From: a virus
IMG/VR virus record: IMGVR_UViG_3300038548_000220
Span: 1-36,361 of that record
Direction: 5' to 3' (one strand)
Length of the DNA: 36,361 bases
A program made the translations under genes and the position numbers. Below are positions 1-36,361 of the stretch, one piece after another; position 1 is the stretch's first letter, and every line of letters starts with the position of its first letter. The notes under the pieces are model-generated. The model was given only the letters and a program-made list of their open reading frames with translations. It did not search any database and was not told the DNA's origin.

Positions 1-127
1 ACTCCCCCCACAGTTCGCCGCACCGCTTACGCTGGCACCGTCCATCATCCGTACTGGGGGCGGGGTGGTCACACACGAAGTCATCTGTCACTGGAGCAAA
101 TCCATCGCACTTCGGGCAGCCACTCAG
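1..127. repeat. Terminal direct repeat, left copy
   Basis: These 127 bases are identical to 36235-36361. The open reading frame entering at 286 continues in frame across the joint into the frame ending at 35969, so the two copies are one locus on a circle. A length of exactly 127 equals a common assembler k-mer, so this is more likely an assembly overlap than a physical terminal repeat. Confidence 0.95.
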
Positions 128-286
128 GTCCGGGCACCGTCCATCATCCGTGGCGGGGGTGGGCAGCGGCTTTCCCCGCCCACGCGAATCGTGATCGCGC
201 TTCAGCTTCTTCCCAATGATCCGCATGCCGTCACGATCGTATCTATTTCCAGCCGCCCTCGGGCCGTCCGCTACCCAGTCATTCAT
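1..286 (-). CDS. Cysteine-rich zinc-finger-like protein, 5' part (gene split by contig ends)
   Basis: This is the N-terminal 95 codons of a 183-residue protein whose remainder is at 35969-36234 on the circle. The ATG at 286 overlaps the TGA of the upstream gene (ATGA), and the frame stays open to position 1 and through the joint. The protein has a basic N-terminus (residues 26-40) and then cysteines at about 51, 57, 60, 72, 84, 89, 97, 105 and 108, arranged as several CxxC-type knuckles that should bind zinc. The segment TDDGRC occurs twice (about residues 46-51 and 79-84) and is encoded by an 18-bp direct repeat. No specific function is recognisable. An annotation that ignores circularity would start it at the GTG at 36325 and lose 65 residues. 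Confidence 0.85.
   Translation of the reverse strand, partial: MNDWVADGPRAAGNRYDRDGMRIIGKKLKRDHDSRGRGKPLPTPATDDGRCPDLSGCPKCDGFAPVTDDFVCDHPAPSTDDGRCQRKRCGELWGE
35..52. repeat. 18-bp direct repeat inside the split zinc-finger gene (copy 1)
   Basis: GCACCGTCCATCATCCGT occurs here and again at 134-151 (and at 36269-36286 in the duplicated end). On the minus strand it encodes TDDGRC in both places in the same frame, so it reflects internal duplication of a small cysteine-containing unit. Confidence 0.85.
134..151. repeat. 18-bp direct repeat inside the split zinc-finger gene (copy 2)
   Basis: Second copy of the repeat at 35-52, 99 bp away (33 codons), which keeps the same reading frame. Confidence 0.85.
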
Positions 287-453
287 GGCTCGCACCTGCA
301 GCCGTAGATGGGGCTCGCCTCTTTGAGTTCTTTCGGGGAGCAGAAGTCGCGGCACGTGGAAGAGCGCGACGAGTCGCAAGTGAGCCCTCCCAACGAAAAG
401 GCGATGACGAAAATCACGACGCCGAGCGCGACGAACGGTCCAGAATCGATCAT
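283..453 (-). CDS. Small cysteine-rich membrane protein
   Basis: This 56-residue protein has one clear membrane segment at about residues 7-25. The 31-residue tail after it carries five cysteines (26, 34, 38, 52, 54), including a terminal CRC. The ATG at 453 overlaps the stop of the preceding gene (ATGA); the longer frame to 486 would add an unneeded overlap. The cysteine pattern suggests a disulfide-bonded or metal-binding domain on one membrane face. I do not recognise the family. A role in membrane modification or superinfection exclusion is possible but not shown. Confidence 0.8.
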   Translation of the reverse strand: MIDSGPFVALGVVIFVIAFSLGGLTCDSSRSSTCRDFCSPKELKEASPIYGCRCEP

Positions 454-716
454 GGCTTCGCCTTGTCGATCAGGGCGAGAGCCCACAGCAGTGCAGCGCG
501 TTCCGAGGGCATAGCGCTAACGCGCAGATTCTTTACCCCCTCACGTATCCGCTCCCGTTCCGCATCCACTTCGGCCTGGGCGAAGGCAGCCATCGCGGTT
601 GGGATGTGCGTCGGCTCGCCCGTCTCGAGATGCAACTGCCACGCCGCGTCCGCTCTCTCGAGACGCTGGTCACGAGGTGGCAACGATGCCAGGAACTGCT
701 CGAGCGTCTGCGTCAC
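450..716 (-). CDS. Small helical protein, unknown function
   Basis: This 88-residue protein is predominantly helical by composition, with alternating charged and alanine/leucine residues and no cysteine. Its centre (about residues 45-65, AEVDAERERIREGVKNLR) could form a short coiled coil. It starts with an ATGA overlap on the upstream zinc-finger gene and ends with an ATGA overlap on the membrane-protein gene, so it is translationally coupled on both sides. No family is recognised. Confidence 0.75.
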   Translation of the reverse strand: MTQTLEQFLASLPPRDQRLERADAAWQLHLETGEPTHIPTAMAAFAQAEVDAERERIREGVKNLRVSAMPSERAALLWALALIDKAKP

Positions 717-1474
717 TTCGATTCCTCGTCCGCGAGGTGCAATTCCAACAGGCTCGCGGCATCCATGTACGCGGCAGAGCGACCAAGGTGGTACATCCTC
801 CGGCCCTGGTCGGTTTCAGCCGGAGCCAGCTCGTCTTCCGTGCGCGCCTCCATGCGTCGATACTCCCGAGCGAGCACCTGCAGGTCTTCCCGTTTCAGGC
901 GGAGCGCGTCGAGTTCCGCCCGTAGTTGCGACATGGGATGGTCCGGGCACTGCTCTACGTGCGCCTTGAGCGTGTCCCCCATCGACACCGGAATTTCATC
1001 GCTCGGGCCGTATCGATGTCCGCAGTAGACGCAGTTGATGTACATGCCGGACTGCAGGTCGTCGACCCACGACTGCATGTCCAGGCGCCCATCCTTGTAA
1101 GCCGCCAACAACGCCGCTTGCGTTTTGTCGAGAGCGACGAGGCGATCAACGCGAGGAGAGGCGACCCAGCGAATCCTGTTGAGGAGCGCGTCCGCTAACC
1201 CCTGCGCGTCGTTCAGTACCCGGGGCTCGGCTTCGGCTTCGGTCGGGGCTTCGGCTTCGGCTTGTATCCGCGTTTCTTCATCCCGTCCTCCGCCATGTGG
1301 AGCGCTATCGCCACCGCAGTCTTCTGGGGCTTGCCGTGACGCCTCTCCGTCGCGATGTTCGCGTCGATCGTCTCCCGGCTGCTGCCCTTCTTCAACGGCA
1401 TGCGGCATCGTACCAAACCCGCAGCCTACACACAAACCGTCGATAACCGAGCCGCCGCACCTGTTGCAAATCAC
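713..1474 (-). CDS. Zinc-finger protein with coiled-coil tail
   Basis: This 253-residue protein starts at the GTG at 1474, overlapping the preceding TGA (GTGA). It has an N-terminal CxxC-x8-CxxC zinc ribbon (Cys3, 6, 15, 18). A low-complexity linker (about 25-85, glutamate/alanine-rich) follows, then a helical region, then a second zinc-binding motif with Cys148, Cys151, His172 and Cys176. A likely coiled coil covers about 182-215. The second motif ([14 protein letters not shown]) is typical of small phage proteins of unknown role. The linker is exactly the part overlapped by the nested gene at 1213-1401, which may explain its odd composition. An alternative is two genes joined by a frameshift, but the frame is open throughout. 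Confidence 0.75.
1213..1401 (-). CDS. MPLKKG-type small phage protein, nested in another frame
   Basis: This 62-residue protein starts [13 protein letters not shown] and contains [18 protein letters not shown]. That matches the common small phage protein of pattern MPLKKGxSxxTIxxNI...GxPQKQAVAIAL, whose function is unknown. It ends in a repetitive basic Lys-Pro/Arg-Pro tail. It lies entirely inside 713-1474 in a different frame on the same strand. The family resemblance covers residues 1-45 and is stronger than the protein character of the host frame here. No strong ribosome-binding site precedes the ATG, so translation by re-initiation or leaky scanning is an inference. Confidence 0.65.
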
Positions 1475-1578
1475 TTCAGCGCCTCCAACGCGTCTGCGAT
1501 GCGCTCTATCCCGAACCCGATGCCCACGAGCATGATGGCCATGAACCAGAGGGCCGCGTTTCGTATCGCGTCGCTCAT
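1471..1578 (-). CDS. 35-residue single-span membrane peptide
   Basis: This very short gene has an ATG overlapping the upstream TGA at 1575-1577 (ATGA) and a TGA overlapping the downstream GTG (GTGA). The peptide has a hydrophobic core from about residue 9 to 24 (ALWFMAIMLVGIGFGI) and charged ends. It follows directly after a coiled-coil protein gene. It could be a small membrane regulator or holin-like peptide, but it lies far from the lysin, so this is speculation. The double coupling is the main evidence that it is real. Confidence 0.65.
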   Translation of the reverse strand: MSDAIRNAALWFMAIMLVGIGFGIERIADALEALK

Positions 1579-1766
1579 GTCGGATGCGTCCGCAAGAACG
1601 CGATAGTCGCGGTCAGGTTCACGATCGTATCGAGGCTCCGGTCGAGCTCCGCGCGCGTCGCGGTCAACTCTTCGCGGAGTTCCTCGGTCGCCTGCATCGT
1701 TCGTTGACTCACGCCCCGGTCGACCATCGACCCCGCCGCGTCTGCTACGTCTTCTGCACTTCGCAT
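1575..1766 (-). CDS. Small coiled-coil protein
   Basis: This 63-residue, strongly helical protein has heptad-like spacing from about residue 25 to 58 (ATEELREELTATRAELDRSL), suggesting a coiled-coil oligomer. The ATG at 1766 is preceded three bases upstream by the recurrent AACGAAAGGGAA motif. The gene is not overlapped by its upstream neighbour, so it begins a translational block with the membrane peptide that follows. The family is not recognised. Confidence 0.75.
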   Translation of the reverse strand: MRSAEDVADAAGSMVDRGVSQRTMQATEELREELTATRAELDRSLDTIVNLTATIAFLRTHPT

Positions 1767-1769
1767 CGT

Positions 1770-1781
1770 TTCCCTTTCGTT
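1770..1781 (-). promoter_or_regulatory. AACGAAAGGGAA translation-start motif (copy 1)
   Basis: Exact copy of a 12-base motif found just upstream of six starts. Here it sits three bases before the ATG at 1766, in the short gap after the upstream gene. Confidence 0.7.
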
Positions 1782-1782
1782 G

Positions 1783-1959
1783 CTATCCCCGACCCGGCTC
1801 GCACCATCGCACGAGCATCAGGCGTTCGTTCCACATTGCCACCTGTTGACGAGCGAAACTGCTCTCTGGGTGCGACCCCCACTTTTCGATTTGGGCCTGC
1901 GCTTTCGAGTGCAGGTACTCCGCCTCTTCTAAATCTTCCGTGTGCCAGTTGTCTCGCAT
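1783..1959 (-). CDS. Small hypothetical protein
   Basis: This 58-residue protein has a helical middle and several tryptophans and aromatic residues. Its ATG at 1959 shares a base with the TGA of the upstream zinc-finger gene (TGATG), so the longer frame reaching 2124 is an upstream extension over another gene. No family is recognised. Confidence 0.7.
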   Translation of the reverse strand: MRDNWHTEDLEEAEYLHSKAQAQIEKWGSHPESSFARQQVAMWNERLMLVRWCEPGRG

Positions 1960-2132
1960 CACGCGCCGCGCCTGCTGTTGTTGAACTCTTCCTTGGTGAC
2001 GTGCCAGCCGTGACAGTGCTCGCATTCGTACAGCCGGATCCGGTTGTTGGCGTTCCGCATCGCCTGGCGTGCCGACTGCTTGTTCGGGTAACTGCGCTTC
2101 CCCGTCCGCTCGCATTCTTTCCACGACTTCAC
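1959..2132 (-). CDS. 57-residue zinc-finger protein
   Basis: This short protein has Cys7 and then YECEHCHGWHVTK, with Cys37, Cys40 and His44, after a basic helical segment with the pattern SYPNKQSARQAMRNANNRIR. The CxxCxxWH ending is common in tiny phage proteins that probably bind zinc and perhaps nucleic acid. It starts at the GTG at 2132, which overlaps the upstream TGA (GTGA), and ends with TGATG onto the next gene. It is easily missed because a longer spurious frame covers most of it. Confidence 0.75.
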   Translation of the reverse strand: MKSWKECERTGKRSYPNKQSARQAMRNANNRIRLYECEHCHGWHVTKEEFNNSRRGA

Positions 2133-2392
2133 GACGGCGGCGCTCCCTCGTGCATCTGCTGGATCGCGTCGAGCATCGCTCTGAACTTTTCCCTGGTCAC
2201 GCCGCCATCCGTTGCGCTGTCCGCGAGCCAGTTCTGTGTGACGAAAGCCGACACTCTGCCCAGGAACTCGCCGTCACGGTCGAGCCGCACGATCAACTCC
2301 GCGTGACGCGCTCCCATAAGTCCCATCGCTACCGCGATGCCAGCCGCGACGGCGTTCTCGAGGATTGGCGTGATGTCTGCTCCGTCGCCCAT
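2129..2392 (-). CDS. Small hypothetical protein with hydrophobic N-terminal segment
   Basis: This 87-residue protein has a hydrophobic stretch at about residues 11-27 (LENAVAAGIAVAMGLMG), too alanine/glycine-rich to be sure it spans a membrane. A mixed alpha/beta-looking remainder follows. Its start shares a base with the upstream TGA (TGATG). It is coupled at both ends. No family is recognised. Confidence 0.75.
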   Translation of the reverse strand: MGDGADITPILENAVAAGIAVAMGLMGARHAELIVRLDRDGEFLGRVSAFVTQNWLADSATDGGVTREKFRAMLDAIQQMHEGAPPS

Positions 2393-2670
2393 CAGTGCAG
2401 GTCCTCCGACTTCGGGGGCGCCGGCTCAACCTGCGCGGTCCGGATGTGCTCGATGATCTTCGCGACCTCCTCGTCGCTCGTGTTGTCCTCCATCTTCGCC
2501 ATCTTGGCGGCGAGGATCTCGATCGGGATGTGCTTGTGTTCGAGCAGTGTCGCGACCGCACCCGCCCATCCGGCTCGGTAGCTCTGGACCGCGACCTTCA
2601 ACACTGCGCCGAGTTTGTCCTGCCCCGCCTTCGTCATCTTCCCCTTTGCTGGTTTCTCGTCGTCGGCCAT
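2392..2670 (-). CDS. Small basic/helical hypothetical protein
   Basis: This 92-residue protein starts MADDEKPAKGK, chosen because the ATG at 2670 forms TGATG with the upstream stop. The first 20 residues are lysine-rich. The rest is helical with acidic repeats near the C-terminus. No cysteines and no recognisable domain are present. Confidence 0.75.
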   Translation of the reverse strand: MADDEKPAKGKMTKAGQDKLGAVLKVAVQSYRAGWAGAVATLLEHKHIPIEILAAKMAKMEDNTSDEEVAKIIEHIRTAQVEPAPPKSEDLH

Positions 2671-2942
2671 CACTCGTCTCCCGTTTTCGCGTACATGCGC
2701 AAGCTTCGGTAGCCGCCCGGTTCGCGCCACGTCCGCAACACACCTCGAGTCACCAACCGCTTCAGCACCGAGTCGACCCGGCCCTGTCTACCCCTGTGCC
2801 AGCGTAGCCGTTCGCGAACTTGGGGCCGACTCGTGTCGCCCTCGATCGTCGCGAGCACGAGCTGCTCGTCTTCCGCCATCCTGACCGCGCGTCGATCTCT
2901 CGACTCGTCGAGCGCGTCTTTAGTCGCGTTCCCTTTAGGCAT
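2670..2942 (-). CDS. Winged-helix-like small protein
   Basis: In this 90-residue protein, residues 23-85 read like a winged helix: a first helix (EDEQLVLATIEGD), a turn and second helix (RPQVRERLRWHRG), a recognition-type helix (GRVDSVLKRLVTRGVL), then a beta wing ending in YRSLRMY. This is a pattern call without a named family. It overlaps the upstream gene by 8 bases. It is one of several small DNA-binding-looking proteins in this block. Confidence 0.65.
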   Translation of the reverse strand: MPKGNATKDALDESRDRRAVRMAEDEQLVLATIEGDTSRPQVRERLRWHRGRQGRVDSVLKRLVTRGVLRTWREPGGYRSLRMYAKTGDE

Positions 2943-3117
2943 CGTCGGCCCACGTCCATTGGAAAAAGCTGCTGCGGTGCCTCGACTTCGGGACCGGCTT
3001 CTGCCCGCGCGCGCGCACCGTGATCACTTCGCCGAACCCCGGGTAGTGGTTGACGCCGATGATCTCGTGATCGCAGTGGCGAACGCAGAACGGGCAGTCT
3101 GTGAGTGTGTTAGTCAT
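2935..3117 (-). CDS. Small zinc-finger-like protein
   Basis: This 60-residue protein has a CPFC motif at residues 8-11 followed by His14 and Cys15. The pattern resembles the N-terminal finger of small restriction-alleviation-type phage proteins, but it is too short to assign. The rest is basic and ends in an aromatic patch (FFQWTW). It overlaps the neighbours by 8 bases on both sides. Confidence 0.65.
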   Translation of the reverse strand: MTNTLTDCPFCVRHCDHEIIGVNHYPGFGEVITVRARGQKPVPKSRHRSSFFQWTWADDA

Positions 3118-3280
3118 CGGTGGCGCCGTAGGCCTTCGCGTAGGTGTACCCGGGGTCGTTGTCTCTGCACGCCGGGCAATCGTCCGGCTTTGCGTCGGTA
3201 TCCCAGCAGTGCCCGCACCTCCGGCAATGGTTCGACCACCGTTGGTTGCGAGTGGAATCGATCCTGTAGGAGTAGTTCAT
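3110..3280 (-). CDS. Rubredoxin-like zinc-ribbon protein (paralog A)
   Basis: This 56-residue protein has the pattern CRRCGHCW at residues 19-26 and a CPAC motif at 35-38, the spacing of a rubredoxin-type zinc ribbon, then NDPGYTYAKAYGA. The ATG at 3280 forms ATGA with the upstream stop. It is about 75% identical by eye over 56 positions to the product of 35372-35548, so the two genes come from a duplication. Metal binding is likely; the process served is unknown. Confidence 0.8.
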   Translation of the reverse strand: MNYSYRIDSTRNQRWSNHCRRCGHCWDTDAKPDDCPACRDNDPGYTYAKAYGATDD

Positions 3281-3654
3281 GCGCGCAGTTCCCACACCTT
3301 CACCGTCCTCTCGTGGATGTTGCGCGCGCTGTCGCGGTACGTGTAGTACCGGCCCGTCCACTGAAACCGCTCGTGTCGGAACACGGCACCGAGCCAGAAC
3401 TCGTGCTCGTCGTTGTCGAGCTCGCCGGCCGCCGCCATCGCTTTACGAACCTCGCGGGAACTCACGCTGCCGACCCGCTCGCAAATCTCGACCGCCAACT
3501 CGCGCGCTTTCATGATCTGCTCGAGTCGCCGTTTCCGGAGCAGCTTCATCGCCTCGTCCGTGCTGCGCGTCTTGCCGTTGTAGTGCTTTTTCTTCAGCGC
3601 TCCCACACGCTGCGAATCGAACCAGAACTCGCCCTGCTTCTGCTCGCCGTTCAC
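3277..3654 (-). CDS. Winged-helix-like phage protein, unknown function
   Basis: This 125-residue protein starts at a GTG that overlaps the upstream TGA (GTGA at 3651-3654). The central part (about 60-85, GSVSSREVRKAMAAAG) looks like helix-turn-helix. The end, with WLGAVFRHERFQWTG and HERTVKVWEL, looks like a beta wing seen in small phage proteins near replication genes. The N-terminus is strongly basic (KKKHYNGK). DNA binding is inferred, not shown. Confidence 0.7.
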   Translation of the reverse strand: MNGEQKQGEFWFDSQRVGALKKKHYNGKTRSTDEAMKLLRKRRLEQIMKARELAVEICERVGSVSSREVRKAMAAAGELDNDEHEFWLGAVFRHERFQWTGRYYTYRDSARNIHERTVKVWELRA

Positions 3655-3914
3655 GTCTCGTCCTCGCTGTACGTCTTCGGCTCTAGCAAAAGTTCGCGCT
3701 TGTTCCCTGGGTTTCGGTGGCGGGTGATCCACCCCCTGCGCTCTAGTTGGCCGACAATATAAACCGTCGCGCTCGCCTGCTTCCCGAGGTGAATCGCCAG
3801 GCCCGCCGTCGTCACGGGGCGCCCGGCTCCCCAGCGCTCAGCGATGAAGTCAAAGGCGGCCCTGTGGCTGGCGGTCGCCGGTCGGCGCGCCGGGTTGAGC
3901 GGTTGGACGATCAC
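3651..3914 (-). CDS. Winged-helix DNA-binding-like protein
   Basis: This 87-residue protein has a MarR/LexA-like helix order: a helix at about 17-28, then VTTAGLAIHLGKQASATVY (helix-turn-helix), VGQLERRGWITRHR, and a basic loop with a short beta strand. It is immediately downstream of the replication initiator with an ATGA overlap. It could help load replication proteins or regulate the operon. The fold is supported; the role is not. Confidence 0.65.
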   Translation of the reverse strand: MIVQPLNPARRPATASHRAAFDFIAERWGAGRPVTTAGLAIHLGKQASATVYIVGQLERRGWITRHRNPGNKRELLLEPKTYSEDET

Positions 3915-4903
3915 ACCGCACCCCGTTTCGATTTCAGACCCGCCAAGATCTTCCCGACCTCGCTCGTCGCCGTGGCGGCATTCGCGTCGAGATCAACCTC
4001 GGCCTCGAGTGTCGGGTCGGGTGCAGTGCGGCGTCGCTTCTGCGTTGCCTTCACGCCGAGCGCCAACCACTTCCCGGGGTCCGATGCCCACGCGGGGAAC
4101 GGGTAGCCCGCTGACTTTTCCCAGTCGCCGCCGTGCTCGAAGTACGCCTGCGCGCTCCGATGCACCGCCTGCTCCGGGTCTTCCGGATCTTCCGCCAGCG
4201 CCCACCGCAACGCCGCGTCGGCCCGCTCGTGATGCCGGCCCTGCAGTGGGTACTTGCCCAGGCCGGCGCCGTCCCGGGCTCCCGAGTAGATCCGCGCCAC
4301 CGCCTGGATGTCGAACCCCTTCGCGAACGCCGCCCCCCGAGCGTCAGATTCGCTCAGGTCGGCCGTGAGGGTCGCCGGTGTCGTGGTTCCCGAATCCGGA
4401 GCGGGGCCGTCCTGCGCGCGCCTGCGGGCCGGATCCTCTATATTTTGGCTGTTTTCTGCTTCTGCCTCTGCCTCTTCTTCTGCCTCTGTATCTGCTTGGG
4501 CTGATAACGGCTTACTTGGCTGATTATCCTGCTGACGCTTGCGGTCCCGGAGCCGCTGCTGGGCGTCTCGATTCTGCTCGCGGCGCTTGTCGGGGTCGCG
4601 CTCCCCACGGACCCGACGGTGGTTCAGGAGCACCCAGCCCCCGGCAACGGCATCGAGGCGGCGCCCCTCGTACTCTTTCGACCGACTGTGCGGATCGGGC
4701 CCCAGGAACATCGCGAGCGCCGCCTCGCACTGCTCGAGGTTCACGTTGGCGATCCGTGCAAGCCCGGGTACCGACGCGCCCACGTAGCCGTGCTGGTCGG
4801 CGAGCGCGAGCATCGTGATCCACACGCACCGCGTTGAGTCGTCCTCGCACCAGATCGACGATGAAACGATCGACGCGAGCAGCTTCGTAAATGGTTCCGT
4901 CAC
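3911..4903 (-). CDS. Phage replication initiation protein (O-like N-terminal domain)
   Basis: This 330-residue protein starts at the GTG at 4903, preceded by GGGGATTAGC. Its first 100 residues match the pattern of many phage replication proteins: a helix with TKLLASIVSSSIW, then VWITMLALADQHGYVGASVP, LEQCEAALAMF, EYEGRRLDAVAGGWVLLNH. This is a winged-helix origin-binding-type domain. A basic region and a Glu/Ala-rich linker (about 115-150) follow, then a C-terminal domain with GKYPLQGRHHERADAALRW. It probably recruits host helicase and polymerase, since no phage polymerase is visible. The longer frame to 5161 overlaps the upstream gene and is rejected. The C-terminal role is unassigned. Confidence 0.8.
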   Translation of the reverse strand: MTEPFTKLLASIVSSSIWCEDDSTRCVWITMLALADQHGYVGASVPGLARIANVNLEQCEAALAMFLGPDPHSRSKEYEGRRLDAVAGGWVLLNHRRVRGERDPDKRREQNRDAQQRLRDRKRQQDNQPSKPLSAQADTEAEEEAEAEAENSQNIEDPARRRAQDGPAPDSGTTTPATLTADLSESDARGAAFAKGFDIQAVARIYSGARDGAGLGKYPLQGRHHERADAALRWALAEDPEDPEQAVHRSAQAYFEHGGDWEKSAGYPFPAWASDPGKWLALGVKATQKRRRTAPDPTLEAEVDLDANAATATSEVGKILAGLKSKRGAV

Positions 4904-5030
4904 GCTAATCCCCGGCCCGCCCCCGGCGCTCTTAGGTAGACTGTGGATCGACCGGAGCAGCACGGAGGCGGGCAGAAGTCTGGTAACGATCGATCCACGC
5001 TCCACCTCTACGCAGATTTGTCGAGCGCTG
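4904..5030. other. 127-bp intergenic region upstream of the replication gene
   Basis: No gene is visible here. On the minus strand it begins with TTGACA overlapping the upstream stop, includes GGATCGATCGTTACC and GGTCGATCCACAG (two related GATC-containing segments), and ends in a GC-rich run before the GTG at 4903. It is one of only two gaps above 100 bp, which makes it a candidate site for replication or transcription control. There are no clear iterons. Confidence 0.45.
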
Positions 5031-5034
5031 TCAA
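5005..5034 (-). promoter_or_regulatory. Weak candidate promoter upstream of the replication gene
   Basis: TTGACA (5034-5029) is a perfect -35 box, but the best -10 at 17-18 bp is TAGAGG, which is poor. The spacer contains AGCGCT near the -35 but not the paired GCGC operator seen at four other promoters. Confidence 0.3.
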
Positions 5035-5258
5035 CTCGCAGCTCGCTCGATGATGTCTCGCACGAGCTTTCCGCGAACCGTGTCCTCGCCGTAGTGGGTC
5101 CGCATGCTCTCGATGACCACGCGGAGCCGGCGGGCTCGGATCGATTCCCTGCGGAGCGCACTCGCGAGCCGCCGCACCCCGTCCTGGTCCACGATGCCCT
5201 TACCGGATGCGAACATCGAATCCCACAGGCGCCGCGCCTCGTCGTCGAACTCGTCCAT
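5031..5258 (-). CDS. Small hypothetical protein before the replication gene
   Basis: This 75-residue, charged, helical protein has a basic middle (LRRESIRARRLRVVIE) and no cysteine. Its start shares a base with the upstream stop (TGATG). It sits between the putative annealing protein and the replication initiator, so a role in recombination or replication is plausible from context only. Confidence 0.75.
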   Translation of the reverse strand: MDEFDDEARRLWDSMFASGKGIVDQDGVRRLASALRRESIRARRLRVVIESMRTHYGEDTVRGKLVRDIIERAAS

Positions 5259-6223
5259 CAGCGGTCCTCGCCCGGTTCGCGTTCCGTGTTGGCGGCAGCT
5301 TCGGCAACGGCATCCTTCGCCGACTTCGCCGTGCTCTTCCGTGACTTCGGTTTCGTGCCGGTGTTGTCCCGGTGCTCCGTGATCACCGCGTGCCAGGTCG
5401 TCTCACCGTCTCGGATCGCCTGCTTGATTCCCCGCAGGTGTTCGATCTCCGCTGGCGAGCACTGATCGACGTCGTGGCCCAGCAGTTCCGCCAAGTCCTT
5501 CGGCTTGACGTTGACCTGCGCGAAGCTGTCGAGCACGCGTTTCCGCGCCGCATCAGGGTCCTTCGCCGTCTCGGCGTGCATGACCTTTTCGATCCGGTCC
5601 CGCGCCTCTTCCTGGATGTCTGCCGGCAAGAGCCGCAGCACGTTGTTCCGCAGCGCCTTCGAGATCAACGCGTTCGTCTTGTTCGCGATGTCATCGTCGG
5701 TCGCTTTCACGAGGTAGACCGTCTGCCCGACTGAGTTCTCCCGGATGCCGAGCGCGGCCTGTCCCTGCTTCAGCGAGCGACGTTCGACCGTCTTCACCAC
5801 CGTCACGTCGTGGGAGTAGATCGCGTTCGCCTCGAGGTCCGTCACCGTGACGCGAACGATGCACTTGTCCTTGTCGTCGAACACAACAGGGGTCGAGACG
5901 TCGAGGTTCCCCATGGAGCGCACCGCCTCTTCAGCGAACCGCACCGACAGGCCCACGATGCTCCGGCCCCCCACCGGCTTGGCGTACATGGCGGCTTCGG
6001 CGAACCGGGTTCGGTCGCAGGCCCGAAGAATCTTCGAGCGCACGTCGTCCCACGAGCGGGGACGTTGGAGCGCCATGACGTACCGCGCCTCCACGAGCGC
6101 GCGTGCCGTTGCCGCCACTGCTGTTGCCGATGTCTCGTGCGGCGACGCGACGAGCGGTTGAGGCTTCGACACCTCGACCGCCGCCACGCCACGCTCGGCG
6201 AGAGCGGTCTGTTCGTCGCCCAC
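5258..6223 (-). CDS. Putative single-strand annealing/recombination protein
   Basis: This is a protein of about 321 residues. I chose the GTG at 6223, two bases after the upstream stop; the GTG at 6235 is an alternative. The core has ARALVEARYVMALQRPRSWD, then FAEAAMYAKPVGG, SVRFAEEAVRSMGN, IVRVTVTDLEAN, VVKTVERR and DDIANKTNALISKALRN. This order is typical of phage proteins encoded beside YqaJ exonucleases and usually considered RecT/Erf-like annealing partners. The C-terminal 60 residues are Lys/Ala-rich and probably disordered. The exonuclease lies one gene upstream. The assignment rests on context and family memory rather than catalytic motifs. Confidence 0.6.
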   Translation of the reverse strand: MGDEQTALAERGVAAVEVSKPQPLVASPHETSATAVAATARALVEARYVMALQRPRSWDDVRSKILRACDRTRFAEAAMYAKPVGGRSIVGLSVRFAEEAVRSMGNLDVSTPVVFDDKDKCIVRVTVTDLEANAIYSHDVTVVKTVERRSLKQGQAALGIRENSVGQTVYLVKATDDDIANKTNALISKALRNNVLRLLPADIQEEARDRIEKVMHAETAKDPDAARKRVLDSFAQVNVKPKDLAELLGHDVDQCSPAEIEHLRGIKQAIRDGETTWHAVITEHRDNTGTKPKSRKSTAKSAKDAVAEAAANTEREPGEDR

Positions 6224-6224
6224 G

Positions 6225-6437
6225 CTACTCGCCACCACTGCCCGCAGGCGCGTCTTCCAGTTCGTACGCGTCCGCGCGATCGAGGGCCTCACACGATCGG
6301 GCCATCATCTCCCGCGCCACGCTCGTGCTGTCTTCGCGCAACGCTGCCGCCGCGCCCGAGAGGTTCGCCTTCGCCTCCTGTATGCAGGCCCCCCGCAGAC
6401 GCGAGTTGATCGTTACCGGTTTCTTTTTCGCAGTCAT
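6225..6437 (-). CDS. Small hypothetical protein in the recombination block
   Basis: This 70-residue protein has a lysine-rich start (MTAKKKP) and an alanine-rich helical body; one cysteine each at about 18 and 49. Its ATG follows the AACGAAAGGGAA motif by five bases, and that motif overlaps the stop of the exonuclease gene. It lies between exonuclease and annealing protein genes; no family is recognised. Confidence 0.75.
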   Translation of the reverse strand: MTAKKKPVTINSRLRGACIQEAKANLSGAAAALREDSTSVAREMMARSCEALDRADAYELEDAPAGSGGE

Positions 6438-6442
6438 CTACT

Positions 6443-6454
6443 TTCCCTTTCGTT
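6443..6454 (-). promoter_or_regulatory. AACGAAAGGGAA translation-start motif (copy 2)
   Basis: Exact copy, five bases before the ATG at 6437. Its first bases form part of the TAA stop of the upstream exonuclease gene. Confidence 0.7.
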
Positions 6455-7412
6455 AGCGCCGCGATTTCACGCGACGGACGTCTAGTCTGCGGGTCGGTGT
6501 CCCGGTGTGACTCGCAATCTCATCATCGCTCGCGCCCAGGTCAAGCGCCAGCGCTTTCCACGCCGTGTTCCCCTTCGCGCCGGCCTTCCAGGTCGCCTTG
6601 ATTCCCTCGCCCAGCAACCCTTCGCGCTCACCGATCGCGGCCGTCAGAAACGCCGCACACTCGTCCTTCTGCTGCTCCGCCACCTTCACGGCGTCACGAG
6701 CCGCGATGTAGCCCTCGATCAACACCCCCTCCGCTACCGTCGCTTCCGCGAGGTCGAGCGTCTGGCGCGGGTACAGGCGCGCGATCAGGTCCTTCGCGTT
6801 GCTTGCGTGCTCGGCCGTAATGAGCGGCGCCTCCTTACGTTGCACCAGGTCCCAGAAGCTGGCGCCGATCGTCTCGAGGTTCGCCGCCATCGAGGGATCG
6901 TACTCGACGCGGTACACCCGCACCTCGGTGCCGAGCAGGGCAACCACGTCCGCGTGCGTCAATCCTGTACAGAACATCTGCCACTGGACCTGTACCAGCA
7001 CGTCCGGCGGTACAGCGTCCGGGCCGTCCTCGTCGACCGTTCCCCAACGCTTCTGCATGTGGGGCCCGACCACCTTGCACTCGACGATGAGCGGATCATC
7101 GATCACGGGGTCTGCAAGCTGGCTTGCGCTCGTCCTCTTCCCCGCGAGAGCATCGACCGTCGCTCCGAAGTGCGGGAACTCCGGGTGCGCGACGTGCCCA
7201 GGCGTCTCGACGATGAACCCGCGCGGCTCCGCGTACAGTTCGCGGATGATCGGCTGTTCGAGCACGATACCGACCCGCATACGCTCGGTCTGCTCCACCT
7301 CCGGGACCGCCCCGGTCTTCCGCGCCCACACGTCAAGCGCACTGCTGTACGGGCTCACCCCCGCCACTGCGGCGATGTCACCGCTCCCCAGGTAGGTTTT
7401 TCTATCAGGCAC
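6453..7412 (-). CDS. YqaJ-type viral recombinase exonuclease
   Basis: This 319-residue protein, near the usual family length, starts at a GTG. It shows the YqaJ/lambda-exonuclease core. The N-terminus has IAAVAGVSPYSSALDVWARK, and the GxxLE motif is GIVLE at 48-52. The metal-binding Asp87 lies in FGATVDAL, the E-x-K pair is IVECK at 109-113, and QVQWQM at 141-146 follows. It should digest one DNA strand and pass ssDNA to an annealing protein, presumably the product of 5258-6223. The start is fixed by the AACGAAAGGGAA motif; an ATG two bases upstream is in another frame. Confidence 0.9.
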   Translation of the reverse strand: MPDRKTYLGSGDIAAVAGVSPYSSALDVWARKTGAVPEVEQTERMRVGIVLEQPIIRELYAEPRGFIVETPGHVAHPEFPHFGATVDALAGKRTSASQLADPVIDDPLIVECKVVGPHMQKRWGTVDEDGPDAVPPDVLVQVQWQMFCTGLTHADVVALLGTEVRVYRVEYDPSMAANLETIGASFWDLVQRKEAPLITAEHASNAKDLIARLYPRQTLDLAEATVAEGVLIEGYIAARDAVKVAEQQKDECAAFLTAAIGEREGLLGEGIKATWKAGAKGNTAWKALALDLGASDDEIASHTGTPTRRLDVRRVKSRR

Positions 7413-7677
7413 ATTCTTCCCTTTCGTTCAGCCATTCGTTGACCTTCGAGACGCTGCCCCAGCAGTTGCCGGGGAGCTCCCAGTAGCAATACCGCACGAT
7501 GTCCCGAATCGCTGCGAGCGAATCCTCGTCGGCCTTTCCGAGTGCTCCGCGAAGATCGTTTGTGAGCACCGCCGTCACGAAGTGTCCCGTCGGCCTTCGA
7601 TCGAGCGCGTGTGCCCGGAGCCCCTCCCAGATTGCGGGGGGCAGGTTGTCGGGGCAGACCGAATCGCGGTCGATCAT
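7405..7677 (-). CDS. Conserved small phage protein (TAVLTNDLRGALGKAD family)
   Basis: This 90-residue protein has the recognisable pattern GHFVTAVLTNDLRGALGKAD, then AAIRDIVRYCYWELPGNCWG and a terminal WLNE. Such proteins are widespread and small in tailed phages; their function is not known. It overlaps the downstream exonuclease by 8 bases and carries that gene's translation-start motif in its last codons. Confidence 0.8.
   Translation of the reverse strand: MIDRDSVCPDNLPPAIWEGLRAHALDRRPTGHFVTAVLTNDLRGALGKADEDSLAAIRDIVRYCYWELPGNCWGSVSKVNEWLNEREECA
7417..7428 (-). promoter_or_regulatory. AACGAAAGGGAA translation-start motif (copy 3)
   Basis: Exact copy, four bases before the GTG start of the exonuclease at 7412. 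It decides that GTG over the out-of-frame ATG that precedes it. Confidence 0.7.
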
Positions 7678-7967
7678 TCCTCGTCGTCCCGTTGCTCGCG
7701 CGCCCTCTCGAGCACTGAGCCGCCCTCAACCACACGGCCCTTCGCCGCCGAGTCGCGAGCGGTCCGCAGCGTGCCCGCATACGAAGCGACGAACTCGTCC
7801 TCCATGTCCATCAACTTCGCCATGCTGCGCGCGTAGTCGACGACCCCTGCGGCCGTCAGGTTCCCCGCGCCCTCCAGGACGACCGCCATCGCGGCAAGGT
7901 TGCCGAGCGCTCCGGCCACCGTGGCGTTCATTATTTCCTTTACCTGCTTCTCGATGCTTTCAAGCAC
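7674..7967 (-). CDS. Small helical hypothetical protein, first gene of the recombination unit
   Basis: This 97-residue protein is mostly helical, alanine-rich and with no cysteine. The frame is open to a GTG at 7988, but the promoter at 7991-8020 would place the transcript start near 7985, inside those first codons. The GTG at 7967 is preceded at the right distance by ACGAAAGGGAG, so it is the better start. It is the first gene of the unit that continues into the recombination and replication genes. Confidence 0.75.
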   Translation of the reverse strand: MLESIEKQVKEIMNATVAGALGNLAAMAVVLEGAGNLTAAGVVDYARSMAKLMDMEDEFVASYAGTLRTARDSAAKGRVVEGGSVLERAREQRDDEE

Positions 7968-7973
7968 TGTGTC

Positions 7974-7984
7974 TCCCTTTCGTT
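7974..7984 (-). promoter_or_regulatory. Translation-start motif variant (copy 4)
   Basis: AACGAAAGGGA here matches 11 of 12 positions of the motif; the last base differs. It decides the GTG at 7967 as the start. Confidence 0.65.
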
Positions 7985-7990
7985 TCACGG

Positions 7991-8020
7991 ACCATAGCGC
8001 ACCGATGCGCCGTCAGTCAA
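7991..8020 (-). promoter_or_regulatory. Promoter with operator, drives the recombination/replication unit
   Basis: On the minus strand TTGACT (8020-8015) and TATGGT (7996-7991) are separated by 18 bp. The spacer holds GGCGC-N6-GCGCT (8011-7996), the same paired element as in three other promoters. It overlaps the last codons of the ATP-pyrophosphatase gene. A transcript start near 7985 leaves a short leader with the translation motif before the GTG at 7967. Confidence 0.7.
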
Positions 8021-8933
8021 GCTCCCCGGTGTCACAGAGCCCCCAGCGCATGCAGCCGTCGCGCTCCGTCTCGTACGACTTGAACATGTCGATCTGCTTT
8101 CCGCCGTAGGATGTGCTCGCCCACGCGACGTACTCGTCGATCGGCATCATCCGCATCCGTCGCCCCTTGTCGATAAACATGGTGGGCGGCTGGTGCCCTT
8201 TCGCCTCGAAGCTGTCGAAGCCCTTGGACTTGTAGCGCTCGAGCGCGATGCGCTGCACGTCTGCTTCCAGTTGGCGGATCTCGTCGATGCGCTCCGGCCA
8301 GTGTTTCGCGATGATCGTGAGTTCGTCCTTGCCGGCGAAAATGCAGGGCGCACAGCCCACCCGCTTCATTCCGTATTTCCAATAGAGCGGATTAGGCGTG
8401 ATACCGTGGCGCTGGTGGATGTCGATCACGTCCTGCAGCGTCCACTCGAGGAGGGGGCGCCACACCCAACAGTCGAACCCCTCCGACCACTCCCAGGGCC
8501 CCGTCTCGTCCGCGAGCTTCCGACGAGCCCGCGACTCCGCAGCACGGATGCCCACGACGTTGATCACGTCGGTGTCGAACGCCTGGAGGTACTTCTTGAT
8601 CGGCTCATGCTTCAGCACATCGGTGCAGAACCTGCCGACGCCGCCGCCAGCGCCGGAGCGGCCCGGGAAGGCCCCTTTCTGGCGACAGAGGTCGGCGAAT
8701 CCCACCTTGGCGCGCACGACGTCGACGGGTCCGATGTGCTCCCGCACGTAGTCGATATAGTTGTCGAAGACGGGATTGTCTTTCGGGTTGAACTCCCACC
8801 CGGTGTCGGCCAGGACGCGCTTGTGCTCGATGCCCTGCTCGGTGAGCCACAGGCTTGTAGCGCCGGAGTCCTTGCCGCCCGACATGCCCAGGACGACGGT
8901 CACGTCGGTGTCATGCGGATCTGGGTGTCCCAT
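8013..8933 (-). CDS. PAPS-reductase-like ATP pyrophosphatase
   Basis: This 306-residue N-type ATP pyrophosphatase has the PP-loop SGGKDS at 18-23, the ADTGWEF segment at 42-48, GIRAAESRAR, then WTLQDVIDIHQRHG and NPLYWKYGMKRVGCAPCIF. These are the hallmarks of the phosphoadenosine-phosphosulfate reductase/DndC-like superfamily. The paired cysteines in GCAPC could hold a cluster or a persulfide. True PAPS reductases carry an ECGLH-type C-terminal cysteine, which is absent, so plain sulfate reduction is unlikely. With a cytosine methyltransferase upstream in the same unit, a role in nucleic-acid modification is an attractive inference. Its start shares a base with the upstream stop. Confidence 0.85.
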   Translation of the reverse strand: MGHPDPHDTDVTVVLGMSGGKDSGATSLWLTEQGIEHKRVLADTGWEFNPKDNPVFDNYIDYVREHIGPVDVVRAKVGFADLCRQKGAFPGRSGAGGGVGRFCTDVLKHEPIKKYLQAFDTDVINVVGIRAAESRARRKLADETGPWEWSEGFDCWVWRPLLEWTLQDVIDIHQRHGITPNPLYWKYGMKRVGCAPCIFAGKDELTIIAKHWPERIDEIRQLEADVQRIALERYKSKGFDSFEAKGHQPPTMFIDKGRRMRMMPIDEYVAWASTSYGGKQIDMFKSYETERDGCMRWGLCDTGELD

Positions 8934-9106
8934 CAGTCAATCCCGCCCCAGTCGCGAGCCTCGTCGGGCTGGTCTTCATCCGGTTCCGCGAAGTCGTCGC
9001 CCGCGTCCTCGTCGAGCTCGCCGGAGCCGCCGCACTTCCGGCACGTCACCTGGTCACGGGATTCGCCGATGCCGTTGCACTCGCTGCAGGTTTCGGGGTC
9101 AGGCAT
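8933..9106 (-). CDS. DnaJ-type zinc-finger mini-protein
   Basis: This 57-residue protein has CSECNGIG at 7-14 and CRKCGGSG at 22-29, two CxxCxGxG repeats as in the DnaJ cysteine-rich domain (half a normal domain, one zinc). The rest is very acidic (about 15 Asp/Glu). The ATG at 9106 overlaps the upstream gene by 8 bases and the stop is TGATG onto the pyrophosphatase. It could be a small adaptor for the enzyme after it; that is inference. Confidence 0.75.
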   Translation of the reverse strand: MPDPETCSECNGIGESRDQVTCRKCGGSGELDEDAGDDFAEPDEDQPDEARDWGGID

Positions 9107-9341
9107 CGGCTTTCCTCTCCGGTCGCGAGCCCTCTGCTGGTACGTGCCCAGTCGGCGAGTTCCCCGCGAAGTGCGGGAAGTGCTCGCGGAGCCACGGGAC
9201 GCCGCCGTAGCGGACGAACCGGCGCCACTGTTCGCGCAGCGTCGATCGCGTCATGCCGGGGCTCTGGGTGTCGGCCTCGACCTGGCAGAGTACGTGCCGG
9301 AGCAGTTCCCACATGTGCGGATCGTCGGCCGGCGGGATCAT
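9099..9341 (-). CDS. Small hypothetical protein after the methyltransferase
   Basis: This 80-residue protein is rich in Trp, His and Arg in the middle (LREQWRRFVRYGGVPWLREH) and has a polar tail. The ATG at 9341 forms ATGA with the methyltransferase stop. No family is recognised. Confidence 0.7.
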   Translation of the reverse strand: MIPPADDPHMWELLRHVLCQVEADTQSPGMTRSTLREQWRRFVRYGGVPWLREHFPHFAGNSPTGHVPAEGSRPERKADA

Positions 9342-10105
9342 GGCGCCCCCACGATCAGGCGACCGATGTGCTCGGCAACCTGCGGAACTACGGCGTTCCC
9401 GAGGGCTCGGACTCGATCAACTCGGTCCACCCCGGCGGAAACCCCATGTACCACTCTAGCCACGTCGGGTTCAGCATTCCACCAACCTGCATCGACAGGG
9501 CTCTCCCACCCTGCGCGTAGGGTTTGCGGCGATGGCCGGTGTCGTCCGCCGTGGCCGTCGTCATCAGCGCCCGACACCCCGGGTGCTTCTGCATCGACGG
9601 GCTCAGTTGGTTGGCTGTGGCTGTGGCCATCATGACGGGCCACGATGAAGATGCGATCGCGGATGTGAGGTGCGCCGATGGCGACCGCTGGAATACAATC
9701 CCACTGCGCATTATACCCGCTCTCGTGAAGGTCTCGCAGGACTCGCCCAAGCCCGTTAGTAGCGAGAGTTGGTACGTTTTCAATGAGCGCGATTCGGGGT
9801 CGTAGTGCGCATAGGACCCGGGCAAACTCGCCCCATAGGCCGCTTTTCTCGCCGTCGATGCCGGCGCCTCGCCCGGCGCGGGAGATGTCCTGGCACGGGA
9901 ACCCCCCGCAGATGATGTCGGGTCGCTCGGTTTCTTCATCGATGTCCCTCACGTCCTCGTAACACGTCACCCCGGGCCAGTGCTTCGCGAGCACGCGCCG
10001 ACAGTACGCGTCGGACTCCGCTTGCCAGATGACCGGACCGAGGCCGGCGCGCTCGAGGCCGAGCTCCAGGCCACCGATGCCGCTGAAAAGGGAGCCGATC
10101 GTCAT
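9338..10105 (-). CDS. C5 cytosine-specific DNA methyltransferase
   Basis: This 255-residue protein starts MTIGSLFSGIGG; the ATG at 10105 forms ATGA with the upstream stop. Motif I is FSGIGGLELGL (7-17), motif IV is GGFPCQDIS with catalytic Cys71, the ENV motif is at 109-111, motif VIII is APHIRDRIF (145-153), and motif X is RALGNAVVPQVAEHIGRLI. It should transfer methyl from SAM to cytosine C5. It is short: the target-recognition region between motifs VIII and X is only about 65 residues and compositionally odd. That region is dual-coding (see 9388-9939). It probably protects phage DNA from host restriction; the target sequence cannot be read from the gene. Confidence 0.92.
   Translation of the reverse strand: MTIGSLFSGIGGLELGLERAGLGPVIWQAESDAYCRRVLAKHWPGVTCYEDVRDIDEETERPDIICGGFPCQDISRAGRGAGIDGEKSGLWGEFARVLCALRPRIALIENVPTLATNGLGRVLRDLHESGYNAQWDCIPAVAIGAPHIRDRIFIVARHDGHSHSQPTEPVDAEAPGVSGADDDGHGGRHRPSPQTLRAGWESPVDAGWWNAEPDVARVVHGVSAGVDRVDRVRALGNAVVPQVAEHIGRLIVGAP
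9388..9939 (-). CDS. Overprinted frame inside the cytosine methyltransferase
   Basis: This second open frame of about 183 residues lies on the same strand inside 9338-10105. It carries features I recognise from proteins annotated with or beside phage cytosine methyltransferases: AGGSRARTSPAPG, SLKTYQLSLLTGLGESCETF, TRAGIMRSGIVFQRSPS, and the ending LNPTWLEWYMGFPPGWTEL. The last resembles the LxPxFVEWMMGLPxGW segment near the end of some methyltransferases. Both frames therefore look protein-like over the same DNA. No good ribosome-binding site precedes the first ATG, so separate translation, a frameshift product or a fossil frame all remain possible. Confidence 0.45.
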   Translation of the reverse strand: MKKPSDPTSSAGGSRARTSPAPGEAPASTARKAAYGASLPGSYAHYDPESRSLKTYQLSLLTGLGESCETFTRAGIMRSGIVFQRSPSAHLTSAIASSSWPVMMATATANQLSPSMQKHPGCRALMTTATADDTGHRRKPYAQGGRALSMQVGGMLNPTWLEWYMGFPPGWTELIESEPSGTP

Positions 10106-10254
10106 CGGCCGATCGCCCGGTTGAACGCTTCCTGCCGGGTCGCGCCCCACGCAACGTGGAGCCGGTCGCCGTCCTCGGTGAGGTGCCATGCGTCCCACCC
10201 GCCGGTCGGGCAGCGCTTGACGTGGAGGCGGGAAACCGTTTCGTTGTTGTCCAT
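10102..10254 (-). CDS. 50-residue protein, first gene of the modification unit
   Basis: This 50-residue protein is mixed alpha/beta in appearance, with HVKRCPTGGWDAWHLTEDGD and GATRQEAFNRAIG, the latter resembling a short helix found in small phage proteins. Its TGA overlaps the methyltransferase ATG (ATGA). The ATG at 10254 is only six bases from the -10 box at 10266-10261, so its mRNA is predicted to be leaderless. The function is unknown. Confidence 0.75.
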   Translation of the reverse strand: MDNNETVSRLHVKRCPTGGWDAWHLTEDGDRLHVAWGATRQEAFNRAIGR

Positions 10255-10260
10255 GCCCTA

Positions 10261-10289
10261 TCAATAGCGCGTCTGTGCGCTATTGTCAA
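10261..10289 (-). promoter_or_regulatory. Promoter with perfect palindromic operator, drives the methyltransferase unit
   Basis: On the minus strand TTGACA (10289-10284) and TATTGA (10266-10261) are exactly 17 bp apart. The DNA 10262-10285 is a perfect inverted repeat: 9-bp arms CAATAGCGC and GCGCTATTG with a 6-bp centre. A repressor bound there would block RNA polymerase. The expected transcript start (about 10254) coincides with the ATG. Confidence 0.85.
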
Positions 10290-10308
10290 ACCCCTTGGTT
10301 TATAGGGT

Positions 10309-10566
10309 TCAGGCGCAGCGAGCGCGGGCCGGGGTCCTGGCTGGCGGGAGGCCGAACCGGTCCCGGAGCTGCTCGATCTCGGTGCGCAACCCGTGGTCGG
10401 CGATCCAGCGCTTGAAAGTCGCATGGTGGACGCCGGCAGCTTCCGCCGCGCCAGTGATCGACCCTCGATGGAGACGCACGAGAGCTACAACCGCCCGGGC
10501 ACCCCGTTTGCGGTCGACCCGGAGCAACTCGCGGACCCCGAGGCGGGCGATGTACTTTTTCCCCAT
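10309..10566 (-). CDS. Small Fis-type helix-turn-helix regulator
   Basis: This 85-residue protein starts MGKKYIARLG at the ATG at 10566. A basic N-terminal helix is followed by VVALVRLHRGSITGAAEAAG, VHHATFKRWIADHGL, which is a clear helix-turn-helix of the Fis/NtrC C-terminal type (helices about residues 32-40, 42-50 and 53-62). Its own promoter (10574-10602) contains the same operator as three others, so it is the best candidate for the factor that binds them, with autoregulation. No effector or dimerisation domain is visible. The 13-residue extension in the longer frame is excluded because transcription should begin at the ATG. Confidence 0.8.
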   Translation of the reverse strand: MGKKYIARLGVRELLRVDRKRGARAVVALVRLHRGSITGAAEAAGVHHATFKRWIADHGLRTEIEQLRDRFGLPPARTPARARCA

Positions 10567-10573
10567 CGGGAGC

Positions 10574-10602
10574 ACGATAGCGCGTCTAAGCGCTGTGATC
10601 AA
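10574..10602 (-). promoter_or_regulatory. Promoter with operator for the HTH regulator gene
   Basis: TTGATC (10602-10597) and TATCGT (10579-10574) are 17 bp apart on the minus strand. The spacer reads ACAGCGCTTAGACGCGC, giving AGCGC-N6-GCGCT at 10579-10594. The ATG at 10566 follows the -10 box by seven bases, so the mRNA is predicted to be leaderless. The element lies in the end of the upstream 46-codon gene. Confidence 0.75.
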
Positions 10603-10726
10603 CCGGGCCGTTTTCCGCTTCCCAGACCTGCTGCTGCAGTGCGTCGACGTCCTCGCTCGTGTACCAGTCGAGTCGATCGGCGTCCCGCATCCGGGCCATG
10701 TAGGAGATGAGTTCGGCGAGGGGCAT
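10586..10726 (-). CDS. 46-residue hypothetical protein
   Basis: This small acidic helical protein starts MPLAELISYMARMRDAD, with the ATG sharing a base with the upstream stop (TGATG). Its last codons contain the -35 box and most of the operator of the regulator promoter. It is the last gene of the late unit. No family is recognised. Confidence 0.65.
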   Translation of the reverse strand: MPLAELISYMARMRDADRLDWYTSEDVDALQQQVWEAENGPVDHSA

Positions 10727-10911
10727 CAGGTGGCGAACGCCGGGACTGTTCGGATCGCCCCGCTCTTCCACAACGCCTGGACGATGCGGGTGCGGGTCAT
10801 GTTGTCGCGCCGGCTGTCCTGCAGTTTGTGCGCTCGGTTCCATTCGGTTCGGTCTTCGGCGGTAGCGGCGTCGGTGAGTTGCCACTTGGCGAGTTGTCGA
10901 CGGTTGTTCAT
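10726..10911 (-). CDS. 61-residue hypothetical protein after the lysin
   Basis: This basic helical protein starts MNNRRQLAKW at an ATG forming ATGA with the endolysin stop. Arg/Lys-rich throughout, with no cysteine and no membrane segment. No family is recognised. Confidence 0.65.
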   Translation of the reverse strand: MNNRRQLAKWQLTDAATAEDRTEWNRAHKLQDSRRDNMTRTRIVQALWKSGAIRTVPAFAT

Positions 10912-11417
10912 GCCGGCATCCTGTAGCCTAGCACGCGGTTTTTCGGATACGCCTTGATGCTCACGGCGTTGCCCTGGTTGCCGCCCAGCAGTCGGATCGT
11001 AGCACCGGAGCCGGGGCCGACGTAGAACGCCACGTGACCCTTGCGCGTGTTGGGGCTGCCGCGCCACAGCACCACAACGCAGCCGGGGGTCGGTGCGTCG
11101 ATAGCGCGGCCCCAGTCCATCCAGGAGCGAGCTCGAGCGCTGTCGGTGCCCTTCAGGCCGGCTTGTTCGATGCACCAGTTGACGAAGCTGCTGCACCAGG
11201 GGGTCTCGTCGTCGTCGGCGCTCAGGCCCGTTGTTGAGTGGTACTCGACCACCCGGGGGTTGTGCTCACTGCCGGGGATCTCCCGTGTGCCCAGTTCCGC
11301 ATTCGCGACCACGTACCACGCCGGGATCTCATGGGAGTCGGCCGGCGCCGCGTCGTCGAGCAGCGCGATCACGTCGTCGCGGATCTCCTCGAGTCGAATT
11401 CGCTCTGCGGGGGTCAT
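10908..11417 (-). CDS. Endolysin, NlpC/P60-CHAP-type amidase
   Basis: This 169-residue cysteine peptidase has TPWCSSFVNWCIEQAG with candidate nucleophile Cys75, then a conserved glycine strand (PGCVVVLWRG), then GHVAFYVG with His128 and GGNQGN at 146-150. The order matches the small TIGR02594-type phage/secreted cell-wall peptidases. It should cleave peptide bonds in peptidoglycan at lysis. No signal peptide is seen, so it needs a holin; the membrane protein two genes upstream is the candidate. The start forms ATGA with the preceding gene. Confidence 0.88.
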   Translation of the reverse strand: MTPAERIRLEEIRDDVIALLDDAAPADSHEIPAWYVVANAELGTREIPGSEHNPRVVEYHSTTGLSADDDETPWCSSFVNWCIEQAGLKGTDSARARSWMDWGRAIDAPTPGCVVVLWRGSPNTRKGHVAFYVGPGSGATIRLLGGNQGNAVSIKAYPKNRVLGYRMPA

Positions 11418-11695
11418 CGGGAGCGATTACACCACGAGCGGAAACGTCCCGCAAGCCCCAGCGCCCACGAGAGGGCCGGGGTCCAGAGTCGACGCAGACG
11501 TCCGAGCCAGGTCGGCGCCGGGGAGGGGGGGGCGGCAGCGAGGAGGGCGCGGGCTTCTGGGGCCGTGATGTCCCCGGCCTTTAGGGCGCTCCGGACGGCC
11601 GCCACGCCGTGGCCATGCTGGCGAGCTCGACGGGCCGCTCCCGCTAGGTCGTGCTGCAGCTTGTGGGTCCGCCTCCGGGCGGCTCGGTTCGTCAC
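11414..11695 (-). CDS. Small basic protein in the lysis cassette
   Basis: This 93-residue protein has an Arg/His-rich N-terminal half and an amphipathic, Trp-containing C-terminal half (WLGRLRRLWTPALSWALGLAG) that could associate with the membrane. It sits between the holin-like gene and the endolysin with 4-base overlaps on both sides. It might be a lysis accessory factor; nothing more specific is visible. Confidence 0.7.
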   Translation of the reverse strand: MTNRAARRRTHKLQHDLAGAARRARQHGHGVAAVRSALKAGDITAPEARALLAAAPPSPAPTWLGRLRRLWTPALSWALGLAGRFRSWCNRSR

Positions 11696-12219
11696 TCGAC
11701 GACGGGCGCGACGCAGATCAGCGCGACGAGATCGAGCCCATCGAACTCCGGCAGGTTCAGGTCCACGCTCGGCGCCTCGAAGCAGACCGCGCCCGCCTCG
11801 TCGATCGTCACGTTCCGCTTCTCAGCTTCGGCCCGGAGCGCCGCCTTCGCGGCCGGCAGCAGGAGTTCACGTGCAATCGTCGCGCCGGTCTGCAGCGCGG
11901 CCGGCGAGCAGCCGAACAGGATCGCCGTCAGTCCGATCGCCACCGCGAGCTTTTTCCCGAACCCGAGCAGTACCCCGGTCGCGGTGCCGGTACCGCCCAG
12001 CTTGCGAGCCAGCCCCGCCAGTCCGGCGACGCCGACGAAGATTCCAGCAGTCCACTCGGGGGGGAACTTGTCGAGCACGGTCAGCAACGTAGCGCAGGCG
12101 ACGATGAACCAGTCGGTCCAGGCGTCGAGCTTCATCTTGGTGCGGCTCGGCGTGAGCGAGTTCGACTTTCGAATCTCGACGGGCGGAACGGGGGGCTCGC
12201 CTGGTGACTCGTCCGTCAT
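11692..12219 (-). CDS. Holin-like membrane protein with internal lipobox-like segment
   Basis: This 175-residue protein starts MTDESPGEP (ATGA with upstream stop). It has a polar proline-rich N-terminus, a first hydrophobic segment (about 33-47, WTDWFIVACATLLTVL), a second (about 57-73, WTAGIFVGVAGLAGL), then KKLAVAIGLTAILFGCSPAA, which looks like a lipoprotein signal with lipobox ILFGC, followed by a helical soluble domain of about 70 residues. The first part fits a holin and the second an outer-membrane spanin-type lipoprotein. An internal GTG at the lipoprotein segment might give a separate product. Position two genes before the endolysin supports a lysis role. Confidence 0.6.
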   Translation of the reverse strand: MTDESPGEPPVPPVEIRKSNSLTPSRTKMKLDAWTDWFIVACATLLTVLDKFPPEWTAGIFVGVAGLAGLARKLGGTGTATGVLLGFGKKLAVAIGLTAILFGCSPAALQTGATIARELLLPAAKAALRAEAEKRNVTIDEAGAVCFEAPSVDLNLPEFDGLDLVALICVAPVVE

Positions 12220-12461
12220 CGTATCCTCTTCCTCTTCGGGGGGCCGTAGTCGCACTTACCCTTGGCATTTCTCCGGGTCGGACCGAGCGACACGTTGAGC
12301 TTAGCTACCGTGGTTCCATCGGGCTTGTGAACTCTCAGGTTATAGGTCCCGTCCGGGTTTTGGGTTGCGATTTCCGCCTCCCACTCTTCGCCGTAAGCAG
12401 AGCCGGGGGCGGCGAGTTTGACCGTATCGATCTCTTCGTCGGTTGGGAAATAGGCAATCAT
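12216..12461 (-). CDS. Small beta-rich protein between tail and lysis genes
   Basis: This 81-residue protein includes WEAEIATQNPDGTYNLRVHK, DGTTVAKLNVSLG, which suggests a small SH3-like beta barrel, followed by a very basic tail (KRKRIR). The start shares a base with the stop of the lectin-like gene. It may be a virion or tail-fiber accessory; not assigned. Confidence 0.7.
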   Translation of the reverse strand: MIAYFPTDEEIDTVKLAAPGSAYGEEWEAEIATQNPDGTYNLRVHKPDGTTVAKLNVSLGPTRRNAKGKCDYGPPKRKRIR

Positions 12462-13411
12462 CAGAACCCGATCGCCCTCTTCGCTAGTTGCAAAATATTG
12501 CCCTCTGTTAACTCGGTATCGTAGAGCACGGCGCTCAGTATCCCGCCGATCAACGGTAGCGCTCCGGTATTGCCCTCTTCACCCAAACTAAACTTGTTAC
12601 TCGCGCCCCCGCCCCCGCTGGGACCGTTCGCAAACGTGTTCTCTCCGACCTTCACACCCTGAATGAAAAGCTTGACCGTGCGGCCGTTGGCGCTCCGGGT
12701 GAAGGCGAGATGCTGTGGGATGCCGAGTATGATGCCGCCGGCCTGAAACTGGTTATTGATTCCGGCTCCGTGCTCATGCCCGTACAGTAGCTGGCCTTGG
12801 AAGATTTCAAACGCGTAAGTAAAGTTGGCAGATTCCGCGCCCCCGGGACCGTTCCAGGCGACTAGAAACTGCTGGCTCGTGATCGACGGCATAACGACGC
12901 ACGCAAACGCCATGCCCGCGATGAGGTTTAGATCAGCGTTGAGCTGATCCATCCGCTCGCTTTGATTAACCCAGCTTTGGAACCCGGCCCCGTGTCCCGA
13001 TCCAATCCGGGGGGTCCCGATAGCTGTGAGATCGTACGGCCCACCCGCGTCGCCGGCCGTATCTAGCAGGCTTATCGCCTGCGCCCCGTCGTCTTGTAGT
13101 TGCCACAAGCCGATCGGGTTGAAGATAGTGTTGTGGAGCTGCGGAGCGATGGCGGCAACGCCAGACACGCCGATCGGGCCCACCCAGTTGGCGAGGCCGG
13201 TGCCGGTCGACTTCGTGAGGTAGAGCCCCGGCTCGGCTCCGGCGGTCTGCTGGATCGCGCTGATCATGTCCGCCGCCGCGATCGTCACGAGAGCTCGCGC
13301 GGTTTCGTCTACGACGTCCGCAAAGCGCTGCAGGACGTGAACCCCCTTCGTGATATCGTCGACCCCATCGCCGGGGTTCATGTCGCCGTGCTGTTTTGGA
13401 TCTGTGGACAT
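12461..13411 (-). CDS. Lectin-like (concanavalin-A/LamG fold) tail protein
   Basis: This 316-residue protein has an N-terminal part (1-90) with a helical region resembling a tail-attachment segment. The C-terminal half then reads as a jelly-roll lectin: GLWQLQDDGAQAISLLDTAG, FACVVMPSI, FEIFQGQLLYGHEH, HLAFTRSANGRTVKLFIQG, and the closing ALPLIGGILSAVLYDTELT. The LamG-like pattern suggests binding of host-surface glycans, so it is a candidate receptor-binding protein. The ATG at 13411 directly follows the TAG of the small gene upstream. Confidence 0.75.
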   Translation of the reverse strand: MSTDPKQHGDMNPGDGVDDITKGVHVLQRFADVVDETARALVTIAAADMISAIQQTAGAEPGLYLTKSTGTGLANWVGPIGVSGVAAIAPQLHNTIFNPIGLWQLQDDGAQAISLLDTAGDAGGPYDLTAIGTPRIGSGHGAGFQSWVNQSERMDQLNADLNLIAGMAFACVVMPSITSQQFLVAWNGPGGAESANFTYAFEIFQGQLLYGHEHGAGINNQFQAGGIILGIPQHLAFTRSANGRTVKLFIQGVKVGENTFANGPSGGGGASNKFSLGEEGNTGALPLIGGILSAVLYDTELTEGNILQLAKRAIGF

Positions 13412-13585
13412 CTACGGGCTTCCGTGAATGACGTCGCCCTCTGCGGAGCCGTGAACCACAGCCGCAGCGGTTGAGCCGTGCACCACCTGGCCCACGAGCA
13501 CGGGCGGCCCACCCGTCGACGTAACCGGAGGGGTCCCGCGTGCGTTACGACGCATGCCGTACCCTGCACCGCGCCGATCGTTCAT
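13412..13585 (-). CDS. Tiny tail protein with HGS repeats
   Basis: This 57-residue protein has an N-terminal basic tag with RRNARGTPP, then VVHGS, VVHGS and VIHGS spaced 8-9 residues apart, a pattern of short beta repeats. The ATG at 13585 overlaps the upstream stop (ATGA). The same RRNARGxP tag is found in the protein encoded at 14738-14917, also followed by short repeats. It is probably a small tail-tip or decoration component, by location. Confidence 0.7.
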   Translation of the reverse strand: MNDRRGAGYGMRRNARGTPPVTSTGGPPVLVGQVVHGSTAAAVVHGSAEGDVIHGSP

Positions 13586-13977
13586 CGGTCATCCACCACG
13601 GCAGCGATAGCGGCTCGAGTGGCCGCCGCATCGATCGAGGTCTTGAACGTGTCGCCGGAGTCGTTGTGGGCCGTGACCGCTGCGGCCGTGTACAGGTCGC
13701 GGATGATGAGCTGCCGCGTACGCTCATCGATCACGGCCTTGGCTTCGGTCTTCAGTACGGCGATCGGATCGAAGGCGGTCTTGTGCGCGGCCACCACGGC
13801 ATCGAGGGCCGGCTCGTCAGAAACGTCGCGCTCGAACGTCACCGTGATGTCCGACAGCGACCTTGAAACCGTGAACGCTTCGCCGGGGAAAGCGGCCTCG
13901 ATCTCACCCGAAAGCGCTCGCGCGTCGATGTCATATTTCCCGTCGACTACAGCGCTAGAGTAGGTGTGCTCGGCCAT
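13582..13977 (-). CDS. Small tail-region protein
   Basis: This 131-residue protein has an N-terminal alpha/beta part (IEAAFPGEAFTVSRSLSDIT, VTFERDV) and a helical C-terminal half. Start shares a base with the upstream stop. It lies between a fiber-like protein and the lectin-like protein, suggesting a tail or chaperone function; no family is recognised. Confidence 0.7.
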   Translation of the reverse strand: MAEHTYSSAVVDGKYDIDARALSGEIEAAFPGEAFTVSRSLSDITVTFERDVSDEPALDAVVAAHKTAFDPIAVLKTEAKAVIDERTRQLIIRDLYTAAAVTAHNDSGDTFKTSIDAAATRAAIAAVVDDR

Positions 13978-14741
13978 CAGGTGTACCTCAGATCGATTCC
14001 CAAATATTGTACTGTCGCACCGATCGACATGTGATTGACCAGCAGGCCGCCGCGATCGCCGGCTACCACAGACGTGAACAGCCCGGAGATATCGATCGCG
14101 TTGAGCGTATCGGCCACTATGTTGTACGTCGACGCGACGTCGCTCTGCGTGTGGGTGTTCAGGTCCTCCGTCTCGCCGCCGTAGTTACTGTTGAGATCGA
14201 TATTCGCTGCCGCGTTGCTGGCGCTGGGTTGTCCGAGCAGGATCAGCGATACGATCGCGGTGAAGTCGTGAGGAAACCGGATGTTAAAACGTTGCGAACC
14301 TGACGCGCCTACCGAACGCGTACGCATGTTCAAAAAGTTGGTATTCTCGTCCGTCCAGATCATCGCCTGCTTGGTCGGGGCGCCGAGCGCGATGTGGGTG
14401 TCGATCTGCGCGTGCGTGTTCGCCCCGGCCCCACTGAGGGCCTGGTGCGCAAGTACGTCGCCACCCCCCGCAGCGTGTCGCGACGCGTGTGCGTTGACGT
14501 TGACCGTGGGCGTGCCGAGCAGGAAGAACCCACCCGCACCGTCGAGCATGTAGTCGCCCGGTCCATCGTTGGCGCCCCCGGTCTGCCAAACGACTCGACC
14601 ACGGTCGCCGGACTTGGCGCCGCTCGGAGCAACCTGGATGATAGTCGAGACGTCCGCAACCGCAGAGATGCCCTCGGTCGAGTGAATGCCGCGATCGCCC
14701 GTGAGGCTGATCGTGGGATCGAGGTCTTTGTGCTCGGTCAT
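13977..14741 (-). CDS. Tail fiber/appendage protein
   Basis: This 254-residue protein has a linker with HASRHAAGGGDVLAHQ, ALSGAGANTHAQIDTHIA at about residues 84-118. This is the ASRHAAGGxDxL...SGAGTNTHAQIDTHI pattern common in phage tail fibers and collar-linked appendages. The C-terminal half is beta-rich (INIRF-like strands, SLILLGQPSASNAAANIDLN). Start overlaps the upstream stop (ATGA). It probably forms part of the adsorption apparatus. Confidence 0.75.
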   Translation of the reverse strand: MTEHKDLDPTISLTGDRGIHSTEGISAVADVSTIIQVAPSGAKSGDRGRVVWQTGGANDGPGDYMLDGAGGFFLLGTPTVNVNAHASRHAAGGGDVLAHQALSGAGANTHAQIDTHIALGAPTKQAMIWTDENTNFLNMRTRSVGASGSQRFNIRFPHDFTAIVSLILLGQPSASNAAANIDLNSNYGGETEDLNTHTQSDVASTYNIVADTLNAIDISGLFTSVVAGDRGGLLVNHMSIGATVQYLGIDLRYT

Positions 14742-14917
14742 TTGGTACCCGCCGTAACTACGACAGCATTTGCCGTCACGTCAACGCCGTTCGCGGTGAC
14801 GTTGTTGGGGATGATGACGGGGGGCGGAAACGGGCCGGAGCTCGCTTCGCCGGGCTCGCCGCGCGCGTTGCGCCGCAAGTCCCCCGCCCCACTCCCTCGT
14901 CTGTTTCCGCGTGACAT
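14738..14917 (-). CDS. Tiny tail protein with TAN repeats
   Basis: This 59-residue protein starts MSRGNRRGSG, continues with RRNARGEPG, a proline stretch, and ends with NVTANGVDVTANAVVVTAG, a triple short beta repeat. The ATG at 14917 is one base after the preceding TAG. It shares its basic tag and overall plan with the product of 13412-13585. Function unknown; a structural decoration role is inferred from location. Confidence 0.7.
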   Translation of the reverse strand: MSRGNRRGSGAGDLRRNARGEPGEASSGPFPPPVIIPNNVTANGVDVTANAVVVTAGTK

Positions 14918-14918
14918 G

Positions 14919-15251
14919 CTACGGTCCCGAGACCCACCATTTCCAGTTGCCGCCGGCCGGCATCCTGAGCAACAGGACGGCCAGTTGGCTGCGGGTCGCG
15001 CGGAACTGCACGGCCGCGCCACCGGCGAAGTACTCGATATCGGTCGGGTCCGCCAGTCCCGCTTTGCCGGTGATGTAGTTGAACGGCGCCGTGCAGGTGA
15101 GCGAGATCCAATGATGCATGACGGAATCGCCCTGGCCGGCGAACAGGTCCTGCTCTATCACCACCACGCCGGCAGCGAGCGCTCCCTCGTTGTTGTTTCC
15201 TGCGCTGGGCGGCTTTACGCGCGCCGCGTCTGCTAGAACGGCTGATCCCAT
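14919..15251 (-). CDS. Small tail-region protein
   Basis: This 110-residue, beta-rich protein has ISLTCTAPFNYITG, FAGGAAVQFRATRSQLAVLL, and a Trp-rich end (WKWWVSG). Start is coupled to the ejection-protein stop (TAATG). The strand pattern suggests a small jelly-roll or beta-sandwich virion protein. No family is recognised. Confidence 0.7.
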   Translation of the reverse strand: MGSAVLADAARVKPPSAGNNNEGALAAGVVVIEQDLFAGQGDSVMHHWISLTCTAPFNYITGKAGLADPTDIEYFAGGAAVQFRATRSQLAVLLLRMPAGGNWKWWVSGP

Positions 15252-17494
15252 TATTCGGCTCCTATGCTCTGTTGCTCTCGTTGTCGTCGCATCGCGTTCG
15301 CGATCGTAAACCTCATGGCCCGGATGTTCCCAGCCTCCGCTGCTGCTTTTACCGCACCCGACTGCTCGCCGAAAGCCTCCGGGTCTGCTTCGAGCAGTTG
15401 CAGGACACGTTGGACCTCCGGATCAGACTGCGGTCCCTGCTGCCCAAAGGCCCCGGGGTCCGGGCTCTCCTGCGGTTGTTGTGGGGGCTGTTGCGGCTGT
15501 CCCTCGATCGGAGGGGGCGGGAATGCGGGGGGTGGTGCGGGGCCGGGCTCGAAGTCGGGTGTCTCCACTCCCTCGAATCCCGCCGTGGTGCCGGCCGCGA
15601 CTCCGGCCATTCGTCCACCGGCAGCAGTGAAACCGGGAGCACCGGCGGCAGCACGCGCGCCGTATCGTTGGGCAGCGGCGAGCATCCCGGGGGCGTACCG
15701 ACGGGCCGCCTCCGCTGTGGCGAACGTCGCGACGGCGGTCGGGATGCCCTCACCACCCACGCCATGCGCGATACCGCCCGCGCCCACGGCCGCGAGTGTA
15801 CTGGTGCGCGAGCTCGAGCCGGCGTCGCCGTGCATCTTGACCCACATCGCCGCCTCGTATTGTTCATTCGCTGCCCGGAGCGGCTTCGCGAACTGCGGCG
15901 CCTCTTCCTCGATCGCGTCACCGATCGATCGGCGCAGCGTCCTGCCGATATCGCGGAACATGTCGGCGTGTTGCTTCTGCATCGCATCGCCGGTCCGGGG
16001 GCTCCACGCCTGCGAGTCCACGTACTGCCGGAGGTTGTGCGCATCGACGTAGCTCGTCTCGAACGGCCGATCGACCATCGCCATCACTTCATCCGCCCTC
16101 GTCTGCGCGGCCGACCAGATCTCGTCGACCTGGTTCATGATCTCCGCCTCGGGCGTCTCGAGTTGGCGCCCGGCTTCGATCGCGTCGTTCTGCTCTCTCG
16201 TCGCGCGCGTCAGAATCGCGTCGGCCTTGTGCTCCGCCTTCGCGGTCGTGAGCGGCGTCTTACCCCGGCTGACCGTGCGGGTCGCGTAGTTGTCCGCCCG
16301 CGTTTCCATCTGCTGCGCGATCGCGATTGCGTCCGGATCGCCCATCGAATCCGCCCGGACCTTTTTCGCGCCGTCACGGAGTCGCTTGATCGTCGGGCCG
16401 AGATCGACCCGCGCCCCCCGACCCCCCATGGACCCGTGGATCTGCGCGATCTGTTCGCCCGCGCTCTCCGCGACCTCCGGAGCGTTTCGCATATACGTCG
16501 TCTTGTAAGCCACCGGGCCCGCGCCGGCCATGCCGGTCTCCTCGACCACTTCGCCCATGCGCACCATCTTCGGGACGCCCTTTTCCTTCACGAGTCGACG
16601 GATCCAGCGGCCGTAGGGTAGCTGGCCGGTAGCAGCAGAGAGCCGGAATCGGGACGCGCCCTCTCGAAGCGCATCCTCCGCGAGCCCTAGCGTGCGGCCC
16701 CCACCCTCGAGCGCGAGCGGGAACGCGGCGCCGATCGCCATGTGCTCCGCGACTTCCACCGGGTCGCCCGTATGGGCCGCCTGGGCGCCACTGAACGCCC
16801 CGGAGCCGATAACGGCGCGGCCCAGGCTCTGGAGCGCGCCCTCACCCGCCACGGGAGCCATGCGGAGCCCGGCGTAGAGGGCGGCCGGCCCCTGTCCCGC
16901 GAGGTAGCCGACCCCGGTGCGGATCGGCTCGTCCGCGATCGACTCCTGGTACTCCCGCGCCTCTGATTCTGCGATCGAGCCGCCGAGAGTTGTCCCGATC
17001 GGACGGTCCGGATCTGTCGAACGCCCTCCGCCGAACTCACGGGGCGGCAGGCCGGGCTCGTCGACCGGGTGCATGAACTCCATCGCCTCCTGAATGCCGC
17101 CAACGATCTGCGGCGCGATCTTCGGCGCAACACCGAACGTCGACCCCAACGCGACGCCCCGAACCTCTGGCGGTACGCCGGTCCCGAGACCCTTCGCCAG
17201 ATCCTGCTTCACCCAATCGTACGCGCGCGCGAACACATTGGGCTCTCCCGGCACCGCTTCGGGCTCGGCGACGACCTCCGGAGTAGGTGGAACGGCCGGG
17301 GACGGCTGCGCTGGCGGCTCATCGACGAAAGGGGGCGACTCTGCCGCCGCTGGTGCAGCCTCACCACGGGACGGGCGTATCCCCGTCCGTTCCTCTTTCT
17401 CCGGGACGGGACCGGTGTGGGACTCCCACGTCTCGCCGTCGTCCCACGAAACCTGGACCCCGGAAATCTTGCCCTTTCGGTAGCGCTCGGGCAT
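15251..17494 (-). CDS. Large internal virion/ejection protein (C)
   Basis: This 747-residue protein starts MPERYRKGK (TGATG with the previous gene). N-terminal 100 residues are Pro/Glu-rich. A region at about 200-260 is hydrophobic and glycine-rich (GYLAGQGPAALYAGLRMAPV). A long helical centre (about 330-560) follows, then glycine/alanine-rich segments (about 570-650), a Pro/Gln-rich stretch and a final helical domain. This layout fits the pore-forming and periplasm-spanning ejection proteins of short-tailed phages. No lytic transglycosylase motif is evident. Assignment rests on position after the tail hub and on composition. Confidence 0.65.
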   Translation of the reverse strand: MPERYRKGKISGVQVSWDDGETWESHTGPVPEKEERTGIRPSRGEAAPAAAESPPFVDEPPAQPSPAVPPTPEVVAEPEAVPGEPNVFARAYDWVKQDLAKGLGTGVPPEVRGVALGSTFGVAPKIAPQIVGGIQEAMEFMHPVDEPGLPPREFGGGRSTDPDRPIGTTLGGSIAESEAREYQESIADEPIRTGVGYLAGQGPAALYAGLRMAPVAGEGALQSLGRAVIGSGAFSGAQAAHTGDPVEVAEHMAIGAAFPLALEGGGRTLGLAEDALREGASRFRLSAATGQLPYGRWIRRLVKEKGVPKMVRMGEVVEETGMAGAGPVAYKTTYMRNAPEVAESAGEQIAQIHGSMGGRGARVDLGPTIKRLRDGAKKVRADSMGDPDAIAIAQQMETRADNYATRTVSRGKTPLTTAKAEHKADAILTRATREQNDAIEAGRQLETPEAEIMNQVDEIWSAAQTRADEVMAMVDRPFETSYVDAHNLRQYVDSQAWSPRTGDAMQKQHADMFRDIGRTLRRSIGDAIEEEAPQFAKPLRAANEQYEAAMWVKMHGDAGSSSRTSTLAAVGAGGIAHGVGGEGIPTAVATFATAEAARRYAPGMLAAAQRYGARAAAGAPGFTAAGGRMAGVAAGTTAGFEGVETPDFEPGPAPPPAFPPPPIEGQPQQPPQQPQESPDPGAFGQQGPQSDPEVQRVLQLLEADPEAFGEQSGAVKAAAEAGNIRAMRFTIANAMRRQREQQSIGAE

Positions 17495-19110
17495 CAGAGT
17501 TCCTCCCACTCCTCGTCTTCGTCCTCGCCGGTCTCATCCGGTTCGGGCGGCGGCTCTGCCGCTTCCGGCTCTGCTGTTTCGCCCTTGGGCACGGTGTGCT
17601 TTTTGCCGGTCGGGTTCCCGGGGTGCTTGCCACGGTACATGTTGCCGATCTGCTTGTGGTTGATCCCGATGCCCATCATGATCATGTTCGCTTCCGCGTT
17701 GACGACGAGCATCTTGTGAAGGCCGCGCAGGTTCGGCCCTGAGAAGTGCGCCCACGTCGTCCCGATGCTCGGCAGTTCTTCGAGGATCTCCTCGCGCGCC
17801 GCCTCGGTGCCCTGACCCGCGCCGGAGATCTGCAGAATGATCCCCTGATGCTCCTGCTTCAGATAGTTGTACTCGGCCACGAGCTCCAACGCCGCCTCTG
17901 TGCCGCGCAACCGCACCGGGATCTTCCGATACAACTGGTCGAGCTCGATCAGTCGGGCGCTCGCGTGCATCGATCGGTTGATCGTCGTGACGTTCTTCAT
18001 CCGCGTCGCCGAACCACGGGAGTTGATCATGTCCGTGTACATCGTGGGTTCGTTGATGAAGAGCCCGTACCGCTTCTGGGCGCGATCGAATGCCGCCACC
18101 TGTTCGGTACGCTTCGCCGGGGACGCCTGCACGCCGCCCCTCACGTCCGCGAGTTGCTTCTTCCTCAACTTCTCATTGAACCGGATCTCGGCCTTCGCTT
18201 GGTCTTTCCCCCCCAGTCGAGTGATCGCGGAGATCTCCCCCTCCCACTCGGGCGGGAGTTCCTCAACCCCCAGCACCGACCGCGCCGTCGAACGCAGGCG
18301 GTCCCCAACCTCACCGCGTGCCGCCGTTCGCGCCGCTGCCGCACCTGGCCGAGGCGGTCCCGCTGCCGCACGTCTTCCGGCCTTGCTGGCGCCGAACCTG
18401 TCGCGCGACAAGTCCAGGCGCCCCTGAGCTAGCCGCTGTTGCTCTGCCTGATAGGGTGTGATCGGCTTCGCGTCTCCGATCACCTTCCCGGCCTTCGCGA
18501 GCGTGTCGCGTCGGATCGACGGAGCGCGCAACGCTCGAGGGGGTGGGCCGCGCATGTCGGGCCGTTGGATCGAGTACTCGTACGCGGCCTGCTGGTTCGC
18601 ATCGCGCGCCGCGCCCTGCAGCGCCATCTGTCGTTGCTCTGGTGCGAGGGCTCCGTAGGCTTTGCCGAATAGCTCGTGCGCGGACTGCTCGGCGAACGGT
18701 GGCGGGGCCTGCTCGGGCAGCTCGGGGCGTTCGTCCGGTGTCGCGATGGCCTGGAAGCCTGCCGGAAAGGTCCGCAGCTCGCCGGGCGTCAGTTGACGGG
18801 TCGAAACATCGTCGCCGAACTGGAGCAACCCCTCATAGTCCTCCGGGCCGAGCGCGGGTTCCAGATCGAATCCATCCGGCGGGCTGCCGGCGCCGTACGG
18901 GCCCTCAGATCGCCCAAGGGATTCGGGGGACGGCTGCATGTAGAGCGCCTCGGGCGGCAAGCCTGCGGCGACGTCGAGCGCTTCAATGGGGGGCTGTTCC
19001 AACGGATCGAAGCCTCCCGGCGCAATCGGCCGACCGAACTCGTCGAGCTCATCGTCGTAGTGGACGTGATCGCCATGTTGGCGCGGCCGTAGGAAGTCGA
19101 TGCGTGCCAT
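17494..19110 (-). CDS. Internal virion/ejection protein (B)
   Basis: This 538-residue protein has a disordered acidic/proline-rich N-terminus (about 1-150), an alanine/arginine-rich centre, and a helical C-terminal half with MHASARLIELDQLYRKIP and AALELVAEYNYLKQEHQG, then an acidic tail with terminal EDEDEEWEEL. Starts with TGATG. By position and helical character it is the second of three probable ejection proteins. No enzymatic motif is seen. Confidence 0.6.
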   Translation of the reverse strand: MARIDFLRPRQHGDHVHYDDELDEFGRPIAPGGFDPLEQPPIEALDVAAGLPPEALYMQPSPESLGRSEGPYGAGSPPDGFDLEPALGPEDYEGLLQFGDDVSTRQLTPGELRTFPAGFQAIATPDERPELPEQAPPPFAEQSAHELFGKAYGALAPEQRQMALQGAARDANQQAAYEYSIQRPDMRGPPPRALRAPSIRRDTLAKAGKVIGDAKPITPYQAEQQRLAQGRLDLSRDRFGASKAGRRAAAGPPRPGAAAARTAARGEVGDRLRSTARSVLGVEELPPEWEGEISAITRLGGKDQAKAEIRFNEKLRKKQLADVRGGVQASPAKRTEQVAAFDRAQKRYGLFINEPTMYTDMINSRGSATRMKNVTTINRSMHASARLIELDQLYRKIPVRLRGTEAALELVAEYNYLKQEHQGIILQISGAGQGTEAAREEILEELPSIGTTWAHFSGPNLRGLHKMLVVNAEANMIMMGIGINHKQIGNMYRGKHPGNPTGKKHTVPKGETAEPEAAEPPPEPDETGEDEDEEWEEL

Positions 19111-20231
19111 CAGAGCCCCAGCATCCCGATCCCGAACAGACCGTCATCTTCCTCCATTGAGAGTTGATCGATCGCGTCCTGTGATGCCTTCGTCCCCGCC
19201 AGCGCGCCGAGCGCCGACACCATCTGGCCCGTGCCTTCCGAGCCGATGCCCGCCTTCGATTTCACGAGGTCCGACTCAAAGTAGACCGGCGCCGTCTCGT
19301 GGCCGTACCGGTCCGCAATCGCGCCGAACGTCCGATCACTGATGTCCGTCTGCCGGCCCCACTTGTCGCGGTTCTCCTGCGCGAGCGTCTTCGTCCGGTG
19401 TATTTCGTAGTCTTTCAGCATCCCGAGCCGGAACTCCTCCGCCTTGTCGAGGGCCGAGCCGGTCTCGAACTCTTCCTTGAAGCTCTGCTCCCGAATGTCT
19501 CCCGCCAGCCCGCCAAAGTCGCGCAGCGCACGCTCGGAGCGGTCGATCGCCATCCCGGACGCCGCCAAGTCCTCGAGCATGCGACGCTCCGACCCCTCCT
19601 GCTGTGCCGCAAGCCCCGCCTGGAACTCCATCCCGGCGCCGCCGAACCCCCGGGCACGAGCGCTCGACAACGCCGCCCCCCGAGCTCCGCGCAGGTCTTG
19701 TTCCTGTCCGCGTCGGTTGACCTCGATGATCGCCCGCTCCGCGTCCGTGAGGGCCGGCGTGATGCGGTTTGACAGTTCCGAGAGTGCTCGCTTCTGCGCT
19801 GCGATCGATTCCGGGTCCGCGCCCGCCTTCGCCGCTGCGCTGACGTAGCTGCTGGCCCACTCCTCCGCCTCGACCTTCGGGAGCTTCCGGTTCTCCCGAA
19901 CCATGTTGATGAGTTCGAGTACGTTCGCGAAGTCGGCCCGCGCCCCTGCGGCCTCGATCGCCGGCACGCCGGTCTCGATCATCTTGTCGATTGCGGCTTT
20001 GTTCTCTTCGTACTGCTTCTCAGTGAGGTCGAGCGCCTTCATCAGCAGGCCGGTTACGCTGTCGCCGCCCGTCGACTTGCCCTCGGAGTCGATCATTCCG
20101 CGTGCTTCGAGGAACCGACGGTTCGACGGCGAGAGATCGTCGACATCGCCGATGACGTTCTCGTCCTCGTCGATGATCCCTTGGCTGATCAGACGTTCCT
20201 TCTCGCGCCCGCTGAGTTTTTCCTTCGCCAT
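19110..20231 (-). CDS. Internal virion/ejection protein (A)
   Basis: This 373-residue protein is largely helical. It starts MAKEKLSGREKERLIS after an AGAGG ribosome-binding site and includes long helices such as ALDLTEKQYEENKAAIDKMI and SALDKAEEFRLGMLKDYEIH. The middle is rich in Ala/Gly/Arg (RGARGAALSSARARGFGGAG). It is the first of three consecutive large proteins between the tail hub and small tail genes, the place occupied by ejection proteins in P22-like phages. Function is inferred from context. Confidence 0.6.
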   Translation of the reverse strand: MAKEKLSGREKERLISQGIIDEDENVIGDVDDLSPSNRRFLEARGMIDSEGKSTGGDSVTGLLMKALDLTEKQYEENKAAIDKMIETGVPAIEAAGARADFANVLELINMVRENRKLPKVEAEEWASSYVSAAAKAGADPESIAAQKRALSELSNRITPALTDAERAIIEVNRRGQEQDLRGARGAALSSARARGFGGAGMEFQAGLAAQQEGSERRMLEDLAASGMAIDRSERALRDFGGLAGDIREQSFKEEFETGSALDKAEEFRLGMLKDYEIHRTKTLAQENRDKWGRQTDISDRTFGAIADRYGHETAPVYFESDLVKSKAGIGSEGTGQMVSALGALAGTKASQDAIDQLSMEEDDGLFGIGMLGL

Positions 20232-20255
20232 CTTGCCTCTACCCTACCAGACCCA

Positions 20256-20765
20256 CTAGCTGTAGTCCTGCCGGAACTCGCCCGAATAGCGGGTCCCGTC
20301 GAAGTCAAAAACAAGCTTGTCACGCGAGCCCGCCGCCGCTGTGATGACCGGCGCGCCACCTGCCGGCCAGTCGATCGTTTCCTGCCATCCACCGATCGTG
20401 TTTCCCGCTGTGTCCTGGGTCACGTACAGGACGAACCTACCGCCCCCCGGAGGGTCGACGAACTGCACCGCTGAAGCGTTGCCCCTGAGCACAATCTCCG
20501 CGACCTGCCCCGCGTTCCAGTCGACGGTGAGCAACCCCTCCGCGATGCGCGCGTCCTGCGGTTCGGTCGCGTGCGTCAAGGTCAGCACGTTCACAATCTC
20601 CTGCAGCCCCGCGTCGAACGTGTCGATCAGCGGGCCGCTCGAGCCGTCGAGCGACACCGCTTCCTCCAGACCGGCCAGCAGATCGCGCGCAAGTTGGCCG
20701 ACCTGTTCCGCCAGCTCCGGTAGCGACTTCGCGAACTCGACAGTCTTCCGCAGTTCGAAAACCAT
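20256..20765 (-). CDS. Tail fiber-type protein with common C-terminal domain
   Basis: This 169-residue protein has a helical N-terminus (LRKTVEFAKSLPELAEQVGQ) that could trimerise. The C-terminal half shows a widespread phage-fiber domain: DWNAGQVAEIVLRGNASAVQ, FVLYVTQDTAG, ETIDWPAGGAPVITAAAG, DKLVFDFDGTRYSGE. The start shares a base with the tail-hub stop (TGATG). It is probably a short fiber or a needle-like extension attached to the hub. Confidence 0.75.
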   Translation of the reverse strand: MVFELRKTVEFAKSLPELAEQVGQLARDLLAGLEEAVSLDGSSGPLIDTFDAGLQEIVNVLTLTHATEPQDARIAEGLLTVDWNAGQVAEIVLRGNASAVQFVDPPGGGRFVLYVTQDTAGNTIGGWQETIDWPAGGAPVITAAAGSRDKLVFDFDGTRYSGEFRQDYS

Positions 20766-23338
20766 CAGCTTCGGTCCTGTCTGCCGGTGCGGTCGACCAG
20801 CGGCTCTTCCCGAAGAATCACGCCCTCGATCGCCCACTCGCTCGTACTGTTGGCGACCCGGACCTCTGCCTGAAACTGCGTGACCATCCCGGCTTCTTTG
20901 CTGACCGGAACCGTGTAGGGGGTCGCGGCTACGGGATCGAGCGCCACGATTTCGGAGATCGTCTTCGTCCCCGCTCCGGCCGCCTTGTCGGCGAACACCT
21001 CCACGTCCATCGGCACATTGGCGGCCGACGACTTCTGGAAGAGCAACACGAGTTCGCGGAACTGCTTCAGCACAGCGGGTTCGCCGCCCGAGATTCGGTT
21101 CAGTCTGAAGCGCGCGTTTTTCCGTTTGATCGGGTTTTCGTTCACCGTGAGGAACCGACTCAGCACGTTCTGCGTCCCGCCCGCGAGGAAGAACATCAGG
21201 GTCCGCTCGTCGTAGCTATATCGGGCGCTCGCCATCGGGATGATGCAACGCGACCACTCGGCCGTCGACAGGTTGATGATCCAGTACAGCCCGCGCGCAC
21301 CGTCCCCGTCGTCGACCTTCGTCCGCAGCCACACCTCGCCGTAGAACTTCTCCATCACGAGTTCCTGATCGAAGTTGAACAGGTCGGTCTGCTGCACCAC
21401 CACCGCCAGGTCGTAGTCCTTCTCGAGCTCGCGCTTCATCGAGAGGTCGGAGAGGTTGCTGACGCCAAAGTCGCTGATCTCCAAGAGGCCGCGACTCGTC
21501 CAGGCGTAGACCGCCCCCTTCCAGTTATCGAGCGCTCCGACGCCGGCCAGGTAGGTGCCTTCGAGGATCACGTTCACCACGAGGTTGGAGTCGAACCCGC
21601 TGATCCGGTACACCCGGCCCTCGGTCGAGAACGAATACATCGTCTCGGCGGTCGCCATGATGCGCAGCAGCGTCTCGGTCCCGAGCGTCTCGCGGTTGCC
21701 GAGCGGCCAATGATCCGGCTGGTTGTTCGCGCACCACCCGAGCCGGTTCTCCTCGACGGCCGCGCTAGAGTTCTCGAGCGCTCCACTGAGGTCGTTCAAC
21801 TGCGGCGAGTAGAACTGCCCGTTGGTTGCCCGTACGCCGAACTGACCATCAGCGGCATCGATTCCGGCGTACGGCCGTGCCAGGTTGAGGGTCTGGCCGG
21901 TGTCGTACGGCTTCGCCCCGACGCGCAGGACCGGCTTCTCGAACTGCGCGTCTAGCTTGAACGTCACGCCGCTCTGCCACTCGACCATCATCGCCTGTGG
22001 GCGCTCGACCTTGTAGAGGGTGCCGTCGATCTCGATCTGATCGTGAACCAGGATGTTTTCGCTCGCGTCCGTCAGGGTGGCGTCTTGATCGAACGTGACG
22101 GTCTGCAGCCCGACGTCGAACGACAGGATCTTGGTACCCGCTGGGAACGCGGCAGGACTGGGGGAGATTTCCTCGTACAACTGCCCAACCGCAACGCCTT
22201 CGAACTGCGCGGTCGGCACTCCCGTAACGGTCGGGCTGGTGTCCGTGATCCCCACACCCGACAACTGACGCGAACCAATCCCCGCCTTGCGCGCGTCTGC
22301 GTCGGCGCTCAGGTCGCCCCACGGGACGCCGACGTATAGCGCCAGGCTCTGCCGCTCCTGCGTCACGATCCCGTACAGCGTCCCCTTGTACTCCGTCACG
22401 TCTGCGAGTCGGGGGGGCATCAGTCGAGCCGCCCCGATACCCTCCTGTCCCGTGTTGGTGTAGAGCGCCTCTCCGAGTTCGCCGTCCTTTTTGTTGTCCA
22501 CTACCTCGATGTATCGGTTCGCGATCGCGGTAGCGTCGACGACAGCAGAGCCGACGAGGAACATCCGATCCCCGGGTTCGCGATCGTTCGGCACCGTCAG
22601 GGTGCGGTAGACCTCAACCCGCAGAGTCGAACCCGCGATCTCCTCGATCTCCTCGAGCCCGTCGACCCATCCGATCCGATAGGTAAGGTTCGCCGTCGCC
22701 GCGTTGACCGGGAAGACGTTGACCGGCGTGCTTGGTGCGCCGGTGTAGAAGGGCGTCACCTCGTCGTCGAACTCGCGCTTGAAGATAGCCCGAACGTTTG
22801 CGGTCGTGCTGTTCTCGTACGCGCGCCCGTCCACCTCGTCGAGCGTCACCAGCACAACCCCCAGTGGTGCCGACAGCCCGGCCCGTTGGGCGAGGTTCTT
22901 CGTCGTGGTGTCGAACCGCAGCAGGTTCTTGCGCGACGTGAGGTACATCCGGCCGTTCTTGGCCTGCTCGCCCGGGTAGTAGACGGCCTGAACTTTGCCG
23001 CTGTCGAACTTCGGATCTGCCCCGTAGAGCAGCACATCCCCGTGGGCGACCGGCGCCGCCCCCACGGTCAACCACTCGGCTTTCCAGTTGTCGGTGAGGT
23101 CGTCCTTCTGCGTGACGACGAGCTGCAGGCTGGGCCGTGCGTCGAACTGTCGGCGGGGGAAGTGGTCCGTCGCGACCGGATCTGACAAGACGAAAGAGTC
23201 GGCCGGCAACGGCTCCAACACACCGGGCTTCCGGAAGCAGATATCGTCCGCGATCTCACACGAGCCGGGCGGCGATGCTGCTAGCGGGCTCGGGTCAATC
23301 CACAACCCGTGGAGCGGCAGCAGGGGAAGGTCGGCCAT
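20765..23338 (-). CDS. Large tail hub/stabilization protein (gp10-like)
   Basis: This 857-residue, beta-rich protein carries repeats of short strands consistent with a propeller, for example GRMYLTSRKNLLRFD, YKGTLYGIVTQERQSLALY, MYSFSTEGRVYRISGFDSN, GAVYAWTSRGLLEISDFG and ERTLMFFLAGGTQNVLSRF. Length and position directly after a small connector protein fit the P22 gp10-type protein that closes the portal channel and carries the fibers; this one is much longer than P22 gp10 (472 residues). Family assignment is by architecture. Confidence 0.65.
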   Translation of the reverse strand: MADLPLLPLHGLWIDPSPLAASPPGSCEIADDICFRKPGVLEPLPADSFVLSDPVATDHFPRRQFDARPSLQLVVTQKDDLTDNWKAEWLTVGAAPVAHGDVLLYGADPKFDSGKVQAVYYPGEQAKNGRMYLTSRKNLLRFDTTTKNLAQRAGLSAPLGVVLVTLDEVDGRAYENSTTANVRAIFKREFDDEVTPFYTGAPSTPVNVFPVNAATANLTYRIGWVDGLEEIEEIAGSTLRVEVYRTLTVPNDREPGDRMFLVGSAVVDATAIANRYIEVVDNKKDGELGEALYTNTGQEGIGAARLMPPRLADVTEYKGTLYGIVTQERQSLALYVGVPWGDLSADADARKAGIGSRQLSGVGITDTSPTVTGVPTAQFEGVAVGQLYEEISPSPAAFPAGTKILSFDVGLQTVTFDQDATLTDASENILVHDQIEIDGTLYKVERPQAMMVEWQSGVTFKLDAQFEKPVLRVGAKPYDTGQTLNLARPYAGIDAADGQFGVRATNGQFYSPQLNDLSGALENSSAAVEENRLGWCANNQPDHWPLGNRETLGTETLLRIMATAETMYSFSTEGRVYRISGFDSNLVVNVILEGTYLAGVGALDNWKGAVYAWTSRGLLEISDFGVSNLSDLSMKRELEKDYDLAVVVQQTDLFNFDQELVMEKFYGEVWLRTKVDDGDGARGLYWIINLSTAEWSRCIIPMASARYSYDERTLMFFLAGGTQNVLSRFLTVNENPIKRKNARFRLNRISGGEPAVLKQFRELVLLFQKSSAANVPMDVEVFADKAAGAGTKTISEIVALDPVAATPYTVPVSKEAGMVTQFQAEVRVANSTSEWAIEGVILREEPLVDRTGRQDRS

Positions 23339-23339
23339 C

Positions 23340-24269
23340 CTACAGCCTCGCGGGCGGCGACCAGCGCCGGAACGCTCTCAGGACGCCATAACGGGGCTTG
23401 AACGGCGTCGCCAGATCCCTCACCCGGGGCTCCATCGCCTCCACCATGCGCGCGATATCGGCCTGCACCTTCGCCGCCAGCGCGGCAGCCTTCTGCACGG
23501 TCCCCATGTCGGACAGGATGACCGTAGCCGCTGCGTCTGCGAGCGTCCGGTGGAACTCCTGGGGGAGCATGGTGGGGAACTCGGCCTGATCTGCCGCACG
23601 CAACAGGTCCCCGACCTCGATCCGTGTGGTGTCGGTCCCGACCGGGAACGTCACGTCTAGCGTGTAGACCGCCGGGGTCTGGACAAGGTGCAGTTCGTGC
23701 GAGCCGTTGGGGGCAACGATGTCCACGTCCTCGCCGTCGTTTAGCTGGATGCTGTTGATCTGGTCGTCCGGCACCAGGTTGATTTTGATCGTCGGCGTGA
23801 TCTGCGTAACGATCCCCTTCGTCTGGGCCTCGACGATGATCGACGGGCGCAACTTGTACCACTGCCGCAGCGTCCACCCGCTCGGCTCCGGCCTCGGTAC
23901 CAGACGCAACTGATCCGCGTTGTCGACGAACCCCAACGGGTCGCCCGGGTCCTGGCTCTGCTCCGCGTGCTCGCGTTGCGTCACCTCTTGCATCTGGCGG
24001 ATATCCCCACCGGGCTCGATCGCCTCGACCGTCACCAGACCGCCAACCATCGAGCGCGGCGGGATGCGGTAGACCTCCCGGCCCGAAATGATCGGAGTCT
24101 CGAGGAGCTGCTGCCCGTACCCGTTGCCGGTTGACTTGATCGGCTCCGCGAACACGGTCCGGAGCGCGTCCGTCAACTCCTGCCGGATCCGATCGTCCGT
24201 GTAGTCCGGGTGCGTGTCGGCGATCCGCGCGGCGAGCCGTACCGCTTTTATTAGGGCCGCGTCATCCAC
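23340..24269 (-). CDS. Head-tail connector/tail accessory protein
   Basis: This 309-residue protein has a helical N-terminus typical of adaptor proteins (LIKAVRLAARIADTHPDYTD, IRQELTDALRTVF), a beta-rich middle (TLRQWYKLRP, KINLVPDDQINSI) and a C-terminal helix with TLADAAATVILSDMG. Proteins in this position in short-tailed phages bind below the portal ring (like P22 gp4). An upstream GGAG suits the ATG at 24269. Assignment is based on location and predicted fold. Confidence 0.6.
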   Translation of the reverse strand: MDDAALIKAVRLAARIADTHPDYTDDRIRQELTDALRTVFAEPIKSTGNGYGQQLLETPIISGREVYRIPPRSMVGGLVTVEAIEPGGDIRQMQEVTQREHAEQSQDPGDPLGFVDNADQLRLVPRPEPSGWTLRQWYKLRPSIIVEAQTKGIVTQITPTIKINLVPDDQINSIQLNDGEDVDIVAPNGSHELHLVQTPAVYTLDVTFPVGTDTTRIEVGDLLRAADQAEFPTMLPQEFHRTLADAAATVILSDMGTVQKAAALAAKVQADIARMVEAMEPRVRDLATPFKPRYGVLRAFRRWSPPARL

Positions 24270-24282
24270 GCTCTGCTCCGGG

Positions 24283-24840
24283 TTAGTAGCGCATGCCGCC
24301 CCCGCCGTACTTGCGGGGGTTTCCGTATTCGTCGTCCTCGTCGTCCTGCCACGGGTCGAGCAACTCGGTGTCGCTCGCCCTCATGCGTGGGGGCATCGGT
24401 CGGTTGATATCTGTCGGGCGATCCATCGGACCACGCCCATAGTCGGCAAGCGCTGAGTCGGCCGCATCGTACACGCTCGACGTCGACGGCCCCATCTGCG
24501 CCCCAATGTACTCCTCCGCTCCGGGTCCCGGGGGGTTGTTCTGCAGGTCCTGGTCGACCGCCCCCCCCGCCTCGTCGGCACCCTCCGCCCCGTACGACTT
24601 GGCCGCAAAGCTCGCGATATTCGAGACGTTCGACCGCTGCCGTGCCGCGTCTGCCGCCGACTGCGAAGACATGGTGCGAGCCGCCGTCAATCCTGCCGTC
24701 GACGGCGCGCCCAAACTTGCCGCGTTCTGCTGGGCGATCCCCATGGCGGTCTCTCGACGCTGCTGTGCCTGAGCCTTTTCGGCTTCTTTGTCGTCCATCC
24801 ACATCTTGACGGCTGTAGCAGCGAGGAGAGGCCAAACCAT
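24283..24840 (-). CDS. Small virion-region protein between coat and connector
   Basis: This 185-residue protein starts MVWPLLAATAVKMWMDDKEA; the first 15 residues are hydrophobic. A helical Gln/Ala-rich part (about 18-80) follows, then a disordered Gly/Pro/Asp-rich C-terminus. A strong GGAGG precedes the ATG at 24840. It could be an ejected internal protein or a head completion factor; not assigned. Confidence 0.65.
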   Translation of the reverse strand: MVWPLLAATAVKMWMDDKEAEKAQAQQRRETAMGIAQQNAASLGAPSTAGLTAARTMSSQSAADAARQRSNVSNIASFAAKSYGAEGADEAGGAVDQDLQNNPPGPGAEEYIGAQMGPSTSSVYDAADSALADYGRGPMDRPTDINRPMPPRMRASDTELLDPWQDDEDDEYGNPRKYGGGGMRY

Positions 24841-24852
24841 GTCGAGTTCCTC

Positions 24853-26127
24853 CTATGCCGGCGCGGTGTCGCCGTCACTCTCGATCGAGGTGACGATCGC
24901 GCAGTGGTAGGGGATCTCGATGACGGGCGCCTGATGCGAGTAGATCCGCATCTGTGAGCCCGCGTTGCCGTCGAGTTCCTTCCAGAACCACTCACGCGAC
25001 ATTCCGAGGCGGAACGTCAGGTCGGTAGCGCCGATTCGGCGGACCGTGTTGTTGCAGAAGAACATCGCGATCCCCTGCTTCATGTACTCGTGAATCTCGA
25101 TCGTGACGGGGCCGATCGGACTCTTGACCACCAGCGTGCTCATGCCGGTCTGCTTCATCTCCATGGGCTGGATGTAGCGGTCGAGGTTGTCGAGCTCGTC
25201 GGTGAACTGCGCGAACTGCGCAGCCGAGCAGCAGTACTTTCCGCCGCCCTTTGCTCCGTTGTTCTTCAGGCGCGCGAACAACTGCGCCAGCTTCGCGACC
25301 GTCATCGGGGACGCGGGGCCGCCGGCATCGAACTGGACCGCCTGCCACTGGGGGAAGACGCCGGCGTCGATGTTGAACAGCACACCCTGGTTCTCCAGGA
25401 TTGCCTGCAGGCCGGTACAGCTCTTGCCCTTGGCGTCTCGCGCGATGATCTTGTGACCAGCCGCAACCACGTTGGCCGAGCCCGTCTTCTGGAGTTCCAG
25501 CCGGTTGATCTGCGAATCCGGAACCGCGACGACCGTCACCTCGGTTTCGACCAGCGTGCTCCCGTCGGCTTCGTAGATCTCGACGCGCGCATTGACCATG
25601 TGGTTCCACAACCCCGAGGACCAGGAACCTTGGGTGATGTTGATAACCTGGCCGGCGTTCAGGTCCGCGCCGCTGATGCTCGCGTTGACCACGGCGAGTT
25701 CGGCCTGCGCCACGGCTGCCGTTCCCGGGCCGTACAGCAGCGCGAGTTCGCGGTACAGCTCCCCACCTTCCATCATGGACTCCACCTTGTAGTCCACGGC
25801 CTCCATGTAGGAGCCCTCACGACCCGCTGCCATGCGGGCAACCACGTCGTAGGGGATGTTGCCGATCAGCATGATGGTCGCGCCATCGAGCTGGGCATTC
25901 TTCACAACCGAGTCGACAGCGGACTTCAGCGCGAACGCTGTGCCGTCGACGTTGTGCGTCACGCCGTGCTCGAGGCCCAGCTTGACGGGGAAGTTGTAGT
26001 TCTCGCCGACCCGTTCGGCCGTGCGGAACTTCGCGTACTGCGCGATCGAATCGACGCTCGGCAGTGGGTTGATGTACGGGCCGTAACGACGCTTCAGAAG
26101 CGCCTGGATGTTAGTGAGTGCGGACAT
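24853..26127 (-). CDS. Major capsid (coat) protein
   Basis: This 424-residue protein sits immediately after the scaffold gene. N-terminus has LTNIQALLKRRYGPYINPLP, the E-loop-like region NFPVKLGLEHGVTHNVDGTA, then VEIYEADGSTLVETEVTVVA (possible inserted domain, as in P22 coat), and the P-domain-like KYCCSAAQFAQFTDELDNLD and end MFFCNNTVRRIGATDLTFRL. Size and order (portal, scaffold, coat) are those of HK97-fold coats of short-tailed phages. AAGGA precedes the ATG. This gene has its own 187-bp leader, as expected for the most abundant protein. Confidence 0.85.
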   Translation of the reverse strand: MSALTNIQALLKRRYGPYINPLPSVDSIAQYAKFRTAERVGENYNFPVKLGLEHGVTHNVDGTAFALKSAVDSVVKNAQLDGATIMLIGNIPYDVVARMAAGREGSYMEAVDYKVESMMEGGELYRELALLYGPGTAAVAQAELAVVNASISGADLNAGQVINITQGSWSSGLWNHMVNARVEIYEADGSTLVETEVTVVAVPDSQINRLELQKTGSANVVAAGHKIIARDAKGKSCTGLQAILENQGVLFNIDAGVFPQWQAVQFDAGGPASPMTVAKLAQLFARLKNNGAKGGGKYCCSAAQFAQFTDELDNLDRYIQPMEMKQTGMSTLVVKSPIGPVTIEIHEYMKQGIAMFFCNNTVRRIGATDLTFRLGMSREWFWKELDGNAGSQMRIYSHQAPVIEIPYHCAIVTSIESDGDTAPA

Positions 26128-26314
26128 GGCGAGCTGTTCCTTGGGTGACGCCGACTATTCGGCAGGTTCGTTACCCCAAGTCGCTCAGCCTCCGTGCAAC
26201 GCGCCGTCTCGTGCTTGTCCGGTTCTGTCCCGGGTGCGTTCGGCAACGCGTGCGCTCTCCGCGCGATTCGGTATCTCAGAAATAATGGGGGAGCATACGG
26301 TCTCCTGTCAAGCT
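26128..26314. other. 187-bp intergenic leader upstream of the coat gene
   Basis: The largest gap in the genome; no small gene is supported. It contains a candidate promoter at its upstream end and short inverted repeats on the minus strand (GCGTT-GCCG-AACGC at about 26239-26252 and GCGC-GGAGA-GCGC near 26252-26264) that may fold in the coat mRNA leader. I see no U-tract typical of an intrinsic terminator. Confidence 0.6.
26282..26311 (-). promoter_or_regulatory. Candidate promoter for the coat gene
   Basis: TTGACA (26311-26306) and CATTAT (26287-26282) are 18 bp apart on the minus strand, just after the scaffold stop. Unlike the four other promoters, the spacer has no GCGC-N6-GCGC element, so it would not respond to the same regulator. 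Confidence 0.5.
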
Positions 26315-27499
26315 TCAGGTCTGCCGGTCGCGCAGAGCCTCGATATGTTGGCGGAAATCGGAGACCGTCCCGCTCGGGCGAGCACCGGCCGCCCCGCCCC
26401 CACCGGGCGCTGCCCCGCGTGCTGCCGGCGGTCCGGGTGCAGCGGGTGGCGCCACGACCGGCGCCCCTGCGGGAGCTGCTGCGGGGGGCTTGCGCCGTGA
26501 CTCCACGTCGTCCGCCATCGCGATCAAGTCCTCGCGTGTCGCCGCCGCCGCATCCTGCGCGATCCTTGGCGTCAACTCGCCGCCCTGCCACAGGTTGCGC
26601 AGATGGGCGTGGAAGATCTGTCGAGCGACCGGTCCGTCCTCTACCTTCGCATTGACGAACGCGGGCGTGCGGTAGCCCTCGATCTTGTCCTGCAACGCGG
26701 AGTTCTGGCCCTTTCGCTTGCCCCGATCAAGCACTTCCTGCTCGGAGCGTCGACGCAGGTCCGCCATCCGCTCCCGTCGCTCGGCGTTGCGCGCACGCTT
26801 CGCCAGCTCCCTCTCGCGGGGGGTGAGCTCCGCCTCCGCCGCGTACATGGCGGCAACGGGTTCCAGCACTGCCTCGATGTCGATCCCGAGTAGCTCGAGG
26901 TCGTCGGCCATCGTGGCGGGGTTCTTCTTCCAGCCGTTCACCATCCCGGCGAAGCTCTCCTGCGTCTCGGAGAATGCGCGCTTGTCCTCCGCGACCGCGT
27001 TCAGCTTGCGAGAGTAGTCGGCCTGTCGCAGGCCACCGTCGCGCCACTGAGAGAGCGGGATGAGTTCGTCGACGCCATCGCGCGTGATCTTGACCTTCAT
27101 CGTTTCGTAGAACGACTCCGGCAGCGCGCCGTCCTCCGCGCCCTCCATGGCCGTGATGAACTCGTCGCGCGGCATGCCGAACAGGTCGGCCGGGGCGGGC
27201 TCGCCGTCCGGGTTGAACTCTTCACCGACCGGGGGTGCGTCGGGGTCGACCGATGCTGCCGCGAGTGCGGGATCGGGCAAGTCTTCGGGCGCGACCGGGC
27301 CCGCACCTGGAACTGCGCCAGCACCGGGGTCCGCGTTCGGGGCGCCGGGATCGGGCTCCATGCCAGGTGCGCCGGGGCGTGCCGCCATGCGGTCGCGGAA
27401 CGTCTCGCCCGGTACCGGGGCCGGTTCCGCTACCACGGGGGCGGCTGCCGGCACTGCTGGGGCTGCGGGCGCTCCCGCGCCGGTTGCTGGTTCGGTCAT
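26315..27499 (-). CDS. Scaffolding protein
   Basis: This 394-residue protein has a Pro/Ala-rich N-terminus (1-95), a charged helical centre (about 120-290, including LRQADYSRKLNAVAEDKRAF and LTPRERELAKRARNAERRER), and a Pro/Gly/Ala-rich C-terminus ending in a short helix (SDFRQHIEALRDRQT). High charge, helical content and place between portal and coat identify a scaffold. The C-terminal helix would contact the coat. The start follows the motif GACGAAAGGGAA, which overlaps the portal stop. Confidence 0.75.
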   Translation of the reverse strand: MTEPATGAGAPAAPAVPAAAPVVAEPAPVPGETFRDRMAARPGAPGMEPDPGAPNADPGAGAVPGAGPVAPEDLPDPALAAASVDPDAPPVGEEFNPDGEPAPADLFGMPRDEFITAMEGAEDGALPESFYETMKVKITRDGVDELIPLSQWRDGGLRQADYSRKLNAVAEDKRAFSETQESFAGMVNGWKKNPATMADDLELLGIDIEAVLEPVAAMYAAEAELTPRERELAKRARNAERRERMADLRRRSEQEVLDRGKRKGQNSALQDKIEGYRTPAFVNAKVEDGPVARQIFHAHLRNLWQGGELTPRIAQDAAAATREDLIAMADDVESRRKPPAAAPAGAPVVAPPAAPGPPAARGAAPGGGGAAGARPSGTVSDFRQHIEALRDRQT

Positions 27500-27505
27500 C
27501 TGTTG

Positions 27506-27517
27506 TTCCCTTTCGTC
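27506..27517 (-). promoter_or_regulatory. Translation-start motif variant (copy 5)
   Basis: GACGAAAGGGAA differs from the consensus at the first base only. It lies six bases before the ATG of the scaffold gene and overlaps the portal stop codon. Confidence 0.65.
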
Positions 27518-29732
27518 ACTCTGCCGCGTTAAGCTGCGGCTCTGGCGGTGTGGCTGGCTTCGGCAGGTTGACTCCCGTGTCGGCTGCCTTTTCTGTGATC
27601 TTCCCCGTCGACAGGTCGCTCCCCTTCATCGATTTCTCTGACGTCGGCGTCGCCTGTACCTGCAACGCCTGCACCGGGGGGAACTTCAGCAGCGCGGCGA
27701 GCTCGGGCGGTATGTCGCGGTAGACCCGCATGTGCCACGCGATGTGGGCAAGGATCGGATTCCGCACCTTCGGATCGTTCAACGCCTCCGGTGTCGACAG
27801 TTCCGCGACATGCTCCGGCACGTGCAGGAACGGGTTGTCGGTCGGGAGCACAGGGGTCTCGGGCGTGACCTCGACGGGCGGCCCGGGTCGATCCTCTCCC
27901 ATCGTCTCGCCGGTCTGCGGGTCGACCGCTGCGGGGATGATCGGCCCCTCGATCTGCTTCACCGTCACGACGCCGGCCGAGAACTGTTCGTTCTCCCACT
28001 CGATCCGGTTGATGTTCGCACGAGGCGCCCGGTAGAGCGGCGTGATCTGACCCTCCGTGATGATCTCGATCGCCTGCTCGGGTGTCTGGATCGCACCCGG
28101 CACATCCTTCAGGAAGTTGGCGACCTCGATCTGCCCTGCACGCGAGCGCAGCGCCGCCGAGACGGGCTTCACTCTCACGCGTCGCATCACTCGAAGCAAC
28201 TCGGCCCGGAACTCTTTCAGCGCGGTGCGCTTGTTCGGCCCCGTCATCTCGAGCACGAGGAAGTCCGGAGCCTTCCGCCGCACAATGTCGAGCATCTTGT
28301 TCGCGACTGCTTCGCGGTGCTCCGTGAGTGCGGCGTGCCGGCCCTCCTGGTAGTCCTGCGCGATCGACGCAAACAGCGCCGCCATGGTTCCGGATTTGAT
28401 GTTGCTCGACGGGTCGCCGCGCGTGACGCTGTTCTGCCCCGCGACGCTCTGCATTTTCTTGTCGAGGTAGTCGAGGAAGTACGGCCCCGACTGCGGGATC
28501 TCGGCCATCATGAGGGCGTGCGGATCGTTCGCCCCGGTCGGCTTGCGGATCAGATACATCCCGTTCGCGAGTTGCTCCTCGGAGAACTCCGTGCCCTTGT
28601 CGGCAATGATCGACTGGCGCCCGAACGTCGACAGGTTGGTCGCCATGTCGGACGTGAGCTGCGTCATCATCTGGTTCAGAACCACCAAGTCCCACGAATC
28701 CGAGTAGCCGAGAGCCGACCCGACGAACTCGGCCGGCTGGTAGCGGATCAACGGCCAGTCACCACCCGGCATCGGGCCGTCGTGGACCGGGAGTTGATCG
28801 ATCACCACGAGGTACCGGCCCTCCGGCAGCGCCTTGCAGGCCTTGTGGTAGAAGTGCGTGACGACCACATCGTCTTCCGACACCTCGCCATCGTCGAAAC
28901 CGAACAGCGCTTCGTATCCGATCGCGTTGTGGACGGACGCGTTCCTGATCGACGCCGCGATCTCCTCGTCCTCGAACTCCTCGCCGGTGTCGGGGTCCGT
29001 CTTTTTCGCGTACTGGTTGAGCATCTCCCAGCGGCTCCGGCGTTCCCGGACACTGGCCCACAGGTGATCCTCTTCCTGCTCCTGCGTCGGGTCCGTGATG
29101 CATTGCCAGGGTGGGAGGATCTTCGCGACGATCGCCGGCGTCTGAAGGGTCTTCATCTTCGGCGTGACGGTGCCGTCTTCGAGGATCACCGGACGCTCGA
29201 TCGACTCCCCGCCCTCGGGATCGTAGATCAACCAGCTCCACATCGTGGCGAACAGTTCGCCGCGCTCCACGAGTCGACGTTCTCGCGAGTTGCCGTACCA
29301 CTTGCGGTAGATCGCATCCATGACGGACTCGCACATGTCGACCTGTCGCTCCGACACGGACTCACTAGCGGTTGTGGCGGCCTGGAATGCGGGGCGCTGC
29401 TTCGTTGCCGACGTGACGGCAAGCCGGATGTAGCTGCGGACTTCGTTGACACGGAACCGAACCAGTTCGCCCTGGTCGCCCTCGAGTTGAATCTGCGCAG
29501 CGTCGAACCCCAGAAGGGCTGTGGGTTGGATGCCGTAGTACTCGGAGATCATCGAGAGCCACATGTCGATGTAGCCGCGACGCTCGGCGAAGTTGTACCA
29601 GCGCTGCTCCCGACTCTTCAGGTCGGCCGCCAGCACCTTCGCCTCCGCGCCGGCCCAGTACCCTTTCGGCGCGCCCCCGATGCCATCGGTACGGCCGTCG
29701 TCGGCGAAGTCCTGCGTGGTATGCGGTGCCAT
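27516..29732 (-). CDS. Portal protein
   Basis: This 738-residue protein is in the size range of P22-type portals. N-terminal helical wing region includes EQRWYNFAERRGYIDMWLSM and RFRVNEVRSYIRLAVTSATK. The centre has IAKILPPWQCITDPT and HFYHKACKALPEGRYLVVID, followed by SALGYSDSWDLVVLNQMMTQ (stem helices) and YLDKKMQSVAGQNSVTRGDP. The C-terminus is Pro/Thr-rich. The dodecameric ring would form the DNA entry channel. It directly follows the large terminase, with ATG next to its TAG. No ribosome-binding site stands out, suggesting coupling. Confidence 0.85.
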   Translation of the reverse strand: MAPHTTQDFADDGRTDGIGGAPKGYWAGAEAKVLAADLKSREQRWYNFAERRGYIDMWLSMISEYYGIQPTALLGFDAAQIQLEGDQGELVRFRVNEVRSYIRLAVTSATKQRPAFQAATTASESVSERQVDMCESVMDAIYRKWYGNSRERRLVERGELFATMWSWLIYDPEGGESIERPVILEDGTVTPKMKTLQTPAIVAKILPPWQCITDPTQEQEEDHLWASVRERRSRWEMLNQYAKKTDPDTGEEFEDEEIAASIRNASVHNAIGYEALFGFDDGEVSEDDVVVTHFYHKACKALPEGRYLVVIDQLPVHDGPMPGGDWPLIRYQPAEFVGSALGYSDSWDLVVLNQMMTQLTSDMATNLSTFGRQSIIADKGTEFSEEQLANGMYLIRKPTGANDPHALMMAEIPQSGPYFLDYLDKKMQSVAGQNSVTRGDPSSNIKSGTMAALFASIAQDYQEGRHAALTEHREAVANKMLDIVRRKAPDFLVLEMTGPNKRTALKEFRAELLRVMRRVRVKPVSAALRSRAGQIEVANFLKDVPGAIQTPEQAIEIITEGQITPLYRAPRANINRIEWENEQFSAGVVTVKQIEGPIIPAAVDPQTGETMGEDRPGPPVEVTPETPVLPTDNPFLHVPEHVAELSTPEALNDPKVRNPILAHIAWHMRVYRDIPPELAALLKFPPVQALQVQATPTSEKSMKGSDLSTGKITEKAADTGVNLPKPATPPEPQLNAAE

Positions 29733-31283
29733 CTATCGGCCTCCCCGCTTCCAGCGCGGGCGCTTCGCGATCGTCGAGCTCAACGCCTTGGCCGCTGGGC
29801 TCGCCGGGCTGTGGATGATCGCACGCTGCAACGTGGGGTCGAGGATGTGGTCCGGCGGTCGGGCCATCCGTTCGCGATCGACATGCCGTACAAGGTACCT
29901 GAGCGCGTCTATGAGGTCAAAATGCCCATATTCCTCGCTCCGCAGGTAGTCTGTACGCTTGTCGTTCCACTGCCCCTCGATCAAATGCTCGATCAGCAAC
30001 GCGCCCCCCACAGCGTCGATCTCGATCCGATCGTTGAAGAACCACTGGCGCAGGTTGAACAGGCTCGCCTCCTTTGAGTCGTTCTTGTCGGCCGGCTGCA
30101 CGTTGATGTCGTGATCGATCTGCAGGTCGGCGAGCATCCGGAGGTCGGTGTCGCTGACTCGGAAGTAGGGGGCGGGGCGGATCGATGTGCCGTCCCACCA
30201 CCGGGTCCCCTTGCGCCCGTTCTCTTCGTCGACCCCCCACAGCTTCTGCTCGGTGCCGGTCCACACTGCCGCCACCTGTGACGTTCCTGCGTTGCGCTCC
30301 GCCCATGACGACTGGACGCACAGCTTCTGCCGCTCCGCATCCCAGAACGCCCACACGAGCCCGCACAAGTCACGAATCCCGGGGTCGGCCGCGACGTACG
30401 TATCGGCCCACTCGGGTGACGGGATGTGCTTGACGACGTGCCGGGCTTCGTCGAACTCCGGTACCAGCATCGTCTTCGCTTCCCTGACCCGCTCGCCGTA
30501 GTACTCGCGCCGCGCCGTCGGGTGCTCCCTGCCTCCTGCCGCATCGATGAACTCGTCGCGCTCGTCCTGGTCGAGCAGCGGGTTGTCGTCGATGGTCCGG
30601 AAGACGTACGCGCCCCGCTTCTTAGCGTCCTTACAGAACACCGTGTCGTAGGGATGGTGGGGCGTCTCGGGTGCGGTCGACTGTAGGATCATCCGCGCGC
30701 GTGGCCGTCCCTGGAACTGCGGGTACAGCACACCCACCACGCCCTTTTCCAGCTTCGTGCAGTACGCGGCCTCGGTGACGACAACCCCGTCACTCCCGCG
30801 CCCGCGCAGGCCGTTCGGGTTCTTGTCGATGCCGACCAGCTTGATCACCGAACCGTTCGGGAAGTAGTAGCCCTGCGTCTGGCCCATCTTGGTTGTTTGG
30901 TAGACAGGGCGAATGTCATCGGGGCAGTCGAGCTCGAGGATCTCGTCGGCCAACGGGATCACGATCTCCCCGATGTCCTTCTGAAACGCCGTCGCGTACG
31001 TGATGATCGAGCCCGGGTACTTCTGCGCGTCCTCGAGCTTGATCGTGAAGCACAGCCGGTCCTTCCCGTAGCGGCGCGCGCAATCCATGACGAAGATGCG
31101 CCGGTACAACCCAGCGGTGCCCGGGCCCTTCTTTTCCCACACGCGGTACCGGCGATAGACGTCCGCTTGATCGCCGTGCAGGGTCCAGAACAACTGCCCG
31201 GCTCGCCACAGTATCTCGCGTTCTTCAGGTTCGACGAGATGGGTTGCGGTGCGCCAGGGCAGCGGCTCTGCGGGTTCGGTCAC
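29733..31283 (-). CDS. terL: Terminase large subunit
   Basis: This 516-residue protein starts at a GTG that overlaps the upstream TGA (GTGA). ATPase domain: Walker-A-like DCARRYGKDRL at 67-77, adenine/coupling segments, and the Walker-B-like VVVTEAAY at 167-174, then an ILQSTA motif III-like segment. Nuclease domain: YVAADPG with Asp300, and HFDLIDALRYL near 460. The protein pumps DNA into the prohead and cuts it. The P-loop ends GKD rather than GKS/T, and the Walker-B position before Glu is Thr; both are tolerated in distant terminase families. Confidence 0.92.
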   Translation of the reverse strand: MTEPAEPLPWRTATHLVEPEEREILWRAGQLFWTLHGDQADVYRRYRVWEKKGPGTAGLYRRIFVMDCARRYGKDRLCFTIKLEDAQKYPGSIITYATAFQKDIGEIVIPLADEILELDCPDDIRPVYQTTKMGQTQGYYFPNGSVIKLVGIDKNPNGLRGRGSDGVVVTEAAYCTKLEKGVVGVLYPQFQGRPRARMILQSTAPETPHHPYDTVFCKDAKKRGAYVFRTIDDNPLLDQDERDEFIDAAGGREHPTARREYYGERVREAKTMLVPEFDEARHVVKHIPSPEWADTYVAADPGIRDLCGLVWAFWDAERQKLCVQSSWAERNAGTSQVAAVWTGTEQKLWGVDEENGRKGTRWWDGTSIRPAPYFRVSDTDLRMLADLQIDHDINVQPADKNDSKEASLFNLRQWFFNDRIEIDAVGGALLIEHLIEGQWNDKRTDYLRSEEYGHFDLIDALRYLVRHVDRERMARPPDHILDPTLQRAIIHSPASPAAKALSSTIAKRPRWKRGGR

Positions 31284-31603
31284 TCCGCTGCGGTTGACTC
31301 AGCTTCGGACTCGTCGACGCAATCATAGGTTGCGTCGAAGATCTCGGGCTTACACGGGTACAACTCGCCCTTGACTCCCTGGATAATGAAGTCGTCCCAA
31401 TCGATCTTCATCTCGCCTTCGAGAGTGGAGATCTTCAGCGCCCCATCTCCGCTGCCCTCGATCACGTTGCTGAGCGCCCCGGGCGTGCCCTTGTCCTGGT
31501 TCCACGCATCGTGCAGCCAGTTCGGCCACTCGCTGTTGTCGGTGCGCCGCTCTCGCGTCATCTGAAACGCTTCGATCACCACCGGCTTCTTCCGATATCT
31601 CAT
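31280..31603 (-). CDS. MRYRKKPVVIEAFQ-family phage protein
   Basis: This 107-residue protein starts MRYRKKPVVIEAFQMT, a very common N-terminus of small phage proteins of unknown function. It continues with LKISTLEGEMKIDWDDFIIQ and GVKGELYPCKPEIFDATYD, also typical (a small beta domain). The ATG at 31603 is fixed by AACGAAAGGGAA seven bases upstream; the longer frame reaching 31639 is rejected. The family occurs widely, with no established activity. Confidence 0.85.
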   Translation of the reverse strand: MRYRKKPVVIEAFQMTRERRTDNSEWPNWLHDAWNQDKGTPGALSNVIEGSGDGALKISTLEGEMKIDWDDFIIQGVKGELYPCKPEIFDATYDCVDESEAESTAAE

Positions 31604-31609
31604 GTCGTT

Positions 31610-31621
31610 TTCCCTTTCGTT
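31610..31621 (-). promoter_or_regulatory. AACGAAAGGGAA translation-start motif (copy 6)
   Basis: Exact copy in a 32-bp gap, six bases before the ATG at 31603, deciding that start over an in-frame ATG at 31639. Confidence 0.7.
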
Positions 31622-31635
31622 CGGTTTAGCGTCGC

Positions 31636-32439
31636 TCACAGCCCCCGTGTGATTGCCGTGAAGCCCGCCGCGTTCTTGTGGCCCCCGCCCCCGTGCGCCG
31701 TCGCGATCTCCGACACGTCGAAGTCACCGATTGAGCGCAGCGAGTACTGGTAGAGCCCGTCTTGACGGAACCACCAACCCACAGCGAAGCCGTCGTTGCG
31801 TTCAGCGATGTGGTGCAGGAGGTCCGAAATCATGACCTGGGGCGCGTTGACTATCGGCACGTTCTCTCGCCCGCCGAAGTTTCTGCGGTACACGTTCGCC
31901 TCCATGGCGTGGCAGTAGGCGTTGATCTTCATCATCACCGCTTGACCACCGCGAACCGCGCCGCTCAGGTCCGACCCGCAGAGTTCGTCCCACGTGTCGA
32001 GGTCGTACGGGTGCGCCATCACGTACGCGGCGACCGCCTTGCTATCCGGGAGCGCCCAGCGCCACAGGTCGCGGTCCTCCATGTAGTCGATCAGCCACGG
32101 GCGTTTCTGGCCGCCCGACAACTCGTCCCACGTGATGCCGGCGCCGCTGCGCTCCATGTCGAACGTGCAGAAGTCGAGCCCCTCGAGCTCGGCCTCCGCT
32201 GTCTTGTGATGGTCGAGGACTCGAAGCGAGCGCGCCTCGGAGTGCAACCGCAGCAACACCTCGCGCTTGTAGCTGAAGTCGACGATCCACACGTCGCGGT
32301 CCGTCACGTCGGGCGGGTCGGCCCCGTAGTATCCCGGGAACAGTTCGCAGTCTCCGGGCAGGTGCAGTTGGGCAGCCCACGCGGCCGTGAAGCCGTCCGG
32401 GCACGCGGCGTGATAGATGATTAGGTTCTTCTCGCCCAT
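31636..32439 (-). CDS. DHH/DHHA1-family phosphoesterase
   Basis: This 267-residue protein has the signature order of DHH enzymes: HAACPDGFTAAW at 10-21 (DxD-like first metal site reads as CPDG), VDFSY at 53-57, LDHHK at 75-79, an EDRD motif in the middle, and the C-terminal DHHA1 glycine motif GGGGHKNAAGF. It should be a Mn-dependent phosphodiesterase acting on short nucleic acids, cyclic dinucleotides or polyphosphate-like substrates. Its location in the packaging block is unusual. ATG at 32439 shares a base with the upstream stop (TGATG). Confidence 0.85.
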   Translation of the reverse strand: MGEKNLIIYHAACPDGFTAAWAAQLHLPGDCELFPGYYGADPPDVTDRDVWIVDFSYKREVLLRLHSEARSLRVLDHHKTAEAELEGLDFCTFDMERSGAGITWDELSGGQKRPWLIDYMEDRDLWRWALPDSKAVAAYVMAHPYDLDTWDELCGSDLSGAVRGGQAVMMKINAYCHAMEANVYRRNFGGRENVPIVNAPQVMISDLLHHIAERNDGFAVGWWFRQDGLYQYSLRSIGDFDVSEIATAHGGGGHKNAAGFTAITRGL

Positions 32440-32861
32440 CACGCCGTCGCGCTGTCTTCGGCGCCGTTGCTCTCACGGTCCGCGACGCGCTGTGCGATCC
32501 AGTCATACGAAAGGTTCGCATCGCAGTCCTGGCACAGCATGCCGGCCTTGTCGCTGATGTGCTTCAGACGCTCCTCGGGATGCTCGCACTCCGGCACCGG
32601 TCGCGGGTCCGGGTCGTCCTCGAAATACTCTTGGAACTTCTCGTCCTCCATGAGGTGTAGCCGCCCATGGTCCAACACGATCCACTGCCCGAGCTTGCCC
32701 GGTGTGCCGCCCGGCATGTCGCGGAAGTGCGTCTCTCTCTTGTGCGGGTCGAGCAACACGCCGTCCGGTACGTCAACGTCGGTATAGCTGTCGTCAAACC
32801 AGCCCTCGACGATCTGCGCTGCGTCAAGCTTCCGTCTCTCGCGCTCTCGGATCGGTTTCAT
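32439..32861 (-). CDS. Hypothetical protein with C-terminal CxxC
   Basis: This 140-residue protein is acidic and beta-rich in the middle (GQWIVLDHGRLHLMEDEKFQ). Near the C-terminus it has CEHPEER and LCQDCDANLSYDWI, so Cys92, His94 and the CQDC pair could bind zinc. Starts with ATGA. No family is recognised. Confidence 0.75.
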   Translation of the reverse strand: MKPIRERERRKLDAAQIVEGWFDDSYTDVDVPDGVLLDPHKRETHFRDMPGGTPGKLGQWIVLDHGRLHLMEDEKFQEYFEDDPDPRPVPECEHPEERLKHISDKAGMLCQDCDANLSYDWIAQRVADRESNGAEDSATA

Positions 32862-33097
32862 AACTCGACGTCCTCGTCGTCGTCATCTTCCTGCATCAGC
32901 GCGACGATCGCGTTCCGCACGGCGGTCGGCGTCTCCTGCACCACGACTGCTGTAGTGCTGCCCAGCACCATCAGGACTGATCCGGTCTCTTGCGAGCGAA
33001 CGCCCATCACCGCGAACGGCAGAAGGTAGACCGGCGTGTTGTCGGGGGCCGTCAGCTTCAACGGGAGCCACTCCCCGAGCTCGTCCGGACCCTTCAT
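32858..33097 (-). CDS. Small FlbD-like beta protein
   Basis: This 79-residue protein starts MKGPDELGEWLPLKLTAP. The part LTAPDNTPVYLLPFAVMGVR, GSVLMVLGSTTAVVVQETPT resembles the small FlbD-like proteins seen in many phages (short strands ending in VVxEs/t). I chose the ATG at 33097, preceded by GTGAGG; the GTG at 33109 overlapping the upstream stop is the alternative. The C-terminus is an acidic run. Function unknown. Confidence 0.65.
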   Translation of the reverse strand: MKGPDELGEWLPLKLTAPDNTPVYLLPFAVMGVRSQETGSVLMVLGSTTAVVVQETPTAVRNAIVALMQEDDDDEDVEL

Positions 33098-33105
33098 GTG
33101 GTGCC

Positions 33106-33636
33106 TCACGCTTCTGGCCTACCGCGTCCGTTGCCGCCGTTCAAGCCCCTGCCATTCATCCCGAACGCCAGCAGCCGATCCATCACCTGCTGCGCAACCT
33201 CTTCGGTCCGGTCGTCGACCTGAGCCGGCACCTGATCGCCGAGCGGCAACCCGGGGGCATCCTGTCGGCCCAGCCCGCACAGCTCCGACTCGAGTTTGAG
33301 CGCGCCGAGCGCCGCCGTGTACTTCCCCTCCGCGTACGCTGCCTCGAACAGCGCCTGCACCTTGGGGAGAATCTTCGTCCTCGCCTTGCCGGGCGTTCCG
33401 AACGCCTGCGCCCGATAGTGCCACAGCATGTTGACCGCCTTGATCAATCGCCGGGCCCGCCGCTCACCGACCTGGCACCCGTTCATGATGTCCTGCAGTC
33501 GGTCGCCGCTGTTGACGGTCTTCACCATCGCGCGTTCCGTGATCGCGAGGTGCTTCACGAGTTCGCGCGTGCTGACCTCTCGCTGGTTCCGCACCCCGGG
33601 GGCGTCGTCGGACTTCGCTGGTTCGTTCTCCCTCAT
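33106..33636 (-). CDS. Probable terminase small subunit
   Basis: This 176-residue protein has a central helix-turn-helix-like part (RLQDIMNGCQVGERRARRLI), then a helical region with KVQALFEAAYAEGKYTAALG, ALKLESELCGLG. This tail resembles the YxxALxAxKLxxEL segment found in small terminases of short-tailed phages. Flexible Gly/Asn/Arg-rich C-terminus. It is upstream of the large terminase, although four genes lie between. It would recognise the packaging site; that is inferred. Confidence 0.6.
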   Translation of the reverse strand: MRENEPAKSDDAPGVRNQREVSTRELVKHLAITERAMVKTVNSGDRLQDIMNGCQVGERRARRLIKAVNMLWHYRAQAFGTPGKARTKILPKVQALFEAAYAEGKYTAALGALKLESELCGLGRQDAPGLPLGDQVPAQVDDRTEEVAQQVMDRLLAFGMNGRGLNGGNGRGRPEA

Positions 33637-34034
33637 TGGTACTTGCGCTTGTAGATATCGCCGATGCTCGGGTACAGCAACGGGAAGGGTGTGCTGTCTT
33701 CGCTACGCGTCACGCCGTGGTTCGGGTTCAGGTAGACCGGTTGGCTGTAGTGTCTCGCCGCGCACTCGCTGGCGTTGCGCCTCGACATCTCTTTGTAGCT
33801 CACGAGCGCGCCACAGTTCCCGCATTCAAACCCTGCGTGCTCCGCAGCCGCGTGCATCGAGGCCCCGCAGTTCGGACAACCGAAGAATGTTGAGCCCTTC
33901 GGGTTCCCGAGGTCGATGGCCGGCGGACTGTACCCCGGGCGCTTCGTCACGAACGGCTCGGCCTTTGCCAGCGACACCGGGATCGCCGCAAGCGGGACGC
34001 CGAACAGAACCTTCAGCAGCGTGCGCCGCTTCAT
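33633..34034 (-). CDS. Exported zinc-ribbon protein
   Basis: This 133-residue protein starts MKRRTLLKVLFGVPLAAIP, a basic n-region with twin arginines, then a hydrophobic core and an AKA-type signal peptidase site near residue 25. The mature part has CPNCG (about 50-54) and CGNCG (about 71-75), a four-cysteine zinc ribbon with a His between, then a Tyr/Asn-rich tail. The ATG at 34034 shares a base with the upstream stop. The twin-arginine-like signal suggests export, possibly folded with its metal. Such a protein among head genes is unexpected. Confidence 0.75.
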   Translation of the reverse strand: MKRRTLLKVLFGVPLAAIPVSLAKAEPFVTKRPGYSPPAIDLGNPKGSTFFGCPNCGASMHAAAEHAGFECGNCGALVSYKEMSRRNASECAARHYSQPVYLNPNHGVTRSEDSTPFPLLYPSIGDIYKRKYQ

Positions 34035-34732
34035 CAGGCCCAGCGCAACGTCAGGATACCGCTCAGCACCCGGATGCACAGCGGGACCGAACGGCCGCCC
34101 AGCACGCGCAGGAAGGTCGACGGCACGACGTTCTCGGTCGACTCGTCCCAATGCTCCGCGACGTTCACCGGTGCCGTGATCTTGTCGCCCAGGAACGTCG
34201 AGACGAGACAGTCCGGGGTCAGTCGGGCGAGCGGGACCCGCTCCACGACCCGCACCTCCTCGGGGAGCTTGATATCGGTCCTGCTCTTCAGCGCCTTCAG
34301 GGTGCCGTGCTGGACAAGCACGAAGTGGATCTTCCCGTCCTCCGTCCTGGGCGCTGGGGCGGGGCGTCGGGGCGGGGGGAAGTCATCCTGGGGCCGCACG
34401 TACCTCGGGACCGGGGGCGGGGGGGCCTCGATCTCCGCAATCGGCACCTCTACCGGGGCCGGGGCCGCCGTGGGGGCCGGAAGTGTTTCACGTGAAACAG
34501 GAGGCGGGGGTGGGTCCATGGGCGGGGCGCCTCCGGCCGGCGCAGTGTGCCGCGCGTTCTCTATCTCCTCCATCGTCGGGGGCGGCTCCGGGGGGTCGAC
34601 GTGCATATTCGAGCCCTGGGAGCCGTCGGGGTTCGTCGGGTGCTCGCCAGCGTTCAGGCCATAGTCGGCCTCGGATACCTTGGGGTCGCCCGCCTGCGTG
34701 TCGCCGGTCGCCGGGGTGTTGTCGCCTGTCAT
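34034..34732 (-). CDS. Proline-rich protein containing parS in its gene
   Basis: This 232-residue protein has an N-terminal half that is disordered and proline-rich (PPPPP, PAPTAAPAPVEVP). The C-terminal 100 residues are ordered-looking beta/alpha (KIHFVLVQHGTLKALKSRTD, VVERVPLARLTPDCLVSTFL). The codons for VSRET at about residue 78-82 form the perfect parS site at 34484-34499. ATG overlaps the upstream stop (ATGA). Possible virion or assembly protein; no family recognised. Confidence 0.75.
   Translation of the reverse strand: MTGDNTPATGDTQAGDPKVSEADYGLNAGEHPTNPDGSQGSNMHVDPPEPPPTMEEIENARHTAPAGGAPPMDPPPPPVSRETLPAPTAAPAPVEVPIAEIEAPPPPVPRYVRPQDDFPPPRRPAPAPRTEDGKIHFVLVQHGTLKALKSRTDIKLPEEVRVVERVPLARLTPDCLVSTFLGDKITAPVNVAEHWDESTENVVPSTFLRVLGGRSVPLCIRVLSGILTLRWA
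34484..34499. promoter_or_regulatory. Perfect 16-bp parS site
   Basis: TGTTTCACGTGAAACA is a perfect palindrome and equals the consensus binding site of chromosomal ParB/Spo0J proteins. It sits in the proline-rich, compositionally free part of a coding region, encoding VSRET. It is the only copy in the window. No parA or parB gene is visible, so a host ParB would have to bind it. Confidence 0.9.
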
Positions 34733-35070
34733 CGTCGAATCCCTCCGAGGGTCATGCTGCGGGGCTGCTGCGTCTTCTGCGTCACGAGCCGGGACATCTT
34801 GCCGTCGAGCTCGGTCGCGTTCTCGTCCAACGTCTGGACGTCACGGCGGATTGCCACGAGCGCCTTGTCGTACTTCGTCTCGAGGTCGCGGCGCGCGAGT
34901 TCGGTCGTCATCTTGAGGTCCGCGAAGTCCGCCGCTGCTCGCTCCTCGATCCCTGTCAGCCGTTCGTTCTCGGTCAGCTTCCGGAGCTGCAGCGCGAAAA
35001 ACCGTCGAGAGACGTCCCACGCAACCACGGCGAAAACGAACAGAGAAACGGCGATCGCGTACTGACTCAT
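34729..35070 (-). CDS. Membrane-anchored coiled-coil protein, first gene of the late unit
   Basis: This 113-residue protein starts MSQYAIAVSLFVFAVVAWDV, an N-terminal membrane anchor (about 4-18), followed by a long charged helical region (about 25-100, ENERLTGIEERAAADFADLK and KALVAIRRDVQTLDENATEL) that should form a coiled coil. The ATG lies eight bases after the -10 box at 35084-35079, predicting a leaderless mRNA. This excludes the much longer frame reaching 35337. Could act as a spanin-like or membrane organiser; unassigned. Confidence 0.8.
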   Translation of the reverse strand: MSQYAIAVSLFVFAVVAWDVSRRFFALQLRKLTENERLTGIEERAAADFADLKMTTELARRDLETKYDKALVAIRRDVQTLDENATELDGKMSRLVTQKTQQPRSMTLGGIRR

Positions 35071-35078
35071 GAGGTTGC

Positions 35079-35109
35079 AGTATAGCGCGTGTGCGTGCGC
35101 GACTGTCAA
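35079..35109 (-). promoter_or_regulatory. Promoter with operator half-sites, drives packaging and structural genes
   Basis: TTGACA (35109-35104) and TATACT (35084-35079) are near-consensus, with a 19-bp spacer on the minus strand. The spacer has CGCGC-N8-GCGCT; half-sites match those of the other three promoters, but the centre is two bases longer, like the spacer itself. It fills the only gap (35 bp) between the HNH gene and the late genes. Confidence 0.75.
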
Positions 35110-35375
35110 CCCGGTCCGTGGGCCTGCAAAACCTGCCGATTCTGCCACCAGGTGAGTTCCTCCCGAGTCCAGCCTTTGAACATTCCGGCGAGCGCATGGA
35201 AGTCGGTGTGGCACAGATCGCAGAGCGGCATCGTCCTGTCGTCCGGGTTCTTCTGACCCTTCCCCTTTCCCATCCCGGTCTGGTGATGCGCACGAGTCGG
35301 GGCGTATTCGGTGGGGTGCCGGCCACACGCGCAACACGGGAGCGCCCGAACTTTCGCGAGCACCTTGGCGGTCAT
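35106..35375 (-). CDS. HNH-type nuclease-like protein
   Basis: This 89-residue protein starts MTAKVLAKVRALPCCACGRH (ATGA with upstream stop). It has CxxC (CCACG), the HH pair in RAHHQTGMGKGKGQKNPDDR, and PLCDLCHTDFHA, the layout of small phage HNH proteins of the DUF968 kind (zinc-holding cysteines, catalytic His-Asn-His-like residues). It would nick or cut DNA, perhaps in recombination. The -35 box of the late promoter overlaps its last codons. Confidence 0.8.
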   Translation of the reverse strand: MTAKVLAKVRALPCCACGRHPTEYAPTRAHHQTGMGKGKGQKNPDDRTMPLCDLCHTDFHALAGMFKGWTREELTWWQNRQVLQAHGPG

Positions 35376-35548
35376 TCGTCGGCAGGCGCGGCGCCGTACG
35401 CCTTCGCGTAGCTGTACCCGGGGTCGTTGTCTCTGCACTCGGGACAGTCGTCGGGCTTCTTGTCCGAGTCCCAACAGTACCCGCACGTCCGGCAGTGATT
35501 CGACCACTTCTTGTTGCGAGTGCTGTTGACCCTGTACGAATAACCCAT
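35372..35548 (-). CDS. Rubredoxin-like zinc-ribbon protein (paralog B)
   Basis: This 58-residue protein has CRTCGYCW at 19-26 and CPEC at 35-38, and ends with NDPGYSYAKAYGAAPADE. It is a close paralog of the product of 3110-3280, and the two genes share a 23-bp identical run plus many further matches. The ATG shares a base with the upstream stop (TGATG). Zinc binding is likely; role unknown. Confidence 0.8.
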   Translation of the reverse strand: MGYSYRVNSTRNKKWSNHCRTCGYCWDSDKKPDDCPECRDNDPGYSYAKAYGAAPADE

Positions 35549-35787
35549 CAGTCGTCTCTGAGCATCTCGTCGATGAGGGCGACCACCCCGGTCAGCTTCA
35601 CGGTCTGCCCAGGTTCCCGGTCCGGATCAAGCGCGGGCAGCCCCTCGCGGAGCGCGCGCAGCGCGTCCTTGACCGCATCCTCCCCGCTATCCGCAAACGA
35701 GCAGGAGTTCCCGATGTCGCAGTCCATGCAGGTGCAGGCGATGCGGGCGAAGTCTCGAGCGGTTACGGGTGGGTCGGGGAACGGCAT
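35548..35787 (-). CDS. Small hypothetical protein with cysteine cluster
   Basis: This 79-residue protein has CTCMDCDIGNSC at about residues 18-29 (four cysteines), then helices with VKDALRALREGLPAL and VVALIDEMLRDD. Coupled at both ends through TGATG. The cysteines may form a small zinc site. No family is recognised. Confidence 0.7.
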   Translation of the reverse strand: MPFPDPPVTARDFARIACTCMDCDIGNSCSFADSGEDAVKDALRALREGLPALDPDREPGQTVKLTGVVALIDEMLRDD

Positions 35788-35972
35788 CAGTCGCTCCCAC
35801 TCTCGGCCGGATCAAGCTTGTCGCACGGCGCGCACTGGGGGCAGACGTCGCACTCACCTCGCGGCATGTCGTGCGCGTGGCACACGTCGCAGAGTTCGTC
35901 GCCGCACTCCTCGCAATCGTAAATCACCCCGGGCTCCCAGCAGTTGCCGGTCTTCGCGTGTTCGCCGCTCAT
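35787..35972 (-). CDS. Cysteine-rich mini-protein (about ten cysteines)
   Basis: This 61-residue protein has Cys11 and then CEECGDELCDVCHAH and CDVCPQCAPC, i.e. ten or so cysteines plus two histidines in 40 residues, enough for two zinc sites (RING-like density). Acidic. Starts with ATGA and ends TGATG. No exact family match is claimed. Confidence 0.75.
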   Translation of the reverse strand: MSGEHAKTGNCWEPGVIYDCEECGDELCDVCHAHDMPRGECDVCPQCAPCDKLDPAESGSD

Positions 35973-36361
35973 CGTCGCTCTCCTCTCGCGAAGGCTGCCC
36001 CGAGCTTCTGAAGCGCCGCGCCGACCGCGACCGAGACCTCGTGTACATCCTCGTCCGGTACCTCTGCCGGGAGCAGCACGTAGACGGTGTACTTCCCTTC
36101 GCAGATTTCCTTGCTGACAACCTCCGCGTCGGGGGCGGGGGCGTGACGTAGCTTCGGGGCGTCTGGATGAAACTCGCGGTCAACGGGGTTCCACCCGCAC
36201 CGCACACACAAATCCTTGGGGCCGATAACGCACGACTCCCCCCACAGTTCGCCGCACCGCTTACGCTGGCACCGTCCATCATCCGTACTGGGGGCGGGGT
36301 GGTCACACACGAAGTCATCTGTCACTGGAGCAAATCCATCGCACTTCGGGCAGCCACTCAG
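35969..36361 (-). CDS. Cysteine-rich zinc-finger-like protein, 3' part (gene split by contig ends)
   Basis: This is the rest of the gene that starts at 286. Bases 36235-36361 duplicate 1-127. The visible C-terminal region has CVRCGWNP and a final alpha/beta segment (YTVYVLLPAEVPDEDVHEVS then an amphipathic helix). The stop overlaps the next start (ATGA at 35972). Reading it alone from the GTG at 36325 gives 118 residues and is probably wrong. Confidence 0.85.
   Translation of the reverse strand: MSGCPKCDGFAPVTDDFVCDHPAPSTDDGRCQRKRCGELWGESCVIGPKDLCVRCGWNPVDREFHPDAPKLRHAPAPDAEVVSKEICEGKYTVYVLLPAEVPDEDVHEVSVAVGAALQKLGAAFARGERR
36235..36361. repeat. Terminal direct repeat, right copy
   Basis: Identical to 1-127 (see left copy). 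Removing one copy gives a circle of 36,234 bp. Confidence 0.95.

Follow-up and report, generated by a model that had tools for sequence, protein, structure and literature searches.

A perfect parS site of the chromosomal type was found in a phage genome in which searches for ParA and ParB genes returned no match. The window, that is, the whole stretch of 36,361 nt analyzed here, contains the 16-bp palindrome TGTTTCACGTGAAACA at positions 34484-34499. This palindrome is very probably a loading site for host ParB, and we are confident, although short of certainty, that it would bind host ParB in vivo. The best explanation overall would be a borrowed centromere, a loading site for host ParB (Spo0J) in a phage devoid of ParA and ParB, to which we give about an even chance. 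Among bacterial centromere systems, ParB-parS is the best conserved. The usual view is that phages either bring their own partition system or need none.

The parS site in the window

The palindrome agrees with the chromosomal-type ParB/Spo0J consensus at 16 of 16 positions, confirming the perfect match claimed in an earlier note on this DNA. It is the sole match with three or fewer mismatches on either strand of the window. The expected number of such matches is 0.01, based on dinucleotide shuffles of the window, and that of exact copies is 1.9e-6 under a first-order model.

The site lies in a minus-strand ORF (34034-34732), which encodes the 232-aa protein P0001. In this frame, it is read as ...DPPPPP-VSRET-LPAPTAAP... 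within a proline-rich N-terminal linker. The C-terminal part of P0001 is homologous to proteins from two related phages, G001 and G002, and the linker is missing in both. The codons for VSRET are GTT, TCA, CGT, GAA, and ACA, each of which is a minority choice in the phage. Under the codon usage of the phage, the probability of writing VSRET with these five codons is 1.2e-5; GC3 is ~0.83 phage-wide and 0.87 in the parS-bearing gene. Because the homologues have no linker and the codons are avoided ones, neither the peptide nor codon habit accounts for the parS word. The unusual thing at 34484-34499 is a DNA word, not a peptide. The earlier proposal that the linker is free and that protein constraint offers no explanation is thus borne out.

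The genome appears complete. Positions 1-127 are identical to positions 36235-36361; with this exact direct terminal repeat, the record closes on itself at ~36,234 bp (~36.2 kb). Though it is classed as linear, the record has the appearance of a whole genome closed into a circle, and the 127-bp overlap resembles the one that assemblers usually leave in such genomes. The apparent completeness makes the absence of ParA and ParB more telling. A phmmer search of every ORF of at least 45 aa in the window with Spo0J and Soj revealed nothing at E < 10. The same scan did recover the ParB gene of another contig, L079. Profile searches of the window with PF02195, phrog_620, and PF13614 also gave no ParB or ParA match. 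The profile search of the whole genome is limited in sensitivity, as phrog_2 missed the TerL of the window itself, which was found by hmmscan; the phmmer scan of ORFs is therefore the better evidence. Together, these searches uphold the earlier statement that no ParA or ParB is visible. No integrase was found in the window by hmmscan or profile searches, and there is no sign of a temperate phage. Genes for a repressor or a replication initiator were likewise not recognized, and most of the early genes match no family.

The site is located in the region of packaging genes. A promoter-like element, TTGACA-N19-TATACT (35079-35109, minus strand), occurs once in the window, 580 bp upstream of parS, and it is situated between an HNH gene and the packaging genes. 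The closest relative likewise has a single copy in the homologous location (L123, 3751-3781, plus strand), in which the hexamers are conserved and the spacer has diverged. The 19-bp spacer is unusually long, and a promoter scan with spacers of 16-18 misses the element. The element is presumed to drive the packaging and late genes, in line with the closeness of parS to a late promoter that had been suggested before. The first gene after it (34729-35070, minus strand, start predicted from the sequence) encodes a small membrane/coiled-coil protein. On the other side, there is a gene for an HNH-like (DUF968) protein (35106-35375, minus strand, start likewise predicted). The gene at 33106-33636 (minus strand), which is 55% conserved in G001, probably encodes the small terminase, judging from its position before terL. 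The large terminase gene, terL, is at 29733-31283 (minus strand), and parS is 3.2 kb upstream of its start. The region between these two terminase genes contains a gene for a DHH phosphoesterase (31636-32442, minus strand). Its best named relatives are in large Caulobacter and Brevundimonas phages, and G001 has no counterpart at this place.

Relatives of the phage and their sites

A TerL search with the single protein yielded no relative, an MCP search yielded one close relative, and TerL alignments yielded more. The closest relative is G001 (L123), 37.3 kb in length, whose MCP, portal, and TerL are 82%, 73%, and 69% identical to those of the window. More distant are G002 (L130; TerL 50%) and twelve relatives at TerL identities of 28-37%. 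A search of genome contigs found neither a relative nor a host. In INPHARED, the sole match to TerL is a Silvanigrella phage at 26%. The RecE matches there are mostly from actinobacterial phages, and the DHH phosphoesterase matches include Caulobacter and Brevundimonas phages among others.

G001 holds exactly one near-parS site, TGTTCCACGTGAAACA, at L123:3455-3470. It fits 5'-TGTTNCACGTGAAACA, the parS consensus quoted for Bacillus (PMC2346475), with N = C. The expected numbers in G001 are 4.4e-4 for a site with at most one mismatch and 2.2e-5 for the word TGTTCCACGTGAAACA itself. The two sites occupy non-homologous positions. The window carries its site within the P0001 linker, 580 bp downstream of the promoter-like element. 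The G001 site falls at the start of the HNH gene, which is two genes farther upstream, and lies 281 bp upstream of the element. Both are thus less than 600 bp from the same conserved element and in the same gene block. Being displaced, the sites point to retention of the word rather than of a protein segment that both phages share. G002 and the twelve distant relatives, at TerL identities of 28-50%, have no site within two mismatches. Within the phage's own family, therefore, two genomes carry the site, which is displaced in the nearest relative and absent from distant ones. The earlier note had regarded the lack or decay of the site in related phages as evidence against a function. There is no decay in the nearest relative, which keeps a displaced site, but the lack is observed at the larger distances.

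G001 differs from the window in another respect. Upstream of its terL, at L123 1283-2846 (~28.9-30.5 kb of G001), it encodes a ParB-like protein of phrog_620 beside a TET-associated glycosyltransferase (PF20691). This region is probably a DNA hypermodification locus of the ParB-Tls type. The locus is absent from the window, including the ParB-like gene upstream of terL by which such loci are recognized.

Orphan parS in other viral contigs

The perfect 16-mer is present in at least 120 IMG/VR contigs, compared with 20 contigs in a complete scan for a control palindrome of the same composition with a central CpG. The 18-mer consisting of parS and a CC flank is also present in at least 120 contigs, and only nine of the first 120 parS contigs contain it. 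A primase-like motif, HxYW..EPVSRETW, holds the parS word in 30 of the 111 contigs that the CC-flank scan added. The IMG/VR excess was not taken wholly at face value, since part of it is protein-driven via this primase-like VSRETW family. The family was observed in L091, L108, L180, L188, L211, and others, where the DNA word may be either selected or a consequence of the peptide. When primase-like contigs are left out, dividing 88 contigs by ~6% puts the number of parS contigs at well above 1,000, compared with 20 for the control; we made this extrapolation ourselves, and it is an approximate, rough lower estimate. Viral contigs have a strong excess of orphan parS. The 231 parS contigs fall into 121 blastn clusters.

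Near-sites with one or two mismatches gather near the perfect sites: 28 were found in 1.05 Mb, and each of five control palindromes gave 0-1. The complement of TGTTCCACGTGAAACA makes up half of the near-sites at the parS-bearing viral loci (14/28), more than any other variant. There is a preference for A at flank positions -1 and -2 of viral parS. Among 48 long parS contigs, 44 have no PF02195 or phrog_620 match, and four have a ParB_N or ParB-like match. An integrase was found in nine of the 48, and a TerL belonging to one PHROG in 20. Contamination by host chromosomes was rejected, as no parAB genes are near the sites except in L079 and as the TerL of one family recurs in those 20 contigs. 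Of 89 parS words in long ORFs, 82 are read in the VSRET frame, and they often encode part of a low-complexity linker, in proteins that are unrelated to one another; the window shows the same arrangement.

In a group of ~35 related marine contigs, parS usually precedes terL, by widely varying distances of 27 bp to 4 kb; short contigs are numerous in this group, and their length favors closeness between parS and terL. Some sites of the group are in a downstream gene, and some sites lie 1.7-5.4 kb downstream of the terL start. The shifting distances fit a pattern of turnover under selection. A second group (L016, L043, and their kin) has arrays of up to five perfect parS sites near the terL start. 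A position adjacent to terL was considered as a rule for all phage parS sites; it is true for the marine and array groups, but it fails in 20 other contigs.

Larger arrays were also observed. L086 (IMGVR_UViG_3300037518_000322), a 117-kb contig with TerL and an integrase and with no ParB found, has a centromere-like array of 12 parS-like sites at 8906-13863, mostly TGTTTCACGTGGAACA, ~0.2-1 kb apart. L115, a contig of 65% GC with TerL and with no ParB found, has six parS-like sites in 2.3 kb (117-2390).

Possible roles of the site

We infer ParB binding and every later step of the following scheme. Host chromosomal ParB (Spo0J) would load on the phage 16-mer as ParB-CTP clamps, and the clamps would slide outward across the neighboring late and packaging region. 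The phage genome would then be handled like the origin region of the host chromosome; that is, it would be condensed, positioned, and split between daughters by host ParA and SMC. As parS is ~600 bp or less from the packaging promoter, the ParB cluster may in addition hold back late transcription at a stage when genome copies are few. Chromosomal ParB is a CTP clamp which loads at parS, slides outwards, and recruits ParA and SMC (PMC7053999, PMC8494293). One parS on an unstable plasmid stabilizes the plasmid via host Soj/Spo0J (PMC2346475), and the island SGI1 is a proven case of parS mimics being used to borrow a plasmid ParABS (PMC10954446). With these two precedents, a borrowed centromere is the simplest reading. 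A second reading, a copy-sensitive ParB brake on late genes, is made possible by the short distance between site and packaging promoter in both genomes.

The chances are balanced that the main benefit to the phage would be partition, positioning, or condensation. We infer that the borrowed centromere comes first among the benefits and late-gene control second. Against the centromere, there is no gene pointing to a plasmid-like or lysogenic state, where partition would obviously pay. Use of host ParB had been proposed before in three forms, partition, late-gene silencing, and ParB titration, which cannot be distinguished by sequence alone. The displaced site in G001 and the excess of orphan parS support a binding site for host ParB well, and the lack of the site in distant relatives speaks against it.

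It is possible, though rather unlikely, that parS is a copy-number timer and not a centromere. Host ParB spreading from parS would silence the packaging and late promoter early in infection; replicating phage copies would then titrate ParB, spreading would fail, and the late genes would be switched on. Such a switch is consistent with the location of the site less than 600 bp from the sole TTGACA-N19-TATACT in both genomes, once downstream and once upstream, as either-side placement is expected of side-independent spreading. The position upstream of terL in most of the ~35 marine contigs points in the same direction. ParB represses promoters adjoining parS3 and parS4 in P. aeruginosa (PMC5521831, PMC7022226), and KorB, a relative of ParB, silences at long range (PMC11790492). 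The 20 long contigs with detected TerL, however, show no general closeness between parS and terL, and the sites downstream of the terL start speak against a switch of this kind. In addition, ParB effects on chromosomal transcription are often small.

The occurrence of the matched palindrome in 20 IMG/VR contigs indicates that some perfect matches are accidental, and the wider phage family has no site. That the site in the window is such a chance word or a functionless relic is nevertheless improbable. The nearest relative has an independent near-perfect site in the same block (~4e-4 per contig, and less for the block), the codons used are avoided ones, and the IMG/VR excess over the control is large. 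It is more improbable still that the reader of parS is a ParB-like protein of the ParB-Tls type, encoded by the phage and marking DNA at packaging. A role in guiding modification during packaging has been put forward for such loci (PMC6536676), and the phrog_620 protein of G001 (1e-30), beside its TET-associated glycosyltransferase, is encoded ~1.5 kb from the G001 parS. But this protein has no Pfam match, and thus no recognized parS-reading helix-turn-helix domain; the apparently complete window has no such gene, and ParB-like genes are present in only four of the 48 other parS contigs. The least probable account is a decoy, in which many phage copies would sequester host ParB, and the phage would gain from the resulting disturbance of chromosome segregation or SMC loading. 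Phage copies could outnumber the chromosomal sites, and some contigs have arrays of up to 12 parS-like sites, e.g., L086. In the window phage and its relative, by contrast, there is one site each, and ParB is dispensable in many bacteria.

The borrowed centromere can be compared with several known systems. The 16 bp in the window are identical to the parS of chromosomal ParABS (Soj/Spo0J), and the variant in the relative fits TGTTNCACGTGAAACA (PMC2346475), although here the site is in a phage without parA and parB and is not near a chromosomal oriC. SGI1 is, like the window, a mobile element without cognate ParAB carrying the parS of another replicon (PMC10954446). It borrows the system of a plasmid (IncC) with two sites, whereas the window has one site, in a coding linker, and is proposed to use the system of the host chromosome. 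The use of ParB by SGI1 is backed by binding and stability tests. Phage-plasmids with ParABS, such as P1 and cluster A mycobacteriophages, also have a parS-type centromere on the phage genome, but they encode their own ParA and ParB and have parS sequences of their own; the ParA and ParB of a complete module were not found in the window. ParB-Tls loci share the terminase-adjacent neighborhood, and G001 has such a gene (PMC6536676). They differ in the ParB-like gene, which the window does not have, and the literature on them describes proteins, not parS sites.

Already known are parS, ParB, parS mimicry, phages that encode a full ParABS, and ParB-like genes beside terL (PMC6536676). No report of a host chromosomal parS in ParB-less phages was found in the open-access literature searched. 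We lean slightly toward the view that an orphan host parS is a common, unrecognized strategy of ParB-less tailed phages. The DNA word would be selected while its position turns over, often as VSRET in disordered linkers, and it would recruit host ParB and SMC for partition or late-gene timing. If ParB-less phages routinely carry a host parS, host ParB and SMC would be host factors of phages, and the effect of a ParB clamp on a phage genome would become a testable question. Metagenomic phages could then be searched directly for parS, and where metagenomes are the sole source of a phage, the site would be a hint, readable from sequence, of an extrachromosomal or carrier-state life. Among cultivated phages, the Pelagibacter phage HTVC027P (MN698241), an isolate on HTCC1062, has the 14-bp parS core CGTTTCACGTGAAACA at 16412-16427, in an intergenic gap near terS, and it provides a cultivable test case for orphan parS.
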